Both the position numbers and the translations under genes were made by a program. From NCBI GenBank assembly GCA_947473125.1, contig CANJDH010000011.1, positions 1 to 64,000 on the forward strand: a stretch of DNA of 64,000 nt, read 5' to 3'. Position 1 is the stretch's first letter, and the number at the start of each line of letters is the position of its first letter. Below the pieces are notes generated by a model. That model made no database searches. It was not told the origin of the DNA and saw nothing but the letters and a program-made list of their open reading frames with translations. Positions 1 through 64,000 of this stretch are shown piece after piece. Source of the stretch: Burkholderiales bacterium. GTDB lineage: Bacteria; Pseudomonadota; Gammaproteobacteria; Burkholderiales; JAEUOS01.

Positions 1-194
1 CTCTCTACACTTTTCTACAGATGTTGTCGCTCTCAACTTTCGAGAAATTCGAGCTTTCATGCGCCTTTGCGCCCGATCCTCGTACAAGCATTTCACCTGA
101 TCCCGCTAACCAATTGAATCTGTTCGACAATTAACCGGACGCCACTGATATTGCATAGAGAAAAAACTATATTTTATGAAACTTCCCCGATGCT
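1..194. other. Non-coding left edge
   Basis: No convincing gene is seen in the first 194 bases. The stretch is more AT-rich than the genes to its right and lies downstream of the leftward terC gene. I see no clear GC hairpin followed by a T run, so no terminator is called. It may hold the promoter of a gene outside the window. Confidence 0.4.
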
Positions 195-1178
195 TCACGT
201 CGTAGTGATGACACGCGTTTTGGCCAGTGAGAAGAGCACGCCGCCCAGGATCAACCCGAAAGTGACGCTCAGAGACACCACCGGCGGGATCTTGCCGATG
301 ATGCCCACCAGGAAAATCTTGGCGCCAATGAAAATCAGCACCAGGGCCAATGCGTACTTGAGATACTTGAAGCGGTGAATCATGGCTGCAAGGGCGAAGT
401 ACAGTGCGCGCAGCCCCAGGATTGCGAAGATATTCGAGGTGTAGACAATAAACGGATCCTGCGTGATGGCGAAGATGGCTGGCACGCTGTCAACTGCGAA
501 CACCAGGTCGGCCAACTCGATCAACACCAGGGCGAGGAACAGCGGTGTGGCGAACCAGGTTACCGCTCCCTCCTGCTTGGGGTCGGGCTGCCGCACCCAG
601 AAACGGTTGCCGTGCAGGTCGTTGGTGATATTCAGGTGGCCGCGCATCCACCTTAGTATCGGATTCTTCTCCAGGTCCATCGGTTTTTCCGACATGGTCA
701 GCATCTTGACGCCAGTAATGAGAAGGAATGCGCCGAACACGTAGAGAATCCAGCTGAACTGGGAGACCAGTGTGGCGCCCAACCCGATCATGATCGCGCG
801 CAGCACGATCACGCCCATGATTCCCCAGAACAGGACGCGATGCTGGTAGATGCGTGGGACAGCGAAGAAGCCGAAGATCACCGCGATCAGGAACACGTTG
901 TCCATCGAAAGCGATTTCTCGATCAGGAAGCCGGTGAAGTAGTCCATGCCGCTGGTCGCGCCCATGTACCACCAGACCCAGACGCCGAACAGAAGCCCCA
1001 TGCTGATATAGCCGGCCGAAAGCAAAAGGCTTTCCTTGACGCTGATCTCCCGTTCGTCCTTGTGCAGGACGCCCAAGTCAAACGCCAGCAGGGACATCAC
1101 GATCAGGACGAACGACACCCACACCCACACCGGGGTGCCAAGAAAGTCGTTGGTCAGAAACAGCGGCAGGCTATCCAT
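195..1178 (-). CDS. terC: TerC/Alx family integral membrane protein
   Basis: This 327-residue polytopic inner-membrane protein belongs to the TerC/Alx family, whose members handle metal stress (tellurite resistance, manganese export). The length is typical for Alx-like proteins. The family signature is visible: a hydrophobic first helix, then a segment with acidic residues ending SLSMDNVFLIAVIFGFF, and a second acidic segment around ELADLVFAVDSVPAIFAI. The conserved membrane Asp and Glu residues are therefore present. It is the last gene of a leftward set behind the TerB-like gene (41 bp gap). The ATG at 1178 lacks a strong ribosome site, so translation may depend on upstream genes. I saw no yybP-ykoY manganese riboswitch upstream. 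The exact substrate is unknown. Confidence 0.9.
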   Translation of the reverse strand: MDSLPLFLTNDFLGTPVWVWVSFVLIVMSLLAFDLGVLHKDEREISVKESLLLSAGYISMGLLFGVWVWWYMGATSGMDYFTGFLIEKSLSMDNVFLIAVIFGFFAVPRIYQHRVLFWGIMGVIVLRAIMIGLGATLVSQFSWILYVFGAFLLITGVKMLTMSEKPMDLEKNPILRWMRGHLNITNDLHGNRFWVRQPDPKQEGAVTWFATPLFLALVLIELADLVFAVDSVPAIFAITQDPFIVYTSNIFAILGLRALYFALAAMIHRFKYLKYALALVLIFIGAKIFLVGIIGKIPPVVSLSVTFGLILGGVLFSLAKTRVITTT

Positions 1179-1219
1179 GATGAGCAGTGGTCAGTGAATA
1201 AAGTGAGGGGCGAAATGCG

Positions 1220-1684
1220 TCAATGACAATCGACGGTCCTGCGGCCGGCAGGTGGTTGTGAGGGGCGCAGGGCGCGCAGGGCGGATTCGATGTTGCGGTC
1301 ATCGATGCTCCAGTGTTGCAGGGCCTCTGCCAGCAGCGTCACTTCGCCGTCATGAATGACATCGTCGGCGTAGGCGGCTTCCAGGCAAATGCTAAAAAGC
1401 CGGTGCCGCAGCGCCGGCTCGTCTACTTCATTCAATACGGCCTTGATCTGATCGGGCGATATCCGGATGTCGGCGCGCCCCTGATCAAGGCGATCCTGTA
1501 GAAGATCGGCACAAAGATCCTGCATGACCTGACGCAGCATGGCCGGGTTCAGGTGCAGGCTGGCGTACGCGTCTGCCTCCTGCAGGGCATGCATTTCTGC
1601 CGCTTTCAGATTGCCGTCCGCGATCAGGGTCAGTGCAACGATTCGCGCTGCTGCCAGCGGGCTGTTGTTGGGGTAGGAACGCAT
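1220..1684 (-). CDS. TerB-like tellurite-resistance domain protein
   Basis: This 154-residue, mostly alpha-helical soluble protein fits the TerB/TerB-like fold. It has acidic, metal-binding-type positions in two helical hairpins (ADGNLKAAEMHALQEADAYA and YADDVIHDGEVTLLAEALQ), each starting a helix with D/E residues as in TerB repeats. The frame stays open further upstream, but the ATG at 1684 is preceded by GGAGA at a good distance and starts the conserved part, so this start is chosen. It sits between a small membrane protein and terC, which supports a shared metal-stress or envelope role. The family call rests on motif resemblance only. Confidence 0.7.
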   Translation of the reverse strand: MRSYPNNSPLAAARIVALTLIADGNLKAAEMHALQEADAYASLHLNPAMLRQVMQDLCADLLQDRLDQGRADIRISPDQIKAVLNEVDEPALRHRLFSICLEAAYADDVIHDGEVTLLAEALQHWSIDDRNIESALRALRPSQPPAGRRTVDCH

Positions 1685-1740
1685 GGTGGTGATCTCCGTT
1701 TGGGTGAGGGGAAGGTGGTGGTGCGTGTGTGTGGTGCGTT

Positions 1741-2133
1741 TCAGGTGCGGGCGCTGCGCTCGGTGGGTAGACCAAAACGCCGGACGAACCAGGAGGCTGC
1801 AGCGGCGCCAGTCAACAGCACGAGAACGCCAAGCCCCCACAAAATCCAGATCGCCGGCGTGAGCCAATCCACCAGAAAAGGGGCTTGCCCAGCCAGCCAG
1901 ACTGCCCCCTGCGCGGCCTGCGTCAGCAGAGGGCCTACCGATTCGGTTACGCCGGCGGGCAGCCAGGGAGCAAGCCATTCCGGCATCGGCAACTCCGTAC
2001 TTGGTATGGACAAGTCGCCCAGCTTGCCCGCGTTCTGCAGCGCCCAGGTAAGGAGCGCGCCAACGGCCCAACTTGCCGCTGTCCACATAGCCAGAAGCAG
2101 GCTGGCCAGAACCCAGATCAGGGCCATCAACAT
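1741..2133 (-). CDS. Small hydrophobic membrane protein, first gene of the ter-like unit
   Basis: This 130-residue protein has a hydrophobic N-terminal helix (residues about 3-30), a Pro/Trp-rich middle that looks amphipathic or extracytoplasmic, and a second strong membrane helix (about 93-118) followed by an Arg-rich tail. That predicts two membrane passes with both ends in the cytoplasm. I do not recognise the family. It begins the leftward run that continues with the TerB-like and TerC genes, and faces the LysR-type regulator across 145 bp, so it is probably co-regulated with them. Confidence 0.65.
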   Translation of the reverse strand: MLMALIWVLASLLLAMWTAASWAVGALLTWALQNAGKLGDLSIPSTELPMPEWLAPWLPAGVTESVGPLLTQAAQGAVWLAGQAPFLVDWLTPAIWILWGLGVLVLLTGAAAASWFVRRFGLPTERSART

Positions 2134-2177
2134 GTCTTGTTCTCCGTGTGTGATGAATGCATGGACGCTACGATAGG

Positions 2178-2249
2178 GGTTCGCAGGTTTCGAAAAAATA
2201 AGATTATTTGATAGTATTGGTTCGTAAAAACCGAACTTACAAGCGAACC
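2178..2249. promoter_or_regulatory. GGTTCG/CGAACC repeats, candidate LysR-type operator
   Basis: In the divergent gap between the small membrane gene and the LysR-type gene, GGTTCG occurs at 2178-2183 and 2219-2224. The reverse form CGAAC(C) occurs at 2232-2236 and 2244-2249. The pair GTTCG-N7-CGAAC at 2220-2236 is an inverted repeat of the spacing used by LysR-type regulators. An AT-rich stretch lies just left of it. Binding by the neighbouring NhaR-like protein is inferred from position only. Confidence 0.45.
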
Positions 2250-2278
2250 TTCAACCTGTCTGTGGAGACTGCCTGACC

Positions 2279-3169
2279 ATGCTGCCCGTCAACTATCGGC
2301 ATTTGCATTACTTCTGGGTGGTCGCCAAGGAGGGTGGCATCGCCCGTGCTGCAGAACGGCTGGATATGGCGGTGCAGACGGTCAGTGCGCAGGTTCATGA
2401 ACTGGAACGTTCGCTCGGACATGCCCTGCTGCGTGGTGCCGGGCGCGGCGTCGAATTGACCGACGCCGGCAAGGCTGCACTGCATCTGGCCGAGCAGATC
2501 TTTCAGCTGGGCGAGCAGTTGCCGGGAACTGTGCGCGATGCAGCGAGCCGGCCTCGCGTGAGGCTCAGCGTCGGCATTTCGGATGGCTTGCCCAAACCGG
2601 TGGTGCGTCAACTGCTGCAACCGATCCTCAAGACAGCGAACCTCCACCTGATCTGCCACGAAGGCGAGTTCGACCCGCTGCTGGCCGAACTGGCATTGCA
2701 CAAGTTTGATGTGCTGCTGTCAGATCGTGCGGCGCCGAAGAATCCGAACCTGAAGGTGTTCAGTCACCACATGGGGAGCACGCCGATCGCCTGGTTTGCC
2801 GCCGCCGGAACCAACATACCCGCCAGGACGCGCTTTCCACAGTGCCTGGAGGTGCTCCCGGTTCTGCTGCCAACGGGGCACTCCGAAGTGCGCTTGTTGC
2901 TGGACGAGTGGTTCCGCCGCGAACACCTGCTGCCAAGAATTGTCGGGGAATTCGAGGACAGTGCATCACTCATGACATTCGGCACCGGCGGCTTGGGGGT
3001 GTTTCCAGCGCCGGAGTCTCTCGCCCGGGAGCTGGCGCGCACCCATGGGGCGAAAGAGATCGGGCGCTGCGCCGATGTGTCCGAGCACTTTTACGCGATC
3101 TCGGCGCAACGCCGCGTCGTGCACCCACTGGTGCAGTCCATCCTGCGCGCCGCCAGTCCGCAAAACTAG
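2279..3169 (+). CDS. NhaR-like LysR-family transcriptional regulator
   Basis: This 296-residue LysR-type regulator has a winged helix-turn-helix in residues 1-65 (NYRHLHYFWVVAKEGGIARA, then TVSAQVHELERSLGHALL) and a periplasmic-binding-like effector domain from about residue 90. The N-terminal YRHLHYFW pattern and the C-terminal GEFEDSASLM and EIGRCADVSEHFYAI segments resemble NhaR, the activator of the E. coli Na+/H+ antiporter gene, as I remember that sequence. No antiporter gene is nearby. Instead it is divergent from the TerB/TerC unit, which is its most likely target. The ATG at 2279 follows a GGAG about 11 bases upstream. Confidence 0.85.
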   Translation: MLPVNYRHLHYFWVVAKEGGIARAAERLDMAVQTVSAQVHELERSLGHALLRGAGRGVELTDAGKAALHLAEQIFQLGEQLPGTVRDAASRPRVRLSVGISDGLPKPVVRQLLQPILKTANLHLICHEGEFDPLLAELALHKFDVLLSDRAAPKNPNLKVFSHHMGSTPIAWFAAAGTNIPARTRFPQCLEVLPVLLPTGHSEVRLLLDEWFRREHLLPRIVGEFEDSASLMTFGTGGLGVFPAPESLARELARTHGAKEIGRCADVSEHFYAISAQRRVVHPLVQSILRAASPQN

Positions 3170-3190
3170 CGGGCAAAGACCGCCCGAAAG

Positions 3191-4114
3191 CTACGCCGGC
3201 CTCCAGCCTTTGGGAACGCGCGGCTTGTCGATTTTGGCGAAGGTGCACATCACATCCGCGATGCCGGAAAAATCGAGCGCGCCGAAATCGGCTGCGCGCG
3301 CCTGGCTGAAGGCCTCGCGCACGGCAGCACCGACCGGCATCGGCACCTTGGCCGCATGGGCCGCGTTCATGATCAGCGAAATGTCTTTGTGCGCCAGGTC
3401 TATCGTGAATCCGGGCGTAGTGTCGCCGGCCAGCACCTTGGATGGGAAGTTCATGCGCAACTGCCCATTGTTGGCCGAAGTACCGAGCAGTACTTGCATG
3501 GTCTTGACCAAATCGAGTCCAAAACGCTGCGAAAGTGCCAGCGCTTCTCCATTCACCTGGGTGAGCGTGATCGCCACATAGTTGTTGACCAGCTTGGTGC
3601 GCCCCCCCGTGCCCACCGGGCCACAGTGATAAAACGCGTTACCCATGGCATCGAGCAAGGGTTTGATGCGGGCGTAATCGGTATCGCTGGCACCGACCAT
3701 GAACAGGCACTCGGCGCGGTCGGCATGCTCGGCCAGGCGCCCGACCGGTGCATCGACCATGGTCAGGCCGTGTTGTTGCGCGGCGACGCTGAGCAGGTCG
3801 GTGGCGAGCGGGTCGATGGTGCTCATGTCCATGAACAGCGACCCCTTGGCGGCGTTGGCAAACACGCCGTCCTTACCCAGGGCCACCAGCTCGACCTCGA
3901 CCGAGGACGGCAGCATGGTGACGATGATGCTGCACTGTTTTGCCACGTCGGCGACGCTGGCGCCGGCCCGGGCGCCGGCGGCGACCAGAGTCGCGACCGC
4001 TTCCGCGCTGATGTCGAGCACCACCAGCTCGAAGCCCTTCTTGACCAGGTGGGTCGCCATCGGACGCCCCATGCGCCCGAGCCCGATGAAGCCGATTTTT
4101 TCCGTTGCTGCCAT
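3191..4114 (-). CDS. YihU-like 3-hydroxyacid dehydrogenase (3-HIBADH family)
   Basis: This 307-residue NAD(P)-dependent reductase of the 3-hydroxyisobutyrate dehydrogenase family has the Rossmann motif GFIGLGRMGRPMA at the start and the catalytic Lys in GTGGRTKLVNNY. The substrate loop reads VDAPVGRLAEHA rather than the usual DAPVSGG. A VGR loop, the following NNY, and the VPMPVGAAVREAFSQARAA segment match what I remember of YihU, the E. coli 3-sulfolactaldehyde reductase. A sulfonate or gamma-hydroxybutyrate-type substrate is possible. No other sulfoquinovose genes are nearby. The start at 4114 (MAATEKIGF) follows a GGGAG site; the open frame upstream is unlikely to be used. Confidence 0.85.
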   Translation of the reverse strand: MAATEKIGFIGLGRMGRPMATHLVKKGFELVVLDISAEAVATLVAAGARAGASVADVAKQCSIIVTMLPSSVEVELVALGKDGVFANAAKGSLFMDMSTIDPLATDLLSVAAQQHGLTMVDAPVGRLAEHADRAECLFMVGASDTDYARIKPLLDAMGNAFYHCGPVGTGGRTKLVNNYVAITLTQVNGEALALSQRFGLDLVKTMQVLLGTSANNGQLRMNFPSKVLAGDTTPGFTIDLAHKDISLIMNAAHAAKVPMPVGAAVREAFSQARAADFGALDFSGIADVMCTFAKIDKPRVPKGWRPA

Positions 4115-4211
4115 TGCTGCGTCTCCCGTGGTGGTTGTGGGGCAGAGAGTAGCCGAAAAACCCTTTGCGCCAGAACCGCTTGGTCCCAGTCTTTTGTGCG
4201 CAATGGTGATT

Positions 4212-4247
4212 TTGTTCACAGACGGCACGCGCCGGCGGCGCTATAGT
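4212..4247 (+). promoter_or_regulatory. Candidate promoter of small RNA 1
   Basis: TATAGT at 4242-4247 is a good -10 element, and the start point would fall near 4254. A TTGTTC/TTCACA stretch at 4212-4220 is the only -35-like sequence, but the spacing (21-24 bp) is longer than ideal. A similar TTCAC plus TAAAGTGCAG arrangement precedes the second candidate RNA near 7265, which is the main reason to take it seriously. Confidence 0.4.
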
Positions 4248-4253
4248 GCGGTT

Positions 4254-4329
4254 TCTCCTCTGGCATTTCTCCTGCCGCCAGGCAGGCAAAGGCCGCTTCA
4301 AGCCGCAACCCTCTGGTTGCGGCTTTTTT
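4254..4329 (+). ncRNA. Candidate small RNA 1 with CUCCU motifs and intrinsic terminator
   Basis: A rightward transcript of about 76 nt is predicted between two leftward genes. It would start after the TATAGT box and end at a perfect 11-bp hairpin (4300-4310 with 4315-4325) followed by six T. No plus-strand gene follows, so the terminator must serve a separate RNA. The unpaired 5' part carries TCTCCTC and TTCTCCTGCC, which are complementary to Shine-Dalgarno sequences. The RNA near 7277 has the same length and order of parts (GCRGTT, C/T-rich CTCCT motifs, AGGCAA, terminator). Family and targets are unknown to me. Confidence 0.55.
4300..4329 (+). terminator. Intrinsic terminator of small RNA 1
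   Basis: The stem AAGCCGCAACC / GGTTGCGGCTT (11 bp, loop CTCT) is followed by TTTTTT on the plus strand. On the minus strand the T run is missing after the stem, so it does not fit the flanking leftward genes. Confidence 0.75.
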
Positions 4330-4349
4330 ATGTGTGCCGCAATTGCCCT

Positions 4350-5525
4350 TCAGGCCGCGGTAGGTGCGACGGCAAGCGGCGCTGCATCCAGCAAGTGCTG
4401 CAACAGGTCGCGCACCGGCCGGATCGCATCGCCAAACGGCAGGCGCTCGGAGCCACGGAAAAACAGGCCCTTGTCGATCTCGCCGCGCAGCGCGGCAGCC
4501 AGCTGGTTGTCGATGCAAAACTGGCCGAATTTGGCGATGCCATCGCGCAGGCCGCACTGGATCAGGCAATCGAAAGCGAGGATGCAGCGGGCCCGGGCAC
4601 TGGCGTGGGCCTGCAGGCGCTCCTCGCGCTTGAGGTAGCGCTCCAGCCACGGGGTGCGCACGGCACGCGCCGGCAGGCCGGCAGTGCTCATGAAGGTGAC
4701 GATGTCTTCGGGTTTCGCTTCGGCCAGCACCTTCTTGAAATTCGGATGCGCGTCGCACTCCTGGGTGACGGCGAAGGCGGTGCCCAGTTGCACCGCCCCG
4801 GCACCGAGCGCCAGCAGGTGGCGCACCTTTTGGGGGCTATTGATGCCGCCAGCGGGAATCAGCGGAATCCGGTCACGTTCGATGCCAAGCTCACGGAACA
4901 GCGCAAACACGCCGTCGAGCACGCCTTCGAAATCGAAGCGTGCATCGCCTATATCGTCGATGCGCGCCGCCCCCAGGTGCCCGCCGGCGTAGCGTGGATG
5001 CTCGATCACGATCGCGTCGGGCAGACGCCCGCGGCGCATCCATTTCTTGAGTAGCAGGTTGATCCCGCGCACATCCGACAGAATCGGAATCAGCGCCACG
5101 TCGGGATAGCCGGCGGTCAGTTCCGGCAGGTCGAGCGGCAGGCCGGCGCCGACCACCACTGCATCGGCGCCGCTGGCGCACGATTGGCGCACGTAGGGCT
5201 CGTATTCGGATACGGCGCGCATGATGTTGACGGCGACCATGCCGGCACCGCCGGCCAGCGCCTTCGCCGCCTTGATCTCGCGGTCCAGTGCGGTCAGGTT
5301 GGCCTGGTTGATCAGGGCGCTGTCAAGGCAGCGCCCGGTTTGCGCCATCAGGTCGGGATGGCGCCGGCGCAGGTCCACCGCCGAAATGGTGCCGACAGCG
5401 CCTTGCGCAGCAACCGCGCCTGCGAGGCGATGCGCCGAAACGCCGACGCCCATGCCTCCTTGCACGATGGGCAGCAGGGATTTGCCCTTGATCTTGAGCA
5501 GCGGCAGGTCGGTGGAGAGCATCAT
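4350..5525 (-). CDS. Nitronate monooxygenase / 2-nitropropane dioxygenase family protein
   Basis: This 391-residue FMN-dependent TIM-barrel enzyme belongs to the nitronate monooxygenase family. It shows the N-terminal PIVQGGMGVGVSAHRLAGAV, the phosphate-binding IPAGGINSPQKVRHLLALGA and LGTAFAVTQE. The mid-barrel motif reads YAGGHLGAARIDD, so the active-site His of the GGH motif is present. The C-terminal third (from about residue 290) is longer than in the compact class and resembles the enoyl-reductase-like branch. Two ATG codons (5525 and 5522) start the conserved part; the frame open further upstream is not supported. It lies just downstream of the DUF35/thiolase-like pair and may act in the same acyl or nitro-compound pathway, which is inference. 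Confidence 0.85.
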   Translation of the reverse strand: MMLSTDLPLLKIKGKSLLPIVQGGMGVGVSAHRLAGAVAAQGAVGTISAVDLRRRHPDLMAQTGRCLDSALINQANLTALDREIKAAKALAGGAGMVAVNIMRAVSEYEPYVRQSCASGADAVVVGAGLPLDLPELTAGYPDVALIPILSDVRGINLLLKKWMRRGRLPDAIVIEHPRYAGGHLGAARIDDIGDARFDFEGVLDGVFALFRELGIERDRIPLIPAGGINSPQKVRHLLALGAGAVQLGTAFAVTQECDAHPNFKKVLAEAKPEDIVTFMSTAGLPARAVRTPWLERYLKREERLQAHASARARCILAFDCLIQCGLRDGIAKFGQFCIDNQLAAALRGEIDKGLFFRGSERLPFGDAIRPVRDLLQHLLDAAPLAVAPTAA

Positions 5526-5592
5526 GGACGGACTGGCGGGAGTTTCTACCCGCCCATGATGCGCCGCCACCCGTGACGCCTTTTGATGCAGA

Positions 5593-6015
5593 TCAAACGG
5601 GGGTGAACACCGGCACCTTGATGCCGCCTTCGGTTTCGCGGAACAGTACGCGCACACTTTGGCCGATACGCAGGCTGCCAGGCGCAAAATCAACCAGATT
5701 GGTCATCATCGTGATGCCTTCGTCGAGCGTGACATAGGCGATCGTGTAGGGCACCGGCACGCCGCGGTGCAGGGTGCTGTACGAGTAAATCGTGCCGGTG
5801 CCTTTGGCCGCGATCCATTCGGTGCGATCCGAAAAACAGTACGGACACAGGGCGCGCGGGTAGTAATGCAGTTCGCCGCAGGCATGGCAGGTGCCGACCA
5901 GCAGCGTGCCCCTGGCCGTTGCATCGAAGAACGCCTGGTTCTCCGGGTTGACCAGCGGCGCCGGGAGCTTGCGCTCGGCGTCGACAGGCTTGGGGGTCCG
6001 GGTTTCGATGCTCAT
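5593..6015 (-). CDS. DUF35 (Zn-ribbon plus OB-fold) acyl-CoA-associated protein
   Basis: This 140-residue protein has the two-part DUF35 structure: a rubredoxin-like zinc ribbon with CHACG and CPYC pairs (about residues 43-63), then an OB-fold containing GTGTIYSYSTLHRG and VPYTIAYVTLDEG. DUF35 proteins bind acyl-CoA next to thiolase-fold partners and are needed for activity in steroid side-chain retro-aldolases. It starts at 6015, two bases behind the stop of the thiolase-like gene, so the two are almost certainly co-translated and probably form a complex. Upstream ATG codons in this frame would overlap the thiolase gene and are not used. Confidence 0.9.
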   Translation of the reverse strand: MSIETRTPKPVDAERKLPAPLVNPENQAFFDATARGTLLVGTCHACGELHYYPRALCPYCFSDRTEWIAAKGTGTIYSYSTLHRGVPVPYTIAYVTLDEGITMMTNLVDFAPGSLRIGQSVRVLFRETEGGIKVPVFTPV

Positions 6016-6017
6016 GT

Positions 6018-7184
6018 TCACTCCCGTTCCATGATCAGGGTGGCGCTGCCGTGGCGCGAACCTAGTTGGCCGCCGGTGCCTTGCGCCAGCGCCAGGCGAC
6101 AATTGGGCACCTGCACCTTGGGATGCGCTTCGCCGCGCAGCTGGCGCACCGCCTCGATCACCTTGGTCATGCCGCCGCGATTGGCCGGATGGTTGTTGCA
6201 CAGCCCGCCGCCATCGGTGTTGAACGGCAGCTTGCCCTGGCCGGAGATCAGGTTGCCGTCGGCGACAAACTTGCCACCTTCACCTTTTTTGCAAAAGCCA
6301 AGGTCTTCGATCTGCATCAGCACGGTGATGGTAAAGCTGTCGTAGATCGAAGCGTACTGAATGTCGGCGGGCGTGACGCCGGCCTCGGCAAACGCTGCCG
6401 GACCGGACCACGCCGCACCGGAATAGGTAAGGTCAACCTTGCCGCCCATCTGCCCCTTGACGGCCTCACCCGCACCCCTGATCTTCACCAGCGGACGCTT
6501 CAGGCTCCGTGCGATCTCCGGGCGCGCGACGATCAGCGCCCCGCCGCCATCGCTCACCACGCAACAATCGAGGCGATGCAGCGGATCAGCGATCAACGGG
6601 GACGCGAGCACTTCCTCGACCGTGACAACATCGCGCAACATGGCGTGCGGATTGTGCTGGGCATGGTGCGATGCCGCCACCTTGATCCACGCCAGCTGTT
6701 CGCTGGTGGTGCCGTATTCGTGCATGTGGCGCATCGCCACCATGCCGTAGCCGTTGGCCGTCGCCAGGCCGTAGGAAAATTCAAAGCCGGCATCCGGCGC
6801 AGCGGCGCCGTAATTGCGCGCCTGGGTGCCGGACGAGCCCTCAGAGCGCGGCCGCCCGGCCAGCGTGATCAGCGCCACATTGCACTTGCCCGCAGCGATC
6901 GCCGCAGCCGCATGCGCCACATGGATCAGGTAGGACGAGCCACCCGTATCGGTGGAGTCGACATGGCGCACCTTGAGGCCCATGTAATCGACCATCGAGA
7001 ACGGGCCCAGGCCGGGGGCATCACCGGCACAAAAATAGCCGTCGATGTCGTTTTTGGTCAGGCCGGCGTCGAGCATCGCGCCGCGCGCCGATTCGGCATG
7101 CAACTGTGCGACGGATTTGTCCGGCGCCTTGCGCGTGGGGTGCTCGTACGCGCCGACGATGTAGGCCTTGCCATTGAGGCTCAT
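6018..7184 (-). CDS. Thiolase-fold protein lacking the nucleophilic cysteine (SCP-x type)
   Basis: This 388-residue thiolase-like protein is of the SCP-x/lipid-transfer type. The region that normally carries the nucleophilic Cys reads DSTDTGGSS (about residue 78), with no Cys. The His of the GHP motif is kept in NNHPANRGG, and the usual HD motif is replaced by YDSFT. Such Cys-less proteins paired with DUF35 proteins include the Ltp2 retro-aldolase, which uses tyrosines, so C-C cleavage of a beta-hydroxyacyl-CoA is a reasonable guess; simple thiolysis looks unlikely. It starts at 7184 after a GGAG site and is followed after 2 bp by its DUF35 partner. Confidence 0.88.
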   Translation of the reverse strand: MSLNGKAYIVGAYEHPTRKAPDKSVAQLHAESARGAMLDAGLTKNDIDGYFCAGDAPGLGPFSMVDYMGLKVRHVDSTDTGGSSYLIHVAHAAAAIAAGKCNVALITLAGRPRSEGSSGTQARNYGAAAPDAGFEFSYGLATANGYGMVAMRHMHEYGTTSEQLAWIKVAASHHAQHNPHAMLRDVVTVEEVLASPLIADPLHRLDCCVVSDGGGALIVARPEIARSLKRPLVKIRGAGEAVKGQMGGKVDLTYSGAAWSGPAAFAEAGVTPADIQYASIYDSFTITVLMQIEDLGFCKKGEGGKFVADGNLISGQGKLPFNTDGGGLCNNHPANRGGMTKVIEAVRQLRGEAHPKVQVPNCRLALAQGTGGQLGSRHGSATLIMERE

Positions 7185-7264
7185 TGGGGTAGCAACTCCA
7201 GGTTCAACAGAATTGAAGGTGAAAACACCGTGTTTTCACGAGATGGGTGCGGTACCTGCGGGAA

Positions 7265-7270
7265 TAAAGT
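7265..7270 (+). promoter_or_regulatory. Candidate -10 box of small RNA 2
   Basis: TAAAGT followed by GCAGTTGTCTCC mirrors TATAGT followed by GCGGTTTCTCC in front of small RNA 1. No strong -35 sequence is evident; a TTTTCAC lies about 27-33 bp upstream. Confidence 0.35.
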
Positions 7271-7276
7271 GCAGTT

Positions 7277-7351
7277 GTCTCCTTGTCTTCCTCATCCAAA
7301 GCGAAGGCAATTCAGGGCCGCAGCAATACCCTTGCTGCGGCCTTTTCTTTT
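7277..7351 (+). ncRNA. Candidate small RNA 2, paralogue of small RNA 1
   Basis: This is a predicted rightward RNA of about 75 nt between two leftward genes (thiolase-like start at 7184, Bug stop at 7383). The 5' half is pyrimidine-rich with TCTCCT and TTCCTC, possible anti-Shine-Dalgarno motifs. It is followed by AAGGCAATTCA and a terminator with a perfect 11-bp stem. The layout, length and several short blocks match the candidate at 4254. No plus-strand reading frame or downstream gene explains the terminator. Confidence 0.55.
7316..7351 (+). terminator. Intrinsic terminator of small RNA 2
   Basis: GGCCGCAGCAA (7316-7326) pairs with TTGCTGCGGCC (7332-7342) across a TACCC loop, followed by TTTTCTTTTT. 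The T run is on the plus strand only, opposite to both neighbouring genes. Confidence 0.8.
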
Positions 7352-7382
7352 TGCGTACCGCGCTGTGCATGGCATCGGCAGG

Positions 7383-8357
7383 TCATTCCGGTTCGATGCC
7401 CGCATCCTTGATCGCCCTGGCCCATTTCACCGCTTCACTTGCGGTGCGCTGCGCCAGTGCCTCGGGCGTTCCCGGCTGTGTTTCCATGCCGAGCACGGCA
7501 AAGCGCTCCACGATGTCTTTGGAGCGCGCCGCCGCGTTGATCGCCTCGTTGAGCTTTTGCACCGCGTCGCGCGGGATTCCCGCCGGCGCGTAGGCCGCGA
7601 AGAACGCAATCAACTCGTAATCCTTGAGGCCAGCCGCTTCATTGACAGTCGGCAGATCAGGCACGGCGCGCGAGCGCGTGGTTGACGTTACGGCGAGGGC
7701 GCGCACCTTGCCGGCCTTGACCTGCGGCAGCATCACCGCAAAATCGGCGGTGAACATGTTCACCTGCCCGCCGATGAGGTCGGTCATCGCGTTCGGGCCG
7801 CTCTTGTACGGCACATGGGTCATCTTGATGCCGGCCATGCTGGCGAGCATTTCGGAAGAGATGCGCTGCGAGGTGCTGGCGGTGGCAAACGTGACATTGC
7901 CCGGCTTGGCCTTGGCCAGCGCAATGAATTCGGCCAAGGTTTTTGCCGGTACGTCGTTGTTGACGGCGACAATCAACGGTACCGATCCCATGTAGCCCAG
8001 AGCGGTAAAGGCGGTGTCCTGATCGTAGGGCAGCTTTTTCATCAGGCTTTTGAGGGCCGCGTTGGTGCTGTTGGTGCCGAACAGGATGGTGTAGCCGTCG
8101 GCGGGCGCCTTGGCCACCATGTCGGCGCCGAGCATGCCGTTCACGCCGGCGCGGTTTTCCACCACCACGGGCTGACCGAGTACCTCCGACATCTTGGCGG
8201 CAAAGGCGCGGCCGATCTGGTCGGTGGCGCTGCCCGGGGCAAACGGCACGATCGCCTTGATCGGCTTGGCCGGGTAGGCCTGCGCCAGAGCGGCGCTGGA
8301 CGCTGCGAGCGACAGCGCCATGCCGAGTGCAACAGACAGTCTGGTCAACATCTTCAT
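7383..8357 (-). CDS. Bug/TctC-family periplasmic solute-binding protein
   Basis: This 324-residue secreted binding protein has a signal peptide ending ALAQA (residues 1-26). It then shows YPAKPIKAIVPFAPGSATDQIGR, the hallmark start of the Bug family, the NRAGVNGMLGADMVAKAPADGYT block, and MTHVPYKSG near the centre. Bug proteins bind carboxylates and other small acids in the periplasm. No TctA/TctB membrane genes are adjacent, as is common for orphan Bug genes in Burkholderiales. The ATG at 8357 begins the signal peptide; the frame upstream is not needed. It is downstream of the LVIVD gene but separated by a hairpin, so it probably has its own promoter. The ligand is unknown. Confidence 0.92.
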   Translation of the reverse strand: MKMLTRLSVALGMALSLAASSAALAQAYPAKPIKAIVPFAPGSATDQIGRAFAAKMSEVLGQPVVVENRAGVNGMLGADMVAKAPADGYTILFGTNSTNAALKSLMKKLPYDQDTAFTALGYMGSVPLIVAVNNDVPAKTLAEFIALAKAKPGNVTFATASTSQRISSEMLASMAGIKMTHVPYKSGPNAMTDLIGGQVNMFTADFAVMLPQVKAGKVRALAVTSTTRSRAVPDLPTVNEAAGLKDYELIAFFAAYAPAGIPRDAVQKLNEAINAAARSKDIVERFAVLGMETQPGTPEALAQRTASEAVKWARAIKDAGIEPE

Positions 8358-8429
8358 CGGGTGACTCCGCAAAACGGTACGAAGATGGCATTGTGCCTCA
8401 ACCCGCGAATGGCATCCTGCAGAAATGGA

Positions 8430-8460
8430 AATGGCTCCAGGAGGCGCTTCTGGAGCCATT
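8430..8460 (-). terminator. Hairpin after the LVIVD gene, probable terminator
   Basis: AATGGCTCCAG (8430-8440) pairs perfectly with CTGGAGCCATT (8450-8460) over a 9-base loop. On the minus strand it follows the LVIVD gene stop by 30 bp, with only a weak T-rich tail (TTTCCATTT). Related sequence with CTCCAG and AGCGCT elements lies at 41584-41640. Confidence 0.55.
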
Positions 8461-8489
8461 CTTCACGGCACGGCCGCAATGCGGATGGG

Positions 8490-9830
8490 TCAGCCTTTGT
8501 ATTCCAGCACATGCATGCCGGCGTTCCAGTCGGAGACGAACATCAGGCCTTCCTTGGTGACCCACAGGTCGGCGGTCTTGGCGTCAAGGCCGATGTTGGG
8601 GCGCGGGTCGACCAGCTTCTTGGGCGTAGGCGGCGACCAGTAGGCCACTTCTTTCGGTGCGAACTGATTCTTGATGTCGAACACGCGCACACCGGCATTG
8701 TTGTAGGTGGCGAAGATGGTGTCTTCGGTCTGCATCGACCCGGGGCGATTCTCGTGCAGGTTGTGCGGCCCGAAGGTACCGGGCTGCGAACAGTAGTCGC
8801 GGTCTGTCGGGGTCGGCAGGGTCGCGATCGGCACCGGTGATTCGGGTGCGCGCATGTCGAGCACGAAAGTGTGGAAGGTGCCCTTGGCACATTTCTGGGC
8901 ATTGGCTTCGTCGGCGATCACGGCCAGCTTGCGGCCCGGCAACACCAGCGGCGTGTGCGTGCCGCCAGGGAACGGCGGCGACCAGTTGATGCGCGAGATC
9001 AGTTTCGGATTGGCCGGGTCGGTGAGGTCGTGCACCGTGAGGCCGCCGTCACGCCAGGCGCCCAGGCCGATGTTGCCGCCGGTGAGCATGTGGTGCAGGG
9101 CGTAGCGCTTGCCCTTGGGATTCTGCGGCGTTTCACCGGCGGCGCGATTCATGCCGGGCAGCGCCCACTTGGAGACGATTTCCGGCTTGGTGATGTTCTG
9201 CAGGTCGACCACACACAGCATGTGGTCGGTGTAGCCGTCGAAATGCGCCGACACATAGGCGTAGCGCCCGCCGGTCCACCAAGTGCGGTTGATGCCGATG
9301 CCGGGCATTTCCAGGAAGGCGATCTCCTTCATGTCGGCAGGATTGGAGATGTCGTGAATCGACAGGCCGGAGCGGAATTTCTGGCGCTTGGTCAGGGTGT
9401 CGACCGGGTTGTTCTCGAAGTAGCCGCGCAGGCCGTCATACGATTGCATCGACACGATGTTGGCACCGTTGGCGACCAGCATGATGTCGTCGTGCGTCTG
9501 GATCTGGTGCGTGCGCGTGCCTTTGCCGGCGGTAAAGAAGTGCACCGGCTTGAGCTTGCGCGGGTTGGACGCATCGAGCACGGTAATCCCGTCGCTGAAC
9601 ATGTGGCCGACAAACACATGTTTCGTTTTGGGCGAGTACATCACCTGCACACCGTCGGGCTTGCCGCCCTGGTCGCTGTAGGACACATGCTTGATGCGGT
9701 GGCCGATGCCTTGCGGCGGGACCGGCTTGTCTGCTTTCTTGGTCGCAGCCTGCGCAACCAGCGGGGTGCTGCCCAATGCGGCCATCCCGAGCAGGCGTTT
9801 GAGGTGGTCACGTCTCGTCATGTTGCCCAT
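8490..9830 (-). CDS. Tat-exported LVIVD-repeat beta-propeller-type protein
   Basis: This 446-residue protein has a twin-arginine signal (MTRRDHLKRLLG, hydrophobic stretch, cleavage after VAQA). The mature part contains repeated LVIVD-like strands such as GITVLDASNP, GLSIHDISNPADM, GLTVHDLTDPANP and GVRVFDIKN, each ending with a D-x-(S/T)-x-P turn, consistent with a seven-blade-like propeller. The function is unknown; proteins of this type are often near quinoprotein or cytochrome genes, as here. The ATG at 9830 has a near-perfect GGAGG five bases away and is preferred over the frame extending to 9875. Tat export suggests folding, and perhaps a cofactor, before secretion. Confidence 0.8.
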   Translation of the reverse strand: MGNMTRRDHLKRLLGMAALGSTPLVAQAATKKADKPVPPQGIGHRIKHVSYSDQGGKPDGVQVMYSPKTKHVFVGHMFSDGITVLDASNPRKLKPVHFFTAGKGTRTHQIQTHDDIMLVANGANIVSMQSYDGLRGYFENNPVDTLTKRQKFRSGLSIHDISNPADMKEIAFLEMPGIGINRTWWTGGRYAYVSAHFDGYTDHMLCVVDLQNITKPEIVSKWALPGMNRAAGETPQNPKGKRYALHHMLTGGNIGLGAWRDGGLTVHDLTDPANPKLISRINWSPPFPGGTHTPLVLPGRKLAVIADEANAQKCAKGTFHTFVLDMRAPESPVPIATLPTPTDRDYCSQPGTFGPHNLHENRPGSMQTEDTIFATYNNAGVRVFDIKNQFAPKEVAYWSPPTPKKLVDPRPNIGLDAKTADLWVTKEGLMFVSDWNAGMHVLEYKG

Positions 9831-9890
9831 ATTGCCTCCTGAAGGGCCGCGAAGGCCCGATTGAAAATTCAGCATTTTTCTGTTTTTGGC

Positions 9891-9916
9891 GATGCATCTG
9901 CCGGGTCGGATGCATC
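9891..9916. promoter_or_regulatory. Twin GATGCATC palindromes upstream of the LVIVD gene
   Basis: The 8-bp palindrome GATGCATC occurs at 9891-9898 and again at 9909-9916, 18 bp apart centre to centre, in the 205-bp gap between the AraC-type gene and the LVIVD gene. The spacing fits two dimers on a similar helix face. Which regulator would bind is unknown; the adjacent AraC-type protein is a candidate. Confidence 0.3.
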
Positions 9917-10035
9917 ATGCAAGACTAGCGTCCGCAATGCCGCAGCATCATGGAGAAAATTACGTTTTTCTTGGACGATTCCGCGCACCCGTGCTGCACT
10001 GCACATCCACTCCTGAGGAGCCTTAGCCTGTGTGC

Positions 10036-10962
10036 TCATCGCGGGCCGCTGGTCGAGGCGCGCACGCTGTCGCGATAGGTTCTCGGACTCTGCCCAAACC
10101 ACTGCTTGAAGCGACGGGTAAAATAGGCCTCGTCGGCGAAACCCGAGGCGTGCGCGACATCGGCGATGCGCGCGCTGGTGTTGGCGAGCAGTTCCTGGGC
10201 GCGCTCCATGCGGCGCTCGGTGACCAGCTCGGTAAACGTCTTGCCGGTATCCTTCTTGAGCAGGTGCGCCAGATAGTTGGGTGACAGGAACGCCGCCGCA
10301 GCGGCGTCGGCCAGAGCCACCTCTTCGGTCAAATGCGCACGAATGTAGTGAGCAACGCGCTGCAGCGCATCGCGCCGGCTGGTCTGCTGCGCCTGTCCGG
10401 CAGCGAGGCGCAGGATTTCGCTTTCGTGCTTGCGGCAAACCAGGCCAATCAGCTGCAGCAGCAGGCCACGAATCAATTCAAGCGAGCCAAAGCGCCGTGC
10501 CGCATTCTCCGCAAAGAGGCGCTCGATCAACTGCTCGATCTCGGCGAACTCAGCTTCCACAAAATCGAAGTCAATGTATTCCTGGAACAGGAAGGGCGCG
10601 AACTCGGGCGCCTTGGCGATCGGCACGTCTTCCAGGTCCAGCGGGTCAATGTCGAGGTCGGGCCGCAGGAAGCGCTGCACAATGTTGATGATCACGTAAC
10701 GCGACCCAGCCGGATGCGGGATGAAATGCACGCGATGCGGCAGGATGAAGCTCAGGCAGCCGCGCCGGAACGGACGTACGCTTCCGCCCACCGTCTGATG
10801 GGTCGTTCCGGCGAGGTTGATCTGGATCTGGAAATATTCGTGGCGATGCGGGCTCGATTGTCCGGGACGTACGTTCTGCTCGCGGATGTCGAAGTCGAGG
10901 TGCTCGGCAGTGTCCAACATGCCGAGCGTCTTGATGTCCCGCAGGTTGATCACAGTACCCAT
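10036..10962 (-). CDS. AraC-family transcriptional regulator with cupin sensor domain
   Basis: This 308-residue regulator has an N-terminal cupin-like sensing domain (SSPHRHEYFQIQINLAG) and a C-terminal double helix-turn-helix (from about residue 205). The second helix pair reads RIADVAHASGFADEAYFTRR followed by FKQWFGQSPRTYR, the standard AraC signature. The ATG at 10962 begins the conserved protein. It lies between the PQQ/TonB operon and the LVIVD gene, all on the same strand, so it may control either. The inducer cannot be read from sequence. Confidence 0.9.
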   Translation of the reverse strand: MGTVINLRDIKTLGMLDTAEHLDFDIREQNVRPGQSSPHRHEYFQIQINLAGTTHQTVGGSVRPFRRGCLSFILPHRVHFIPHPAGSRYVIINIVQRFLRPDLDIDPLDLEDVPIAKAPEFAPFLFQEYIDFDFVEAEFAEIEQLIERLFAENAARRFGSLELIRGLLLQLIGLVCRKHESEILRLAAGQAQQTSRRDALQRVAHYIRAHLTEEVALADAAAAAFLSPNYLAHLLKKDTGKTFTELVTERRMERAQELLANTSARIADVAHASGFADEAYFTRRFKQWFGQSPRTYRDSVRASTSGPR

Positions 10963-11012
10963 GGCTGATTCTCTATCGGTCCGATTCGCACAGCGCGCAG
11001 CATACGCCGCTT

Positions 11013-11032
11013 TGCCTGGGCCGGCCCAGGCA
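11013..11032. repeat. 20-bp perfect palindrome in the AraC upstream region
   Basis: TGCCTGGGCC is followed directly by its reverse complement in the 151-bp gap between the receptor stop and the regulator start. It has no T run and could be a stem for RNA structure or a binding site. A second imperfect repeat (GAGAACCGCT...AGCGGTCTC, about 11071-11094) lies nearer the receptor gene. Confidence 0.5.
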
Positions 11033-11113
11033 CTTCGATTCGGCCGGGGCGGCGGCGGCAAGATGTCACGAGAACCGCTCCTGCAGCGGTCTCAGAGCAT
11101 GCTGCTGGAGGTA

Positions 11114-13261
11114 CTAATCGAAGCGAATCGCGGCGCTGAACCCCAGGGTCCAGTTGCGGCCCGGCGCAGGCTCAAAAAAGCGGCCGTTGGTTTCGTTGAC
11201 GATCACCGACCCGCTGTAACGCGTGTTGCCAATATTGTCGATGCGCAGGAACTCCGAAATCGTCCACTTGCCGCTGCGTTGCTCGAAACCACCACGCAGG
11301 TTGGCCACGGTGTAACCGGCTGCGGCGTCGCTGTTGCGGTCATCGGCAAACATCTGCGCGACGCGACGCGCCTCCAGCGCGACGTAAGGATTGCCAAGGT
11401 CATTGCCGCGCGGCGCACGCCATAGCGCTTCGACAAACAGGCTGCGACGCGGCACGCCAGGGAGCGCATTGCCTGCGGCCACCGGAACGTTGGGCGCGGC
11501 ACACGGTACCAGCAGGCAGGTCAGGAACCCGTCTCGATAGGTCGCTTCAATCAGGGTATACGCCGCGCTCAAGCTGACGCCGGCACCAATCAACTTGCTC
11601 GCCGCCAGCTCGATGCCGCGCCGCTGGGTACGACCGGCATTCTGAAAAATGGCGCGTCCGCCTGCGTTGGTCAGGGTGACGATCTCGTCAACGGTGTCGG
11701 CGCGGAACAAAGCGGCGGTCACGGTACCGCCCTCAATCTGCGCCTTCAGGCCAAGCTCCGTGTGCCGGCTGGTTGCCGGCTTGAGCGCGAAATTGAGGCC
11801 TGTGCCGCTGGCGCGATAGGCGAGCTCATTGAAGGTGGGCGTTTCATACCCGCGCCCGACAGTGGCATACAGGTTCAGGCGCTCGGTGGCGCTCCACACA
11901 ATGCCAGCCGCCGGCGTGGTCGCGCGATAAGTGGTTGCACCGCTGTCGTCACCATTCCCCGTGACGATAAAGTTGTCACGCGAATTGAAGGCCACGGCCG
12001 AATGACGCGCACCCGCCGATAGTTTGATCGTCGGCCAGGCCTGCCACTCACCCTGGATGAACTGGCTGAAATTGGTGACGCGATTGTTTTCGTCGCGACG
12101 CAACGCCCCCAATACCCCTAGGGCCGTCGGTGCGGCAGACGTGCCAAGAAAGTTGAGGTAGCCGCGGCGCAATTCGTTCTGGATTTCACGGCTGACGCCC
12201 GCCGTCAGGTGGTAGGCGCCGTCACGGGCAAAGCCCTTGTGGATCCAGCGTGCATCGAATCCGTAATAGCCGCGATCAAGGTCAATTACACCGCCCGGGC
12301 TGGCGGCGCCTGCCTGGGTGGCGGTCGGGATCGCCTGGTATTGCTCGATCTTGCGCTCACCGAAATAACCCGAGACGCGCAGCTGGTTCTGCGGCGAAAA
12401 CGCGTGCTCCAGCACCATGCCCGACTGCGCCTGGTAGGTCGATTTGCGCGTGTTGAACTGCAGTGCGGTCGGCGTAGCCTGGCCCGGGTTTGCTGCCAGT
12501 TCAGCGCGCGTCAAGCCGAGCGCGTCTTGAGCATTGGGCATGTTGACGCGGTTATAGGTGACGGCGAGCGTGGTGGCGTCGGACAGGCGGAATTTGACGC
12601 GCGCATTCTCGAGCTCGCGCCGTGCCGCGTTGTGGTCGCGCGAGCCATCGGTGGCAAACTGGCTCGCATCAAGGGTGTAACCAGTGTTGCCAACCGTCCC
12701 CGCCACCTGCATGCCAAGGCGCCAGGTGCGAAAGCTGCCGTAGCTCGCCGACGGTGTGATGCGCAAGCCCTGCGGCGCTTCTTCACTGAAAATGGCAATG
12801 ACGCCACCGGCCGCATTGCCGTGCAATGCGGAGAACGGCCCGCGCAGCACTTCAACACGCTCGGCTGACGACAGCGAAAAATGGGACGCCTGCCCCGAGC
12901 CATCCGGCATACTCGCCGGAATGCCGTCGGCGTACAGGCGAATCCCGCGCACGCCGAACGATGAGCGCGCGCCGAACCCGCGCGACGAAATCTGCAGATC
13001 CTGCGCGTAGTTTTGCCGGTCGCCGATGTTGAGGCCTGGCACCCGCGCCAGGGTTTCAGACAGGTTGACCTGCCGCTGTCCCTCCTTGAGCGCACGGCCC
13101 GAGACTACATCCACCGCTGCGGGCGTTTCGAACGCCGGTTGCGCGACGCTGGTCGCGGTCACGACGACCGACGGCGGCTCGCCGTCGGCAGTGAGCGGCG
13201 GCGTTTGCGCGAACGCGGCGCCGGAAACGAGCAGCGTTGCAAGTGCCCTGCCACCCCTCAT
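11114..13261 (-). CDS. pqqU: TonB-dependent outer-membrane receptor, PqqU/YncD-like
   Basis: This 715-residue TonB-dependent receptor has a short signal peptide (cut after AAFAQ), a TonB-box-like VVVTAT, a plug domain and a 22-strand-type barrel. Several blocks agree closely with E. coli YncD (PqqU), the PQQ importer, as I remember it: RQNYAQDLQISSRGFG, RGIRLYADGIPASMPDG, VEVLRGPFSALHGNAAGG, and a C-terminus with GSVIVNETNGRFFEPAPGRN ending in Ala-x-Arg-Phe-Asp. Its start overlaps the stop of the cytochrome c gene (ATGA), and a PQQ-type sugar dehydrogenase lies two genes upstream. That supports uptake of the quinone cofactor across the outer membrane. A siderophore role is less likely. Confidence 0.85.
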   Translation of the reverse strand: MRGGRALATLLVSGAAFAQTPPLTADGEPPSVVVTATSVAQPAFETPAAVDVVSGRALKEGQRQVNLSETLARVPGLNIGDRQNYAQDLQISSRGFGARSSFGVRGIRLYADGIPASMPDGSGQASHFSLSSAERVEVLRGPFSALHGNAAGGVIAIFSEEAPQGLRITPSASYGSFRTWRLGMQVAGTVGNTGYTLDASQFATDGSRDHNAARRELENARVKFRLSDATTLAVTYNRVNMPNAQDALGLTRAELAANPGQATPTALQFNTRKSTYQAQSGMVLEHAFSPQNQLRVSGYFGERKIEQYQAIPTATQAGAASPGGVIDLDRGYYGFDARWIHKGFARDGAYHLTAGVSREIQNELRRGYLNFLGTSAAPTALGVLGALRRDENNRVTNFSQFIQGEWQAWPTIKLSAGARHSAVAFNSRDNFIVTGNGDDSGATTYRATTPAAGIVWSATERLNLYATVGRGYETPTFNELAYRASGTGLNFALKPATSRHTELGLKAQIEGGTVTAALFRADTVDEIVTLTNAGGRAIFQNAGRTQRRGIELAASKLIGAGVSLSAAYTLIEATYRDGFLTCLLVPCAAPNVPVAAGNALPGVPRRSLFVEALWRAPRGNDLGNPYVALEARRVAQMFADDRNSDAAAGYTVANLRGGFEQRSGKWTISEFLRIDNIGNTRYSGSVIVNETNGRFFEPAPGRNWTLGFSAAIRFD

Positions 13262-13890
13262 GGCGCAGCGAGGCTCGCCAGGTAGTCTGCCAGCACCTCG
13301 ATGTCGGCCTGCGACAGTGCCTGGGTGGCCGACGTCATGGTGCCGTCAAAGTCGGCGCGCGTCGTCGCACGGAACTGGCGCAGCTGGCTCAGCAGATATT
13401 CGTGCCGTTGGCTGGCAATGCGCGGAATGTGCTGCTGGCCGGTCAGCGTCGCGGTGTGGCAGGCAACGCAGTTTTGCGCCCGGGTAATCGCCTTGCCCTC
13501 GGCGATGCGTTCCGGCGTGGTCTTGTGCGCCGGCGGTGCCATTTTCTGCGACGAGAAGTAGGCCGCTAGGTCATTGAGGTCGGCGTTGCTGAGCTTCTCG
13601 ACAAAGGGGGTCATCTGGTCGTTCTTGCGCCGCCCTTCGCGAAACATGAACAGGGCCGTGACGATAAACTGGCGCGGTTGGCCGGCCAGTGAGGGCGTAC
13701 CGGGAATCACCGAATTGCCGTCGGCGCCATGGCAAGCCGCGCACACTTGTGCCTTGACGCGCCCCTCTTCCAAACCCGCGTGGCTAGTAGGTGATAGGCA
13801 GGCCAGAACAAAAACGGCGGCCGTTTGCACGGCCGCCGTTCTGCTCCGCTGCCGCGCGCCCACAGGGCGCGCGAAGCGGGAGAGGATCAT
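13258..13890 (-). CDS. Dihaem class I cytochrome c (c4-type), periplasmic
   Basis: This 210-residue exported cytochrome has a signal peptide with an Arg-rich n-region and cleavage near TSHA (residue 38). Two haem sites follow: CAACH at residues 50-54 and CVACH at 141-145, each in a cytochrome c fold, which is the c4 arrangement. It should carry electrons from the quinoprotein to the respiratory chain. The gene overlaps both neighbours by 4 bp (ATGA at each end), so it is translationally coupled to the sugar dehydrogenase and the PqqU-like receptor. A strong terminator-like hairpin lies inside the signal-peptide coding region. Confidence 0.88.
   Translation of the reverse strand: MILSRFARPVGARQRSRTAAVQTAAVFVLACLSPTSHAGLEEGRVKAQVCAACHGADGNSVIPGTPSLAGQPRQFIVTALFMFREGRRKNDQMTPFVEKLSNADLNDLAAYFSSQKMAPPAHKTTPERIAEGKAITRAQNCVACHTATLTGQQHIPRIASQRHEYLLSQLRQFRATTRADFDGTMTSATQALSQADIEVLADYLASLAAP
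13806..13840 (-). terminator. Terminator-like hairpin inside the cytochrome c signal-peptide region
   Basis: AACGGCGGCCGT (13813-13824 on the plus strand) pairs with ACGGCCGCCGTT (13829-13840) over a 4-base loop. Read on the minus strand the stem is followed by TTTTTGTT. That is a textbook intrinsic terminator shape, about 50 bp after the dehydrogenase stop and within the next open frame. It could cause partial termination between the two genes. Confidence 0.55.
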
Positions 13891-15125
13891 GAAGCTTTTT
13901 TGGCGTAGCTGACGCGGTAGATGATGCCGTTGTAATCGTCCGAGAACAGGATCGAACCGTCTTTCATCTGCAGCACGTCGACCGGACGGCCCCACATCGG
14001 CGGGTCGCCTGCAGCATTTTCCAGGAAGCCGTCAACGAAGGGATGTGACGTCACCTTGCCTTTGGCATCCACTGAAACGCGGATCAGGTTGTAGCCGTGC
14101 TTGGGGTCGCGATTCCAGGAACCGTGCTGGGCAATGATCATGCTGTTCTGATATTCCTTGGGGAACATCTTGCCGGTATAGAACTTCATGCCGAGCGGAG
14201 CGATGTGCGCGCCGAGCTTGAGTTCGGGTTTGGTGAACTGGTCGCAGGAGCGGTGCTGGCCGAAGATCGGATCGAGCACATCGCCCTGATGGCAATACGG
14301 AAAGCCAAAATGCTGGCCTTTGGTTTTGACCACGTTGAGTTCATCATTCGGCAGGTCGGTGCCCATCCAGTCGCGGCCATGCTCGGTGAACCAGAGCTGC
14401 TTGGTCTTGGGGTGGAACGCCATGCCGACGCTGTTGCGAACGCCCTGCGCGAAATTTTCCAGCGTGCCGGTTTTCGGATCGACGCGCACGATCGACGCTT
14501 CGTTGTAGTTCGGCATGGTGATGTTTTGCGGCGAGCCGATGTTGAAATAGAGCTTGCCGTCCGGGCCCAGCGCCAGATACTTCCAGAAGTGGCCAGGCTG
14601 GCTGTTCGGATCGAGGTTGTCGATCACAACCTTGCCTTCACCGGGATTGTCGAGTTTCGACTCGATGCCGTCATAGCGGGTAATGCGATGGCGCTCGGCT
14701 ACGTACAGCGTGCCCTTGTCGAACGCGACGCCATTGGGCGACTTCATGCCCTTCATGATGGTCTTGACTTCGCGCTTGCCGCCGTTGTCGACAATCGCAT
14801 AGACGTTGGACAGGTTGCGGTTGCTGACAAACACGGTGCCGTTGTCGCCAAGCGCCAGCGAGCGCGCCTCGGGCACGTTGTCGACCCATACTTCGATCTT
14901 GAAGCCGTCCGGCACGCGCAGTTTGCTGACCGGCAGGTCTTTGGATGGGCGGCCGGTGAGGTGCGGCGCGAAGGGGTGCAGCGGCGACTGGGACAGCTCC
15001 GCTGCCATACCCTGTTTCCAGGCTGGCGCGCCGGCCGGGGTAGCGGGGGTGACGCCTGCCTGGGCAAATACGGCGCCGGCAACCGCTGCCAGCACGGCCG
15101 CGCCGAGGATGTTGTGAATACGCAT
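13887..15125 (-). CDS. PQQ-dependent sugar (aldose/sorbosone-type) dehydrogenase
   Basis: This 412-residue secreted quinoprotein belongs to the soluble glucose/sorbosone dehydrogenase family (COG2133-like propeller). The signal peptide ends AVFAQA. Family features are visible: LPDGFKIEVW-type first strand (VPDGFKIEVWVDNV), PNGVAFDKGTLYVAERHRI, the active-site His in GHFWKYLALGPDGKLYFNIG, the GVRNSVGMAFHPKTKQLWFTEHG block and a final DGSILFSDDYNGIIYRVSY strand. It would oxidise a sugar or alcohol in the periplasm using PQQ. The ATG at 15125 follows an AGGAGAGAG site. It leads an operon with the cytochrome c and the PqqU-like receptor. No PQQ biosynthesis genes are in the window. Confidence 0.87.
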   Translation of the reverse strand: MRIHNILGAAVLAAVAGAVFAQAGVTPATPAGAPAWKQGMAAELSQSPLHPFAPHLTGRPSKDLPVSKLRVPDGFKIEVWVDNVPEARSLALGDNGTVFVSNRNLSNVYAIVDNGGKREVKTIMKGMKSPNGVAFDKGTLYVAERHRITRYDGIESKLDNPGEGKVVIDNLDPNSQPGHFWKYLALGPDGKLYFNIGSPQNITMPNYNEASIVRVDPKTGTLENFAQGVRNSVGMAFHPKTKQLWFTEHGRDWMGTDLPNDELNVVKTKGQHFGFPYCHQGDVLDPIFGQHRSCDQFTKPELKLGAHIAPLGMKFYTGKMFPKEYQNSMIIAQHGSWNRDPKHGYNLIRVSVDAKGKVTSHPFVDGFLENAAGDPPMWGRPVDVLQMKDGSILFSDDYNGIIYRVSYAKKAS

Positions 15126-15246
15126 GTTGTCTCTCTCCTGTGTTGTCCTCCGCTGGCACGTCAGGGCATGCCAGCGGGGAAGGCATTGTAGGCGCGCTTG
15201 GGGCGGATTGCCAAGTGCCTGAGTCAACGGTATTTTGACATCACCC

Positions 15247-15276
15247 TGAAAACCGTTGGTGGGAGCGGATCTCCGA
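15247..15276. repeat. GGTGGGAGCGG dispersed repeat, copy 1
   Basis: TGAAAACCGTTGGTGGGAGC followed by GGATCTCCGAC lies in the 199-bp gap between soxA and the sugar dehydrogenase. Similar copies occur at 26864, 32788, 58575, 60471 and 60512. It resembles short REP-like intergenic repeats of proteobacteria. Confidence 0.6.
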
Positions 15277-15324
15277 CTGTTTATCGAACGCTAATCGAGA
15301 TCTCGGTGACGCACTGCAGCATAC

Positions 15325-16104
15325 CTAGCGGCGCACACCGGGGGTCTCGACCAGCAGAGCCTGGCCGCGCCAGCCCAGATAAAGCTCCAGGTCGAGCAGG
15401 TCTTGTGCGCCCGGTAGCGGCATCTCGGCACGTACGCCAAAGTAGCAAGCGCGCAGGCGGCGGTGCAGCGAGCCGGCGGCCTGCCACTCGAGCCGGTAGG
15501 CCGGGTAGGCATTGCCATGACCCTGGCTGATCGGTTCGGCGAGCAGGCGTTTGCCGGCGTTCCACTCGTGGCAATGCATGCAGGCCAGGTTCATCTGGCC
15601 CATGCGTCGCTGGTACAGCACCTGGCCTCGCTCGAAGTGCGGCCGCGCCCCATCGTGAATCGCCACATTGAGCGGCAGGCCGCGCGACTGGTGCGCAACA
15701 TACGCGGTAAGCGCGAGCAGCTCTTCGGATTCGTAGGCAAGGGCGGGTGCGCCCTGGCGCGCGGTGCGACACTGGTTGATGCGGCCCTCGAGGTTGAGCA
15801 GTTTTCCGGCCTTGTTGTCAAACGCCGGGTGGCGCGCCGCAACCCCCTTCATGCTGGCAGCGGCGTCTTTATGGCAGGACGCGCAGGCCTGCGCGGACGC
15901 ACCCGTTGCGGCATTCCACAGCTTTGCGCCCTTTTCGACCCAGAGCATTGCCGGGTTGGCAAAGGTATCGTCCTGCATCGCCTTGATATCCGGGCTCATG
16001 TAGGTGCTGCCCGAGCGCAGCTCCGGCAAGGCGATGTTGCGCTGTTGGGCCTGCGCGAGGCATGCCGCCGCGCCCAACAGGAATGCCGCAGCCATCAGCA
16101 TCAT
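15325..16104 (-). CDS. soxA: SoxA-like dihaem cytochrome c
   Basis: This 259-residue exported protein has the dihaem SoxA layout: signal peptide (residues 1-20), first haem motif CASCH at 74-78, second CMHCH at 175-179, and the active-site Cys at 220 in RRLRACYFGVRAEM. In thiosulfate oxidisers SoxA pairs with SoxX and joins thiosulfate to the SoxY arm. It is the last of four tightly spaced genes soxX-soxY-soxZ-soxA. All three conserved cysteine sites are intact, so the enzyme should be functional. No SoxB gene follows it, and the next gene downstream is the quinoprotein dehydrogenase. Confidence 0.9.
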   Translation of the reverse strand: MMLMAAAFLLGAAACLAQAQQRNIALPELRSGSTYMSPDIKAMQDDTFANPAMLWVEKGAKLWNAATGASAQACASCHKDAAASMKGVAARHPAFDNKAGKLLNLEGRINQCRTARQGAPALAYESEELLALTAYVAHQSRGLPLNVAIHDGARPHFERGQVLYQRRMGQMNLACMHCHEWNAGKRLLAEPISQGHGNAYPAYRLEWQAAGSLHRRLRACYFGVRAEMPLPGAQDLLDLELYLGWRGQALLVETPGVRR

Positions 16105-16116
16105 GAATCGTGCGAC

Positions 16117-16440
16117 TCAGCCGGCCACCGACACCGGCGCACGCTCGGTACCACGCACGCCGGTATCGTCAATCCAGTCAAAGACAAGTTCGCCCGAATC
16201 GCGCGCCATCACATAAAACGTGATCAGCGGGTTGGCCGAAATGCCGGAGCTGGTTTCGGCCCGGAACACTTCAACCTTGTTGTAACGGCAGGTCACCTCG
16301 CGAATCACGTTGCGCGGGATCGGCTTGCCGTCGTCGGTCAGGCGATAGCCGGTTTCCATCGCATGGCGAATGATGACCTTGACTTCGAAGGCCTCGCCGC
16401 GCCGCACTTGCGCGGGAACCTGGATACGCGCGTCAGCCAC
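16117..16440 (-). CDS. soxZ: SoxZ-like carrier subunit
   Basis: This 107-residue SoxZ-like immunoglobulin-fold protein, of usual family length, shows the typical opening ARIQVPAQVRRGEAFEVKVI, IRHAMETGYR with two basic residues, then IREVTCRYNKVEVFRAE and a final LVFDWIDDTGVRG segment. It has no signal peptide, as is normal because SoxZ is exported with SoxY by the Tat route. It lies 3 bp downstream of soxY and 12 bp upstream of soxA. Confidence 0.92.
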   Translation of the reverse strand: MADARIQVPAQVRRGEAFEVKVIIRHAMETGYRLTDDGKPIPRNVIREVTCRYNKVEVFRAETSSGISANPLITFYVMARDSGELVFDWIDDTGVRGTERAPVSVAG

Positions 16441-16443
16441 GAT

Positions 16444-16899
16444 TCAGCTCCCGTCCAGACATGCCGATACCGTCACGACGATATCGGCAGTCGCGGAGTG
16501 CAGCGAGCCATCGGCCAGGGTAGCGAGCGCGGCCACGCGCTGCGAACCGGCAAGCCGCACGCGCGATTCGATCTCGACGCGCGACACCGCTACCGGAAAA
16601 TGGAACACCGCCATCTGCGCCACCGGGTTTTTCTCGGAGAACAGATGGATGCTGCGCACCTCGGCGCCGGCGGCAAACGGGGCCGTCATCTGGATCTTGA
16701 CCGGAACCACGTTGCCGTTGTCGGCAATGCGCGGAATGTCGAGCTTGAGGCGCCCGATACCGACCCGCCGACCCGCCACAAATGCCTTGAAGGCGGCGAC
16801 CTCAGGCTCGTCCTCGGCCAGCGCTTCAATCGGCAGGAGCGGCAGGGCGGCAGCGGCGAGCAGCACGCGGCGGCGCGGGGAGGATGGGCGATCAATCAT
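16444..16899 (-). CDS. soxY: SoxY-like carrier with a non-canonical C-terminal arm
   Basis: This 151-residue SoxY-like protein has a Tat-type signal (RRRVLLAAAALPLLPIEALA). In SoxY the protein ends in a flexible GGCGG arm whose Cys carries the sulfur substrate. Here the end reads VTVSACLDGS: the Cys (residue 147) is kept but the glycines are not, and three residues extend beyond the normal end. This recalls a SoxY paralogue group with AACIE-type arms that I remember from family lists. The carrier may therefore serve a different substrate or partner. It is followed by soxZ with a 3-bp gap. Confidence 0.88.
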   Translation of the reverse strand: MIDRPSSPRRRVLLAAAALPLLPIEALAEDEPEVAAFKAFVAGRRVGIGRLKLDIPRIADNGNVVPVKIQMTAPFAAGAEVRSIHLFSEKNPVAQMAVFHFPVAVSRVEIESRVRLAGSQRVAALATLADGSLHSATADIVVTVSACLDGS

Positions 16900-16905
16900 G
16901 AGGTG

Positions 16906-17403
16906 TCAACGCAGGGTCGAAAGATACACCACCAGGTCTTCAACCTGTTGCGGCGTCAAGACCGGCTTGCCGCGATAACTCGACGCCACCTCGCGCAGGC
17001 CTTCAGTCTTGAAATAGGCCGGCATGATGGTATCGGGGTTGAGGCGCGACGAATCGGCCACGCGCAAGCGCAACTGCGCTGCCGTCAGGCGACTGCCGGC
17101 TCCGTCAAGCGGCGGCGCAAGGTTGCCGGAAAAGCGCACTGCCGGATCATTCAAGCCGTGGCACAGCACGCAATTGGCCGGGTCACGCGAGAGCAGCAGC
17201 GCCCGGCCACGGCGCGCGTCGCCGGGCTCCGCCAAGGGCTGGGCAATGCCGTCACCCAGCACTGCAATCTCGGCCGCTTGGGCCGCAACGGTGTAAGGCA
17301 TGGCGCACCAAATCGCCGCCAACAATTGGCGCTGCAGCAGGCGCTGCAGCACTCGCTTGTGCAAACTGAAACGATTTCCAGTGGGTGCGTTGGGCCCGGA
17401 CAT
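16906..17403 (-). CDS. soxX: SoxX-like monohaem cytochrome c
   Basis: This 165-residue SoxX-like protein has a basic n-region and hydrophobic segment with a cleavage site near AAQAAE (residue 43). The haem motif CVLCH is at 78-82 and the axial Met at 127 in [14 protein letters not shown], the family signature. The usual [17 protein letters not shown] end is present. It should form the SoxXA heterodimer with the SoxA gene three positions downstream. The ATG at 17403 is taken as the start; an in-frame upstream extension exists but adds charged residues before the signal. The gene is divergent from the thiolase gene across 97 bp. Confidence 0.9.
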
Positions 17404-17500
17404 TGCCAGATTATTACGTGGGTCGGCCTCAAACCGCAATGACTCGCGTATGATTTACGACGATTGTTGGGCTCCCCTACCATCCCGAAATGGACATGTC

Positions 17501-18706
17501 ATGACCGAAGCTTATGTATTCGAAGCGATTCGCACGCCGCGCGGCAAGGGCAAAAAGGACGGATCGCTGCATGAAGTCAAGCCGGTCACGCTGCTCTCAG
17601 GCTTGCTGCGCGAACTGCAGGCGCGCCACGACTTCGACACCGCCGAAGTCGAAGATGTGGTGATGGGCTGCGTGACGCCGATTGGCGACCAGGGTGCGTG
17701 CATCGCCAAGACGGCTGCGCTGGCGGCTGGATGGGACTGGCGCGTGGCGGGTGTGCAGCTCAATCGTTTTTGCGCCTCCGGCCTCGAAGCGGTCAACCTT
17801 GGCGCGCAGAAAGTGCGCTCGGGTTGGGAAGACCTGGTGGTAGCTGGTGGCGTGGAATCGATGAGCCGTGTGCCGATGGGGTCGGACGGCGGCGCGTGGG
17901 CCCTCGACCCGGAAACCAATTTCGATACGGCGTTCCTGCCACAGGGCATCGGCGCCGACCTGATCGCATCGCTCGACGGCTACGCACGCGCAGACGTCGA
18001 CGGTTATGCGCTGCGTTCGCAACAAAAAGCTGCAGCGGCGCAGGCTGCGGGCCGCTTCGATCGCAGCGTGGTGCCGGTGAAGGACCGCATCGGCCTGACC
18101 ATTTTGGAACGCGATGAATTCATCAAGCCGCGCACCACCATGGAAGGCCTGGGTTCGCTCAAGGCCAGTTTCGAGCAGATGGGTGCGATGGGGTATGACA
18201 CGGTGGCGTTGCAAAAGTACCCGCAGGTCGAGCGGATTCGCCACGTGCATACCGCAGGCAATTCCTCCGGGATCGTCGACGGTGCGGCAGCGGTATTGAT
18301 CGGCAACGAAGCCAAGGGCAAGCAGCTCGGCCTGACGCCGCGCGCACGCGTTGTCGCGACCGCGCTCACCGGCTCGGACCCGACCATCATGCTCACCGGC
18401 CCGGCGCCGGCGGCACGCAAGGTGCTGGCCAAAGCCGGCCTCACGATCGACCAGATTGATCTGTTCGAAGTCAATGAAGCCTTCGCTTCGGTGGTAATGC
18501 GCTTCATGAACGAGATGAAGGTGCCGGAAGAAAAGGTTAACGTCAATGGCGGCTCAATCGCCTTGGGCCATCCGCTCGGCGCCACCGGCGCGATGATCCT
18601 GGGCAACCTGATCGACGAATTGCACGCGCGCAAGCTGCGTTATGGCCTGGTGACGCTGTGCGTGGGCGGCGGCATGGGGATCGCCACCATCATCGAGCGG
18701 GTTTGA
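17501..18706 (+). CDS. Acetyl-CoA acetyltransferase (thiolase)
   Basis: This 401-residue degradative-type thiolase has all catalytic elements: the nucleophilic Cys in [12 protein letters not shown] (about residue 93), [10 protein letters not shown] for the His, and [12 protein letters not shown] for the second Cys. The enzyme cleaves 3-ketoacyl-CoA or condenses acetyl-CoA. The ATG at 17501 ([15 protein letters not shown]) matches the normal thiolase start. The enoyl-CoA hydratase gene begins one base inside its stop codon (TGATG), so the two are coupled and fit a beta-oxidation-type step pair. Confidence 0.93.
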
Positions 18707-19518
18707 TGGCCGCGGCAAGGGCGCCCGTCGAACACGGTGTGCGCGTCGAGACAAAAGACCGCATCACTACGGTGATCCTCGATCGGCCCGCGGTGAAGAA
18801 CGCCGTCGATGGCGCGACGGCTGAAGCCCTGGCGCGAATTTTTCGCGCGTTTGATGCTGACGCCAATGCCGACGTTGCGGTGCTGTGCGGCGCCAATGAC
18901 ACGTTCTGCGCCGGTGCCGACCTCAAGGCGGTGTCAAACGGCATCGGCGACAACCCAAAAGCGAACCCGCTCAACCGCGACATGCAGGCCACCGCGCCGA
19001 TGGGCTGCACGCGCCTGATGCTGTCGAAACCGGTAATTGCGGCGGTCAGCGGTTACGCCGTCGCGGGCGGCACCGAGCTTGCGCTCTGGTGCGACCTGCG
19101 CGTGATGGAAGAGACCGCCACCTTCGGCATCTTCTGCCGGCGCTGGGGCGTGCCGCTGATCGATGGCGGCACGGTGCGGCTGCCGCGCCTGATCGGCATG
19201 AGCCGCGCCCTGGACCTGATTCTCACCGGGCGCCCGGTAGGGGCCAAAGAGGCGCTCGAGATCGGATTGGCCAATCGCGTTGTACCGCATGGCACGGCGC
19301 GTGCCGCAGCCGAAGCACTGGCGCGCGAGGTCGCGAAGTTTCCGCAAGCCTGCATGCGCTCTGACCGGCAGAGCGCCTACCAGCAATGGGGGCATGGCCT
19401 TGATGGCGCACTCGCCAATGAATTCGCGCATGGCATGCGCACCATCGAGAGCGGTGAAACCGTGGCCGGTGCGAGCCGCTTCACCGCCGGCGCCGGACGG
19501 CATGGCAGTTTCGGCTAG
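18706..19518 (+). CDS. Enoyl-CoA hydratase/isomerase (crotonase) family protein
   Basis: This 270-residue crotonase-fold enzyme has the oxyanion-hole segments NDTFCAGADLKAV and VAAVSGYAVAGGTELALWCD (written here in part), followed by GIFCRRWGVPLIDGGTVRLP. The position of the second catalytic Glu in classical hydratases reads RRWGVPL, so hydratase activity is not assured and another crotonase reaction is possible. Its ATG overlaps the thiolase stop. The usual C-terminal helices are present. Probably part of an acyl-CoA degradation unit with the upstream thiolase. Confidence 0.9.
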   Translation: MAAARAPVEHGVRVETKDRITTVILDRPAVKNAVDGATAEALARIFRAFDADANADVAVLCGANDTFCAGADLKAVSNGIGDNPKANPLNRDMQATAPMGCTRLMLSKPVIAAVSGYAVAGGTELALWCDLRVMEETATFGIFCRRWGVPLIDGGTVRLPRLIGMSRALDLILTGRPVGAKEALEIGLANRVVPHGTARAAAEALAREVAKFPQACMRSDRQSAYQQWGHGLDGALANEFAHGMRTIESGETVAGASRFTAGAGRHGSFG

Positions 19519-19632
19519 CGCGGCCATTGCACACATTCGCGTCAACGACAGCACCGGGGTTTTCGTGTTAAATGCGGAACACTACTTTTTGATTGACAAC
19601 AAGACAGTACAAACCACCAAAGGAGATTGCGG

Positions 19633-20106
19633 ATGGCCAAGCTCAATGTGAACGGAAAGGCGGTCGACGTTGCGGTCGAACCGAATACACCCTTGTTGTG
19701 GGTACTGCGCGAGCAGGTCGGATTGACCGGCACCAAATTTGGTTGCGGCATGGCCCAGTGCGGCGCGTGCACCGTGCACATCGACGGCGTCGCCACCCGC
19801 ACCTGCGTGCTGCCGGTCAGCGCGGTCAAGCCGACCCAGAAGGTCGTGACCATCGAGGGTCTGTCGAAAAATTCGTCCCACCCGATCCAGAAAGCCTGGA
19901 TTGCCATGGACGTGCCGCAATGCGGCTACTGCCAGTCGGGCATGATCATGGCGGCATCGGCATTGTTGGCCAAAAAGCCCAAGCCGACCGACAAGGACAT
20001 CGACGATGCGATGACCAACATCTGCCGCTGCGGAACCCACCAGCAGGTACGCAATGCGATCCACGCCGCCGCCGCCGGCGTTGGCGCTGCCAAAGCCAAA
20101 GCTTGA
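19633..20106 (+). CDS. iorA: [2Fe-2S] subunit of a molybdenum hydroxylase (IorA/CoxS-like)
   Basis: This 157-residue small subunit has the plant-type ferredoxin motif [13 protein letters not shown] (cluster 1, with its fourth Cys in RTCVLP) and the helical domain motif CGYCQSGM followed by [15 protein letters not shown] (cluster 2). It passes electrons from the molybdenum cofactor of its partner. The ATG at 19633 follows AGGAG by seven bases, so the TTG two codons earlier is not needed. The large subunit begins 18 bp after its stop. The two-subunit set without an FAD subunit is the isoquinoline 1-oxidoreductase arrangement. Confidence 0.92.
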
Positions 20107-20124
20107 GTCCGAGGAGAAACCGAC

Positions 20125-22422
20125 ATGAACCAATTGATTGAAGCCCTCGCCGCCGGCCGTACCGATGAACCCGCCGTCGCTGCCGAACTGGCTGCCGCCG
20201 GCCTCGTACCGGCACTCCGCAGTGCCGGCCCCGCAAGCACCGCACGCCGCCGCTTTATTGTCAGCTCGGCCGCTGCCGTAGGCGGCCTGTCCCTGGGCAT
20301 GACACTGCCCTCCGGCGACGCCTGGGCACAGGTGGAAAAGGGCGCCGACCTGTCGCAACCCGAGATCAACGCATGGGTTGTGATCAAGCCCGACGACACA
20401 GTCGTGATTCGCATCGCCCGCTCGGAAATGGGCCAGGGTACCCTCACCGGCCTGGCGCAGATGGTCGCCGAAGAGCTGGAGTGCGACTGGTCGAAGGTCA
20501 CCACCGAGCAACCCACACCGGGGCAGAACCTCGCGCGCAATCGCGTCTGGCGCGACATGTCCACCGGCGGTTCGCGCGGCATTCGCCAATCGCACGACTA
20601 CGTGCGCCAGGGCGGCGCTGCAGCGCGCGAGATGCTCATCGCCGCCGCAGCCAAGGAGTGGAATGTGCCGACCGCCGAATGCCGTGCGGCCAACAGCGTC
20701 ATCACCCACACCCCTACTGCGCGCAAGACCACCTACGGCAAAGTCGCCACCGCCGCCGCCAAGATGGAGGTACCCAAGGATATCAAGCTCAAGGATCGCA
20801 AGGACTGGAAGCTGATCGGCAAGGGTGTGGCGCGCCTCGACACCAAGGAAAAGGTCAACGGTTCGCGCGTGTACGGCGCCGACCTCAAATTGCCCGGCAT
20901 GCTCAATGCCGCCGTCAAGGCCTGCCCGGTATTCGGCGGCAAGATTGCCAGCTATGACGCGGCCAAAGTTACCGGCATGGCCGGTGTCAAGGGCGTGTAC
21001 AAGGTCAGTGACGATGCCGTCGCGGTGGTTGCCGACACCTGGTGGCATGCCAAGACAGCCCTTGATGCACTGCCCATCACCTGGGACAACGGCGCCAATG
21101 CCGCGGTGAGCAGCGCCTCGATTGCCGCAAACAACAAAGCCGGCCTCGACGCCGTCGATGCCTTTGTCGGCAACAAGGTCGGTGATGCCGCCGGCGCGAT
21201 CGCCGGCGCCGCCAGGAAGATCGAAGCCACCTACAGCTACCCGTTCCAGAATCACGCGACGATGGAGCCGATGAACGCCACCGCGCTCTGGACCGCCGAC
21301 AAGTGCGAAGTCTGGTGCCCGACCCAGAATGCCGACGCGGCGCTGGCCGCCTGCGCCGCTGCAGCGGGCTTGCCGCAGAACAAGTGCGACGTGTACAAGA
21401 TCAACCTGGGCGGCGGCTTCGGCCGGCGCGGCGCGTTCCACGACTACGTGCGCCAGACGGTCAGCATCGCCAAGCAGATGCCCGGCACCCCGGTCAAGCT
21501 GCTCTGGTCGCGCGAGGAAGACATGCTGCACGGCGCCTACCACCCGGTGACGCAATGCAAGATGACGGCGGGTGTCGATGCGCAGGGCAATGTCACCGGA
21601 CTGCACATGCGCATTTCCGGCCAGTCGATCCTCGCGTCGGTGTTGCCGACGTTGATGGTCAACGGCGCCGACCTGCTGCAATTCCAGGGCCTGTTGCCAG
21701 TGGGTCACGACAAGTTCCCGGACCACGCCATCAGCTATGCGTTCGACAACCTGATGATCGACCATGCCATGCGCAACACCCACGTGCCTCCGGGATTCTG
21801 GCGCGGCGTGAATGCCAACCAGAACGCGATCTACATGGAGTGCTTTGTCGATGAGGTGGCCCACGCCACCAACCAGGATGCGCTGGCGTTGCGCCAGAAG
21901 CTGATGGCCAAGAACCCGAAAGGGTGGGCAGTGCTCAAGGCCGCGGCCGACCAGGGCGGCTGGGGCAAGCCGCTGCCCAAGGGCAGCGGACGCGGCCTCG
22001 CGGCGTTTTACTGCTTCGGCTCCTACATTGCGGCATGCGCCGAAGTGTCGGTCGCCGCCGACGGCAAGCTCAAGATCAAGCGCATCGTCGCGGCCACCGA
22101 CCCGGGCAATGCGGTCAATCCCAAGCAGATCGCCATGCAGGTGGAAGGATCCTTCGTCTACGGCCTCGGTGCGATGCTGTATCAGGAATGCACGGTGAAA
22201 GACGGCGCGATCGAGCAGACCAACTTCCACACCTACCAGCCACTCAAGATCAGCGAAATGCCGAAGGTGGAAACCATCGTCATGCCGTCGGGCGACTTCT
22301 GGGGCGGCGTCGGCGAGCCAACCATTGCGGTGGCCGCGCCGGCAGTTCTCAACGCCATCTTCAACGCGACCGGCAAGCGCCTGCGCAACCTGCCCCTCAA
22401 GGACACCAGCCTGCGCGCCTGA
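20125..22422 (+). CDS. iorB: Molybdopterin-binding subunit of an IorB-type dehydrogenase
   Basis: This 765-residue large subunit belongs to the xanthine dehydrogenase family, IorB branch. About 40 residues precede an internal Tat-like signal (ARRRFIVSSAAAVGGLSLGM), so the enzyme is probably exported or membrane-bound with its iron-sulfur partner. Molybdopterin-contact segments are visible: SEMGQGTLTGLAQMVAEEL, GGGFGRRGAFHDYVRQ, and the C-terminal VGEPTIAVAAPAVLNAI with the likely base Glu. The substrate is a heteroaromatic ring or aldehyde; it cannot be fixed from sequence. No accessory (XdhC-like) gene is adjacent. A terminator follows at 22491. Confidence 0.9.
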   Translation: MNQLIEALAAGRTDEPAVAAELAAAGLVPALRSAGPASTARRRFIVSSAAAVGGLSLGMTLPSGDAWAQVEKGADLSQPEINAWVVIKPDDTVVIRIARSEMGQGTLTGLAQMVAEELECDWSKVTTEQPTPGQNLARNRVWRDMSTGGSRGIRQSHDYVRQGGAAAREMLIAAAAKEWNVPTAECRAANSVITHTPTARKTTYGKVATAAAKMEVPKDIKLKDRKDWKLIGKGVARLDTKEKVNGSRVYGADLKLPGMLNAAVKACPVFGGKIASYDAAKVTGMAGVKGVYKVSDDAVAVVADTWWHAKTALDALPITWDNGANAAVSSASIAANNKAGLDAVDAFVGNKVGDAAGAIAGAARKIEATYSYPFQNHATMEPMNATALWTADKCEVWCPTQNADAALAACAAAAGLPQNKCDVYKINLGGGFGRRGAFHDYVRQTVSIAKQMPGTPVKLLWSREEDMLHGAYHPVTQCKMTAGVDAQGNVTGLHMRISGQSILASVLPTLMVNGADLLQFQGLLPVGHDKFPDHAISYAFDNLMIDHAMRNTHVPPGFWRGVNANQNAIYMECFVDEVAHATNQDALALRQKLMAKNPKGWAVLKAAADQGGWGKPLPKGSGRGLAAFYCFGSYIAACAEVSVAADGKLKIKRIVAATDPGNAVNPKQIAMQVEGSFVYGLGAMLYQECTVKDGAIEQTNFHTYQPLKISEMPKVETIVMPSGDFWGGVGEPTIAVAAPAVLNAIFNATGKRLRNLPLKDTSLRA

Positions 22423-22490
22423 CGCCACAACTGGGGCTGCCGGATCCGGCAAACCGGCAGCCAATCAAAAGGCAACGCGAAAGCACCGAC

Positions 22491-22515
22491 AAAGGGGGCA
22501 TTGCCCCCTTTTTTT
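22491..22515. terminator. Bidirectional-type terminator after iorB
   Basis: AAAGGGGGCA pairs with TTGCCCCCTT and is followed by TTTTT on the plus strand. It ends the thiolase-iorB run and also sits directly at the stop of the small minus-strand gene, with a shorter T run in that direction. Confidence 0.8.
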
Positions 22516-22643
22516 CAGGGCTTGACGGGTGAGCGCGCGCCGCGCCCCTGGCGCTTGACCTTGTCTGAATACATCGCCCGTCCGGCAAGCTTCAGGAGCT
22601 CATCGAGCGACAAACCGTCGGGTTGCCAGAAATCACATGGCAT
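22515..22643 (-). CDS. Small 42-residue basic protein behind the lipase gene
   Basis: This short open frame starts with ATG one base after the lipase stop and ends exactly at the terminator hairpin, leaving no spare sequence. The protein opens MPCDFWQPDGLSLDELLKLA, with an amphipathic helix, and closes with a basic tail (SDKVKRQGRGARSPVKP). Frame-tight packing between a stop codon and a terminator argues that it is real. I do not recognise it. No strong ribosome site is seen, so translational coupling to the lipase is likely. Confidence 0.5.
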   Translation of the reverse strand: MPCDFWQPDGLSLDELLKLAGRAMYSDKVKRQGRGARSPVKP

Positions 22644-22644
22644 T

Positions 22645-23520
22645 TCAAGGCCCGGTGCGAGATGGTCCCTCGACCTCCGGTAGGACCAGTTCGATCACGC
22701 GCCTCGACAGCGGCAGGCTGATGTGGCCGATGCCGGCCACCTCGACGTTGCGCGCGCCGTCGAGGTGCGCCGTGCGCTGGGGTACCACGACGTTGTCGTC
22801 GAGCGAATAGATCGACACCATCGGGCACGGCCACGCCCCGCGTTCGTCCGCGCCGAGGCGCTCCAGCCACGGGTTGCCCGGCACCATCTGCCTGCCATTC
22901 GCACTCCATTCGAATCGCGCCAGGGCGGTGCCGTGATGCGGCGTACCCAGGGTCACCACCTTGCACAATGCCGCATCGAGGCCGGTGCGCTGGCAGTGAC
23001 GCAGGTAGGCGCGTGCCGCCAGGCCTCCCATGCTGTGGCATACCAAGGTCACCCGATCCGCCCCCGTCAGGGCGCAGATCGCTTTGACACGCGATTCGAT
23101 CAATGGCACGTAGGCCTCGATGTCTGCATACACCGGTTCCAGATTGAGCGTGTGGACATCGACGCCCCGGTTGCGCAAGGCTTGCCAGAGGCGCCACATC
23201 GAACCGGCGTTGTTGATGTAGCCGTGAATCAGCAATACCGGGGTCTCGCCCACGCGCGCGCCGGCGAAGTCGCGCTGCATGCACCAACGCTCGAGCGGCA
23301 TCCAGAACAGGAACACCGACCAGGCCGCCGCCAACTCACCCAGCCAGAGCATGGCGCGACCCGCAGGGTCAAGCTGCGTGCCGGGTTGGCGCTCGCACCC
23401 AAATGCGGCAGAGAGCACAAACGTTGCGCCGACCAGGCCGGCAATGAGAAGCAACAGCGCGCCCGCACCGGCGATCCAGATGACGGCGCCGGCAATCACG
23501 ACGATCCCGATGGCGAGCAT
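22645..23520 (-). CDS. Membrane-anchored alpha/beta-hydrolase, triacylglycerol lipase-like
   Basis: This 291-residue protein starts with two hydrophobic segments (residues 1-40) and a third around 60-75, then an alpha/beta-hydrolase domain. LLIHGYINNAGSMWR gives the oxyanion region, CHSMGG the nucleophile elbow (Ser163), SLDDNVVVP the probable Asp, and GIGHISLPL the catalytic His. It resembles bacterial triacylglycerol lipases and PGAP1-like esterases that need no signal cleavage. It is divergent from the lipoprotein gene and followed immediately by the 42-residue gene. Confidence 0.85.
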   Translation of the reverse strand: MLAIGIVVIAGAVIWIAGAGALLLLIAGLVGATFVLSAAFGCERQPGTQLDPAGRAMLWLGELAAAWSVFLFWMPLERWCMQRDFAGARVGETPVLLIHGYINNAGSMWRLWQALRNRGVDVHTLNLEPVYADIEAYVPLIESRVKAICALTGADRVTLVCHSMGGLAARAYLRHCQRTGLDAALCKVVTLGTPHHGTALARFEWSANGRQMVPGNPWLERLGADERGAWPCPMVSIYSLDDNVVVPQRTAHLDGARNVEVAGIGHISLPLSRRVIELVLPEVEGPSRTGP

Positions 23521-23599
23521 CCGCGTATCATACCGGCGGGAGGAATAAGGGCGACGCCGGTGCTGTTACTGCCTTACTGCCCCACTGAAAGGACATATC

Positions 23600-24139
23600 A
23601 TGAAAGCACTAATATCGCGTCTCTCGGGCCTGTTGTTGGGTCTGGTGCTGACCGGCTGCGCCTCTTACAGCGGCAATTCGCTGGTGCCGGGTGCCGCCAC
23701 GCAGGCCGAGGTACGCCAACTGATGGGAGAGCCTGCGGCCACGCACAAGGGCGGCACCGCAGGCGGCAATGCGGCGGCGGTCGCCGAATCCTGGGAGTAC
23801 CCACGCGGTCCGGCCGGGCGCCATACCTTCATGGTGCGCTTCAATGCCGCCGGCAAGCTGGTCGCAATCGATCAGGTGCTGACGGTCGCCAACACCGCAA
23901 AGATCGCCTACGGGCAGGCGTCGCGCGACGACGTGCGCAAGCTGCTGGGCCGCCCTGGCGCGATCTTTCCGGTGCGCAGCGGCGGCGAGCTGTGGGACTA
24001 CGCCGCACTTTCCGACGGTCATCCGCGCAAAATCCGCATCACGGTTTCGTTTGACACCAGCGGGCGCGCGGTGTCGGGCGGCGAGTCCTACGACTGGGAG
24101 GAATTCAGTCCCAACGCCGGCGGCGGCAGCACCCAGTGA
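23600..24139 (+). CDS. Lipoprotein with two SmpA/BamE-like repeats
   Basis: This 179-residue lipoprotein has a signal peptide and lipobox LTGC (Cys at about residue 21). The mature part has two similar units, each beginning with a helix and G-x-P turn (TQAEVRQLMGEPAATHKGG and SRDDVRKLLGRPGAIFPVRS) followed by beta strands ending in a W-x-Y motif. That is the SmpA/OmlA/BamE fold written twice. It probably sits in the outer membrane facing the periplasm. A role as a BamE-like accessory is inference. It is divergent from the lipase gene. Confidence 0.8.
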   Translation: MKALISRLSGLLLGLVLTGCASYSGNSLVPGAATQAEVRQLMGEPAATHKGGTAGGNAAAVAESWEYPRGPAGRHTFMVRFNAAGKLVAIDQVLTVANTAKIAYGQASRDDVRKLLGRPGAIFPVRSGGELWDYAALSDGHPRKIRITVSFDTSGRAVSGGESYDWEEFSPNAGGGSTQ

Positions 24140-24209
24140 AGCGCATGTGCGCCGCACCGCTTGATGCCGTCTGTCGGCTCCGTGTCGCACGGCGCAGTCG
24201 GGTTCTCTG

Positions 24210-24947
24210 TTGAGCGCGTCCGCGCATACTGATCCCAAACAGGAAAGCACCGCGGAGCGGCTGCGCCGCCACCTCGCCGGCGTGATGCAATTGCGCGCCG
24301 CCTACGCGGCCGAGCCGCAGTTGCGCGCCTGTGTGCTCGAGCTCAAGGCCTGGCAGGCAGCGCGCCTCTCCGACACCTACGCGGATTTGCTGGCCAGCCC
24401 GCGCTATCGCGGAGCGGCGCTGTTTTTCCTTGAAGAGCTGTATGGCGCGCGCGATTTTTCGCAGCGCGACGCGGATGTGGAACGCATCCTGCCGAAAATG
24501 ATGGTGCTGCTTCCCGAGGCGGCGCTGGCCACCATTGGCGGTGCGATTGAACTCGATGAGCTGTCCGAGGAGCTCGATTCGAAAGTTGCCATCGCACACG
24601 GCCCGGGCGCGGTCACCGAATCAAGCTACGCCAGGGCCTACCGCACGGCATCAACGCCCGAGCAGCGCGCACGCCAGATTTGGCTCACCGATCAGATCGG
24701 GCGCACCCTCGATGGGCTCACGCGCGTGCCGATGCTCCTGGCGACGCTCAAACTGATGCGCGGACCGGCGCGTTTAGCCGGGCTGTCCGGCCTGCAGCAG
24801 TTTCTGGAACAAGGCTTCATGCACTGCAGGGAAATGCGCGGTGTGGACGAGTTCCTCGGCATCATCGTACGACGCGAAACCGCCTTCATGGACCGTCTGT
24901 TTGCGGGCACCGACAAGCCGTTCTCGGGGGATCCGAAACTACGCTAA
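24210..24947 (+). CDS. Conserved hypothetical protein of the FFLEELY type
   Basis: This 245-residue, largely helical soluble protein contains the phrase FFLEELYGARDFSQRD (about residues 71-86), the hallmark of a conserved proteobacterial hypothetical family. No catalytic motif is recognised. The start is a TTG at 24210; no upstream ATG is in frame, and the next internal Met would remove a conserved-looking helix. It lies between the lipoprotein and fadD genes on the same strand, but with gaps of 70 and 120 bp, so joint transcription is uncertain. Confidence 0.8.
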   Translation: MSASAHTDPKQESTAERLRRHLAGVMQLRAAYAAEPQLRACVLELKAWQAARLSDTYADLLASPRYRGAALFFLEELYGARDFSQRDADVERILPKMMVLLPEAALATIGGAIELDELSEELDSKVAIAHGPGAVTESSYARAYRTASTPEQRARQIWLTDQIGRTLDGLTRVPMLLATLKLMRGPARLAGLSGLQQFLEQGFMHCREMRGVDEFLGIIVRRETAFMDRLFAGTDKPFSGDPKLR

Positions 24948-25067
24948 AGTATTGTGGCAAGCGCGGGGAGTACATCGCGCAAATGGTGAAACACGCGTTG
25001 CCGCACAGGGCCCGTTGAAGGGTCGTGCAACAGTGCTGCCACAAGACAAATCAAACGGAGACAAAGC

Positions 25068-26753
25068 ATGACGGACAAGGTATGGCTCAAGCACTACCCG
25101 AAAGGCGTTCCTGCTGAAATCGATTACAGCGCCTACTCCTCGATCAAGCAGCTGTTCGAGAATTGCTGCGAGAAATTCAAGGACTTGCCGGCCTACTCGA
25201 ATCTCGGTTGCACCATCAGCTACGCGGAACTGGAGCAGAAAACGCGCGATTTTGCCGCCTTCCTGCAATCGCTGCCGGGATTGACCAAGGGCGACCGTGT
25301 CGCCATCATGATGCCGAACCTGTTGCAGTACCCGATCGCCATTTTCGGTGTATTGCGTGCCGGCATGATCGTCGTCAACGTCAATCCGCTGTACACCCCG
25401 CGCGAACTCGAACACCAGCTCAAGGACTCGGGCGCCAAGGCGATCGTCATCGTTGAAAACTTCGCCACCACGCTCGAGCAAGTAATCAAGGCGACGCCCG
25501 TCGAGCATGTCATCACCACGCAAATCGGCGACATGCTGCCGGTGCCCAAGCGCTGGATCGTCAATTTCGTGATCAAGAAGGTCAAGAAAATGGTGCCCGA
25601 TTGGCGCATTGACGGCGCCATGACCATGCGCTCGTCGCTGGCGCGCGGTGCGGCGGCCACCATGAAGCCGGTCGAGATGGGTCTGGACGACCTGGCGTTC
25701 CTGCAGTACACCGGCGGCACCACCGGGCTTTCCAAAGGGGCAATGCTCACCCATCGCAACATCGTCGCCAACCTGCACCAGTCGGGCGCATGGACGTCTA
25801 CCGATTTTGTCGAAGGCAAGGAAGTGGTGGTCTCGCCGCTGCCGATGTACCACATTTTCTGCCTGACGGCGACTCTGTCGTTCATGAAGTGGGGCGCCGT
25901 CAACGTGCTGATCACCAATCCGCGCGACCTGCCCGCCTTCATCGAGGAGTTGAAAAAGTGGCGCTGGACAATTCTCACCGGCGTCAACACGCTGTTCAAC
26001 GGCCTGCTCAACACCCCCGGCTTTGAGACCCTCGACTTCTCCCCGGTCAAGGTGGTGCTCGGTGGCGGGGCTGCCGTGCAAAAGGCGGTTGCGGACAAAT
26101 GGCAGCAGGTCACCGGCAAGTCGCTCACCGAAGCCTATGGCCTGACCGAAACCTCCCCCGGCGCATCGATCAATCCGATGAACTCCCCCTGGAACGGCTC
26201 GATCGGCCTGCCGCTGCCATCCACCGACTTTTCGATCCGCAATGACGACTTCGTGGAACTGCCGCGCTGGTCCGGTCAGGGCAACATCGAGACGTGCACT
26301 GGTGAAATCTGCATCAAGGGTCCGCAGGTGATGAAGGGGTACTGGCAAAAGCCCGAGGAAACCGCCAAAGTCATCAGGGATGGCTGGCTGTTGACCGGTG
26401 ACGTCGGCCACATGGATGACAGAGGCTTCGTCTTCATTACCGATCGCAAGAAAGACATGATCCTGGTGTCGGGCTTCAACGTCTATCCCAATGAAATCGA
26501 AGGCGTGGTCGCCACCTGTCCGGGGGTGCTCGAATGTGCATCAGTGGGCGTGCCGGATGAAAAATCGGGCGAAGCGGTCAAAGTGGTGGTGGTCAAGAAA
26601 GACCCGAACCTCACCAAGGAGCAGGTCATCGAGCACTGCAAGGCCAACCTCACCGGTTACAAGGTGCCGCGCGTGGTCGAGTTCCGTACCGAACTGCCCA
26701 AGACGCCGGTGGGCAAGATCCTGCGGCGCGAATTGCGCGACGCTCCCAAATAG
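25068..26753 (+). CDS. fadD: Long-chain-fatty-acid-CoA ligase FadD
   Basis: This 561-residue adenylate-forming enzyme activates fatty acids to acyl-CoA. It shows the ATP-binding motif YTGGTTGLSKGAM (about residue 213), the YGLTETSPG motif, GWLLTGDVGHMDDRGF, and the C-terminal Lys loop in KTPVGKILRRELR. The length and the N-terminal VWLKHYPKGVPAEID are typical of proteobacterial FadD. It leads the fatty-acid-degradation neighbourhood that includes two acyl-CoA dehydrogenases, a thioesterase and an enoyl-reductase-type SDR. No FadR/PsrA operator was identified with confidence. Confidence 0.93.
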   Translation: MTDKVWLKHYPKGVPAEIDYSAYSSIKQLFENCCEKFKDLPAYSNLGCTISYAELEQKTRDFAAFLQSLPGLTKGDRVAIMMPNLLQYPIAIFGVLRAGMIVVNVNPLYTPRELEHQLKDSGAKAIVIVENFATTLEQVIKATPVEHVITTQIGDMLPVPKRWIVNFVIKKVKKMVPDWRIDGAMTMRSSLARGAAATMKPVEMGLDDLAFLQYTGGTTGLSKGAMLTHRNIVANLHQSGAWTSTDFVEGKEVVVSPLPMYHIFCLTATLSFMKWGAVNVLITNPRDLPAFIEELKKWRWTILTGVNTLFNGLLNTPGFETLDFSPVKVVLGGGAAVQKAVADKWQQVTGKSLTEAYGLTETSPGASINPMNSPWNGSIGLPLPSTDFSIRNDDFVELPRWSGQGNIETCTGEICIKGPQVMKGYWQKPEETAKVIRDGWLLTGDVGHMDDRGFVFITDRKKDMILVSGFNVYPNEIEGVVATCPGVLECASVGVPDEKSGEAVKVVVVKKDPNLTKEQVIEHCKANLTGYKVPRVVEFRTELPKTPVGKILRRELRDAPK

Positions 26754-26764
26754 GCGCATGGCCG

Positions 26765-26894
26765 GAGGGGCCGTGCGCTTGCCCTTTGTTGCCGACGGCC
26801 GGCACGGCCCCTCGGGGAGCCTCGTCACGGGCTGGCCACCCTCGAGGCCATGGCAGAACCAATCCTGAAACCCTGGTCCACCAATGGTTTCAGG
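26765..26894. repeat. Two inverted repeats between fadD and the SDR gene (one GGTGG repeat copy)
   Basis: GAGGGGCCGTGC (26765-26776) pairs with GCACGGCCCCTC (26802-26813); it follows the fadD stop and could stop transcription, although no T run follows. Further on, CCTGAAACC (26864-26872) and GGTTTCAGG (26886-26894) form a second inverted repeat whose minus strand reads CTGAAACCATTGGTGGACC, a diverged copy of the dispersed repeat family. Confidence 0.5.
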
Positions 26895-26966
26895 GCGATT
26901 CCTGTCAGGATCCGCACCCACCAACGATCGTAGCGCAACACCTGCTCGACACTGCAAAGGACGCTT

Positions 26967-27713
26967 ATGGCACGGCTTGACGGCAAAGTGGCATTCATCA
27001 CCGGTGCGGCAGCCGGCATCGGCCGCGCCACGGCGATCCTGTTTGCGCGCGAAGGCGCGCGCGTGGCGATCGCCGACATCTCGACCGCTGCCGCCGAGGA
27101 AACCGCGCACCTGGCGGGCCACGGCGCCATCGCAATCCATACCGACGTCACCGATGAGGCCAGCATCAGCGCCGCAATCCGCGCGACGCTGGACAAATTC
27201 GGCCGCCTCGACGTGCTGCACAACAATGCCGGCGGTTCGACGCCGCAGGACAACAACGTTGTCGATGTGCCGGTCGAGGAGTTCTGGCGGGTGATCAAGC
27301 TCGACTTGTTCGGCACCTTTCTGGGCTGCCGCTACGGCATTCCCGCGATCATCCAGTCTGGCGGTGGCGCCGTCATCAACATGACTTCCAACATGGCCTT
27401 GATGGGCGTGTCGGGGCGCGACTGCTACACCGCAGCCAAGGGTGGCGTGGCGGCACTGACGCGCTCGCTGGCGGTCGAATTTGCGGCACAGCGGGTGCGG
27501 GTGAACGCGATTGCGCCCTCCGCCACCATGACCGAGCGCCTCAAGAAACTGGTCAAGGCCAACCCGGCCGTGAACAAGCTGGCCGAGTCGCACCTGCTGG
27601 GCCAGATTGAACCCGAAGACATCGCCAATGCTGCGCTCTACCTGGCGTCGGACGAATCGCGCGCCATGACCGGCCAGATCATGCCGGTCGACAGCGGCGT
27701 AACGATTTACTGA
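26967..27713 (+). CDS. Short-chain dehydrogenase/reductase (classical SDR)
   Basis: This 248-residue SDR has TGAAAGIGRATAILFAREGA as cofactor motif, the acidic residue after strand 2 (IADIS) that favours NAD, HNNAGG, catalytic Ser in MTSNMALM, and YTAAKGG for Tyr/Lys. The end (PVDSGVTIY) is standard. The substrate is not predictable; glucose-dehydrogenase-like or hydroxyacyl-CoA-dehydrogenase-like SDRs look alike. It stands between fadD and a convergent cupin gene whose stop is one base away, so it may be expressed alone. Confidence 0.9.
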   Translation: MARLDGKVAFITGAAAGIGRATAILFAREGARVAIADISTAAAEETAHLAGHGAIAIHTDVTDEASISAAIRATLDKFGRLDVLHNNAGGSTPQDNNVVDVPVEEFWRVIKLDLFGTFLGCRYGIPAIIQSGGGAVINMTSNMALMGVSGRDCYTAAKGGVAALTRSLAVEFAAQRVRVNAIAPSATMTERLKKLVKANPAVNKLAESHLLGQIEPEDIANAALYLASDESRAMTGQIMPVDSGVTIY

Positions 27714-27714
27714 G

Positions 27715-28314
27715 CTACTTTTTTGCCGCCTTGCGCGCCGGCGTCGCCTTTGCCGGCCACACGCCTGCGTCACCCAGTTGTGACATCGACTCGCGCGTGA
27801 ACTCGGCACGCGGTGCGTCGCCGCCAATCACAAACATCAGGACCGACTCCTTGTTCTTGGGACCCTTGGTAACGTTCATGAAACGGCGCGACGCACCGGA
27901 CGGAAACGAGATGACGTCAAGCGGCTTCAAGTCAACGTGCTCGAGCTTGCCTTTCTCGTTTTCCCAGCTGGCGCGCCACATGCCCGTCATGGCGATGAAG
28001 GTCTCATTGGTGTCGTGGTTGTGCAGCATCGGCCCCTTGCCGGGCAGCGCCTTGCAATAGCCGAGGTTGAAGCCTTCGGATATCTTGATCGCCGCCATGC
28101 GCGCGGCATCCGCACCGACCGGCGACTGCATGCCATCTTTTTCGCCCTTGGGCGGCTGAAATCCGATCACGTTGAACAAGGTACGCTCGCATCCGGGCAT
28201 GTTGCTGTCGGGGAGGCCGCCGTCAAAGCCCTTGAGCTTGGAGAAACGCGCCACGCGCTTCATCATGTCTTTGCGTGCCACGCGCTTGCGCGGCAGTTGT
28301 TCCTGATAGTCCAT
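27715..28314 (-). CDS. Cupin-domain protein
   Basis: This 199-residue protein has a single cupin barrel. The metal-type motif is HNHDTNETFIAMTG (about residues 98-111) and the second motif region holds LDVISFPSGASRRFMN, where the usual His is replaced by Arg or Phe. The C-terminus is Lys/Ala-rich. The enzymatic function is unknown. Convergent with the SDR gene and upstream of no obvious partner; next on the same strand upstream is the hotdog thioesterase (43-bp gap), so the thioesterase, cupin and stress protein may share a transcript. Confidence 0.8.
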   Translation of the reverse strand: MDYQEQLPRKRVARKDMMKRVARFSKLKGFDGGLPDSNMPGCERTLFNVIGFQPPKGEKDGMQSPVGADAARMAAIKISEGFNLGYCKALPGKGPMLHNHDTNETFIAMTGMWRASWENEKGKLEHVDLKPLDVISFPSGASRRFMNVTKGPKNKESVLMFVIGGDAPRAEFTRESMSQLGDAGVWPAKATPARKAAKK

Positions 28315-28356
28315 TTCGATTCCCCTGGTTATCCGATAGTCAATAGTAACAAGGCT

Positions 28357-28839
28357 TCAGCCGACAATAAAGGCTGCAGACCCTGAGGCAATCAGTTCAC
28401 GGCTGTCGTTTTCGAGTTCCATGCGCACGCTGACCACTTTACCACCGGCACGCAGTACCCAGGCGGAGGCCACAAAATAGGCGCCGCGCCCCGGTTGCAG
28501 ATAGTCGGTGCGCAAGTCGATGGTGCCGATCTTCATGAAACGCGCCAGTTGTGCTTCATGGGGTTCGTCCTGGTGCTTTTTCATCATGGCGAGCAGTGCG
28601 GCGAGGCCGGCTGCGGCATCGAGCGCGGCTGCAATCACGCCGCCATGCAGCACCTTGCGCACCGGGTGCCCGATCAAGCCCGGTTGCATGTCAAAGCGCA
28701 TGCTCGGCCTGTCCGGGTCGAACGAGACGATGCGCATGCCCAGGGTACGCTGGAACGCGATGTCCTCCTCGAAAAGCTTTTTCAACACCACTCTCACCTG
28801 CGGGTGCGGAAACTCCCCTTTCGGCTGCGCATTCGGCAT
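28357..28839 (-). CDS. PaaI-type hotdog thioesterase
   Basis: This 160-residue hotdog-fold protein of the PaaI/YiiD-like group contains the central GHPVRKVLHGGVIAAALDAAAG helix motif (about residues 57-78), TIDLRTDYLQPGRG and a closing ASAWVLRAGGKVVSVRMEL strand pair. It would hydrolyse acyl-CoA thioesters to free acids. The start at 28839 lies 8 bp after the universal stress gene stop on the same strand, which suggests co-transcription. Confidence 0.88.
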   Translation of the reverse strand: MPNAQPKGEFPHPQVRVVLKKLFEEDIAFQRTLGMRIVSFDPDRPSMRFDMQPGLIGHPVRKVLHGGVIAAALDAAAGLAALLAMMKKHQDEPHEAQLARFMKIGTIDLRTDYLQPGRGAYFVASAWVLRAGGKVVSVRMELENDSRELIASGSAAFIVG

Positions 28840-28846
28840 GCGCCGG

Positions 28847-29266
28847 TCAGCGAATCACCAGCACCGGGACCTTGCAGCCAGCCAGCACTTTGGTGGCCAC
28901 CGAGCCGAGCACGAGGTTGCCGAACAGGCCGTGGCCGTGCGAACCCATGATGACCATGTCGAACTTGCCCTTGGTCGCCAGTGTTGAAATCTCGTCTCCC
29001 GGGTCGCCGACCTTGTAGGTGTCCTTATACGACAGGCCCGCTTTGCCCAGCGCGCGTTGCGCTGGCTTGAGCGCCTTCTCGCACTCGTCGCGGTAGTAAT
29101 CCTTGACGGTATCGCGGTCAAGATAGGCAGCCGCGCGCCCGGGGATCGGCGCATGCACCGTGATCAGCATCAGCTCCGCGTCGCGAAACTGCTCGATATG
29201 GGTGATCAGGTAGTTCACGGCGTGCAGGGTAAATTTGCTGCCGTCAGCGGCAATCAGGATTTTCAT
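28847..29266 (-). CDS. Universal stress protein UspA family
   Basis: This 139-residue UspA-domain protein begins with ILIAADGSKFTLHAV and ends with the ATP-binding motif GSHGHGLFGNLVLGSVATKVL, matching G-2x-G-9x-G(S/T), so it is expected to bind ATP. It lies 8 bp upstream of the thioesterase gene on the same strand. Usp proteins respond to starvation and respiratory stress; no specific partner is visible. Confidence 0.93.
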   Translation of the reverse strand: MKILIAADGSKFTLHAVNYLITHIEQFRDAELMLITVHAPIPGRAAAYLDRDTVKDYYRDECEKALKPAQRALGKAGLSYKDTYKVGDPGDEISTLATKGKFDMVIMGSHGHGLFGNLVLGSVATKVLAGCKVPVLVIR

Positions 29267-29396
29267 GCGTGTCTCCAGTTTGGATGGATTGCGAATGGCT
29301 TGTTTGCTCGTATTCTATTCTAGCCATGCCGCCCTGGCGCGGCTTTGCGCCAGATCAAGTCCCCGATCGCACCTGCGGCGGCGTGGGCAATCCGCG

Positions 29397-30542
29397 TCAC
29401 CAACCCATCTGGCGCGCGGCCAGGTCCTTCATGATCTCCTCGGCGCCGCCGCCGATCATCATGACCTTGACCTCGCGGTAGATACGCTCGACGCGGGTCC
29501 CGCGCATGAAGCCGCTACCGCCCAGGATCTGCACTGCCTGGTCGGCACAAAACTGCATCGCCTGGGTCGCGCAGTTCTTCAGCATGGCCAGCTGCGCCGC
29601 ATCGCCCTGGCCCTGCTCGACGCGCCACGCGGCGTCGTACAGGTAGGCCGAGGCGGCGTCGATCTTCATCTGCATGTCGACCAGCTTGTGGCGGATCACC
29701 TGGCTTTCGATCAGGGGTTTGCCGAAAGTGTGGCGCTCGCGCGCCCAGGCCACGGCGTCTTCCAGGCAGGCATGCGCCGCGCCCAGTGCAGCCGCCGCCA
29801 TGGTCAGGCGCTCCATGTTGAAGTTGGTCATGATGGCCTTGAAGCCACGTCCTTCCTCGCCGATCAGGTTGGCCACCGGTACGCGGACGTCCTCAAAATA
29901 CAGGGCTGCCGTGTCGGAGGCCCACCAGCCCATTTTCTTGAGCGGCGTGCGCGTAAAGCCCGGCCGGTCGCGCTCGATCAACAACAGGGACACGCCGCCT
30001 GCCCCCGGCCCACCGGTGCGCACCGCCACTGAATAAAAATCCGCGCGCATGCCCGAGGTGATGAACATTTTCGAGCCGTTCACGACGTATTCCCCGCCGT
30101 CGAGGCGCGCCGTCGTTTTCAACGCGGCGACATCGGAGCCTCCCGAGGGTTCGGTAATCGCCAGCGCACTGATCTTGTCGCCGGAGAGTATCGACGGGAG
30201 CACGCGCTGCTTCAACTCCTTGCTGCCAAACTTGGCAATCGGCGGTGCGCCGATGCCATGCGAAAACAGGCTGGCAAACAAACCGCCGCAACCGGCCTGC
30301 GACACTTCCTCGGCAAGAATCAGGTGAAAAAATGCGTCGGCATCGACGCCGCCATATTGCTCGTCGAAGCCCAGGCCGAGCAGGCCGACTGCGGAGGCGC
30401 GCTGGTAGAGCTCGCGTGGAAAGGTCTCGGCTTCGTCCCATTCGTTGACGTGCGGGGCGATCTCGTCGCGCACGAAACGCCTCACGGTGTCTCGAAAGGC
30501 TTCGTGTTCCGCCGCCAGGTAGGGTGAGGGAACGCCGCTCAT
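29397..30542 (-). CDS. Acyl-CoA dehydrogenase (isovaleryl/long-chain type)
   Basis: This 381-residue FAD enzyme has the FAD/substrate motif ITEPSGGSDVAALKT and the C-terminal GGSGFMRG and YREVKVMMIGGGAEEI blocks. The usual medium-chain catalytic Glu position reads GGGA. The base is probably Glu244 in FNMERL, which aligns with the Glu of isovaleryl- and long-chain dehydrogenases. Translation starts at MSGVPSP (30542), with an AGGAG directly against the ATG. It follows the next acyl-CoA dehydrogenase gene by 37 bp in the same operon. Confidence 0.9.
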   Translation of the reverse strand: MSGVPSPYLAAEHEAFRDTVRRFVRDEIAPHVNEWDEAETFPRELYQRASAVGLLGLGFDEQYGGVDADAFFHLILAEEVSQAGCGGLFASLFSHGIGAPPIAKFGSKELKQRVLPSILSGDKISALAITEPSGGSDVAALKTTARLDGGEYVVNGSKMFITSGMRADFYSVAVRTGGPGAGGVSLLLIERDRPGFTRTPLKKMGWWASDTAALYFEDVRVPVANLIGEEGRGFKAIMTNFNMERLTMAAAALGAAHACLEDAVAWARERHTFGKPLIESQVIRHKLVDMQMKIDAASAYLYDAAWRVEQGQGDAAQLAMLKNCATQAMQFCADQAVQILGGSGFMRGTRVERIYREVKVMMIGGGAEEIMKDLAARQMGW

Positions 30543-30579
30543 CTCCTGTGCACCCCTTACTGCCTCACACGTCTGGTAT

Positions 30580-31731
30580 TCACTTTGCGCCCAGGATGCC
30601 CATGCGTTTGCTGATGATGCCGAGCATGACTTCGTCGGCGCCGCCGCCGATCGACCCCAGGCGCCCGTCACGGAAGGCGCGCGAAATGTGGTTCTCCCAG
30701 GTGTAGCCCATGCCGCCCCAGTACTGCAGCAGCGCATCGGTGATGAAGCGCGACATGCGCCCGGCCTTGAGTTTGGCCATCGACGCCAGCTCCGTGACGT
30801 CTTCGCCATTGACATACAGGTCGGTAGCCCGGTAGGTGAGTGCCCGCAGGGTTTCAATTTCGGTCTTGACTTCGGCCAGCTTGTGTTGCACCACCTGAAA
30901 ATCGAGCACGGTCTGGCCGAACATCTTGCGCTCGCGCACGTAGTCGATGGTTTCGTTGAGGATGCGCTCCATGCCGCCGGTGGTGCGCGCCGCCGCCCAA
31001 AGGCGCTCTTCCTGGAATTGCATCATCTGGTAGGTGAAGCCCATGCCTTCTTCACCAATGCGGTAGCGTTGCGGCACGCGTACGTCATCGAAATGGATCA
31101 GGCCGGTATCGGACGACATGTTGCCGATCTTGCGGAGCTTTTTGGCGACGGTGATCCCCTTGGTTTTCATCGGCACAATGATCAAGGTTTTGTTCTTGTG
31201 CGGCGCGCCCTCTGAAGTATTGGCCAACAGGCACATCCAGTCGGCCTGCAGCGAGTTGGTGATCCACATCTTGCCGCCGTTGATGATGTAGTCGTCACCG
31301 TCCTTCTTCGCCGCGGTCTTGATCGACGCCACGTCGGAACCGGCGCCCGGCTCGGATACGCCGATGCAGGCCACGTAGTCGCCGGCAATCGCGGGCTTGA
31401 GGAATTCCTCCTTGAGCTCGTGGGCACCGAAGCGCGCCAGCGCCGGGGTGGCCATATCGGTCTGCACCCCGATCGCCATTGGCACGCCGCCGCAGTCAAC
31501 GTGGCCGAGCGCCTCGGCCATCACCACGCCGTAGGAGTAATCCAGACCCGCGCCGCCGTATTCGACCGGCTTGGTCAGGCCCAGCAGCCCCAGGTCCCCG
31601 AGGCCCTTGAACACCTGATGGGCGGGAAACATTTCCTTGTCTTCCCATTCATCGACATAGGGGTTGATTTCCTTGTCGATGAAGCGCTTCAGGGTGCGCC
31701 GTATCTCTTCATGTTCCTGCGTGAACTGCAT
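30580..31731 (-). CDS. Acyl-CoA dehydrogenase (second copy in the operon)
   Basis: This 383-residue acyl-CoA dehydrogenase shows IGVSEPGAGSDVASIKT, WITNSLQADW and the C-terminal YWGGMGYTWENHISRAFRD plus IGGGADEVMLGII. As in its neighbour, the usual YEGT Glu is absent and Glu242 in FQEERL fits the isovaleryl-type base. It opens with MQFTQEHEEIRRTL, a typical start. It follows the PECR-like reductase by 57 bp. The two dehydrogenases differ enough to have different acyl substrates, perhaps branched or terpenoid acyl-CoAs. Confidence 0.92.
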   Translation of the reverse strand: MQFTQEHEEIRRTLKRFIDKEINPYVDEWEDKEMFPAHQVFKGLGDLGLLGLTKPVEYGGAGLDYSYGVVMAEALGHVDCGGVPMAIGVQTDMATPALARFGAHELKEEFLKPAIAGDYVACIGVSEPGAGSDVASIKTAAKKDGDDYIINGGKMWITNSLQADWMCLLANTSEGAPHKNKTLIIVPMKTKGITVAKKLRKIGNMSSDTGLIHFDDVRVPQRYRIGEEGMGFTYQMMQFQEERLWAAARTTGGMERILNETIDYVRERKMFGQTVLDFQVVQHKLAEVKTEIETLRALTYRATDLYVNGEDVTELASMAKLKAGRMSRFITDALLQYWGGMGYTWENHISRAFRDGRLGSIGGGADEVMLGIISKRMGILGAK

Positions 31732-31788
31732 GGCGTCTCCATGTGGAGGTAATGCGTTGGAAAATTTTCCCGGTGTGCCGCTGATGCC

Positions 31789-32661
31789 TTAGTTGTCGGC
31801 GAGTCCTTGGAGCACCTTGGGAAAGGCTGCCAGGTGAAAGCCGTCAAAGGGCACTGTCTTGCCGCCATTGCCGGTATGCGGCCAGATGCGCTTGGCGTGC
31901 GGCACCGCGCCGTCCATGCGCAGGGCGACGCCCGAGATGAAGCCGGCGGCGGGCGACAGCAGGAACACGATCGCTGCCGCCACTTCGCTCTCGGTACCGT
32001 AGCGCCCGGCGGGAATCTGTTTGTAGCGCTCGCGGATCGATTTCTGGAACAGCTCATCGTAGGTATCGAGCCCACTGGACGCAATCAGACCGGGCGCCAC
32101 CGCATTGATGCGTACCGGCGCCCATTCAATCGCCGCCGTCTCGGTGAAGTTGAGGATGCCGCCGCGCGAAGCCCCGGAGTGCCCCATGCCGGGCATGCCC
32201 ATCCAGATGTCGGCAAGCATGTTGACGATGGCACCTCCGTGGACTGCCATCCACTGGTTGTAGACTTCGCGGCTCATCAGGAAACACCCGGTCAGGTTGT
32301 TGCGCACCACCGCGTCCCAGCCCTTCCCCGAGATGTCCTTGAGGGGCGCGGGAAACTGCCCGCCGGCGTTGTTGACCAGGCCGTCGATGCGGCCATGCGC
32401 CGCCAGCACCTCGGCCACGGTGGCCTTGACCACGTCTTCCTCGCGAATGTCGCAAACATGGATTGTCGCGTCGCCGCCGACGTCGGCGATTTCACGCTGC
32501 ACCGATTCGAGCTTCTCGCGCTTGCGCCCGACCAGTGCGACGCGCGCGCCGAGCGCCACCAGTTCGTGCGCGGTACAGCGTCCGATACCGGAGCCGCCGC
32601 CGGTCACGAGAATCGATTGGCCGGCAAATAAACCGGGACGAAAAATGGATTGGTAGGGCAT
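31789..32661 (-). CDS. PECR-like short-chain reductase (trans-2-enoyl-CoA reductase type)
   Basis: This 290-residue SDR has TGGGSGIGRCTAHELVALGA for NADP(H), NNAGGQFPAPL and a late LLSPAAGFISGVALRMDG. The active-site Tyr of YxxxK is missing and the region reads GHSGASRGGI. That matches human peroxisomal trans-2-enoyl-CoA reductase, where HSGAARAG occurs as I remember it, so this is a family trait and not damage. 2,4-dienoyl-CoA reductases are also related. It is first in a leftward operon with the two acyl-CoA dehydrogenases; the ATG at 32661 begins the conserved protein. Confidence 0.85.
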   Translation of the reverse strand: MPYQSIFRPGLFAGQSILVTGGGSGIGRCTAHELVALGARVALVGRKREKLESVQREIADVGGDATIHVCDIREEDVVKATVAEVLAAHGRIDGLVNNAGGQFPAPLKDISGKGWDAVVRNNLTGCFLMSREVYNQWMAVHGGAIVNMLADIWMGMPGMGHSGASRGGILNFTETAAIEWAPVRINAVAPGLIASSGLDTYDELFQKSIRERYKQIPAGRYGTESEVAAAIVFLLSPAAGFISGVALRMDGAVPHAKRIWPHTGNGGKTVPFDGFHLAAFPKVLQGLADN

Positions 32662-32978
32662 GGTGAACCTGGTGTCGGGGTCGCGCGTTAATGTAAATGT
32701 AATGGGTTTGCCGGCGCAACGTGGTGGGCGCGGGCAGCCGCCTCGGCGAAACCATGACACAACGTCCACCCGGAATCGAAGGCAACTCCAAAACCGTTGG
32801 TGCAAGCGGCTTTGCAAGCATTCACGACCCAAGAGCCTTGGTGGGCCGCCCTTTGCGGCCAAGCGTCCCGGACAAAGCTCTTTTATTCCAACCGGTTCAA
32901 TGTTAATGTAACGCTTCAAGAGCAGGATCAAAAGTTCTGATAATTGAGCCCTTTCAGGTGCACGTCGGGAGGTACGGT
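32662..32978. promoter_or_regulatory. Divergent intergenic region with two AATGTWAATGTAA boxes and a repeat copy
   Basis: The 317-bp gap between the PECR-like and HNH genes holds the 13-mer AATGTAAATGTAA at 32690-32702 and AATGTTAATGTAA at 32899-32911. Both are AT-rich islands in GC-rich DNA. The first lies about 30 bp upstream of the acyl-CoA operon start and could be a regulator site or promoter element. A diverged GGTGGGAGCGG-family copy (CCAAAACCGTTGGTGCAAGC plus GGCTTTGCAAGC) lies at 32788-32819. No gene is supported in the gap. Confidence 0.45.
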
Positions 32979-33539
32979 GTGATTCACATCCTCAAGCTGG
33001 CCGGTAACGGGATTCCCCAAGCTTGGCTGTCTGTCGAAGAAGCGGCATTGCATTACGCCGCAGGCGAGGTGACGTGGGAGGCGGGCCAGCCGATCGCCAC
33101 GTTGCACGGCGGCACCAATGCCGCCTCGGGGCGCCGCTCCGAGCTCACCGTCAATTCGATATTCGGTGTGTCCGGCTTCGGCAAGGTCAACCCGTTTGAC
33201 ATCGTCCCCCTGCTCACCAACGACAAGCTGTTCCGGCGCGACCGCAACACCTGCGGCTACTGCGGCGATCACCACCACCCGCATGACCTGGAGCGCGAGC
33301 ATATCGTGCCGCTGTCGCGCGGCGGGCGCGATACCTGGATGAACGTGGTGGCAAGCTGCCGCCCATGCAACCAGAAAAAGGGGGCCAAACTGCCGCATGA
33401 AGCGCACATGCCGCTGATTTACGCGCCCTACACGCCGAGCCTGTGGGAAGACATGATCCTGCGCAACCGCCGCATCCTTGCCGACCAGATGGAGTTCCTT
33501 GCGGCCAACCTGCCCAAGGGCTCGCGCATCGCCGCGTAG
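32979..33539 (+). CDS. HNH endonuclease family protein
   Basis: This 186-residue protein has a zinc-bound HNH core: CGYCGDHHHP, LEREHIVPLSRGGRDTW (His and Asn positions), then CRPCNQKKG giving the second Cys pair. This is the McrA/5-methylcytosine-like HNH layout often seen as a stand-alone gene in betaproteobacteria. The GTG at 32979 is chosen because GGGAGG lies six bases ahead of it; another in-frame GTG at 32958 lacks such a site. The N-terminal 80 residues (IHILKLAGNGIPQAW) form an unknown domain. No methylase or defence partner is next to it. Confidence 0.85.
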   Translation: MIHILKLAGNGIPQAWLSVEEAALHYAAGEVTWEAGQPIATLHGGTNAASGRRSELTVNSIFGVSGFGKVNPFDIVPLLTNDKLFRRDRNTCGYCGDHHHPHDLEREHIVPLSRGGRDTWMNVVASCRPCNQKKGAKLPHEAHMPLIYAPYTPSLWEDMILRNRRILADQMEFLAANLPKGSRIAA

Positions 33540-33563
33540 CGACTCGCCTCCGTCGGCTGGGCT

Positions 33564-34220
33564 TCAGGCGAGCTTGAGGAGCGTGTAGCCGCGCTTGGCC
33601 TTGCTGCGCGGCTCTTCCTTGATTTTCAGGTCGCGCATGAGCACGTGGGCCAGGTATTCAAGCTCGCGAATGTGGCCGTGCTTGAGTTCGATCTCGATCT
33701 CGCTGATGCGGTCGGTCCGGGTCCCGGCCAGGATCCGGCCACGGTCGAAGGCAATCTCGGCAATGAAGTCCGGCGCGTAGCGCGGAAACGGCTTGACCAG
33801 CCAGGCATCACGCATGAATTCCACGCGAAACAGCGGCAACAGCGCGTCCGATCCGCCGGCAGCCTTGAGCGCGGCCTTGAGCGGGGTGTCATTGAACTTG
33901 TCCAGTTCCAGCGATTGCCCTGCGACAGCCATCTCCCATTCGCGCCGGATCGAAATGCCGTCGCCCTTGCCCTCGGCGTCGTCGACGGACGCCTTGACCG
34001 TCTGCACCCAGTGCCGGTCAATGCGCCGCAGGCGCAAGGCAATGCGTTGGCGTCTGAGCGCGTAGTCAGCCGTATCGAAGTAGATGTTGACCAGTTTCTT
34101 GCTGGTAGAAGGCACGCCGTGTACCGGGTGCTCCAACACCACGTGCTTGCGCAATGCCATCGCGTGGCTGACACCACAGGCCAGCTTAATTTCGATTTCC
34201 TGACCGTCGGTGCTGTGCAT
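33564..34220 (-). CDS. CYTH-domain protein (inorganic triphosphatase/class IV cyclase fold)
   Basis: This 218-residue CYTH-domain protein has the signature EIEIKLA (ExExK) at residues 8-12 and alternating charged strands: ALRLRRIDRHWVQTVKA, SIRREWEMAV, EIAFDRGRI and SEIEIELKHG, which line the tunnel that binds triphosphate and metal. Most single-domain bacterial members act as inorganic triphosphatases; a ygiF-like CHAD domain is absent. It is divergent from the aminotransferase gene with only 8 bp between starts. Confidence 0.9.
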   Translation of the reverse strand: MHSTDGQEIEIKLACGVSHAMALRKHVVLEHPVHGVPSTSKKLVNIYFDTADYALRRQRIALRLRRIDRHWVQTVKASVDDAEGKGDGISIRREWEMAVAGQSLELDKFNDTPLKAALKAAGGSDALLPLFRVEFMRDAWLVKPFPRYAPDFIAEIAFDRGRILAGTRTDRISEIEIELKHGHIRELEYLAHVLMRDLKIKEEPRSKAKRGYTLLKLA

Positions 34221-34228
34221 CTCTTAAA

Positions 34229-35437
34229 ATGGGCGCAATGAAACTGACAGCCGACATTGTGCCGCAAAACCTGAACGCCTCCTTCGCGCGCGAAGGCGCG
34301 CGTGCCCTCAGGCAATCCAAGATCCGCGAGGTCGCCAACGCCGGCATGGGCCGCGCCGGGGTATTGCCGTTCTGGTTCGGCGAGCCCGACGAAGTGACCC
34401 CGCAGTTCATTCGCGATGCCGCAGTCGCCTCCCTGCAGGCCGGCGAAACGTTTTACACCCACAGCTTCGGCATCCCCGAATTGCGCAGCGCCTTGGGCGA
34501 GTACACGGCAGGACTGCATGGCGCTTGCTCAGCAGAGAACATCGCCGTGACCAACTCGGGCATCAGCGCCCTGATGATGTGTTTTCAGACCCTGATCTCG
34601 CCGGGCGACCGGGTCGTCGTGGTCACGCCGGTGTGGCCCAACCTGGTTGAAGGCCCACGCATCATGTCGGCATCGGTGGAAACCGTTGCACTCGACTTCG
34701 ACGCGCAGCGCGGCTGGGCCCTCGACCTGGAGAAATTGCTCACGGCCCTCACGCCGGCCACGCGCCTGGTCGTACTCAACTCGCCCAACAATCCGACCGG
34801 CTGGACCCTGACGCGTGCCGAACAGCAGGTAATCCTCGGTCACTGCCGCAAGCACGGCATCTGGATCCTCGCCGACGACGCCTACGAGCGCATCGTGTTC
34901 AACGGTCAGGTTGCGCCGTCGTTCCTCGACATCGCGGCACGCGACGAACGCGTGGTGTCGACCAACACGTTTTCCAAGGCCTGGCTGATGACCGGCTGGC
35001 GCCTCGGCTGGATCACTGCGCCAACGTCCCTGCTCAAGGACCTGGGCAAAATCATCGAATACAACACCTCCTGCGCGCAGATGTTCGTGCAGCGTGCCGG
35101 TGTAGCCGCCGTCACCCAGGGCGAGAGCACCACGCAACGCTTTGTCGCGCGCCTGAAAACGGCAAGCACCTTCCTGCATCGGGAGCTGGCACAGATTGAC
35201 GGCATCGAGGCAGTGGCACCACCCGGTGCGCTGTACGCGTTCTTCCGCGTGCGCGGCATGACCGACGGCCTGGCCTTTTGCAAACACCTGATCGAAACCA
35301 CCGGCCTGGGATTGGCTCCTGGAGCCGCTTTCGGGCCGGAAGGTGAAGGTTTTGTGCGCTGGTGTTTCGCCTCCAGCGAAGAGCGCCTCGCCGACGGCAT
35401 CGCACGGTTGAAGCAGGGTCTGGCGTCAAGGGTCTAG
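34229..35437 (+). CDS. Class I/II PLP-dependent aminotransferase
   Basis: This 402-residue fold-type I aminotransferase has LNSPNNPTGWTLT, DDAYERIVF and the PLP Lys in NTFSKAWLMTGWRLGW (about residue 250). It resembles AspC/AlaA-like enzymes. Two nearby ATG codons (34229 and 34238) could start it; the protein is complete either way. No strong ribosome site is seen and the start is only 8 bp from the divergent CYTH gene. The DUF1840 gene follows with a 9-bp gap, so the two are probably co-transcribed. The substrate is unknown. Confidence 0.92.
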   Translation: MGAMKLTADIVPQNLNASFAREGARALRQSKIREVANAGMGRAGVLPFWFGEPDEVTPQFIRDAAVASLQAGETFYTHSFGIPELRSALGEYTAGLHGACSAENIAVTNSGISALMMCFQTLISPGDRVVVVTPVWPNLVEGPRIMSASVETVALDFDAQRGWALDLEKLLTALTPATRLVVLNSPNNPTGWTLTRAEQQVILGHCRKHGIWILADDAYERIVFNGQVAPSFLDIAARDERVVSTNTFSKAWLMTGWRLGWITAPTSLLKDLGKIIEYNTSCAQMFVQRAGVAAVTQGESTTQRFVARLKTASTFLHRELAQIDGIEAVAPPGALYAFFRVRGMTDGLAFCKHLIETTGLGLAPGAAFGPEGEGFVRWCFASSEERLADGIARLKQGLASRV

Positions 35438-35446
35438 ACTTCTGCC

Positions 35447-35755
35447 ATGGCGCTCACCTTCACTTCCAAGGTCTCTGCGAGCATCACCATGCTCGACGCG
35501 AATGCCAATCAGGTACTCGAGCTGATCGGCAAGGAGCGCGGCGAACGCGGCGTGATCACCGCTGACGAAGCCCCGGCCTGCATCGCGAAGCTCAAGGCCG
35601 CGATCACGGCCCACGGCGAAGAGCCGATTCCCTACGAGCGCCAGGAACCGGAGCGCGCCGCGACCTTTGTCTCGCTCAAGGCGCGGCTCTGGCCCTTCAT
35701 CGACATGCTCGAGCGCGCCCACGCCAAGGACGCCGACGTGCTCTGGGGCGTGTAA
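35447..35755 (+). CDS. DUF1840 family protein
   Basis: This 102-residue protein begins LTFTSKVSASITMLDANANQVLEL and ends with KARLWPFIDMLERAHAKDADVLWGV. Both features are characteristic of DUF1840, a small betaproteobacterial family of unknown function. It follows the aminotransferase gene by 9 bp on the same strand and is convergent with the esterase gene. Confidence 0.88.
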   Translation: MALTFTSKVSASITMLDANANQVLELIGKERGERGVITADEAPACIAKLKAAITAHGEEPIPYERQEPERAATFVSLKARLWPFIDMLERAHAKDADVLWGV

Positions 35756-35779
35756 GCCGCTCTACGGCAGTGCACGCAG

Positions 35780-36712
35780 TCAGGCCCGGCGCGCGATGAA
35801 GTCGAGGATCTCGCGACCGAGACGGTCTTCGACGGTATCGAAGTGCGCCACGATCGAGGTGTGGTTGTGGTGTGCCAGGCGCACGAAGCGCGGACTGCGC
35901 CGTTTGGCCAGGCTCACGCGATACAGCATTTCGGCCGCATACACGTCAAGCCCCGGGTTCTCGTATTCAGCGACGGCGAGGAACAAGGGCACATCCATTT
36001 GCGCCGCATGGGTGACGACCGAGCGCACCTCGTAAAGCGCCTCATCGTCTCCGTAATAAGCGCGCACCCCGGCTGCATTGGGATTGTCGGGCCGCGCATC
36101 TGCGCGCAGCCGCGCGCTGATCAGGACCAAGCCCGCGATGCCATGACCGTGCGCCGGCCGTGCCGCCGGATCGCACACGTAGGCAGCGGCATGTGCGCCC
36201 CCGGCGGAATGGCCGATCAGGATGATGTTTGCCGGATCGCCCCCATACTGCTGCACGTTGCGGCGCACCCAGCCCACTGCCTGCGCGACATCATCGGAGC
36301 CTGCCGGATACGCGGCTTCCGGCGCGAGCCGGTATTCCATGTTCACGCCGATGCAACCGTGGCGGGCAAAGTAGCGCGGCAGGTTGCCATAGATTTGTGC
36401 GGTTGCGTCCTTGTTGCCGCGCAGGAATGCGCCGCCGTGCACGAACACGACCACCGGTGCGCCGGTGGCGTCGGGATGTCGGTACACGTCGAGCCTATGG
36501 CGCGCGTGCCCGCCATAGGCCAGTTCGCGCGTGACCTCAATGCCGGCGGCGTCAACCGCTGCCAGCAAAGGCGTGTAGACCTCCAGCACCACCTTGCGGT
36601 GGGCGACGATGTCATCGGCCCAGTGTGGGCCGATCTCTTGCAGGCGCGCGCGCGCCGCGTCGGACAGCCCCGGAAACGCCGCGGCACTGTGCACCGGCTC
36701 GGCCCCAGGCAT
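35780..36712 (-). CDS. Hormone-sensitive-lipase-type alpha/beta-hydrolase
   Basis: This 310-residue esterase has the HSL-family oxyanion motif HGGAF (about residue 90), the nucleophile elbow GHSAGG, a likely Asp in VAEYENPGLD, and catalytic His in LAHHNHTSIVAHF. It would hydrolyse short acyl esters or lactones. Its ATG lies two bases behind the Bug gene stop (TGAGGATG), so it is coupled to that gene. It is the last gene of the leftward unit fumarylacetoacetase-like/VOC/Bug/esterase, implying that the substrate is an ester or lactone taken up and opened in the same pathway. Confidence 0.88.
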   Translation of the reverse strand: MPGAEPVHSAAAFPGLSDAARARLQEIGPHWADDIVAHRKVVLEVYTPLLAAVDAAGIEVTRELAYGGHARHRLDVYRHPDATGAPVVVFVHGGAFLRGNKDATAQIYGNLPRYFARHGCIGVNMEYRLAPEAAYPAGSDDVAQAVGWVRRNVQQYGGDPANIILIGHSAGGAHAAAYVCDPAARPAHGHGIAGLVLISARLRADARPDNPNAAGVRAYYGDDEALYEVRSVVTHAAQMDVPLFLAVAEYENPGLDVYAAEMLYRVSLAKRRSPRFVRLAHHNHTSIVAHFDTVEDRLGREILDFIARRA

Positions 36713-36714
36713 CC

Positions 36715-37686
36715 TCAGTCAACCACCACACCGGTCGACTTGATCAGGTCGCGCCACATCCCGTATTCATTGCGGATGTCAGCCGCAAACGAAGCGGGCG
36801 TCGTCGGCACCGGATCGAGGCCCAGCTTGGCGAGGCGATCGAGAAATGCCGCGTCCTTCATGAGCTTCTGCATTTCACCGGCAACGCGACTGGTAATCGG
36901 GGCGGGCAGGCCGGCCGGCGCAAGTAGCCCGTTCCAGGTCATCGCCTTGAAGTTCGGATACACCTCGGCAATCGCCGGCACGTTGGGCAACTGCGCGTTG
37001 CGCCGCTCGCTGGTGATGCCGAGCAGCTTGATCTTGCCGGCCGCCGCATGCTGCAGCAGTTCGGAGGGGCTGCCGGCGTACATCTGCACTTGGCCCGACA
37101 GGGTGTCGGCGAGCGCCGGGGCACCGCCCTTGTAGGGCACATGGACCATCTCCATCCCGGCGCGATTCAGAAACAGCAACGCCGCAAGGTGTGTCAGGCT
37201 GCCGGTGCCGCCCGAACCGTAGTTGAGCTTGCCCGGCCGTGCCTTGACGTAGTCGACAAACTCCTTGAGATCTTTCACCGGCAGCGCAGGGTTGACGGCG
37301 ATCACGAAACCGTTGGCGCCGATATTGGCAATCGGGGTGAAATCCTTGAGCGGGTCGTAATTGACTTTTTGCGTCAGCGGTACCGGACCGAACTGCGACA
37401 AGGCCGCCACAAACAGCGTGTAGCCGTCGGGGAGCGATTTGGCGACGAAATCGGCCGCCGTCGCGCCACCGGCCCCGGCGCGATTTTCGACCACGACTTG
37501 CTGGCCCAATGCCGTTGTCAGGCGTTCAGCGGTGATGCGTGCAATCGCGTCGGTGTTACCTCCGGGTGCGTACGGCACGATCACCTTCAACGGGCGCTGC
37601 GGCCAGTCCTGCGCCCAGGCAAGGGGAATCTCCATCAGCAATGCTGCCAGCAGCATGGTGGGCAGGAATCGGATAAGACGTTTCAT
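36715..37686 (-). CDS. Bug/TctC-family periplasmic solute-binding protein
   Basis: This 323-residue exported binding protein has a signal peptide ending PLAWAQ and the Bug opening WPQRPLKVIVPYAPGGNTDAIAR. Then come VVENRAGAGGATAADFVAKS and MVHVPYKGGAP. The ATG at 37686 (MKRLIRF) follows GGAG with a good gap and starts the signal peptide; a further in-frame ATG upstream adds only a non-signal leader. It is third in a leftward unit between the VOC gene and the esterase. The ligand is probably an aromatic or carboxylic acid processed by the unit. Confidence 0.93.
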   Translation of the reverse strand: MKRLIRFLPTMLLAALLMEIPLAWAQDWPQRPLKVIVPYAPGGNTDAIARITAERLTTALGQQVVVENRAGAGGATAADFVAKSLPDGYTLFVAALSQFGPVPLTQKVNYDPLKDFTPIANIGANGFVIAVNPALPVKDLKEFVDYVKARPGKLNYGSGGTGSLTHLAALLFLNRAGMEMVHVPYKGGAPALADTLSGQVQMYAGSPSELLQHAAAGKIKLLGITSERRNAQLPNVPAIAEVYPNFKAMTWNGLLAPAGLPAPITSRVAGEMQKLMKDAAFLDRLAKLGLDPVPTTPASFAADIRNEYGMWRDLIKSTGVVVD

Positions 37687-37732
37687 CAGAGGGCTCCAGT
37701 CAAAGTCCATGTTCAATGTGTCTGCGCTCGCA

Positions 37733-38287
37733 CTAGCTTTTTACACCCTGTTTTTCCTTCACCATCGCCGGCGGCGGTGGCACCACGAAACGGGCAAAGC
37801 GCCACTGGTCGAAAGACTCGACGTTGCGTTCCCAGACGCGCGCCTCGTGTGGCTCGTCGGGTGCGATCTGCTGCATGTCGCTGTAAATCTCGACGTTGTT
37901 GCCGTCCGGGTCCTTGAAAACCAGGAAGCAGTTCTGACCTGGTCCGTGCTTGCCGATGCCGCGCACGATTTCAATGCCGCGCACCTGCAGCATCGCGGCG
38001 GCTTGCTCCATTTCTTCGACACCGTCGACAAGGTACGAGAAATGCTCGAGCCCCGGCCGCGAATAGCGCGGCAACTCGTCGATGTCCGGCGAGTCTTTCG
38101 GGATTTGCGCCAGCGCCAGGTCGTGGTGGTCGGCGCCAGAACGCAAAAAGCACATCTGGTCGCTGATCCAATCCGAGACTTCCAGTCCGAGCACCTCGGT
38201 GTAGAAGGCTGCCGACTTGTGAATGTCACGCACTGCCAGCACCAGATGGCCCAGTTTGCGCGGCTTGATCTTGCGGTATTGCGTCAT
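37733..38287 (-). CDS. VOC-family extradiol-dioxygenase/glyoxalase-type protein
   Basis: This 184-residue protein has two beta-alpha-beta-beta-beta units. The three expected metal ligands are visible: His in KLGHLVLAVRD, His in LEHFSYLV and Glu in NNVEIYSD. This fits catechol 2,3-dioxygenase-like or related isomerase activity. The ATG at 38287 follows GGGGAG. It lies 26 bp behind the fumarylacetoacetase-like gene and 46 bp ahead of the Bug gene. Together with the hydrolase this suggests aromatic or keto-acid ring cleavage, but the exact substrate is open. Confidence 0.85.
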   Translation of the reverse strand: MTQYRKIKPRKLGHLVLAVRDIHKSAAFYTEVLGLEVSDWISDQMCFLRSGADHHDLALAQIPKDSPDIDELPRYSRPGLEHFSYLVDGVEEMEQAAAMLQVRGIEIVRGIGKHGPGQNCFLVFKDPDGNNVEIYSDMQQIAPDEPHEARVWERNVESFDQWRFARFVVPPPPAMVKEKQGVKS

Positions 38288-38313
38288 GTCGCTCCCCTTG
38301 TCGATTGCGGGCA

Positions 38314-39249
38314 TTACTCGGCCACCACCTGGTTTTCGATCGTGCCGACGCCGTCGATCGACGCGCGCATCACGTCGCCGGGTTTCAGGTAGATGCCGCG
38401 CCCCATGCCGACGCCGGTCGGCGTGCCGGTGGCGATCAGGTCGCCCGGCTTGAGCGTGAGAAGGCGCGAAAGGTAGGCGATCTGCTCGGCCACGCTAAAA
38501 ATCATCTCGCTGGTGCTGCCATCCTGCATGCGCTCGCCGTTGACGTCGAGCGTCATGTGCATTTGCTGCGGATCGCCAAGGCAATCGCGCGGCACAAACC
38601 AGGGGCCCATCGGGCCGAAAGTGTCGAAACTCTTGCCGCGGAACCAGTCATGCGAGAACGGATAGTCGCTGCGGCGCGTGAGGTCGCGCGCGGAGATGTC
38701 GTTGAACACCACGTAGCCGGCAATGTGCGCCAGCGCCTGCTCAGCCGTGATGTGCCGGCCGCCTTGACCGATCACGACGCCGAGTTCCACCTCCCAATCG
38801 AGGCGCTCGACTTCGCGCGGCTTAACCACCTTGGCGCCCGGGTCGGCCAAGGTGGTGTCGGCCTTGATGAAAATGTAGGGAGAACTCTCGGCGCGCGGGG
38901 CCAGCTTGGTACCCATTTCGCGCGCATGCTCGTAAAAGTTTGATGCAGTGGCGAAAATGCGCGTTGGCAGGTAAGGAGTGCACAGGCGATAGCTGCCGGC
39001 AACAAGCGGCGTGACGGCCTTTTGTTCGATCGCCTCGGCCACGCGCGCGGCGCACGCTGCCGTCGGCACACCGGCCGTCTGCCATGCAGCAATGGTGGGG
39101 CCAACGCCGGCGCGCAACGCATCGGGCAGCATGTTGCCGACCGCGGCCTCGGCCTGCTGCACATCGTACAGCGCCGAACCGAACACCCAGGCCGGACGCT
39201 TCTCGCCAGCGTTGTTCTCATATGTAGCCAGTGCGTACCAAAGCATCAC
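38314..39249 (-). CDS. Fumarylacetoacetate hydrolase (FAH) family protein
   Basis: This 311-residue enzyme has a FAH C-terminal domain: FATASNFYEHAREM, metal-ligand segment DWEVELGVVIGQGG, FNDISARDLTRR, SHDWFRGKSFDTFGPMGP and GDLIATGTPTGVGMG. The family hydrolyses C-C bonds in 1,3-diketo compounds or isomerises and decarboxylates ring-cleavage products. An N-terminal domain of about 90 residues is present. It is the first gene of the leftward unit controlled by the divergent promoter at 39320-39370. Two tandem ATG codons begin the frame. Confidence 0.92.
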   Translation of the reverse strand: MMLWYALATYENNAGEKRPAWVFGSALYDVQQAEAAVGNMLPDALRAGVGPTIAAWQTAGVPTAACAARVAEAIEQKAVTPLVAGSYRLCTPYLPTRIFATASNFYEHAREMGTKLAPRAESSPYIFIKADTTLADPGAKVVKPREVERLDWEVELGVVIGQGGRHITAEQALAHIAGYVVFNDISARDLTRRSDYPFSHDWFRGKSFDTFGPMGPWFVPRDCLGDPQQMHMTLDVNGERMQDGSTSEMIFSVAEQIAYLSRLLTLKPGDLIATGTPTGVGMGRGIYLKPGDVMRASIDGVGTIENQVVAE

Positions 39250-39323
39250 GCGTTCTCCAATATCTGCTGATTCTCACCCGGTCGACGGCCAGCATGGCCC
39301 GGATTGGGATGGCTGGCAGATGA

Positions 39324-39368
39324 ATTATATGTATACATATTGACATCAATGTATACATATACTAGTAT
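39324..39368. promoter_or_regulatory. Divergent promoters with twin ATGTATACAT operators
   Basis: On the plus strand TTGACA (39340-39345) is followed after exactly 17 bp by TAGTAT (39363-39368), a strong promoter for the VOC/dehydrogenase/gntR unit. On the minus strand TATAAT (39329-39324) serves the FAH operon. The palindromes ATATGTATACATAT (39327-39340) and ATGTATACAT (39349-39358) are centred exactly 20 bp apart, one at the -35 box and the other inside the spacer. That is ideal for repression by a GntR-type dimer pair, probably the protein at 40883. Confidence 0.8.
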
Positions 39369-39469
39369 GTGAAATACATTTTGTCAACTTCAACCTGTTT
39401 TGGATCCCCTTCTTTCCGGCGCGAATCACGCCGCCCCTCCCACCAGCTTCATCTACCAAGGACCATCCC

Positions 39470-39877
39470 ATGGCCAAACTTCGGCACATCGCCCTTTCGG
39501 TTCCCGATCCGGAAGCCTCCGCTAAATTCTTTGAAGAGGCATTCGGCATGTGGCGCGCGGGCAATGCACAGCGCGGCGTTTACATGACCGACGGCGTGGT
39601 GAACGTGGCGTTGCTTGATTTCAAGGACGAACCGGTGCCAGGCGGCTTCCCCAAAGGTTATGCAGGTATCATCCATTTCGGCATGTGGGTCGACAGTGTG
39701 GAAGCCGATGGCGCCAAGATCAAGGCCGCCGGCGGCTCCTACCTGACCGGCCGCAAGGAGACCGGCCCGAACGTGTATTACGAAGTCAAATACAAGTCGC
39801 CGGACAACATCGTGTTCGATATCACCGAGTCTGGCTGGAAGGGCGCGGTCAAGAACGTCGTGCCTGCGGCGGACTGA
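39470..39877 (+). CDS. VOC-family protein (glyoxalase/bleomycin-resistance fold)
   Basis: This 135-residue VOC protein opens AKLRHIALSVPDPEASAKFFEEA. His residues occur in LRHIALSV and GIIHFGMWVD, and a closing VFDITESGWKG strand supplies an acidic position. It is short for a single-domain glyoxalase and would dimerise to make active sites. It is the first gene of the rightward unit whose last gene is the GntR regulator. The substrate likely belongs to the pathway of the divergent FAH operon. Confidence 0.88.
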   Translation: MAKLRHIALSVPDPEASAKFFEEAFGMWRAGNAQRGVYMTDGVVNVALLDFKDEPVPGGFPKGYAGIIHFGMWVDSVEADGAKIKAAGGSYLTGRKETGPNVYYEVKYKSPDNIVFDITESGWKGAVKNVVPAAD

Positions 39878-39894
39878 CGACAAGGGTTCGCGCG

Positions 39895-40845
39895 ATGCAA
39901 GCGGATGCCGACCGGCCGCGCGTCCTGGCGTTGATCCCGCTTCCCGAGCTGGCCAGCGCTGCGTTGCTGGATGCTTACGAATCCCGCGTGCTGTCCGGCG
40001 CGGGGGCGGCTGATGCAATCGCGCGATTTGCATCAGCCGGCATCCGGGCGGTGGTTACCAATGGCTCGACCGGGCTCAGCAGTGCGCAGATGGATCGCCT
40101 GCCCATGCTTGAAATCGTCTGCGCGTTTGGCGCCGGATACGAAAATATCGACATCGCCGCTGCGCGCCAGCGCGGTATCGTGGTGACGCATGCCCCCGGC
40201 GCCAATGACGCCACCGTGGCCGACCATGCATTGGGCCTGATGCTGGCGGTGGCACGCGGATTCACCATGCTTGACGCAGCGGTGCGGCGCGGCGAATGGC
40301 AGCAGGCGCGCGCAGAGCGCCCCACGCTCAACGGCGCGCGCCTCGGCATCGTCGGTCTCGGCCGAATCGGCGCCAGGATCGCCGCGCGCGCCGCTGCCTT
40401 TGAGATGCAAGTGGCCTACAGCACGCGCACACCGCACAACGATGTGCCGTGGCGCCATTGCGCCAGCGTCGAACAACTGGCGCACGACAGCGATTTTCTG
40501 GTGGTCGCCTGCCCGGGCGGCGCCGCCACGCACCATTTGATCAACGCCGAAGTACTGCGCGCGCTTGGGCCGGATGGCTTCCTGATCAACATCTCACGCG
40601 GCGGCGTGGTCAACTCCGCGGCGCTGATTGCGGCGCTGCAAGCCGGCGCCATCGCGGGCGCCGGGCTCGACGTCTTCGAAGGCGAACCGGCGATTCCGGC
40701 CGCACTGCTCGCCTGCCGCAACGCCGTATTCACGCCGCACATCGCCGGTCGTTCACCGGCGTCGATCGCGGCACAGACCGACATGCTGCTAGCTAGCCTC
40801 GCGGCCCATTTCGGCGGTCGCAGCGTGCCCTGCCAGGTACCTTGA
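39895..40845 (+). CDS. D-isomer 2-hydroxyacid dehydrogenase
   Basis: This 316-residue NAD(P)-dependent dehydrogenase has the Rossmann motif LGIVGLGRIGARIAARAAAF, the ISRGGVVNSAAL Arg, the Glu in FEGEPAIP and the catalytic His in FTPHIAGRSPAS. It resembles glyoxylate/hydroxypyruvate reductases. Translation starts at 39895 (MQADADRPRV), 17 bp after the VOC stop, so the genes are linked. It probably reduces or oxidises a 2-keto/2-hydroxy acid of the pathway. Confidence 0.92.
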   Translation: MQADADRPRVLALIPLPELASAALLDAYESRVLSGAGAADAIARFASAGIRAVVTNGSTGLSSAQMDRLPMLEIVCAFGAGYENIDIAAARQRGIVVTHAPGANDATVADHALGLMLAVARGFTMLDAAVRRGEWQQARAERPTLNGARLGIVGLGRIGARIAARAAAFEMQVAYSTRTPHNDVPWRHCASVEQLAHDSDFLVVACPGGAATHHLINAEVLRALGPDGFLINISRGGVVNSAALIAALQAGAIAGAGLDVFEGEPAIPAALLACRNAVFTPHIAGRSPASIAAQTDMLLASLAAHFGGRSVPCQVP

Positions 40846-40882
40846 CCGCCCGAGACTGCCCCTACCCCAGACAGGTTCTCCC

Positions 40883-41581
40883 ATGCCCACGATCGCCGCA
40901 ACCATCATCCAGATCCTCGCCGAAGAAATCATCGGCGGCACCCTGGCACCCGGCAGCAAGCTGGAGGAAAAAGTGCTCGCCGAACGCTTTCAGGTATCAC
41001 GCACGCCGGTACGCGAGGCGCTGCGCGAAATGGGCGCGCGAGGCCTGATCGAGCTGATCCCGCGGCATGGCGGCGTGGTCGCCAACATCGGCATTGCGGA
41101 ATTGGCCGACATGCTCGAAGCCGAGTGCGAACTCGAGGCGCTGTGTGCGCAACTGGCCGCACAGCGCATGAGCGTGGTCGAAAAGAAGCAGCTCGAACGC
41201 CTGCACGAGCAAACTGAAGCGTTGGTGAAGGGTCAGGACGAAGGCGAATACCTGACCCTCAACAAGAAATTCCATGACGTGATCTGTGCCGGTACCCACA
41301 ACCAGACGCTGAGCGGCATGCTGCGCGGCCTGCGCGACCGCCTGAGCGCGTTTCGCAACGCGCAGGCCGGTACCGAGCGGCGCCTCGCGGTCTCACACGA
41401 AGAGCACGGCGCGGTAGTGGAGGCGATCCTCGCCTCGGACGGCGCTGCTGCCTACGCGGCAATGCGCAATCACGACGCGCGCCTCAGCACCAAGGTGCTG
41501 GATCGCCTGCGCGACTCGCGACATGAACGCACCGCGCCGCGTACAGAACGCCCTGCGGCTGCGCATTTGCACAGCACATAG
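40883..41581 (+). CDS. GntR-family regulator with FCD ligand-binding domain
   Basis: This 232-residue regulator has a winged helix (residues about 5-70, including AERFQVSRTPVREALREM and LIELIPRHGGVVAN) and an all-helical FCD domain (ADMLEAECELEALCAQLAA and later HNQTLSGMLRGL). FCD regulators bind carboxylates, often with metal, and use palindromes such as TGTATACA. The twin operators at 39327-39358 fit that type. It is the third gene of the rightward unit, 38 bp behind the dehydrogenase, so it probably controls its own operon and the FAH operon. Confidence 0.9.
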   Translation: MPTIAATIIQILAEEIIGGTLAPGSKLEEKVLAERFQVSRTPVREALREMGARGLIELIPRHGGVVANIGIAELADMLEAECELEALCAQLAAQRMSVVEKKQLERLHEQTEALVKGQDEGEYLTLNKKFHDVICAGTHNQTLSGMLRGLRDRLSAFRNAQAGTERRLAVSHEEHGAVVEAILASDGAAAYAAMRNHDARLSTKVLDRLRDSRHERTAPRTERPAAAHLHST

Positions 41582-41648
41582 CGCCAGGAAGCGCTCCTGG
41601 AGCGAATCTTGAAGGCTTTAGCCTGAAGAGTGGCTCCAGAAGACGCTG
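41582..41648. other. Convergent gap with hairpin-forming sequence
   Basis: Between the gntR stop and the convergent pdxA-like stop, GCCAGGAAGCGCTCCTGGAG and GTGGCTCCAGAAGACGC lie on either side of CTTGAAGGCTTTAGCCTGAA. They form several overlapping inverted repeats and share CTCCAG/CTGGAG blocks with the hairpin at 8430. It may act as a bidirectional stop, but there is no T run. Confidence 0.35.
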
Positions 41649-42605
41649 TCAGGCCGGCACTTCTGAAGTCATGCGCCGGCTGGCGCCCATCCGGCAGGCG
41701 ATCTCGAATGCATTTTTCATCGCGGTCGGGTTCGCCACGCCCTTGCCGGCGATGTCGTAAGCCGTGCCGTGCGCGGGCGTGGTGATCGGAATCGGCAGGC
41801 CGCCCTGCACGGTGACGCCGCGCTCGAAGCCCATCAGCTTCATCGCGATCTGGCCCTGGTCGTGATACATCGTGACCACCCCGTCATAGCCTGAGCCATC
41901 GGTCTTGATTGCGCGCACGAAGGCGGTATCGGCCGAGAAGGGGCCGTCTGCCATGTAACCACGTGAGGCCGCCAGTTTTACGCCCGGTTCGATGATGCGG
42001 CCTTCTTCATCGCCGTAGTTGCCGTTGTCGCCGTTGTGCGGATTGAGGCCGCACACTGCAACGCGCGGAGCAGCCTTGCCGGCGGCGCGCAGGGCTTCGG
42101 TGATCATCTGGATCGCGTCAGCAACCTTCTCTGAAGTGAGATGTGCACTGACGTCGCGCAACGGGATGTGCGAGGTGACCCGCGAAGTCCAGAGATTTTC
42201 GAGCACGTTCAGTTCACCGCAACTGCCGGTGTGGCGCAACAACTCGGCAAACCAGCGCATCTCGTCCTCATGATGCATGCCGCCGGCGCGGAGCGCGCCC
42301 TTGTTGAGCGGCGCAAAGCACAGGGCGTCTGCCTTGCCTTCGGTCACCAGGCGCGCGCCTTCGGTCAGCGCATCGAGCATGAAACGGCCGTTTTTCTCGC
42401 TCACGACACCGCGCTCGAATGCCGGTGCGTCGAGGCCGGACCACGTGTGCACTGGTGCGCCGGGGGCACCCACGAAGCCTGCCTTGTTGCCGATCAGCAA
42501 CACGTTGGCCTTGCCGCCGGTATGAGGGTCGGCCAGCAGCTTGGCGACCAGTTCCGGGCCGACACCGGCCGGGTCGCCGGTAAACAGTGCGATGGTGGGT
42601 TTCAT
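41649..42605 (-). CDS. pdxA: PdxA-family dehydrogenase (PdxA2-like)
   Basis: This 318-residue protein belongs to the 4-hydroxythreonine-4-phosphate dehydrogenase family. Visible features are GDPAGVGPELVAKL, the metal His residues in TSHIPLRDV, YHDQGQIAMKLMGF and PAHGTAYDIAG, all retained. The context with TRAP and Bug transport genes favours a PdxA2-like catabolic role (oxidising phosphorylated four-carbon acids) over vitamin B6 synthesis. No DUF1537 kinase, the usual partner, is present. The ATG overlaps the Bug stop (ATGA). It is the last gene of the seven-gene operon. Confidence 0.88.
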   Translation of the reverse strand: MKPTIALFTGDPAGVGPELVAKLLADPHTGGKANVLLIGNKAGFVGAPGAPVHTWSGLDAPAFERGVVSEKNGRFMLDALTEGARLVTEGKADALCFAPLNKGALRAGGMHHEDEMRWFAELLRHTGSCGELNVLENLWTSRVTSHIPLRDVSAHLTSEKVADAIQMITEALRAAGKAAPRVAVCGLNPHNGDNGNYGDEEGRIIEPGVKLAASRGYMADGPFSADTAFVRAIKTDGSGYDGVVTMYHDQGQIAMKLMGFERGVTVQGGLPIPITTPAHGTAYDIAGKGVANPTAMKNAFEIACRMGASRRMTSEVPA

Positions 42606-43570
42606 TGGGCGTCGATCTTGATGTTGGCGTCTTTGATGAGTTTGCCGAAACGTTCGTACTCGGCCTTGTTGATGGCGGCAAACTGCTCAGGGCTCACATT
42701 GCCCGGCTCGCCGCCAAGCCCACGCAGCTTGGCCTGCACGTCGGGCAATTTGAGAATCCTCGCGGTCTCGGCCTGCAGGCGCTCGACCACCGCCTTTGGC
42801 GTGCCGGCCGTCACATACAGGCCGTACCAGGTGCTCATCTCGAACCCGGGCACGCCTGCCTCCATCAGGGTCGGCACGTTGGGCAATTCAGGGGAGCGCT
42901 GCGCCGTAGTCACGGCAAGCGGTTTGAGCTTGCCGCTCTTGAGGTGGCCCATTGCACTGGATGTGGTGTCGAACATGATCTGCACCTGTCCGGCAATTAC
43001 ATCGAGGTGCGCCTGGCTCGAACCCTTGTAGGGCACGTGAATCATCTCGACACCGGTGACGTGCTTGAACCCTTCGCCAGCGATGTGCTGGGTGCTGCCG
43101 ACGCCCGATGATGCGTACTTGAAATCATTCGGTTTCGCCTTCATCAGCGCGATCAGTTCCTTCACGTCTTTCGCCGCCACGCTGGTGTTGACCGCGAGCA
43201 CGTTGGGCACGGTGACGATCAAGGCGATCGGCGTCAGGTCCTTGATCGGGTCGAACCCGAGCTTGATCAGGTGCGGGGCGATCGCCTGGCCGGTGTTGGT
43301 GGCGGCCAGTAGGGTGTGGCCGTCGGGGGCGGCCTTGGCGGTGAGGTCAGCGGCGATGGTGTTGGAGGCGCCCGGGCGGTTCTCGATCACGAACGTGCCC
43401 TTGAAGGCGTCATTGAATTTTTCCGCCAGCATGCGCGCGATGATGTCGGTGCCGCCGCCGGCGGAGGCGCCGACCATGATCTTGACCGGCTTGTTCGGGT
43501 AGGTCTGCCCGTGGACAGGAGCCGCGACGAGTGCCGCGGCAAGCCCGAAGGCTGCGAGGGATTTGAGCAT
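42602..43570 (-). CDS. Bug/TctC-family periplasmic solute-binding protein
   Basis: This 322-residue binding protein has a signal peptide ending VHGQ, then YPNKPVKIMVGASAGGGTDIIAR, the NRPGASNTIAADLTAKAAPDG block and MIHVPYKGSSQ. The start at 43570 (MLKSLAAF) follows AAGGA. The gene lies 23 bp behind TRAP DctM and overlaps the pdxA-like gene by 4 bp. It is odd that one operon carries both a TRAP binding protein and a Bug protein; perhaps each takes a different related acid. Confidence 0.93.
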   Translation of the reverse strand: MLKSLAAFGLAAALVAAPVHGQTYPNKPVKIMVGASAGGGTDIIARMLAEKFNDAFKGTFVIENRPGASNTIAADLTAKAAPDGHTLLAATNTGQAIAPHLIKLGFDPIKDLTPIALIVTVPNVLAVNTSVAAKDVKELIALMKAKPNDFKYASSGVGSTQHIAGEGFKHVTGVEMIHVPYKGSSQAHLDVIAGQVQIMFDTTSSAMGHLKSGKLKPLAVTTAQRSPELPNVPTLMEAGVPGFEMSTWYGLYVTAGTPKAVVERLQAETARILKLPDVQAKLRGLGGEPGNVSPEQFAAINKAEYERFGKLIKDANIKIDAQ

Positions 43571-43593
43571 GGGAATTTCCTTGAACATGAACA

Positions 43594-44880
43594 TCAGGGG
43601 CCACCAACGGCCATGCGCGGAATCCACGTCGTGATCCACGGCACATAGGTAATCAGCAGAAGCGTCGCCACCAGCGGCACATAGAACGGCAGCATTTCAC
43701 GCAGCACATCCTTCATCTTCACCTTGGCAATGTCCGCTACGAGATACAGGGACAACCCCATCGGCGGCGTGACCAGACCGATCATCAGGTTGAACACCAC
43801 CACCATGCCGAGGTGCACCGGATCGACGCCCGCGGCCACCAGTGGCTTGGCAATGATCGGCGCGATCACCAGGATCGCGGTGGTGCTGTCGAGGAACATG
43901 CCGACCACGATCAGCATCAGGTTGACGATCAGCAGCAGCACCACGGGATTGGTCGAGATCGACAGCAGCGTCGTGGTGATCTGCTGCGGGATCTGCTCCA
44001 CCGACAAAATCCAGCCGAACAAAGCTGCAGTGGCGACGATCAGCAGGATCCCCGAAGTGGCGCGAATCGTCTCGTACGCGGCGTCGAGCAGGCCCTTGAC
44101 GGTAAGCTTGCGATAGAACACCGCGCCGACGATCAGCGTGTACGCGACCGTCACCGAGGCGATTTCGGTCGGCGTGAAAAAGCCCACCAGCATGCCGACC
44201 GTGAGGATCACCGGCGCCGCCAACGCGGGAATCGCCGGCCACATGTCATTCCAGAATTCGCGCGGCGTCGGCCAGCGCGCTGCGCGCGGATAGTTGCGCC
44301 GCTTGGCGAGCCATGCCGCCATCAGCATCAGCATGGCCGTACACAGCAGGCCGGGCAGGATGCCGCCCAGCAGCAACTGGATCACCGACGCGCCGGTGAC
44401 CGTGCCATAGATGATGAGGGGAATGCTCGGCGGAAAAATCGGACCGATGATGGCCGACGAAGACGTGACTGCGCAGGCGAACGGCACGTTGAAGCCCTTC
44501 TCGCGCATCGCGTCAATCTCGATGCGACCCAGGCCACCGATGTCGGCCAAGGCGGAGCCCGAAATGCCGGAGAACACCAGGCTGCCGAATATATTGACCT
44601 GGGCAAGGCCGCCCGGCAGGCGCCCTACCGCGGTATCGGCAAACTTGTAGATGTAGTGCGATATGCCCGAGCAGTTCATGATGCTGCCGACAAACAGGAA
44701 TACCGGCACCGCAATCAGTGGAAACGAGTCGAGTGCATAGAGCATGCGCTGCGCCACCATGTCGGCCGGCAAGCCGTTCGCCATCAGGTACACGACGCAA
44801 GGAAGGCCCAGCGCGAGTACCACCGGGAACCCGAGCAGGAACAGCACGACGAATGATGCAACTACCAGGTAGCCGGCCAA
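43594..44880 (-). CDS. dctM: TRAP transporter large permease DctM
   Basis: This 428-residue membrane protein of the TRAP-T large-subunit family has about twelve membrane helices and the conserved segments IFGSLVFSGISGSALADIGGLG, SSSAIIGPIFPPSIPLIIYG and LVTPPMGLSLYLVADI. It moves organic acids with a sodium or proton gradient together with the small subunit and the periplasmic protein encoded just upstream. The gap to dctQ is 12 bp. Confidence 0.95.
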   Translation of the reverse strand: MAGYLVVASFVVLFLLGFPVVLALGLPCVVYLMANGLPADMVAQRMLYALDSFPLIAVPVFLFVGSIMNCSGISHYIYKFADTAVGRLPGGLAQVNIFGSLVFSGISGSALADIGGLGRIEIDAMREKGFNVPFACAVTSSSAIIGPIFPPSIPLIIYGTVTGASVIQLLLGGILPGLLCTAMLMLMAAWLAKRRNYPRAARWPTPREFWNDMWPAIPALAAPVILTVGMLVGFFTPTEIASVTVAYTLIVGAVFYRKLTVKGLLDAAYETIRATSGILLIVATAALFGWILSVEQIPQQITTTLLSISTNPVVLLLIVNLMLIVVGMFLDSTTAILVIAPIIAKPLVAAGVDPVHLGMVVVFNLMIGLVTPPMGLSLYLVADIAKVKMKDVLREMLPFYVPLVATLLLITYVPWITTWIPRMAVGGP

Positions 44881-44892
44881 GATGGACCTTTC

Positions 44893-45387
44893 TCAGGTGA
44901 GCGTGGTTTGCTTGGCGTGGGCATGCCCGGTACGGATGATCCCTGCCAGGATCATCGCGGTCTCAAGTGCCAGCAGCGCCGCCCCCAGCGCCAGCGGCGC
45001 CATGAATACCAGGAACGGCATTTCCAGCGTCGCCGTGGTGTTGTCCAGATTGCGGCTGATGGTGAGCACCGCGGCGAGCGAAATGAAGCCGAACAGTGCC
45101 ACCGCGGACGCCTCGATCACAATCTGGGTGATCCAGCGAAGTCGCGGCGGCAGGAATGCCTGCACCTCTTCCATGCGAATCTGGCCGCCCTCGACGGTGA
45201 CATAGGACGCCGCCAGGAAAGTCAGGCAGATCAGGAAGTAGCGCGCCAGCTCCTCCGCGCCCGAGAACGGCAGGGTGAACACGCCGCGCATCACCACCTG
45301 TGCCAGCGGCGTGACGATCAGCAGAAACAGCAGCGCCAGACTGAGCCAGCGGATCAGCCTGCGCATGCCGTCAAGCAATGCCCGCAT
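44893..45387 (-). CDS. dctQ: TRAP transporter small permease DctQ
   Basis: This 164-residue four-helix membrane protein of the DctQ family contains EELARYFLICLTFLAASYVTVEGGQIRME, the conserved central part with the acidic and Arg residues. It bridges the binding protein and DctM. It sits between dctP (3-bp gap) and dctM (12-bp gap) as in most TRAP operons. Confidence 0.92.
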   Translation of the reverse strand: MRALLDGMRRLIRWLSLALLFLLIVTPLAQVVMRGVFTLPFSGAEELARYFLICLTFLAASYVTVEGGQIRMEEVQAFLPPRLRWITQIVIEASAVALFGFISLAAVLTISRNLDNTTATLEMPFLVFMAPLALGAALLALETAMILAGIIRTGHAHAKQTTLT

Positions 45388-45390
45388 GGA

Positions 45391-46389
45391 TTATTTGACC
45401 GAGCGGATCTGTTCGATGTAGCCGGTCCACTCGGGAAAATCCTTGGCCACCTGTGCCAGCACCGCCTTGCGGAAGGCTTCGACATCGAGTCCGTCTTTCG
45501 CTTCGACGAACACCATGCCACGGCCTTCGAGGTCCTTGCGATACTTGGCCGAAGTGTCACGGTCCCAGTCGAGGGTCTTCTTGCCAACTTCGGCCATGGT
45601 GTCTTCCATGATCTTGCGGTCGGCGGCGGGAATGCCCTGCCAGGCTTTCTCGTTGACGAACACCGACAGCACCGACTGCATGTGGTCGGTCATCATCACG
45701 TACTTCTGCACTTCGTATAGCTTCAGGTTGAAGATGTTCGGCAGCGGGTTTTCCTGCCCGACCACCAGGCCGGTAGCGAGCGCAGTGGCCAACTCCGACA
45801 CTTCAACCGGCGTCGCAACCGCACCCATGCCCGTCAGCATCGACGACCACAGCTTGATCGGCACGCCGCGATATTTCTTGCCGGCCATGTCTTTCGGGCT
45901 CAGCACCTTTTCTTTCGAGGTGAGCTCGCGGGTTCCCTGAAACAGACTGCCGACGATGCGCATGCCGCCCTTTTCAATCAGCTCCTTGTTGATCGCCTGC
46001 AGCGCCGGTGAAAGACGCGCGTCGGTGGCGCGCATGCTGTGTGCGGCATCGCGATAGACGAAGGGCGTGTTGAACACTGCGGTGGCCGGCAGGATCTTGC
46101 CGAGCGAGCCGAAGTCGTGGTGGCCCATCTGGATCGCACCCGACTTGACGCCATCGACCATTTCACCGACACCGCCGAGCTGCGAATTGGCGAACACCTG
46201 GATCTCGATACGGCCGTTGGTACGCTCCTTGATGAGCTTGGCCACTTCATCGGCGTACAGGGTCTGCGGCGCATTGGCCACGCCGACGTGGGCATAGCGC
46301 AGCTTGATTTGCGCGTGCGCAGAATTGGTCAAGGCACAAGTAGCGATGATTGCAGCGGCAAGGGTCGAAACTATCGGCAACAGCTTCAT
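45391..46389 (-). CDS. dctP: TRAP transporter substrate-binding protein DctP
   Basis: This 332-residue periplasmic protein has a signal peptide ending SAHAQ. The DctP signature follows: LRYAHVGVANAPQTLYADEV, FANSQLGGVGEMVDGVKSGAIQM and KYRGVPIKLWSSMLTGMGA with the Arg/Asn pair that clamps the substrate carboxylate. It supplies the TRAP permease encoded next. The predicted ligand is a carboxylic or sugar acid. A good start ATG (46389) follows GGAG. Confidence 0.94.
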   Translation of the reverse strand: MKLLPIVSTLAAAIIATCALTNSAHAQIKLRYAHVGVANAPQTLYADEVAKLIKERTNGRIEIQVFANSQLGGVGEMVDGVKSGAIQMGHHDFGSLGKILPATAVFNTPFVYRDAAHSMRATDARLSPALQAINKELIEKGGMRIVGSLFQGTRELTSKEKVLSPKDMAGKKYRGVPIKLWSSMLTGMGAVATPVEVSELATALATGLVVGQENPLPNIFNLKLYEVQKYVMMTDHMQSVLSVFVNEKAWQGIPAADRKIMEDTMAEVGKKTLDWDRDTSAKYRKDLEGRGMVFVEAKDGLDVEAFRKAVLAQVAKDFPEWTGYIEQIRSVK

Positions 46390-46417
46390 GGGATTCTCCT
46401 TTGGTTGACGGTCGTTG

Positions 46418-47311
46418 TTATATGAGACGTTGTTCGTACAGCTTGAACACGGCTGAGGTGTCCAATTCGGAATGACCTGCTTCGATCAGCTTGCGATACA
46501 GAGTCAGGGCTTGATGCATCATCGGTATTGGCGTTTCAAGTCCTTGCGCGTAAGCCTCCACCATTTCAAGGTCTTTTCGCAGCTGGCGCGCGTAGCCCTG
46601 CGGCGCGAAGTCGCGCGCGACCATGCGCGGGTACAGGCGCTGCAGCAGCGAACCGTCGGCATGGCCGCCGGCGAGGCATTCGGGCAGGCGCGCCGCATCG
46701 ATGCCGGCCGCCTCGGCCATGGACGCCGCTTCGGCCATCACCACATGGATGCAGCCGACGATCAACTGATTGAGCATCTTGGCGGCCAGCCCGCTGCCGG
46801 CCGGGCCCATGTGGGTAAAACGCGCCGAGACATCGGCCATCAAGGGCCGAATTCGCTCGATGCCGGCGGCGTCGCCACCGCACATGACGGTGAGCGACCC
46901 TGCTTCGGAGGCAGGCGGGCCACCCGAGACAGGCGCATCGATCCAGTGGCAACCGGTCTGTTGCATCAGGCGCGCGGCGTTGTGTTTGCCCTGCTCGACC
47001 TTGATGGTCGAAAAATCGATCAGCAATTGCGGTGGCCGGATCGCGCTGGCCACGCCATCTGGCCCGAACACCGCGGCTTCGACCGCATCGGGCGTCGGCA
47101 GGTTGGTCAGCACCAGGTCGGCGCCCTGCACGGCAGCGGCGGCGTTGTGCGCCGTCTGCGCGCCGGCGCCCTGGGCCTGCGCCATCTTCCCGGCGACGAT
47201 GTCAAACACGGTGACGGCATAGCCGCGTGACAGCAGGCGCCGCGTCATCGGCAAGCCCATCAGGCCGACGCCGATGTAGGCGATATGCAGTTTGCCGGTG
47301 GCTTCGGTCAT
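46418..47311 (-). CDS. 3-hydroxyisobutyrate dehydrogenase family (GarR/LtnD-like)
   Basis: This 297-residue NAD(P)-dependent dehydrogenase shows AYIGVGLMGLPMTRRL, DAPVSGGPPASEAGSLTVMCGG and the catalytic Lys in GSGLAAKMLNQLIVG. This family includes tartronate-semialdehyde reductase and L-threonate dehydrogenase (LtnD). In an operon with a lactonase-like hydrolase, TRAP genes and a PdxA2-like enzyme, oxidation of a sugar-derived hydroxy acid is the simplest reading. It differs from the YihU-like paralogue at 3191, which has a VGR loop. The gap to the amidohydrolase is 3 bp. Confidence 0.9.
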   Translation of the reverse strand: MTEATGKLHIAYIGVGLMGLPMTRRLLSRGYAVTVFDIVAGKMAQAQGAGAQTAHNAAAAVQGADLVLTNLPTPDAVEAAVFGPDGVASAIRPPQLLIDFSTIKVEQGKHNAARLMQQTGCHWIDAPVSGGPPASEAGSLTVMCGGDAAGIERIRPLMADVSARFTHMGPAGSGLAAKMLNQLIVGCIHVVMAEAASMAEAAGIDAARLPECLAGGHADGSLLQRLYPRMVARDFAPQGYARQLRKDLEMVEAYAQGLETPIPMMHQALTLYRKLIEAGHSELDTSAVFKLYEQRLI

Positions 47312-47314
47312 GAT

Positions 47315-48211
47315 TCAGTGCAGCCGGTAAATGCGCACGGCGTTGTCGTGAAACAGCGCGCGCCGTTCGGCATCGGAAAAGTCGGCGACGATCGTATCGA
47401 ACCCGGCGAATATTTCGGTAAATGAAGCGCACAGGCTGTCGACTGGGAAGTTGCTGGCGAACATGCAACGCTCGGGACCGAAGAGTTCAATCGTGGTCAG
47501 CACAACATTGCGATTCGCTTCCACCGTCCATGCCTGCCCGGCCTGGCCGATGCCGGAAATCTTCACGGCCACGTTCGGGCAAGCGGCAAGGTGCTGCATG
47601 GCGTTTCCCCATTCGGTGATGCCGGCTGCGCTGCGATCCGCCGGCAAGCCGGTGTGGTTGAGCACGATCTGCGTGTCCGGAAAATCCGCGGCGAGTTGCG
47701 CGGCTTCGTGCAAATGCCACCACGGCGTCTGCAATTCGTAGTGCAACCCGTTCAATTGGAGCCCTGCGAACCCTTCGCGCCACGCGGCATCGGTCATGCC
47801 GCCGGGTGCAGTGTCAGCGGCGTTCGGGTTGGCGCGCGGCTTCTGACGGATGCCGCGTACAAAATCCCACGAGGCGTGTTGTTCGAGCACCATCGCGCAA
47901 TCGTCGTGCTCCAGCCGCGCCTGCGCAATCGCCACGGTGGGGTAGCCGTAGTCGCGACGCAATGAATCAACGTAGCGCATTTCGCCGACCAGGTCGGCCG
48001 GGTCCCACTCGGTTTCGACGTATACCGTGGCCGCCACCTGGAACGGTTTGGCATCGGCAAAATAGTCGTCGGGCAGATACGGGCGTCGAATCGCCCGGTA
48101 GTCACCATAGCGAAAAGGAATCGGCGGCTCATCGCACAACCACGGGTAGTAGTGGCGCGTGGGATCCCAATAGTGCTGATGCGCATCCACGATGGCAAAG
48201 CCCAGGGTCAT
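47315..48211 (-). CDS. Amidohydrolase-2 family lactonase-like protein
   Basis: This 298-residue TIM-barrel hydrolase opens FAIVDAHQHYWDPTRHYYPW, the His-x-His metal site of the family, followed by VYVETEWDPAD and ending with FASNFPVDSLCASF (the final Asp). L-fuconolactonases and related sugar-acid lactonases share HQHxWD and PWL-like features, so hydrolysis of a sugar lactone is the best guess. It is the first gene of the leftward seven-gene operon; ATG 48211 is preferred over a TTG at 48241. Confidence 0.88.
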   Translation of the reverse strand: MTLGFAIVDAHQHYWDPTRHYYPWLCDEPPIPFRYGDYRAIRRPYLPDDYFADAKPFQVAATVYVETEWDPADLVGEMRYVDSLRRDYGYPTVAIAQARLEHDDCAMVLEQHASWDFVRGIRQKPRANPNAADTAPGGMTDAAWREGFAGLQLNGLHYELQTPWWHLHEAAQLAADFPDTQIVLNHTGLPADRSAAGITEWGNAMQHLAACPNVAVKISGIGQAGQAWTVEANRNVVLTTIELFGPERCMFASNFPVDSLCASFTEIFAGFDTIVADFSDAERRALFHDNAVRIYRLH

Positions 48212-48319
48212 GGCGCAGGGCCCCCCGCGCGGATCAAGCAAACGCCGTCGAACGCCATCACTCCTCCATACCGTTCCGCGAGATGATCAATGTCAACTCA
48301 TTGTTTTTGTTGAACTAAT

Positions 48320-48350
48320 TTATTAATAACTTTGCGTAATGCATAATTAC
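48320..48350. promoter_or_regulatory. AT-rich operator candidates between the lactonase operon and gntR
   Basis: TTATTAATAA (48320-48329) is a perfect palindrome, and GTAAT-GCATA-ATTAC (48336-48350) is an inverted repeat around an AT-rich centre. They are 17 bp apart in an otherwise GC-rich stretch between divergent genes. They are probable promoter and operator elements for the adjacent GntR regulator. Confidence 0.45.
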
Positions 48351-48422
48351 AAGTTAGCATAGACGTACCAAAGCATCCCGTCAAGCACCGAATCTGACGC
48401 CCATCCGCGCAGTGAACCAGCC

Positions 48423-49112
48423 ATGAGCGACTTTTCCGATACCGCACTCGACACGCCGATCGCTCGCACCTCGCTGCATGGCGAAGTCACATCACGTCTG
48501 CGCGACATGATTGTGGAAGCACGACTCAAACCCGGCGAACGCATCCAGGAACTCGACGTTGCCAGAGCACTGGGCGTATCACGTACGCCGATACGCGAAG
48601 CACTCAAGGTGCTTGCGTCAGAGGGCCTGGTGGAGCTGCTGCCGCTGCGCGGCGCGGTGGTCAAGGCATTCACGCCCAAGGATGCGCAGGACATGCTCGC
48701 CATGATCGGATTGCTCGAGGAGCATGCCGCCCGGGCTGCCTGCGATGCGAGTGACGCAGAGATCGAAGCCATCGCCGCCCTGCATGAACGCATGCGCCAG
48801 CACTTTGAACTGCGCGAGCGGCCGGCGTATTTCGCCCTGAACCAGCAGATCCACAACGCCATCGTCGAAGCGGCGCACAACACGACACTGTCGATGCTGC
48901 ATGCCAGCGTGCGTGCGCGCATGCGGCGGATCCGCTATATCGGCAATGGCGCGCCGGACAACTGGCAGGCCGCGATGGCCGAGCACGAAGACATGATCGC
49001 AGCCCTGCGGGCACGCGACGGCGATCGGCTGGCACGCGCCATGGCCTTGCACATCGCCAATACCTGGCCGCGCGTCTCGGCAACGGTGCAGGCGCATGAC
49101 GGCGCCGTCTGA
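48423..49112 (+). CDS. GntR-family regulator with FCD domain
   Basis: This 229-residue regulator has an N-terminal winged helix (ALGVSRTPIREALKVLASEG, LLPLRGAVVKAFTPKD) and an FCD domain (EEHAARAACDASDAE, LNQQIHNAIVEAAHNTTLSML). It is divergent from the seven-gene TRAP/PdxA operon across about 210 bp and is the obvious controller of it. The ATG at 48423 begins MSDFSDTALDTPI. The ligand is probably the transported acid or an intermediate. Confidence 0.9.
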   Translation: MSDFSDTALDTPIARTSLHGEVTSRLRDMIVEARLKPGERIQELDVARALGVSRTPIREALKVLASEGLVELLPLRGAVVKAFTPKDAQDMLAMIGLLEEHAARAACDASDAEIEAIAALHERMRQHFELRERPAYFALNQQIHNAIVEAAHNTTLSMLHASVRARMRRIRYIGNGAPDNWQAAMAEHEDMIAALRARDGDRLARAMALHIANTWPRVSATVQAHDGAV

Positions 49113-49173
49113 AACCACGCCCGCCCCCATTACAACGACAGCGCCGCTGGCAAATTCAACGTAGCATGCCGGC

Positions 49174-49668
49174 ATGGCCAGCACCGCACTCCAGCTCTAC
49201 GCCCTGCCGCGCAACCCGATCGAGATCGAAGCGGCGAAAGTGCGCTCGCGCAAGCGCCTCACGCGTACTGCGGCGATCGCCTCGGCCGCGTCGATCATTC
49301 CGTTGCCCGGCATCGACATTGCGGTAGACGCCGGTGCCCTGTTGAAGCTGATCCCTGAAATCAATCGCGAGTTCGGCCTCACCCCGGACCAGATCGAGCA
49401 GCTCTCGCCCAACAAGCAATTGATCGTCTACAAGGCCATCGTTGCCGTCGGCGGCGCCATGATCGGCAAACTGATCACGCGCGAGCTGGTGATCGAAGCG
49501 CTCAAGGTGGTGGGCGTGCGCCTTACTGTCAAGCAGGTAAGCAAGTATGTGCCGATTGCCGGACAGGCCCTGTCAGCGGTGATCGGATTTGCCGCAATGC
49601 AGTATGTGGGTCGCCAGCACATCAAGGAATGCGCGCGCGTAGTCGACTTGATACGCGAGATGAAGTAA
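49174..49668 (+). CDS. DUF697-like membrane protein
   Basis: This 164-residue protein has two or three amphipathic to hydrophobic helices: IASAASIIPLPGIDIAVDAGALLKL, YKAIVAVGGAMIGKLITREL and VPIAGQALSAVIGFAAMQYVG. The PLPGIDIAVD turn recalls the DUF697/YcjF-type domain found at the ends of some bacterial GTPases, here as a free-standing unit. The function is unknown. It follows the gntR gene by 61 bp but is probably separate. Confidence 0.7.
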   Translation: MASTALQLYALPRNPIEIEAAKVRSRKRLTRTAAIASAASIIPLPGIDIAVDAGALLKLIPEINREFGLTPDQIEQLSPNKQLIVYKAIVAVGGAMIGKLITRELVIEALKVVGVRLTVKQVSKYVPIAGQALSAVIGFAAMQYVGRQHIKECARVVDLIREMK

Positions 49669-49774
49669 ACGGCAGCTCGCAATCACCGTCCCGGTGCATC
49701 GGCTGCGACGCGCCAAAATGGCGCACAATCGCAACTCACTTTTGCAACTCACCTCAGACTTCCTGCACCGAACC

Positions 49775-50755
49775 ATGCCCATCCTTCGCCGTCGCCGCAT
49801 TGCGGCAGCCCTCGCCGCGCTTCCCGCATTCGCAATGGCCGGCTCCGCAGTAGCGCAATCGACCTGGCCCGCCAAGCCGGTCAAGCTGGTCGTGCCGTTC
49901 GCAGCCGGCGGGCCTACCGACACCATCGCGCGCCTGGTCGCACAAAAAATGCAGGACGTGTGGAAGCAGCCCGTGGTGATCGAATACAAACCCGGCGGCG
50001 GCACCATCGTCGGCACCGACTTCGTCGCCAAATCACCGGCGGATGGCTACACGCTCGGCATGTCGATCAGCGCGCACCAGATCAACCCGAGCCTGCAACC
50101 AACGATGCCCTACGACACCCTCAAGGACTTGTCGGGCGTCACGCAACTGGCGCAAGCGCACTTTGGCTTGTTTGCGCATCCCTCGTTTGAGCCGAACACC
50201 ATCCCCGAATTGATCGCATGGGCGAAAAAGAACCCCGGCAAGCTTTCCTATGCCACGCCGGGCCTCGGTACCGGCACCCATCTGGCCGGCGAACTGCTCA
50301 AGGGCATGGGCGGTTTCGACATGGTGCATGTGCCGTACAAGGGCAGCGCGCCGGCGCAGCAGGACGTGATCGGCGGGCGCGTACCGCTGCTGTTCGACAT
50401 CCTCTATTCGGCGATGCCGTTCGTGCGCCAGGGGCGCCTCAAGGTCATCGCGCTGGCAAGCCCGAAGCGCGCCGAGGGCGAACCCGCCATTCCGTTGATA
50501 TCCGAAACCCTGCCCGGCTTTGGCGCCCTGAGCGTGATGGGCATTGTTGCGCCGGCGGGCGTGCCGCGCGAGCTGCTGCGCCGCATCGGCGGCGACATCG
50601 GCCGTTCGGTGAAGGACTCCGACCTCACCACGCGCATGGCACAACTGGGCATGGAACCGGTCGGCTCGACCCCGGACGAATTTGACGCCTTGATCCGTGT
50701 TGAAATCGACAAGTGGGCCAAAGTGATCAAGGCCGGCAACATCAAACTTGAATAA
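49775..50755 (+). CDS. Bug/TctC-family periplasmic solute-binding protein
   Basis: This 326-residue exported binding protein has a signal with RRRRIAAALAALPAFAMA (Tat-like Arg cluster) ending SAVAQ. It continues with WPAKPVKLVVPFAAGGPTDTIAR, GTIVGTDFVAKSPADGYT and MVHVPYKGSAPAQ. The start at 49775 (MPILRRRR) begins the signal; earlier in-frame codons exist but are not part of it. The TauD-type dioxygenase starts 12 bp downstream with AAAGGAG, so binding protein and enzyme are coupled. Confidence 0.92.
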   Translation: MPILRRRRIAAALAALPAFAMAGSAVAQSTWPAKPVKLVVPFAAGGPTDTIARLVAQKMQDVWKQPVVIEYKPGGGTIVGTDFVAKSPADGYTLGMSISAHQINPSLQPTMPYDTLKDLSGVTQLAQAHFGLFAHPSFEPNTIPELIAWAKKNPGKLSYATPGLGTGTHLAGELLKGMGGFDMVHVPYKGSAPAQQDVIGGRVPLLFDILYSAMPFVRQGRLKVIALASPKRAEGEPAIPLISETLPGFGALSVMGIVAPAGVPRELLRRIGGDIGRSVKDSDLTTRMAQLGMEPVGSTPDEFDALIRVEIDKWAKVIKAGNIKLE

Positions 50756-50767
50756 AAGGAGCGTGCC

Positions 50768-51646
50768 ATGCCACTCCAGTTCACCCCCCTTCACCCGCTG
50801 TTTGCCGCCGAGGCAAGCGGCTTTGATCTTGCAAAACCGCTCTCGACCGAACAGATTCGCGAGATCGACGAAGGCATGAACAAGTATGCCGTGCTGGTGT
50901 TTCGCAACCAGCCACTCGACCAGGACCAACAGATTGATTTTGCAAAATCATTCGGCCCGCTTGACCTCGGCCTGCGCAAGCTCAAGCGCAACCCGCACCG
51001 ATTCAGGCATGAAGAGCTGATCGACATTTCCAACGTGAACCCGGACGGCCAGGTGGCGGCGCGCGACCATGCCAAGGTTGTCGGCAATATTGCCAACCAG
51101 CTCTGGCACAGCGACAGCTCGTTCCAGCGGCCGCGCGCCAAGTACTCCATGCTGCAGGCGATCACGCTCACCAGCTGGGGCGGCGAAACCGAGTTTGCCG
51201 ACCTGCGTGCCGCCTACGACGCCCTGCCGGAGCACCTGCGGCGCGATGCCGAGGGCCGTAGCGCCGAGCATTACGCGCTGCATTCGCGCGTCATGCTCGG
51301 TGACGACCAATACACCGAGGAGCAGCGCAATTCGATCCCGCCGGTCGAATGGCCGCTGGTGGAAACCCACGCCGGCTCAGGCCGCAAACTGCTGTATGTC
51401 GGCATCCATTGCCGGCGCGTGCCCGGCATGACTCTGGCAGAGGGCCGCATGCTGATCATGGACCTGATCGAACACGCAACGCAGACGCAGTTCGTCTATC
51501 GCCACCAGTGGCGCGTCGGCGACCTGGTGATCTGGGATAACCGCGCCACCCTGCACCGCGGCCGCCGCTTTGACGTTACCGAGCGGCGCGAATTGCGCCG
51601 CACCACCACCGAAGATATCGATACCGCCGCCCAATTGGCTGCGTAA
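50768..51646 (+). CDS. TauD/TfdA-family 2-oxoglutarate/Fe(II) dioxygenase
   Basis: This 292-residue enzyme has the Fe(II) facial triad: His114-x-Asp116 in QLWHSDSSFQ and the distal His (about 263) in NRATLHRGRRFDV. A downstream Arg in ELRRTTTE can bind 2-oxoglutarate. The N-terminus (LHPLFAAEASGFDL) resembles TfdA, which cleaves phenoxyacetates by hydroxylation; alkylsulfonates or other acids are alternatives. It is co-transcribed with the Bug gene ahead of it, which may capture its substrate. It ends convergent with the YchJ gene. Confidence 0.92.
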   Translation: MPLQFTPLHPLFAAEASGFDLAKPLSTEQIREIDEGMNKYAVLVFRNQPLDQDQQIDFAKSFGPLDLGLRKLKRNPHRFRHEELIDISNVNPDGQVAARDHAKVVGNIANQLWHSDSSFQRPRAKYSMLQAITLTSWGGETEFADLRAAYDALPEHLRRDAEGRSAEHYALHSRVMLGDDQYTEEQRNSIPPVEWPLVETHAGSGRKLLYVGIHCRRVPGMTLAEGRMLIMDLIEHATQTQFVYRHQWRVGDLVIWDNRATLHRGRRFDVTERRELRRTTTEDIDTAAQLAA

Positions 51647-51672
51647 TCCCGGCCTGGACGCGCACCGCCGTT

Positions 51673-52089
51673 CTAGCCCGGCGATTCGGCTGCATCCAGA
51701 TACAGCCAGCGTTCAGCCTCGCGCACGAATCGGCTCACTTCGTGGATTCGGTGCGCGCGCCCACCCACCTTGTAGCGGGCCACGAACTCGACCAGCGCAG
51801 TGTCCGCACCGGTCACCGCATGGCGCCTTACCTCGAGCCCGAGCCATTTGGTCGCGGCTGACAATTCCAGCGCGCCAATGGCAGGACGATCACGCTCCTG
51901 CCAGGTGGCGCGCAAATAGGCTTCGTCGCGCATCACATAGGCTGTGTAGCGTGAGCGCATCAGCGCTTCGGCGGTCGGTGCAGTCGCTGTGCCGCCCAGA
52001 TAAGGCCCACAGCAGGCTTGCACAAGGGTGCCGCTGCCGCATGGACAGTCAGGGGACGGTGTTGCAGTTCGGGGCATCACGTCGGGCAA
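51673..52089 (-). CDS. YchJ-family protein (UPF0225, SEC-C motif)
   Basis: This 138-residue protein has an N-terminal SEC-C zinc motif (CPCGSG then ACCGPYL, with C-x-C and CC) and the YchJ core AEALMRSRYTAYVMRDEAYL and TALVEFVARYKVGG. The family is widespread and of unknown function. It is shorter than the E. coli form because there is no C-terminal SEC-C motif. It lies just downstream of the terminator of the Lys-rich gene and convergent with the dioxygenase. Confidence 0.9.
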   Translation of the reverse strand: MPDVMPRTATPSPDCPCGSGTLVQACCGPYLGGTATAPTAEALMRSRYTAYVMRDEAYLRATWQERDRPAIGALELSAATKWLGLEVRRHAVTGADTALVEFVARYKVGGRAHRIHEVSRFVREAERWLYLDAAESPG

Positions 52090-52105
52090 TACAGGCCTTG
52101 CGCAT

Positions 52106-52132
52106 AAAAAAAGCGGGCCGGCGGCCCGCTTT
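52106..52132 (-). terminator. Intrinsic terminator downstream of the Lys/Ala/Asp-rich gene
   Basis: AAGCGGGCC and GGCCCGCTT form a strong stem. Read leftward it ends in TTTTTTT and follows the small gene stop by about 18 bp. Confidence 0.8.
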
Positions 52133-52149
52133 CAGAAGTACCCTGAAAA

Positions 52150-52344
52150 TTACTTCTTGGCGTCTTTTTTGGCATCCGCTTTGGGGGCATCTTTTTTGGC
52201 ATCTGCCTTCTTCGCATCACCTTTGCCTGCTTTCTTGGCGTCGGCTTTCGGGGCGTCTTTCGGTGCGTCCTTGGCTTGCGCCATGACAGCGCCGGACGTG
52301 ATGGCGAATGCGCCGGCGACGATGATTGCGATCAATTTTTGCAT
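52150..52344 (-). CDS. Small secreted Lys/Ala/Asp-rich protein
   Basis: This 64-residue protein has a signal peptide (MQKLIAIIVAGAFAITSGAVMAQA). The mature part of about 40 residues is built almost only from K, A, D and P in loose repeats such as KDAPKADAKK. It is likely unfolded or helical and highly charged in the periplasm. Similar small proteins are common near stress genes, but no function is known to me. The ATG at 52344 follows GGAGAA and a terminator closes the gene. Confidence 0.7.
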   Translation of the reverse strand: MQKLIAIIVAGAFAITSGAVMAQAKDAPKDAPKADAKKAGKGDAKKADAKKDAPKADAKKDAKK

Positions 52345-52562
52345 GGTGTTCTCCTCGTTTTAAGACCTTCTGTTTTTTCGCTCGGCAATATGCGCGGCGA
52401 ATTGGCCCACCAAATGAGCCAAGGGAAAAGTCTATCAAAAAAGCGGGGCGATTTGAAGCGACATGCGGAAATCCGCCTATCGCTTCGGGCTAAGGGACGC
52501 TATCGGTCAAATTTCCGCAGCCTCACGCAAACATATTGCCGCGATGCACGAATGCAAAGCGA
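52345..52562. other. Intergenic region with small hairpin
   Basis: The 218-bp gap upstream of the Lys-rich gene contains the inverted repeat GCGGAAATCCGC (about 52466-52477), extended outwards by GCGA/TCGC. No gene is supported. Confidence 0.4.
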
Positions 52563-52994
52563 TCACATCTCCTGGAGGATTTGCTCGCGGCGCGCCCGGC
52601 ACTCATCTTCTGTAAACAGGCCCTGCTCGCAAATGCTGCGCAATCGGCGCAAGCGGTCTTCAATTGACATTGCCTGTGCGCGCGCCGGAGCCGCCGATTG
52701 CGGCGCAGGCAAGGGCACAACGGGCGCCGCTTGTTGCACCACCACCGGCGGAGAAACATACGTCACGTTCGCCGGATAGCCCTGGTACACCACCGCTGGC
52801 GGCGGATAGTAGTAGTAAGGGGCAGGGTAGACATAGCGCGGCGCAAACACCGAACCCACCACCACACCCCCGATAAAAAAACCGGCACGCCCGCCCCGGG
52901 CCTCGGCGTCGGTAGAGACCGGCAAGGTTGCCGCCAGAGTCGCGACCGCGACGAGGCAGGCCCACCAGCGTGATCCGATTTGGCAGAGGTGCAT
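52563..52994 (-). CDS. Exported protein with Tyr/Pro-rich region and SHOCT-like C-terminus
   Basis: This 143-residue protein has a signal peptide (residues 1-33, ending DAEA). A Gly-rich hydrophobic turn follows (GGRAGFFIGGVVVGSVFAP), then a Tyr/Pro-rich stretch with many YYYPPP-type repeats, and a C-terminal helical hairpin (IEDRLRRLRSICEQGLFTED, ending REQILQEM) that resembles a SHOCT domain. Probably a periplasmic or outer-membrane-associated protein of unknown role. The start at 52994 follows AAGGAGAG. Confidence 0.75.
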   Translation of the reverse strand: MHLCQIGSRWWACLVAVATLAATLPVSTDAEARGGRAGFFIGGVVVGSVFAPRYVYPAPYYYYPPPAVVYQGYPANVTYVSPPVVVQQAAPVVPLPAPQSAAPARAQAMSIEDRLRRLRSICEQGLFTEDECRARREQILQEM

Positions 52995-53141
52995 GGCAAC
53001 TCTCCTTAGACGAGAGGGTAATGCTGAAATGTATAGCACGGTCCACCGCGCCGCTGATAGCGGTTTTACACTTTCGGCCATCACGGCGGCCCTACGATGC
53101 AGGGCGCCTTGATCCACGCAACTACGACCCCGTATGCGCCT

Positions 53142-53147
53142 ATAGTG
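53142..53147 (+). promoter_or_regulatory. Candidate -10 box upstream of the DUF4124 gene
   Basis: TATAGT lies 33 bp before the GTG start and is followed by GCAGCC. No good -35 box with 16-18 bp spacing was found. Confidence 0.3.
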
Positions 53148-53179
53148 CAGCCTCACACTAGTGTCACCGGAGGAACATC

Positions 53180-53677
53180 GTGAAAAATCCGCTACCGAGA
53201 ATCGCTGTTGTTGCCCTGATGTTCCTTTCCGGAGCAGTCGTTGTGGAGGCACGCGAGGTCTACAAATACCGCATGCCCGATGGCAGGATTCTTTATACCA
53301 ACGAAGTCTCCGTCACCGGCAAGCTGCTCGAAGTGCTGCCTGAGCCGGCACCGGCCCCAAAAGTGATCGAATCGGAACGCCTCGCCAAACAGAAACGGCT
53401 GCAGGACGACGGCGAGCGTGCCGTCGCCAAACGCCTCGGCTCCCTCGACGCGGTGGAAGCCGAAATCAAGGCAGCCACGCGAGCCCTAGAGGCCGCGCAG
53501 GCTGCGGCGGAAGCCAGCGTGGAGCCGCTCGAAGGAGAGCGCCTCGGCACAGTCAGGAAGGGCCGGTCGCGCCTGAGTGAAGGCTACTGGGAACGTCAAC
53601 GTGCGCTGCGCAGCGCCGTGGAGGAAGCGCGCCGCCGCCTCGACGCGGCGTATTTGGCGCGCGACGCAGTGCGCTGA
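53180..53677 (+). CDS. DUF4124-domain secreted coiled-coil protein
   Basis: This 165-residue protein has a signal peptide (cleavage near VVEA) and the DUF4124 core EVYKYRMPDGRILYTNE (residues about 26-42). A long helical, probably coiled-coil tail follows (residues 62-165) with regular Glu/Ala/Arg heptads. The start is GTG at 53180, supported by GGAGG nine bases upstream; no ATG alternative keeps the signal peptide. The family is betaproteobacterial and of unknown function. Confidence 0.82.
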   Translation: MKNPLPRIAVVALMFLSGAVVVEAREVYKYRMPDGRILYTNEVSVTGKLLEVLPEPAPAPKVIESERLAKQKRLQDDGERAVAKRLGSLDAVEAEIKAATRALEAAQAAAEASVEPLEGERLGTVRKGRSRLSEGYWERQRALRSAVEEARRRLDAAYLARDAVR

Positions 53678-53706
53678 GCAGTCACACCTTACAAACCTTT
53701 CGACGT

Positions 53707-54825
53707 TCAGTTGAGAGAAAGGACGCACCCCTGATCGGGTTTTACCTCGCCGGCCAGCATGGCGAGGTACACCCGCTCCACGGCTGCGGCGCCGTACCCG
53801 GCTACTACCCGCATCCACGGATGCTGCGGGTCCATCACCGGCACCATGAATCCGCTCCATGCATCGGCAAGCCGCGTCTGTAATTGCGCCGCGCCCCAAT
53901 CGGCATGGCGCTTCTTGATCTGCGTTGGAGCGAAAAACAAGATCGGCTTGGGCCCCGGGAGGTCACGCCCGGAACCCAGGTGGTCCCAATGGGTGCCGCC
54001 GACCGAGCACGAGTACTTGAGGGCGTCGCCCAGATGCGCATGCACGTCACGCCGCAGCGCGGCGTTGCCGGCCATGTCAACAAAAACGGCTGGCGTAGCG
54101 TCGAGGGCGGTGACTTGGTCGTACGACAACACTGTGCCGTAACACCCCAGCCCCTGCACAAAGGCCGCATTGCTCTTCGAAGTCAAACCCACCACGTCAC
54201 AATCGCTGCGCCGCGCCAGGCAGTGGGCAAGGCCATACGCGGTCTTGCTTGACGCGCTCGAGAGAATCACCCGGCGCGCACCGAAAAATGCGTTGTCAGC
54301 CAGAAAGTCGTCAATCAGGAACGAGGTGATGAACAGCGGCCGCAACAGCATTTGCTGCGCTTCCGTTTCGGGCCGGTAGCCTGGGTCGGCAACGGTGTTC
54401 AGGTACTGGTTGTAGACCGCCGGCAGATCGCGCCGATGTGCGGCGCCGTCGACAAAGCCGGCGGTGCCGGCGCGGTCCGGTTCGAGCACGACGTGGCTCG
54501 ACATCGGGTAATACCCATAGAAGCGCTGTCCCGGCGGCACCGCACCATGTGCGGAGCGCACTACCGTGCCAAAACCCCACACCGGTATGCGGCCCCAGCC
54601 TTCCTGCGCGGTGCCCGCCGGGAAGAAATTCCAGTACGACATCGCATCACCGAAGGCGCCATACGTGATGTTGTTCGACGTGAACGCGAACTGGTCGACC
54701 TGCAGCAACACCTGGCCGGGAACAAGTGCGGTCGCGGCGGGCGCTGCCGCGAATTTGCAAGTGCGCAGGTCATCGCGCCGCACCTGAAAATCTGTCGGTG
54801 TCGTCGGTAGTACCGGATCGGTCAT
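53707..54825 (-). CDS. DUF2855-family protein (MDR-like)
   Basis: This 372-residue protein of the DUF2855 family is related in outline to medium-chain reductases. It has QVLLQVDQFAFTSNNITYGAF and YPMSSHVVLEPD near the start and RVILSSASSKTAYGLAHCL as the nucleotide-type helix. It lacks the zinc ligands of alcohol dehydrogenases. The function is unknown. It is convergent with the DUF4124 gene and divergent from the M20 peptidase gene. Confidence 0.85.
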   Translation of the reverse strand: MTDPVLPTTPTDFQVRRDDLRTCKFAAAPAATALVPGQVLLQVDQFAFTSNNITYGAFGDAMSYWNFFPAGTAQEGWGRIPVWGFGTVVRSAHGAVPPGQRFYGYYPMSSHVVLEPDRAGTAGFVDGAAHRRDLPAVYNQYLNTVADPGYRPETEAQQMLLRPLFITSFLIDDFLADNAFFGARRVILSSASSKTAYGLAHCLARRSDCDVVGLTSKSNAAFVQGLGCYGTVLSYDQVTALDATPAVFVDMAGNAALRRDVHAHLGDALKYSCSVGGTHWDHLGSGRDLPGPKPILFFAPTQIKKRHADWGAAQLQTRLADAWSGFMVPVMDPQHPWMRVVAGYGAAAVERVYLAMLAGEVKPDQGCVLSLN

Positions 54826-54921
54826 GGTGGTCTCCCGGATTGGACTGCCGACTATACAAGTTATGCGGCTGTCGCTGCAGGCCGGCAGTACACTGCAGCC
54901 TCATCGTTTCCGGCCACTGCC

Positions 54922-56340
54922 ATGCACATCCCACCCTCGATTTCGCTCCCGTTTGCATCACTCTGCCTCGTGCTTTGCATCGGCCCGGCCCAGGCGCAGG
55001 GCCCGACCCCGGCCCAACAGGCACTGCGCACAATCTACAAGGAACTGGTGGAGATCAACACCACCGACAGCACCGGCAGTTGTACCGCCGCGGGCGAAGC
55101 CATGCGTGTGCACCTCAGGGCCGGCGGCATTCCGGATGCCGACCTGCAGTTGCTGGTGCCGCCCGGCGGGCCTAAAAAGGGCAATCTGGTGGCGCGCCTG
55201 CGCGGCACCGGGTCGAAGAAGCCGATCCTGCTTCTGGCGCACCTCGACGTGGTCGAAGCCAAGCGCGGGGACTGGTTGCGCGACCCGTTCAAGCTGATTG
55301 AAGAAGACGGCTATTTCTACGCACGCGGTGCTTCCGATGACAAGGCAATGGCGGCGGTATTCATCGACAACCTGATCCGCTACAAGCGTGAAGGCCTGCG
55401 CGCCGAACGCGACATCATCCTCGCGCTCACCTGTGACGAGGAGATCATCCCGAGCAAATTCAACGGCGTCGAGTTCCTGCTCAAGCACCACCGCCCCCTG
55501 ATCGACGCCGAGTTCGCCCTCAACGAAGGTGCGGGCGGCTTACTCGACAAGGACGGCAAGCCGGTGCGCATGGCAATCCAGGCCGGCGAAAAGGTGTTCC
55601 TGACCTACACACTGGAAGTGACCAACCGCGGCGGCCACAGCTCGGTGCCGGTCAAGGACAACGCCATTTATCACCTGTCCGGGGGGTTGGCGCGCCTTGG
55701 GGCATTTGATTTTCCGTTCCGCCTATCGGATACCACGCGAGCCTATTTCGAGCGCTTGTCAACCATCGAAATCGGCCAGGTCGCGGCCGACATGAAAGCC
55801 ATCTTGCGCAATCCGCCCGACCCGGAAGCCCTCGCGCGGTTGTCGCAAACGGCCGCGCACAATGCCACGGTGCGCACCACTTGTGTCGCGACCATGGTCG
55901 ACGCCGGCCACGCCACCAACGCCTTGCCGCAGCGCGCCCGCGCCACCGTCAATTGCCGCATCCTGCCCGGGGAATCGGTCGACGAAGTACAAAAAACCCT
56001 GGTCCGCGTACTGGCCAACGACAATATCAAGATCACTCCCGCCGGCGAGGCGACCCTGTCACCGCCGCCGCCGTTGACGCGCGACATCCTCGTGCCGTTC
56101 GAAGCGGTGAGCGCGCAGATGTGGCCGGGTGTACCGGTGGTACCCACCATGCTGGTGGCCGCCACCGACAGCCGCTTTCTCAACAACGTCGGCATCTGGT
56201 CCTACGGCATGTCCGGCATGTTTCGCGATCCCGATGGCGGCGGCGTCCACGGGTTGAACGAGCGGATTCGCATCCGCTCGCTTTATGAAGGCCATGAATT
56301 CCTGTACCGCGTAGTCAAGCTCTACGCGGGCGGAAAGTAG
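54922..56340 (+). CDS. M20-family metallopeptidase, exported
   Basis: This 472-residue zinc peptidase of the M20/M28-like group has a signal peptide (cut near QAQG). The metal motifs are LLLAHLDVVEA (His), GASDDKAMAAV (bridging Asp) and LTCDEEIIPS (catalytic Glu pair). A dimerisation domain (TNRGGHSSVPVKDN) and the final GVHGLNERI (last His) are also present. It should cleave dipeptides or acyl amino acids in the periplasm. It stands alone; flanking genes are on the other strand. Confidence 0.9.
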   Translation: MHIPPSISLPFASLCLVLCIGPAQAQGPTPAQQALRTIYKELVEINTTDSTGSCTAAGEAMRVHLRAGGIPDADLQLLVPPGGPKKGNLVARLRGTGSKKPILLLAHLDVVEAKRGDWLRDPFKLIEEDGYFYARGASDDKAMAAVFIDNLIRYKREGLRAERDIILALTCDEEIIPSKFNGVEFLLKHHRPLIDAEFALNEGAGGLLDKDGKPVRMAIQAGEKVFLTYTLEVTNRGGHSSVPVKDNAIYHLSGGLARLGAFDFPFRLSDTTRAYFERLSTIEIGQVAADMKAILRNPPDPEALARLSQTAAHNATVRTTCVATMVDAGHATNALPQRARATVNCRILPGESVDEVQKTLVRVLANDNIKITPAGEATLSPPPPLTRDILVPFEAVSAQMWPGVPVVPTMLVAATDSRFLNNVGIWSYGMSGMFRDPDGGGVHGLNERIRIRSLYEGHEFLYRVVKLYAGGK

Positions 56341-56358
56341 GAGCGCGCTCCTACACGG

Positions 56359-57279
56359 TTACAGGCGCGGCGGGTCCGGCACAAAGCCGACCTGGGGCTG
56401 CACCGGGAACGGCTGCGGCACCGGCACATAGCGCGGCGCGGGGATCACGCCTTGTACCACCAGATTGTCGCGGCTGTCGTAATAGATCGTGATGACCTCA
56501 TCTGGCGTCGATCGGGCGCGCTCGAATTCGGTGTAATTGACCCACGAATTCTCACGCGCGCCGTGGCCCGTCCCCAGTTTCGACTCGGGCTGTGCGGGCG
56601 GACGCGACAGAGCGCGTGATTCGCCGCTTGCCATGGCGTCGGCACTCTTGCGCGCGGGTGCCGCATCGGCTGCGGGAGCTTCTGAAGCCGCCGGCCCGGC
56701 ACGTTCCGCACGCTGGTCGCGCGCAGAGTTTGCCGAACCGTCAGCCGTGTCCTCGCGCCCCGATGCGCCCAGTCCGCCGGAGCCGCCGTAGGGACGTGGC
56801 GCCGGTGCGGGCATCTGCACTGGCGCCGGTCGCTCGCGAAACACCGCCACCCCGATTACCCCGACGTTGTCCGGGCGCCCGGTGCGTGCCGCATAGGAAT
56901 TGGGCAGGGCAGTGAATTCAAACGCCGCCACCTGCGCCTGGCTTTTGCGCCAGCCGGCCACGTCATGGCGCTGCCACGAGCTCAATACGTAGCCGTTCTG
57001 GTCGATGCCGGCACTCTCGCCGCTGACGACGTTGATGCCGTCGACCGACATCACGGCCATGACGCGACCGCCTGCCTTGTTGTAGACGCGCACTGCGTAA
57101 CGCGCCCCGGGGCGGCCGGCGACATAGTGGCGCCCCTGATGCGTATACACCGGCAACACCTGGCCGGTTTGGCGATCGACCACATTGATATCGGCAATCG
57201 CGCCGATGGCAAGGGCTGCGCCGGATACGCTCGCCAGCGCGACGGCAAAGGTAAGCGCGCGAAGGGTGTGGAACGGCAT
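56359..57279 (-). CDS. Exported protein with Pro/Ala-rich linker, unknown function
   Basis: This 306-residue protein has a signal peptide (cleavage after AALA). An N-terminal beta-rich domain follows (about residues 25-150, DINVVDRQTGQVLPVYTHQG, HYVAGRPGARYAVRVYN). The middle is a low-complexity Ala/Pro/Ser/Arg linker and the last 60 residues contain ARSTPDEVITIYYDSRDNLV and a Pro/Gln tail. The start at 57279 has AGGAGAA behind it. I do not recognise the family. It may be a cell-envelope sensor or scaffold. Confidence 0.7.
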   Translation of the reverse strand: MPFHTLRALTFAVALASVSGAALAIGAIADINVVDRQTGQVLPVYTHQGRHYVAGRPGARYAVRVYNKAGGRVMAVMSVDGINVVSGESAGIDQNGYVLSSWQRHDVAGWRKSQAQVAAFEFTALPNSYAARTGRPDNVGVIGVAVFRERPAPVQMPAPAPRPYGGSGGLGASGREDTADGSANSARDQRAERAGPAASEAPAADAAPARKSADAMASGESRALSRPPAQPESKLGTGHGARENSWVNYTEFERARSTPDEVITIYYDSRDNLVVQGVIPAPRYVPVPQPFPVQPQVGFVPDPPRL

Positions 57280-57406
57280 GCTGGTTCTCCTGTTCAGTGG
57301 GTGGTGCAGCTGTAAACGATTGGCGCGTGAAAACGGGGTTAAAGGCGCTGGCGCCTTCCGGTTCGCTTTAGAATCCATGCCTGCCGCCCTATTCGCATCC
57401 ACCGCC

Positions 57407-58555
57407 ATGGAACCGATCGAGCCCCTCAAGAAAGCCACTGCCATCCTGCACCAGGAAGGCCCGCTCGAAACCGGGCGCGGCAAAGTCACAGGCATCATTG
57501 CCTTCACGCTCGCGGTAATGTGCATGCTCGGCGTGCTGGCGTTCCATTTTCCCGAGTACCTCACCACGCCTGAATTGCGCAAGAACTATTCGGTCGACAT
57601 GCTGCGCCAGGTGATGTTGTGGGCGATGGTGATCGCGGGCGGCATCGCGCTGGCCAACCTGGTGTTGCGGCGCAACCGCTGGTTGAATGGAACGGCCCTC
57701 GCACTGGCGTTGCTGACGGTGCTGGCGGGCGGCCACCAGGTGCCGGTCGGCGACTTTCCCGACAACACGCCCTATATCGGCCTCGATTGGTTCATCCTCG
57801 ACCTGCTCGGCTCGACCATGATCTTCATCCTGATCGAAAAGCTGTTTCCGATTTACCAGCAACCAGTGTTCCGCCCGGGATGGCAGACCGACTTCACGCA
57901 CTTCATCGTCAACCATTTTGTCGTCGGGCTGGTGCTGCTGATCGTCAACTTCGCGATCCACCGCGTGTTCGGCTGGGCGGTCTACGAGCCGCTGCAAAAG
58001 TGGATCGGCGACCTGCCGTTCTTCGCGCAATTGTTTTTGATTTTGCTGGCAGCCGACTTCGTGCAGTACTGGACCCACCGCGCGTACCACGAGGTGCCGT
58101 TCCTGTGGCGCTTCCATGCGATCCATCACAGCGCCAAGTACATGGACTGGATGGCCGGCTCGCGCCTGCACATGTTCGAGTTGATCGCCACGCGCGTGTC
58201 GGTGCTCGGCATCATCTACGTGCTCGGCTTCTCCAAGCTGGTGATGGACATTTACATCATCATCGTCGGCTTCCAGGCGGTGTTCAACCACGCCAACGTC
58301 AAGCTGCCGTCGGCCTTTGGCCACGCCCCGCTCAAGTACCTGATCGTCACGCCCGACTTCCACCACTGGCACCACAGCTCCGAGCAGGAAGCACTGGACC
58401 GCAATTACGCGGCGCATTTCGCGTTCATCGACTACCTGTTCGGCACGGCGGTGAAATCGGACCGGCGTTTCCCTGAAAAATACGGCGTGCTGGGCGACTA
58501 CATGCCGGAGGGCTTCCTCAAGCAGCAATTGTTTCCGTTCATCTGGAAAGGCTGA
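57407..58555 (+). CDS. Sterol-desaturase/fatty-acid-hydroxylase-type di-iron membrane enzyme
   Basis: This 382-residue membrane protein has about six membrane segments and the eight-histidine di-iron motif: HRAYHEVP (HxxxH), FHAIHHSAKYMDW (HxxHH) and FHHWHHSSEQ (HHxHH). It belongs to the sterol desaturase superfamily, whose members hydroxylate or desaturate lipids using O2. The ATG at 57407 (MEPIEPLKKA) is preferred because a TAGAAT box near 57369 would put the RNA start close to the upstream ATG at 57377. The substrate is unknown. Confidence 0.88.
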   Translation: MEPIEPLKKATAILHQEGPLETGRGKVTGIIAFTLAVMCMLGVLAFHFPEYLTTPELRKNYSVDMLRQVMLWAMVIAGGIALANLVLRRNRWLNGTALALALLTVLAGGHQVPVGDFPDNTPYIGLDWFILDLLGSTMIFILIEKLFPIYQQPVFRPGWQTDFTHFIVNHFVVGLVLLIVNFAIHRVFGWAVYEPLQKWIGDLPFFAQLFLILLAADFVQYWTHRAYHEVPFLWRFHAIHHSAKYMDWMAGSRLHMFELIATRVSVLGIIYVLGFSKLVMDIYIIIVGFQAVFNHANVKLPSAFGHAPLKYLIVTPDFHHWHHSSEQEALDRNYAAHFAFIDYLFGTAVKSDRRFPEKYGVLGDYMPEGFLKQQLFPFIWKG

Positions 58556-58574
58556 TACCCGTGGCATATCGGCC

Positions 58575-58606
58575 CCAAACCATTGGTGGGAGCGGTTCCT
58601 AGCCGC
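58575..58606. repeat. GGTGGGAGCGG dispersed repeat, copy near 58.6 kb
   Basis: CCAAACCATTGGTGGGAGCG followed by GTTCCTAGCCGC. The last 15 bases can fold (AGCGG...CCGC). It lies directly before the TauE-type gene and may contain its ribosome-binding region. Confidence 0.6.
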
Positions 58607-58615
58607 ATGTAGCGT

Positions 58616-59338
58616 TTGGAATTCGCCCTCATCCTCGCCATCGGCCTGGTGGCCGGCACGATCAGTGGCATCGTCGGCTTCGGCTCCTCGATCATGCTCA
58701 TGCCGGTGCTGGTGATCGTGTTCGGGCCGCTCAAGGCGGTGCCGATCATGGCGGTCGCCGCGATGATGGCGAACTTCTCGCGCATCCTGGTGTGGTGGCG
58801 CGAGGTCGACTGGCGCGCCACGCTGGTGTATTCCGTCACCGGCATTCCTGCTGCCGCACTCGGCGCGCGCACCCTGCTCGAACTGCCGCCACACATCATG
58901 GAAGGCGCGCTCGGCGTGTTTTTCCTGCTGATGATCCCGGCGCGGCGCTGGCTGCTGTCGCACAACTTGAAACTTGCGACCTGGCACCTCGCCATCGTCG
59001 GTGCGGTGATCGGCTACCTCACCGGCATCGTGGTCTCGACCGGCCCGATCAACGCGCCGTTCTTTCTGGCCTACGGCCTCACCAAGGGCGCCTACCTCGC
59101 CACCGAGGCCGCCGGTTCGCTCGCAGTGTACGTGAGCAAATCGCTGGTGTTCCGCAGCTTCGGGGCCCTGCCGTGGGACGCGATCGCGCAGGGGCTGATC
59201 ATCGGCTCGTCACTGATGGCCGGCTCGTTCCTCGCCAAGCGCTTCGTGCTCAAGATGGATGCGGAGCGCTTCCGCTTCCTGATGGACGGCCTGCTGCTGA
59301 TGTCGGGCCTGACGATGCTCTGGGCGGCGCTGACGTGA
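58616..59338 (+). CDS. TauE/SafE (TSUP) family permease
   Basis: This 240-residue membrane protein has about eight helices and the TSUP signature VGFGSSIMLMPVLVIVFGPLK in the first unit, repeated loosely near residue 130 (VVSTGPINAPFFLAYG). The family exports sulfite, sulfoacetate or other organic anions. The start is a TTG at 58616 (MEFALILAIGLV); no ATG gives the complete first helix. It is followed by the second nitronate monooxygenase gene after 65 bp. Confidence 0.85.
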   Translation: MEFALILAIGLVAGTISGIVGFGSSIMLMPVLVIVFGPLKAVPIMAVAAMMANFSRILVWWREVDWRATLVYSVTGIPAAALGARTLLELPPHIMEGALGVFFLLMIPARRWLLSHNLKLATWHLAIVGAVIGYLTGIVVSTGPINAPFFLAYGLTKGAYLATEAAGSLAVYVSKSLVFRSFGALPWDAIAQGLIIGSSLMAGSFLAKRFVLKMDAERFRFLMDGLLLMSGLTMLWAALT

Positions 59339-59403
59339 GCGGCCGGGCCTGATATTCTTCCCCGATCGCAACCGTTGAAGCGGCTCCCGCCCGGGACATT
59401 CCC

Positions 59404-60456
59404 ATGACGACCCTGCAAACGCTGCTCGGCATTGACCTGCCCATCATCCAGGCGCCGATGGCCGGCGTGCAAGGCAGCCAGCTGACCGTCGCCGTGTGCA
59501 ACGCCGGCGGGCTCGGTTCATTGCCGTGCGCCATGCTCACGCCCGATGCCATGCGCAAGGAACTGTTCGGGATCAGGGCGCAGACCGGCAAGCCCTACAA
59601 CGTGAATTTCTTTTGCCATGTGCCGCCCGTGCCCAGTGATGCACGCGAGGCGCTATGGCGCAACACCCTTGCACCCTACTACCGCGAATTCGACATTGAT
59701 CCGGCATCCATCGCCGCCGGGCCGGGGCGCGCTCCCTTCACCGAAGAGACCACCGCCGTCCTCAGCGAGTTCAAACCGCCCGTGGTGAGCTTCCACTTCG
59801 GTTTGCCCTCCGCAGCACTGCTCGACCGGGTGCGCGGCTGGGGTGCAAAAATCCTCTCCTCCGCCACCACGGTGGACGAAGCGCGCTGGCTCGAAGACCA
59901 TGGCGTCGACGCGATCATCGCGCAGGGGCTCGAAGCCGGCGGGCATCGCGGCATCTTCCTCTCTGATGACCTGAGCACCCAGCTCGGCACCTTCGCGCTA
60001 TTGCCGCAAATCGTGCGCGCGGTGAACGTACCGGTGATCGCCGCCGGCGGCATCGCCGATGCCCAAGGCGTGGCCGCGGCGCTGGCGTTGGGCGCGGCCG
60101 GCGTGCAGGTCGGTACCGCCTACCTGCTTTGTCCTGAAGCGAGTACCAGTGCGGTACACCGGGCAGCCCTCGCCAGCGACGCGGCGCGCCACACTGCGCT
60201 CACCAATCTGTTTACCGGCCGGCCGGCGCGCGGCATCGTCAACCGTGTAATCAGGGAATTGGGCGGAATCAACACTGCCGCACCGGCTTTTCCGCTTGCC
60301 ACATCCGGCATCGCCCCACTGCGCGCCAAGGCCGAAGCCCAGGGCAGCGGCGATTTCTCCCCCTTGTGGTCGGGCCAGAATGCCAGCGGCTGCCGGGCGA
60401 TCCCCGCAGCGCAACTCACGCGCGAGCTGGCCGCGGGCTTGCAAACCTTGGGGTAG
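59404..60456 (+). CDS. Nitronate monooxygenase (class I-type, NMO)
   Basis: This 350-residue FMN enzyme has the class I NMO pattern: PIIQAPMAGVQGSQL, the active-site GLEAGGHRGIF (catalytic His), VPVIAAGGIADAQGVAAALALGA and GTAYLLCPEA. It is shorter than the homologue at 4350 and belongs to a different branch. It detoxifies nitronates such as propionate 3-nitronate. The ATG at 59404 is the natural family start. Two repeat copies follow its stop. Confidence 0.92.
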   Translation: MTTLQTLLGIDLPIIQAPMAGVQGSQLTVAVCNAGGLGSLPCAMLTPDAMRKELFGIRAQTGKPYNVNFFCHVPPVPSDAREALWRNTLAPYYREFDIDPASIAAGPGRAPFTEETTAVLSEFKPPVVSFHFGLPSAALLDRVRGWGAKILSSATTVDEARWLEDHGVDAIIAQGLEAGGHRGIFLSDDLSTQLGTFALLPQIVRAVNVPVIAAGGIADAQGVAAALALGAAGVQVGTAYLLCPEASTSAVHRAALASDAARHTALTNLFTGRPARGIVNRVIRELGGINTAAPAFPLATSGIAPLRAKAEAQGSGDFSPLWSGQNASGCRAIPAAQLTRELAAGLQTLG

Positions 60457-60470
60457 GGAAGCAGGCCGCC

Positions 60471-60544
60471 TGAAAACCGTTGGTGGATGCGGGCTTTGGC
60501 GGCATAACCCCTGACATCATTGGTGGGAGCGGGTTTTCGGCCGC
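60471..60544. repeat. Tandem pair of GGTGGGAGCGG-type repeats
   Basis: Copy one (60471-60503) reads TGAAAACCGTTGGTGGATGC plus GGGCTTTGGCGGC; copy two (60512-60544) reads TGACATCATTGGTGGGAGCG plus GGTTTTCGGCCGCC. They sit in the convergent gap between the nitronate monooxygenase and Bug genes, so they may also serve as a transcription stop. Confidence 0.65.
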
Positions 60545-60552
60545 CTATCTTG

Positions 60553-61512
60553 TTATTGCTTTTCGATCTTGCGCGCGTCGATCAATTTTTTCCACTTGGT
60601 GATCTCGGTCTCGATATAGTCGCGCATGTCTTCGGGTGAACCTCCGCGCGCTTCGCCACCGAGGTCGGCAAAACGCTTCTTCATGTCCGGCTCGGCCAGC
60701 GCCTTGCGCACCTCAACGTTGAGGCGGTCGATGATCGGGCGCGGCGTGCCGGGTGGCGCGGCCAGGCCGAGGAAGGACGTGACTTCAAAGCCCGGCAGAT
60801 ACTGCGCCAGCGCCGGCACATCCGGCAGAAAGGCCGAGCGCTCTTTCGAGGTCACCGCGAGCGCCTTGAGCTTGCCCGATTTCACCTGCGGCAGGGTCAC
60901 CGTCATGGTCTCGAACATGGCATCAATGCGCCCGGCCATGATCTCGGTGATCGGGCCGGTGCCGCCGCGATAGGGAACATGCAGGGCATCGGCATTGGCG
61001 AGTGAATTGAACAGTTCGGCCGACAGGTGATGGATCGAGCCGACGCCGGCCGAGGCGAACGACAGCTTGCCGCGGCTGGTGCGTGCCGCCTTGATGAAGT
61101 CTTCTGCGGTCTGCTGCGGCGCGTTCGGGCTGGTGACGAACACGAAGGGATAAAAGGTCAGCGTCGAGATGAAGGAAAAACCGGTTAGCGGGTCGTAGGG
61201 CAGGCTCTTCAACATGCCCGGCTGCACCGGATAGGCGCCGGTGATCAGCACCAGCGTGTAGCCATCCGGCGCCGACTTGTTGACAAATTCGTTCGCGACC
61301 ACGCCGCCGGCGCCGGTGCGGGTCTCGACAATCACCTCTTGCTTGAGCGATTCCGAGAGTTTCTGCGCGATCAGCCGCGCCACGATGTCGGAGCTGCCGC
61401 CGGCAGCAAAGCCGTTGACCAGCTTGATCGGGCGGTTCGGATAGGTCTGGGCTTGCGCAACAGACGTAGTTAATGTGAGCAGAATCGCTGCGAGCGCGCG
61501 GGCAATTTTCAT
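60553..61512 (-). CDS. Bug/TctC-family periplasmic solute-binding protein
   Basis: This 319-residue exported binding protein has a signal ending SVAQAQ, then YPNRPIKLVNGFAAGGSSDIVAR, GAGGVVANEFVNKSAPDGYT and ALHVPYRGGTGP. The start overlaps the nucleotidyltransferase stop (ATGA type), which is unusual because that gene is not expected to be related in function. The ligand is unknown. Confidence 0.92.
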   Translation of the reverse strand: MKIARALAAILLTLTTSVAQAQTYPNRPIKLVNGFAAGGSSDIVARLIAQKLSESLKQEVIVETRTGAGGVVANEFVNKSAPDGYTLVLITGAYPVQPGMLKSLPYDPLTGFSFISTLTFYPFVFVTSPNAPQQTAEDFIKAARTSRGKLSFASAGVGSIHHLSAELFNSLANADALHVPYRGGTGPITEIMAGRIDAMFETMTVTLPQVKSGKLKALAVTSKERSAFLPDVPALAQYLPGFEVTSFLGLAAPPGTPRPIIDRLNVEVRKALAEPDMKKRFADLGGEARGGSPEDMRDYIETEITKWKKLIDARKIEKQ

Positions 61513-61967
61513 GATGTTGTGTCGCCTTTATCTTCCAGACTTTCCAGGTCGGCCAAATCTTTCAGCCGACCCGATGCCCGTTTGTTGGTTTTGAAATCAT
61601 CCAGGCCAATGAACGGTACCGACAGGTTCTGTATCCGCACCATTTCACGCCGCGCCGCACACTGCTCGTAGGAGACACCATCGATAGCGGTCAGCAAATC
61701 GATTCGTCCTGGCGGATAGCCCAACTGCACGACAGCGTCCGGCTTGAGCAGATCGGCAACGGAAATGTCCAGCGAGCCAAATCCGAACGCGCGAAGGGCT
61801 TCTATCGTCCGCTCGGCATTTTCTTTAGACGGACGCAGCCAGATGTCGAGGTCGCCGGTGAAGCGCGGATGGCCATGTGCGGCAAGCGCATACCCGCCCA
61901 CCACGAGATACTCAACGCCGTGCGCGTTGAGTAACGACACAAACTCGCTGAAATCCTTGTTGAACAT
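61509..61967 (-). CDS. Nucleotidyltransferase-fold protein (MNT/AbiEii-like)
   Basis: This 152-residue minimal nucleotidyltransferase has GGYALAAHGHPRFTGDLDIWL, which contains the GG and the DxD metal triad (GDLDIW), and a helical tail ending in DLADLESLED. Such proteins occur in AbiE-like toxin-antitoxin or orphan transferase pairs. The ATG at 61967 lies inside the end of the small upstream gene (56-bp overlap), so the two are coupled. An in-frame start further upstream overlaps that gene completely and is not favoured. Its stop overlaps the Bug start by 4 bp. Confidence 0.8.
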   Translation of the reverse strand: MFNKDFSEFVSLLNAHGVEYLVVGGYALAAHGHPRFTGDLDIWLRPSKENAERTIEALRAFGFGSLDISVADLLKPDAVVQLGYPPGRIDLLTAIDGVSYEQCAARREMVRIQNLSVPFIGLDDFKTNKRASGRLKDLADLESLEDKGDTTS

Positions 61968-62100
61968 GCGGCACCTGTTCGTAGTAGGCGTTGCGCAGCG
62001 CTTCAACCGCCGCGATCCGTTCTTCGACGCTGCGCGTGCGCCAGTAGGCCAGCGAGTCGTCATTGTCCCGCAGAGATTTGAGGGCGAGATGGGGTTGCAT
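61912..62100 (-). CDS. Small protein upstream of and overlapping the nucleotidyltransferase
   Basis: This 62-residue protein contains SLAYWRTRSVEERIAAVEAL followed by RNAYYEQ and a basic end (GFQRVCVVTQRARR). The YWRSRSxxERLxAVExLRxxYY pattern, as I remember it, is typical of the small partner gene found ahead of such nucleotidyltransferases. The ATG at 62100 is the likely start; two codons further upstream also fit. Its last 56 bp overlap the transferase start. A toxin-antitoxin role is possible but unproven. Confidence 0.7.
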   Translation of the reverse strand: MQPHLALKSLRDNDDSLAYWRTRSVEERIAAVEALRNAYYEQVPHVQQGFQRVCVVTQRARR

Positions 62101-62159
62101 GTTCGTATTATCCCGCAATCAGCCTGTCACCCGGCAGGAGTTTGGACGCGCCATGTTGT

Positions 62160-63356
62160 TCAAATCGCGACCGACGTCGCATCATAGGTAAACAACCACT
62201 CGTAGCGCTCTTTGACGCGCGCCTCGTTCCACTCCCGATCGACATAGGCACGCGCGCCTTCGACACTGGCGAGCTCGGGGTTGTGAAAGCGCTTGGTGTT
62301 GGCAGCCGCGCCTTCGACCATGCGCCGCGTACGGTCGCGCCGCGCGTTCTCGTAACGCGTCAGCGCCTCGGGCACGTCGGCTGCCGCCTCGAGCGCGCGC
62401 GCCAGGATGAAGCCGTCTTCGATCGCCATCACCGCGCCCTGCGCCAGGAACGGCAGGGTCGAATGGCAGGCGTCGCCAAGCAGGCTGACGCGCCCGACAC
62501 TCCAGCGGTCGAGCGGGGCGCGATGCATCAGCGCCCATTTGTAGGGAATCTCGATCGCCTTGATCATCAGCGCGATATCGTCGTGCCAGCCGGAAAAATC
62601 GGCGAGGCACTCCTCGATCGTGCCGCGCACGCTCCACGATTCCACGGTCCAGTCGCTGCGCTCTTTCACGCCGACGAAATTCATCAAGTGCCCGCCACGC
62701 AGCGGGTAGTGAACAATGTGCGCCCCGGGGCCGACCCAGTTGGTGCCGACCAGGCGGCGCATGCGCTCCGGCAGCTTCTTGATCGGGATCACGCCGCGCC
62801 ATGCCATCAGCCCGGTGAACTGCGGCTGGTCCGCGCCAAACAGGCCCTGGCGGATCTTCGAATGCACGCCGTCGGCGCCGATCAGCGCGTCGCCGTGCAC
62901 CATGCCGCCGTCCATGTGTAGCGTCACGCCATTCGCATCCGGCTCGAAACCGGTACAGCGCGCATTGAGGTGGATCGCGTCTTCCTTGAGGGTGCGCACC
63001 GCCGCGGCCAGCACCGCGAGCAGGTCTGGCCGGTACACGGTGAAGTAGGGATAGCCGTAGCGTTTGACCGACTCCGCGCCCAGGTCAAACAGCTTCCAGG
63101 TGTCGCCGGTATTCCACAGGCGAATCTCCTTGCCAGCGGCTTCGCACGACAACAATTTCAGCGCTTCGCCGATGCCCAGTTCATAGAGCACACGGTTGCC
63201 GTTGGCCGAAAGCTGCAGGCCGGCGCCGACTTCCTTGAGTTCCGAGGCCTGCTCATAGACGTCGACGTCGAAGCCGCGCTTGAGCAAGGCCAGCGCCGCC
63301 GTCAGGCCGCCGATGCCGCCGCCGGCAATCAGGATGCGAGGAGGTGAGGTTTTCAT
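62160..63356 (-). CDS. FAD-dependent aromatic-ring monooxygenase (salicylate/3-hydroxybenzoate type)
   Basis: This 398-residue flavoprotein hydroxylase has the FAD Rossmann motif ILIAGGGIGGLTAALALLKRG, the GADGVHSKIR (DG) motif and LLGDACHSTLPFLAQGA (GD motif). It resembles salicylate or 3-hydroxybenzoate 6-hydroxylases that need NAD(P)H and O2. The start at 63356 follows GGAAAAG; a TTG at 63380 overlapping the next stop is a weaker choice. The partial Bug gene lies just upstream on the same strand and may deliver the aromatic acid. Confidence 0.9.
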   Translation of the reverse strand: MKTSPPRILIAGGGIGGLTAALALLKRGFDVDVYEQASELKEVGAGLQLSANGNRVLYELGIGEALKLLSCEAAGKEIRLWNTGDTWKLFDLGAESVKRYGYPYFTVYRPDLLAVLAAAVRTLKEDAIHLNARCTGFEPDANGVTLHMDGGMVHGDALIGADGVHSKIRQGLFGADQPQFTGLMAWRGVIPIKKLPERMRRLVGTNWVGPGAHIVHYPLRGGHLMNFVGVKERSDWTVESWSVRGTIEECLADFSGWHDDIALMIKAIEIPYKWALMHRAPLDRWSVGRVSLLGDACHSTLPFLAQGAVMAIEDGFILARALEAAADVPEALTRYENARRDRTRRMVEGAAANTKRFHNPELASVEGARAYVDREWNEARVKERYEWLFTYDATSVAI

Positions 63357-63376
63357 CTCGATCTTTTCCGGTTGCG

Positions 63377-64000
63377 TCAATCGACTTTCGCGCCGGAAGA
63401 CTGGATCGCCTTTTCCCAGCGCGCAATCTCGGTCTCGATGAAGCGCGCAAATTCCCCCGGGCTGCTGGTGGCCGGCACCAAGCCGAATTTGGTGAGCGTG
63501 TCGCGCGCGTCGGCGGTCGAGAGTGATTTGCGCAGGGCCGCGTTGAGCCCGGCCACCACGTCGGGCGGCGTGCCGGCCGGGGCGACCAGGCCGCTCCAGA
63601 AATTGACCTGGAACGCCGGCAGGCCTGCCTCTGCCACGGTCGGCACATCGGGCAGGGCCGGGTCGCGCGCACCGCCGGTGATAGCCAGCGCGCGCAGGCG
63701 CCCCGCCTTGATTTGCGGCAGCAAGGTCACCATGCCTTCAAAGATGAGTTGTACTTCACCGCCGGCCACCGCCAGCAACGCCGGCCCGCCGCCCTTGTAG
63801 GGCACGTGCACCAGGTCCACCCCGGCGAGGTTTTTAAATAGTTCAGCCGCCAGGTGCGGCGGTGTGGCATTGCCGGCCGAGCCGTAGTTGAGCGTACCGG
63901 GCTTGTCCTTCGCCAGCGCAATCAGCTGTGCGAGCGTAGTGGCAGGCAGCGCCGCATTCACGGCAATCAGCAAGGGCCCGGTCGACACCAGGCTCACCGG
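63377..64000 (-). CDS. Bug/TctC-family solute-binding protein, 5' end outside the window
   Basis: This partial gene holds only the C-terminal 200 or so residues in the window; the signal peptide and first lobe lie beyond the right edge. Visible family features are LLIAVNAALPATTLAQLIAL, LNYGSAGNATPPHLAAELFK and LVHVPYKGGGPALL. It precedes the aromatic monooxygenase gene with a gap of 20 bp from stop to start, suggesting a shared transcript. Confidence 0.9.
   Translation of the reverse strand, partial: PVSLVSTGPLLIAVNAALPATTLAQLIALAKDKPGTLNYGSAGNATPPHLAAELFKNLAGVDLVHVPYKGGGPALLAVAGGEVQLIFEGMVTLLPQIKAGRLRALAITGGARDPALPDVPTVAEAGLPAFQVNFWSGLVAPAGTPPDVVAGLNAALRKSLSTADARDTLTKFGLVPATSSPGEFARFIETEIARWEKAIQSSGAKVD

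Follow-up and report, generated by a model that had tools for sequence, protein, structure and literature searches.

Introduction

In the canonical Sox pathway, SoxXA conjugates thiosulfate to a cysteine of SoxY, SoxB cleaves off sulfate and SoxCD oxidises the sulfane sulfur, a scheme whose single steps lack direct demonstration (PMC5336275). A related but smaller gene set was described in 2013 by Kappler and colleagues in Starkeya novella, whose second cluster, soxX2Y2Z2A2F2, comes without soxB or soxCD and is accompanied by a molybdenum enzyme of the xanthine oxidase family, Snov_1975/1976 (PMC3797975). This second cluster showed very low expression on glucose, methanol or thiosulfate, and its SoxAX and SoxYZ proteins went undetected, which counts against a coupling between its two parts; the authors suggested that it may lack function in that organism or act in other conditions (PMC3797975). 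Duplicated carriers have also been studied in Bradyrhizobium diazoefficiens, where soxY1 is essential for thiosulfate oxidation and soxY2 is not (PMC5748708). Finally, published work has discussed divergent SoxY types in the neighbourhood of other enzymes, among them PQQ alcohol dehydrogenases, and for the SoxYZ-like carriers beside these alcohol dehydrogenases a clearing role has been proposed (PMC11237559, PMC12997753). A search of largely open-access literature returned no report of a general association between SoxYZ and molybdenum (Mo) hydroxylases, and a search on the "AACIE" arm of SoxY returned nothing relevant.

Here we analyse a soxXYZA set found in a stretch of 64,000 nucleotides from a Burkholderiales bacterium (hereafter, the window), together with its relatives within and beyond the order. 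The coupling of this variant soxXYZA to a Mo hydroxylase is well supported, while the chemistry that would join them is what we infer.

Results

The soxXYZA genes of the window

Four genes on the minus strand, soxX (16906-17403), soxY (16444-16899), soxZ (16117-16440) and soxA (15325-16104), are separated by gaps of 6, 3 and 12 bases, and by this layout they therefore form an operon; the open reading frame of soxX extends further, to a TTG at 17439. SoxX, SoxZ and SoxA all score above the curated NCBIfam cut-offs (73.9 bits against 61 for TIGR04485, 83.3 against 76 for TIGR04490 and 219.4 against 110 for TIGR04484, respectively), so that the normal SoxZ of the original prediction was recovered. 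The intact haem and active-site cysteines that it had described in SoxX and SoxA were also confirmed by the motifs: SoxX is a monohaem cytochrome c with one CxxCH (CVLCH), and SoxA is of the dihaem type, with two (CASCH and CMHCH) and with the active-site haem-ligating cysteine kept (C220, in RRLRACYFG). The top PDB match of this SoxA is the dihaem Rhodovulum-type protein (1h31, 170 bits).

The carrier arm of SoxY

SoxY carries a Tat-type signal (SPRRRVL), matches the Pfam SoxY domain with 91 bits and ends, as had been read from the sequence before, in VTVSACLDGS (16447-16476, minus strand). In this arm SAC-L-D replaces GGCGG, and the codon of the carrier cysteine, Cys147, occupies positions 16459-16461 of the same strand. 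The best of three SoxY models was TIGR04487, "SoxY-related AACIE arm" (119.5-120.2 bits, cut-off 172), followed by the true SoxY model TIGR04488 (89.1 bits, cut-off 125) and the quinoprotein-associated SoxYZ model TIGR04557 (59.9 bits, cut-off 140), the protein staying below all three cut-offs. SoxZ scored 42.2 bits with TIGR04557 (cut-off 140), and soxY and soxZ are separate genes in the window. The predicted structure of SoxY, a model built from the alignment of its relatives, reached a pLDDT of 86, with an Ig-like core mostly above 90 and an arm end at 48, as expected of a mobile arm; its top PDB match was the P. pantotrophus SoxYZ complex.

A SoxY tree that included the AACIE paralogues resolved three groups: canonical proteins with GGCGG arms, fused SoxYZ proteins with GGCSAP-like arms, and a Mo-linked clade including the window protein; this clade sits on a long branch with modest support (0.74). 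The tree thus bore out an arm clade of its own but not an arm peculiar to this SoxY, and the idea of a private change was rejected, the arm being a variant of a family already named by NCBI. The window protein shares its clade with those of loci L091-L106, which exceed the TIGR04487 cut-off. The arm cysteine is invariant across 34 aligned relatives, and an acidic residue stands at position Cys+2 in nearly all arms of the GTDB loci described below (SACLDA, LACLEG, AACIDG, AACVEG; best 80 of at least 586 relatives). Judged by its sequence, the window SoxY is a member of the "SoxY-related AACIE arm" clade, whose arm pattern, [SA]-A-C-[LIV]-[DE], occurs in hundreds of genomes.

A standard Sox system in the same genome

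The absence of soxB and soxCD noted in the original prediction is true of the window, with no SoxB or SoxC model match on its contig, C11, but it does not hold for the organism. A profile search of the genome contigs found SoxB above cut-off on contig C72 (864 bits) and a complete SoxC on C30 (640 bits), and the idea of an organism without soxB was therefore rejected. On C72, soxB lies behind soxA and soxX, with soxA beginning at the contig's very edge, and C59 breaks off within a second SoxC gene. Set against the relative G002, C59 shows synteny to the stretch upstream of soxC, reaching SoxC residue 375, and C72 shows it from soxA onward. From this synteny it is evident that a standard soxCDYZAXB cluster would be split over these two contig ends, with soxD, soxY and soxZ falling in the gap; the finding of no second SoxY or SoxZ in the genome contigs is best read as a result of this gap between C59 and C72. 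Relatives G001-G004 have both carriers, one SoxY with a GGCGG arm in the soxB cluster and another of the SACI/LDGS type in the soxXYZA cluster. A standard cluster with SoxB elsewhere was one half of what had been named beforehand as speaking against a specialised carrier, and this half was found.

Linkage to a molybdenum hydroxylase

On the plus strand, positions 19627-20106 encode a [2Fe-2S] small subunit of the IorA/aldehyde dehydrogenase small subunit type (Pfam Fer2_2 and Fer2), and positions 20125-22422 encode a Mo hydroxylase large subunit (Pfam MoCoBD_1/2) with predicted Tat export (signal RRRFIVSS), a GGGFGRR motif and the catalytic-loop sequence FWGGVGEP. The MoCo-binding domains, the [2Fe-2S] domains of the small subunit and the GGGFGRR and GVGE motifs place this enzyme in the xanthine oxidase family. 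Top PDB matches were 8gy3_B for the small subunit (168 bits) and 8gy3_C for the large one, the latter both by sequence and by fold (TM 0.80). The Mo genes lie 2.2 kb from soxXYZA and are divergent, on the opposite strand, which counts against coupling. Between soxX and the Mo genes stand a thiolase and an enoyl-CoA hydratase gene (17492-19518, plus strand), which are probably bystanders, being linked only in the window's family (also in G001 and G002).

We then compared this arrangement with a sample of 250 genomes of the host's order, 46 of which had TIGR04487 matches; 40 of those loci were compared, with 25 canonical soxB loci (20 from the same genomes and 5 others) as control. By gene clustering, the Mo large subunit was present at 39 of 45 variant loci, the window included, and at 0 of 25 canonical soxB loci (Fisher 1e-13), and the small subunit at 33 of 45 and 0 of 25, respectively. 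The commonest gene order, all on one strand, is 2Fe-2S subunit, Mo large subunit, soxX, soxY, soxZ, soxA. Three architectures were seen: the Mo enzyme with soxXYZA, the Mo enzyme with soxYZ only, and soxXYZA alone. The existence of loci with soxXYZA and no nearby Mo enzyme, or with the Mo enzyme and soxYZ without soxXA, counts against coupling; SoxA is encoded elsewhere in those soxYZ-only genomes that were checked, and the genomes whose soxXYZA stands alone (G004 and G248, and G122 and G226 for their second copies) encode a close Mo enzyme at another place.

Co-inheritance was assessed by searching the same 250 genomes with the window's Mo large subunit. The enzyme occurred in every one of the 39 genomes whose SoxY was a clear variant and in 7 of 211 others (p about 1e-38), a clear variant being one of at least 119 bits, a line set after the scores had been seen, in the gap between 119.5 (the window) and 96.6. 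The seven genomes in which the Mo enzyme occurs but no clear variant SoxY does also count against coupling, one of them (G173) having a more diverged SoxY that adjoins its Mo enzyme.

Phylogenetic analysis of the enzymes agreed with a close association. SoxYZ-linked Mo enzymes, that of the window among them, form one clade with support of 1.0, within which the close unlinked copies fall, while the other Mo hydroxylases of genomes with standalone soxXYZA fall outside it. Conservation within this clade is strong (mean column identity of 63% over 22 sequences), and a tryptophan, W726, stands directly before the catalytic GGVGE loop in 46 of 46 members, a position that is mostly proline outside the clade. 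The SoxA proteins are divided in a similar manner, with a dihaem type at 33 of 33 variant loci versus a monohaem type at 23 of 23 canonical ones.

With regard to SoxB (INDEPENDENCE), 11 of the 43 genomes with a variant SoxY, each at least 96% complete, are without it (11 of 39 if clear variants are counted). SoxA was above cut-off in 10 of these 11 genomes, and its absence from the remaining one, G184, was rejected as evidence, since the contig ends inside the operon (L151). Of the specialised carrier with another partner that had been proposed originally, the SoxB-independent part is upheld by the arm clade and by these 11 genomes.

Spread beyond the order

A GTDB scan with the variant SoxA alignment returned at least 586 relatives, of which the best 80 were analysed; this sample consists of SoxA-bearing loci, so it misses the soxYZ-only architecture, and some of its genomes may also be in the order sample. 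According to the titles as deposited, MAGs included, these best 80 of at least 586 come from Beta-, Alpha- and Gammaproteobacteria, Rokubacteria and Binatota, with Bradyrhizobium, Azospirillum, Ancylobacter, Filomicrobium, Rhodomicrobium, Duganella and Limnohabitans among the genera. Within the same best 80 there are 58 long loci with SoxY, of which 51 have the Mo large subunit and none has SoxB or a gene for a GSDH-like quinoprotein.

FccB/SoxF, a flavoprotein that has both FCSD domains in those tested, is encoded in 26 of the 80 GTDB operons (best 80 of at least 586), often accompanied in the operon by a small monohaem cytochrome c. Within the order it occurs at 1 of 44 loci, and it had no match in the window. 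XdhC was found in the operon at only 2 of the 80 GTDB loci (again the best of at least 586), and all genomes checked encode at least one XdhC family protein away from the operon, in two of them next to unlinked Mo enzymes; this placement fits substrate delivery and re-sulfuration alike. No further genes conserved across lineages were found at the variant loci.

Discussion

These results lead us to consider the soxXYZA operon and the Tat-exported two-subunit Mo hydroxylase of the IorAB/membrane aldehyde dehydrogenase type (19627-22422) as a single envelope module in which the cargo of SoxYZ would go to the Mo enzyme, a proposal that we believe and doubt in equal measure. It was reached as follows: the locus retains SoxXA and SoxYZ, lacks SoxB and SoxCD, and is co-inherited with a Mo hydroxylase that forms a separate clade and bears an active-site signature of its own; docking of the arm on this enzyme is therefore what we propose. 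The dihaem SoxXA would oxidatively couple a sulfur species, putatively sulfide, sulfane, thiosulfate or an organic thiol, to Cys147 of SoxY, and in many relatives the flavocytochrome c sulfide dehydrogenase of the operon may supply or handle this sulfur. SoxYZ would then dock on the Mo hydroxylase, and the arm, acidic at Cys+2 instead of Gly-Gly, would present the cargo to this enzyme and not to SoxB/SoxCD. Finally, the Mo hydroxylase would oxidise the cargo with water, passing electrons via its [2Fe-2S] subunit to c-type cytochromes. To our knowledge, Mo hydroxylases of the xanthine oxidase family act on carbon and not on protein-bound sulfur, which counts against this last step. Extended to the relatives, the proposal would describe an envelope pathway of wide occurrence, with a Sox-type arm that brings a covalent cargo to a Mo hydroxylase of this family, either as a tethered substrate or as a re-sulfurating persulfide; we take this to be a real possibility, on which we lean slightly to the side of doubt. 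Between the two fates, oxidation of the cargo would be our first choice and delivery of sulfur to the cofactor our second, and the fact that the carrier never occurs without the Mo enzyme while the enzyme sometimes occurs without a clear carrier argues weakly for this order.

The second of these fates can be formulated as an explanation in its own right, in which SoxXA and SoxYZ, with FccAB where present, make a periplasmic persulfide and the arm inserts it as the terminal sulfido ligand, restoring exported Mo hydroxylase that has lost this ligand. Mo hydroxylases require a Mo=S ligand, SoxB and SoxCD would be of no use for such servicing, FccB suits as a sulfur source, the carrier keeps to genomes with the enzyme (39 of 39) and XdhC, the usual cytosolic sulfuration helper, is rare in the operons. 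However, the enzyme could be sulfurated, ahead of its export, by the XdhC family proteins encoded elsewhere, a module so rich in cytochromes would be a heavy outlay for repair and seven genomes have the enzyme but no clear variant SoxY, so that we regard restoration of the cofactor as rather unlikely. We consider still less likely that the Mo hydroxylase uses an organosulfur compound or an aldehyde and that SoxXYZA (with FccAB) only removes sulfide, thiosulfate or another nucleophile that is released or poisons it. FccB would handle the sulfide, and two unrelated SoxYZ-like clades now adjoin periplasmic cytochrome-c-linked dehydrogenases, the fused SoxYZ beside PQQ enzymes (PMC11237559, PMC12997753) and the present clade beside Mo enzymes; against this, the nearly complete co-inheritance with a single Mo clade, and the tryptophan specific to that clade, suggest a tighter link, and SoxB is absent at the loci to complete the job.

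The variant SoxYZ might feed the SoxB/SoxCD of the genome as an accessory thiosulfate-oxidising set, with the Mo hydroxylase as a co-regulated bystander, as the presence of SoxB and SoxC in this genome and the scores of SoxX, SoxA and SoxZ, similar to those of ordinary Sox proteins, would allow; the SoxB-less genomes, the co-inheritance with the Mo enzyme and the dispensability of B. diazoefficiens soxY2, a probable member of this clade, for thiosulfate oxidation (PMC5748708) make it very improbable. The original prediction had favoured instead the quinoprotein region next to soxA, where a soluble sugar/sorbosone-dehydrogenase-like protein (13887-15227, minus strand; Pfam GSDH, 69.5 bits) is encoded on the soxA strand about 0.1-0.2 kb downstream of soxA, so that the carrier would serve this dehydrogenase and the adjoining cytochrome. 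One GTDB locus, L215, a partial one, likewise has a GSDH-like gene after soxA, but it is the only one among the 80 (best of at least 586), the gene is found at 0 of 44 variant loci of the order and SoxY remains far from the TIGR04557 cut-off. This partner was not borne out and is barely credible; it was rejected in favour of the conserved one, the Mo hydroxylase encoded on the opposite strand at a distance of 2.2 kb.

If the coupling is true, it would offer a function for the "second sox clusters" of rhizobia, Starkeya and Burkholderiales, and Sox-type carriers would have been recruited at least twice, for PQQ and for Mo enzymes, to serve periplasmic dehydrogenases. Such gene sets are easily mistaken for "incomplete Sox" and read as a sign that thiosulfate is oxidised.

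Comparison with known systems

The nearest solved relative of both Mo subunits of the window is the membrane-bound aldehyde dehydrogenase of Gluconobacter oxydans (8gy3). That enzyme employs a membrane cytochrome c subunit, and none like it was seen at the window locus; we know of no SoxYZ partner of the G. oxydans enzyme. With canonical Sox, the window shares the folds of SoxXA, SoxY and SoxZ, the swinging-arm cysteine and the active-site cysteine of SoxA, but it differs in the arm, which is not GGCGG, in a locus without SoxB or SoxCD and in a SoxA that is dihaem where the canonical one of the genomes compared is monohaem. The carriers matched by TIGR04557 (PP_2677, of the ped cluster) resemble it in that a SoxYZ-type carrier is tied to a periplasmic cytochrome-c-linked dehydrogenase and not to SoxB; unlike the window, they have a fused SoxYZ, a PQQ enzyme and SoxH, and the arms sampled are GGCSAP-like and form a separate clade.

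The members of TIGR04487 above its cut-off share the clade of the window protein and also adjoin a Mo hydroxylase, although the window arm is SACLDGS and not AACIE; B. diazoefficiens soxY2 likely belongs to this variant clade. The second cluster of S. novella agrees with the window in having soxXYZA without soxB or soxCD, a linked two-subunit Mo enzyme of the xanthine oxidase family and a complete sox cluster elsewhere. It differs in that its operon includes soxF (FccB), and in the window the Mo genes are divergent, with the thiolase and enoyl-CoA hydratase genes in between; soxF is an optional and not a defining part of a Starkeya-type cluster. The gene set of the window is of a known but unexplained kind, which turns out to occur widely and to be closely bound to a single clade of Mo hydroxylases.

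Gene content around the sox cluster

Outside the soxXYZA genes, the TonB-dependent receptor encoded at 11114-13261 (-) matched the PQQ transporter model PqqU with 698 bits, under the cut-off of 1200. Close to it lie the GSDH-like quinoprotein gene and one encoding a dihaem cytochrome c. Together, these three may form a separate group for PQQ uptake and quinoprotein function. The 461-aa protein encoded at 8490-9875 (-) matched the LVIVD repeat and likely carries a Tat signal, and its match to methanethiol oxidase was only a trace (14.7 bits). The ORFs sampled between 24 and 61 kb of the window appear to encode general catabolic enzymes: two acyl-CoA dehydrogenases and one each of a short-chain dehydrogenase, TauD-type dioxygenase, esterase, M20 peptidase and nitronate monooxygenase. 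Apart from the TauD-family match, none of them looked sulfur-related.

The same genome (G000) encodes, outside the window on contig C6 (15153-17423, (-); locus L252), a further Mo hydroxylase of the same clade as that of the window, with 60% identity to it. Its reading frame contains one in-frame TAA, reflecting either a pseudogene or a sequencing error.

Variation among SoxYZ loci

At three GTDB loci (L163, L165 and L166), a SoxC-like gene lies on the opposite strand, 4-5 kb downstream of variant soxYZA, and no Mo hydroxylase was found near these genes. Separately, the soxXYZA clusters at L152, L153 and L154 have a GGCG arm and their genomes (G019, G043 and G066) contain no SoxB; these clusters are a further SoxB-less type. 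At six loci (L102, L105, L109, L112, L115 and L124), SoxYZ adjoins a Mo hydroxylase without local soxXA, and the SoxY arms differ again (TGCG, AGCGL, SGCGL, SSCG and SDCGL), indicating that the arm varies with the architecture.
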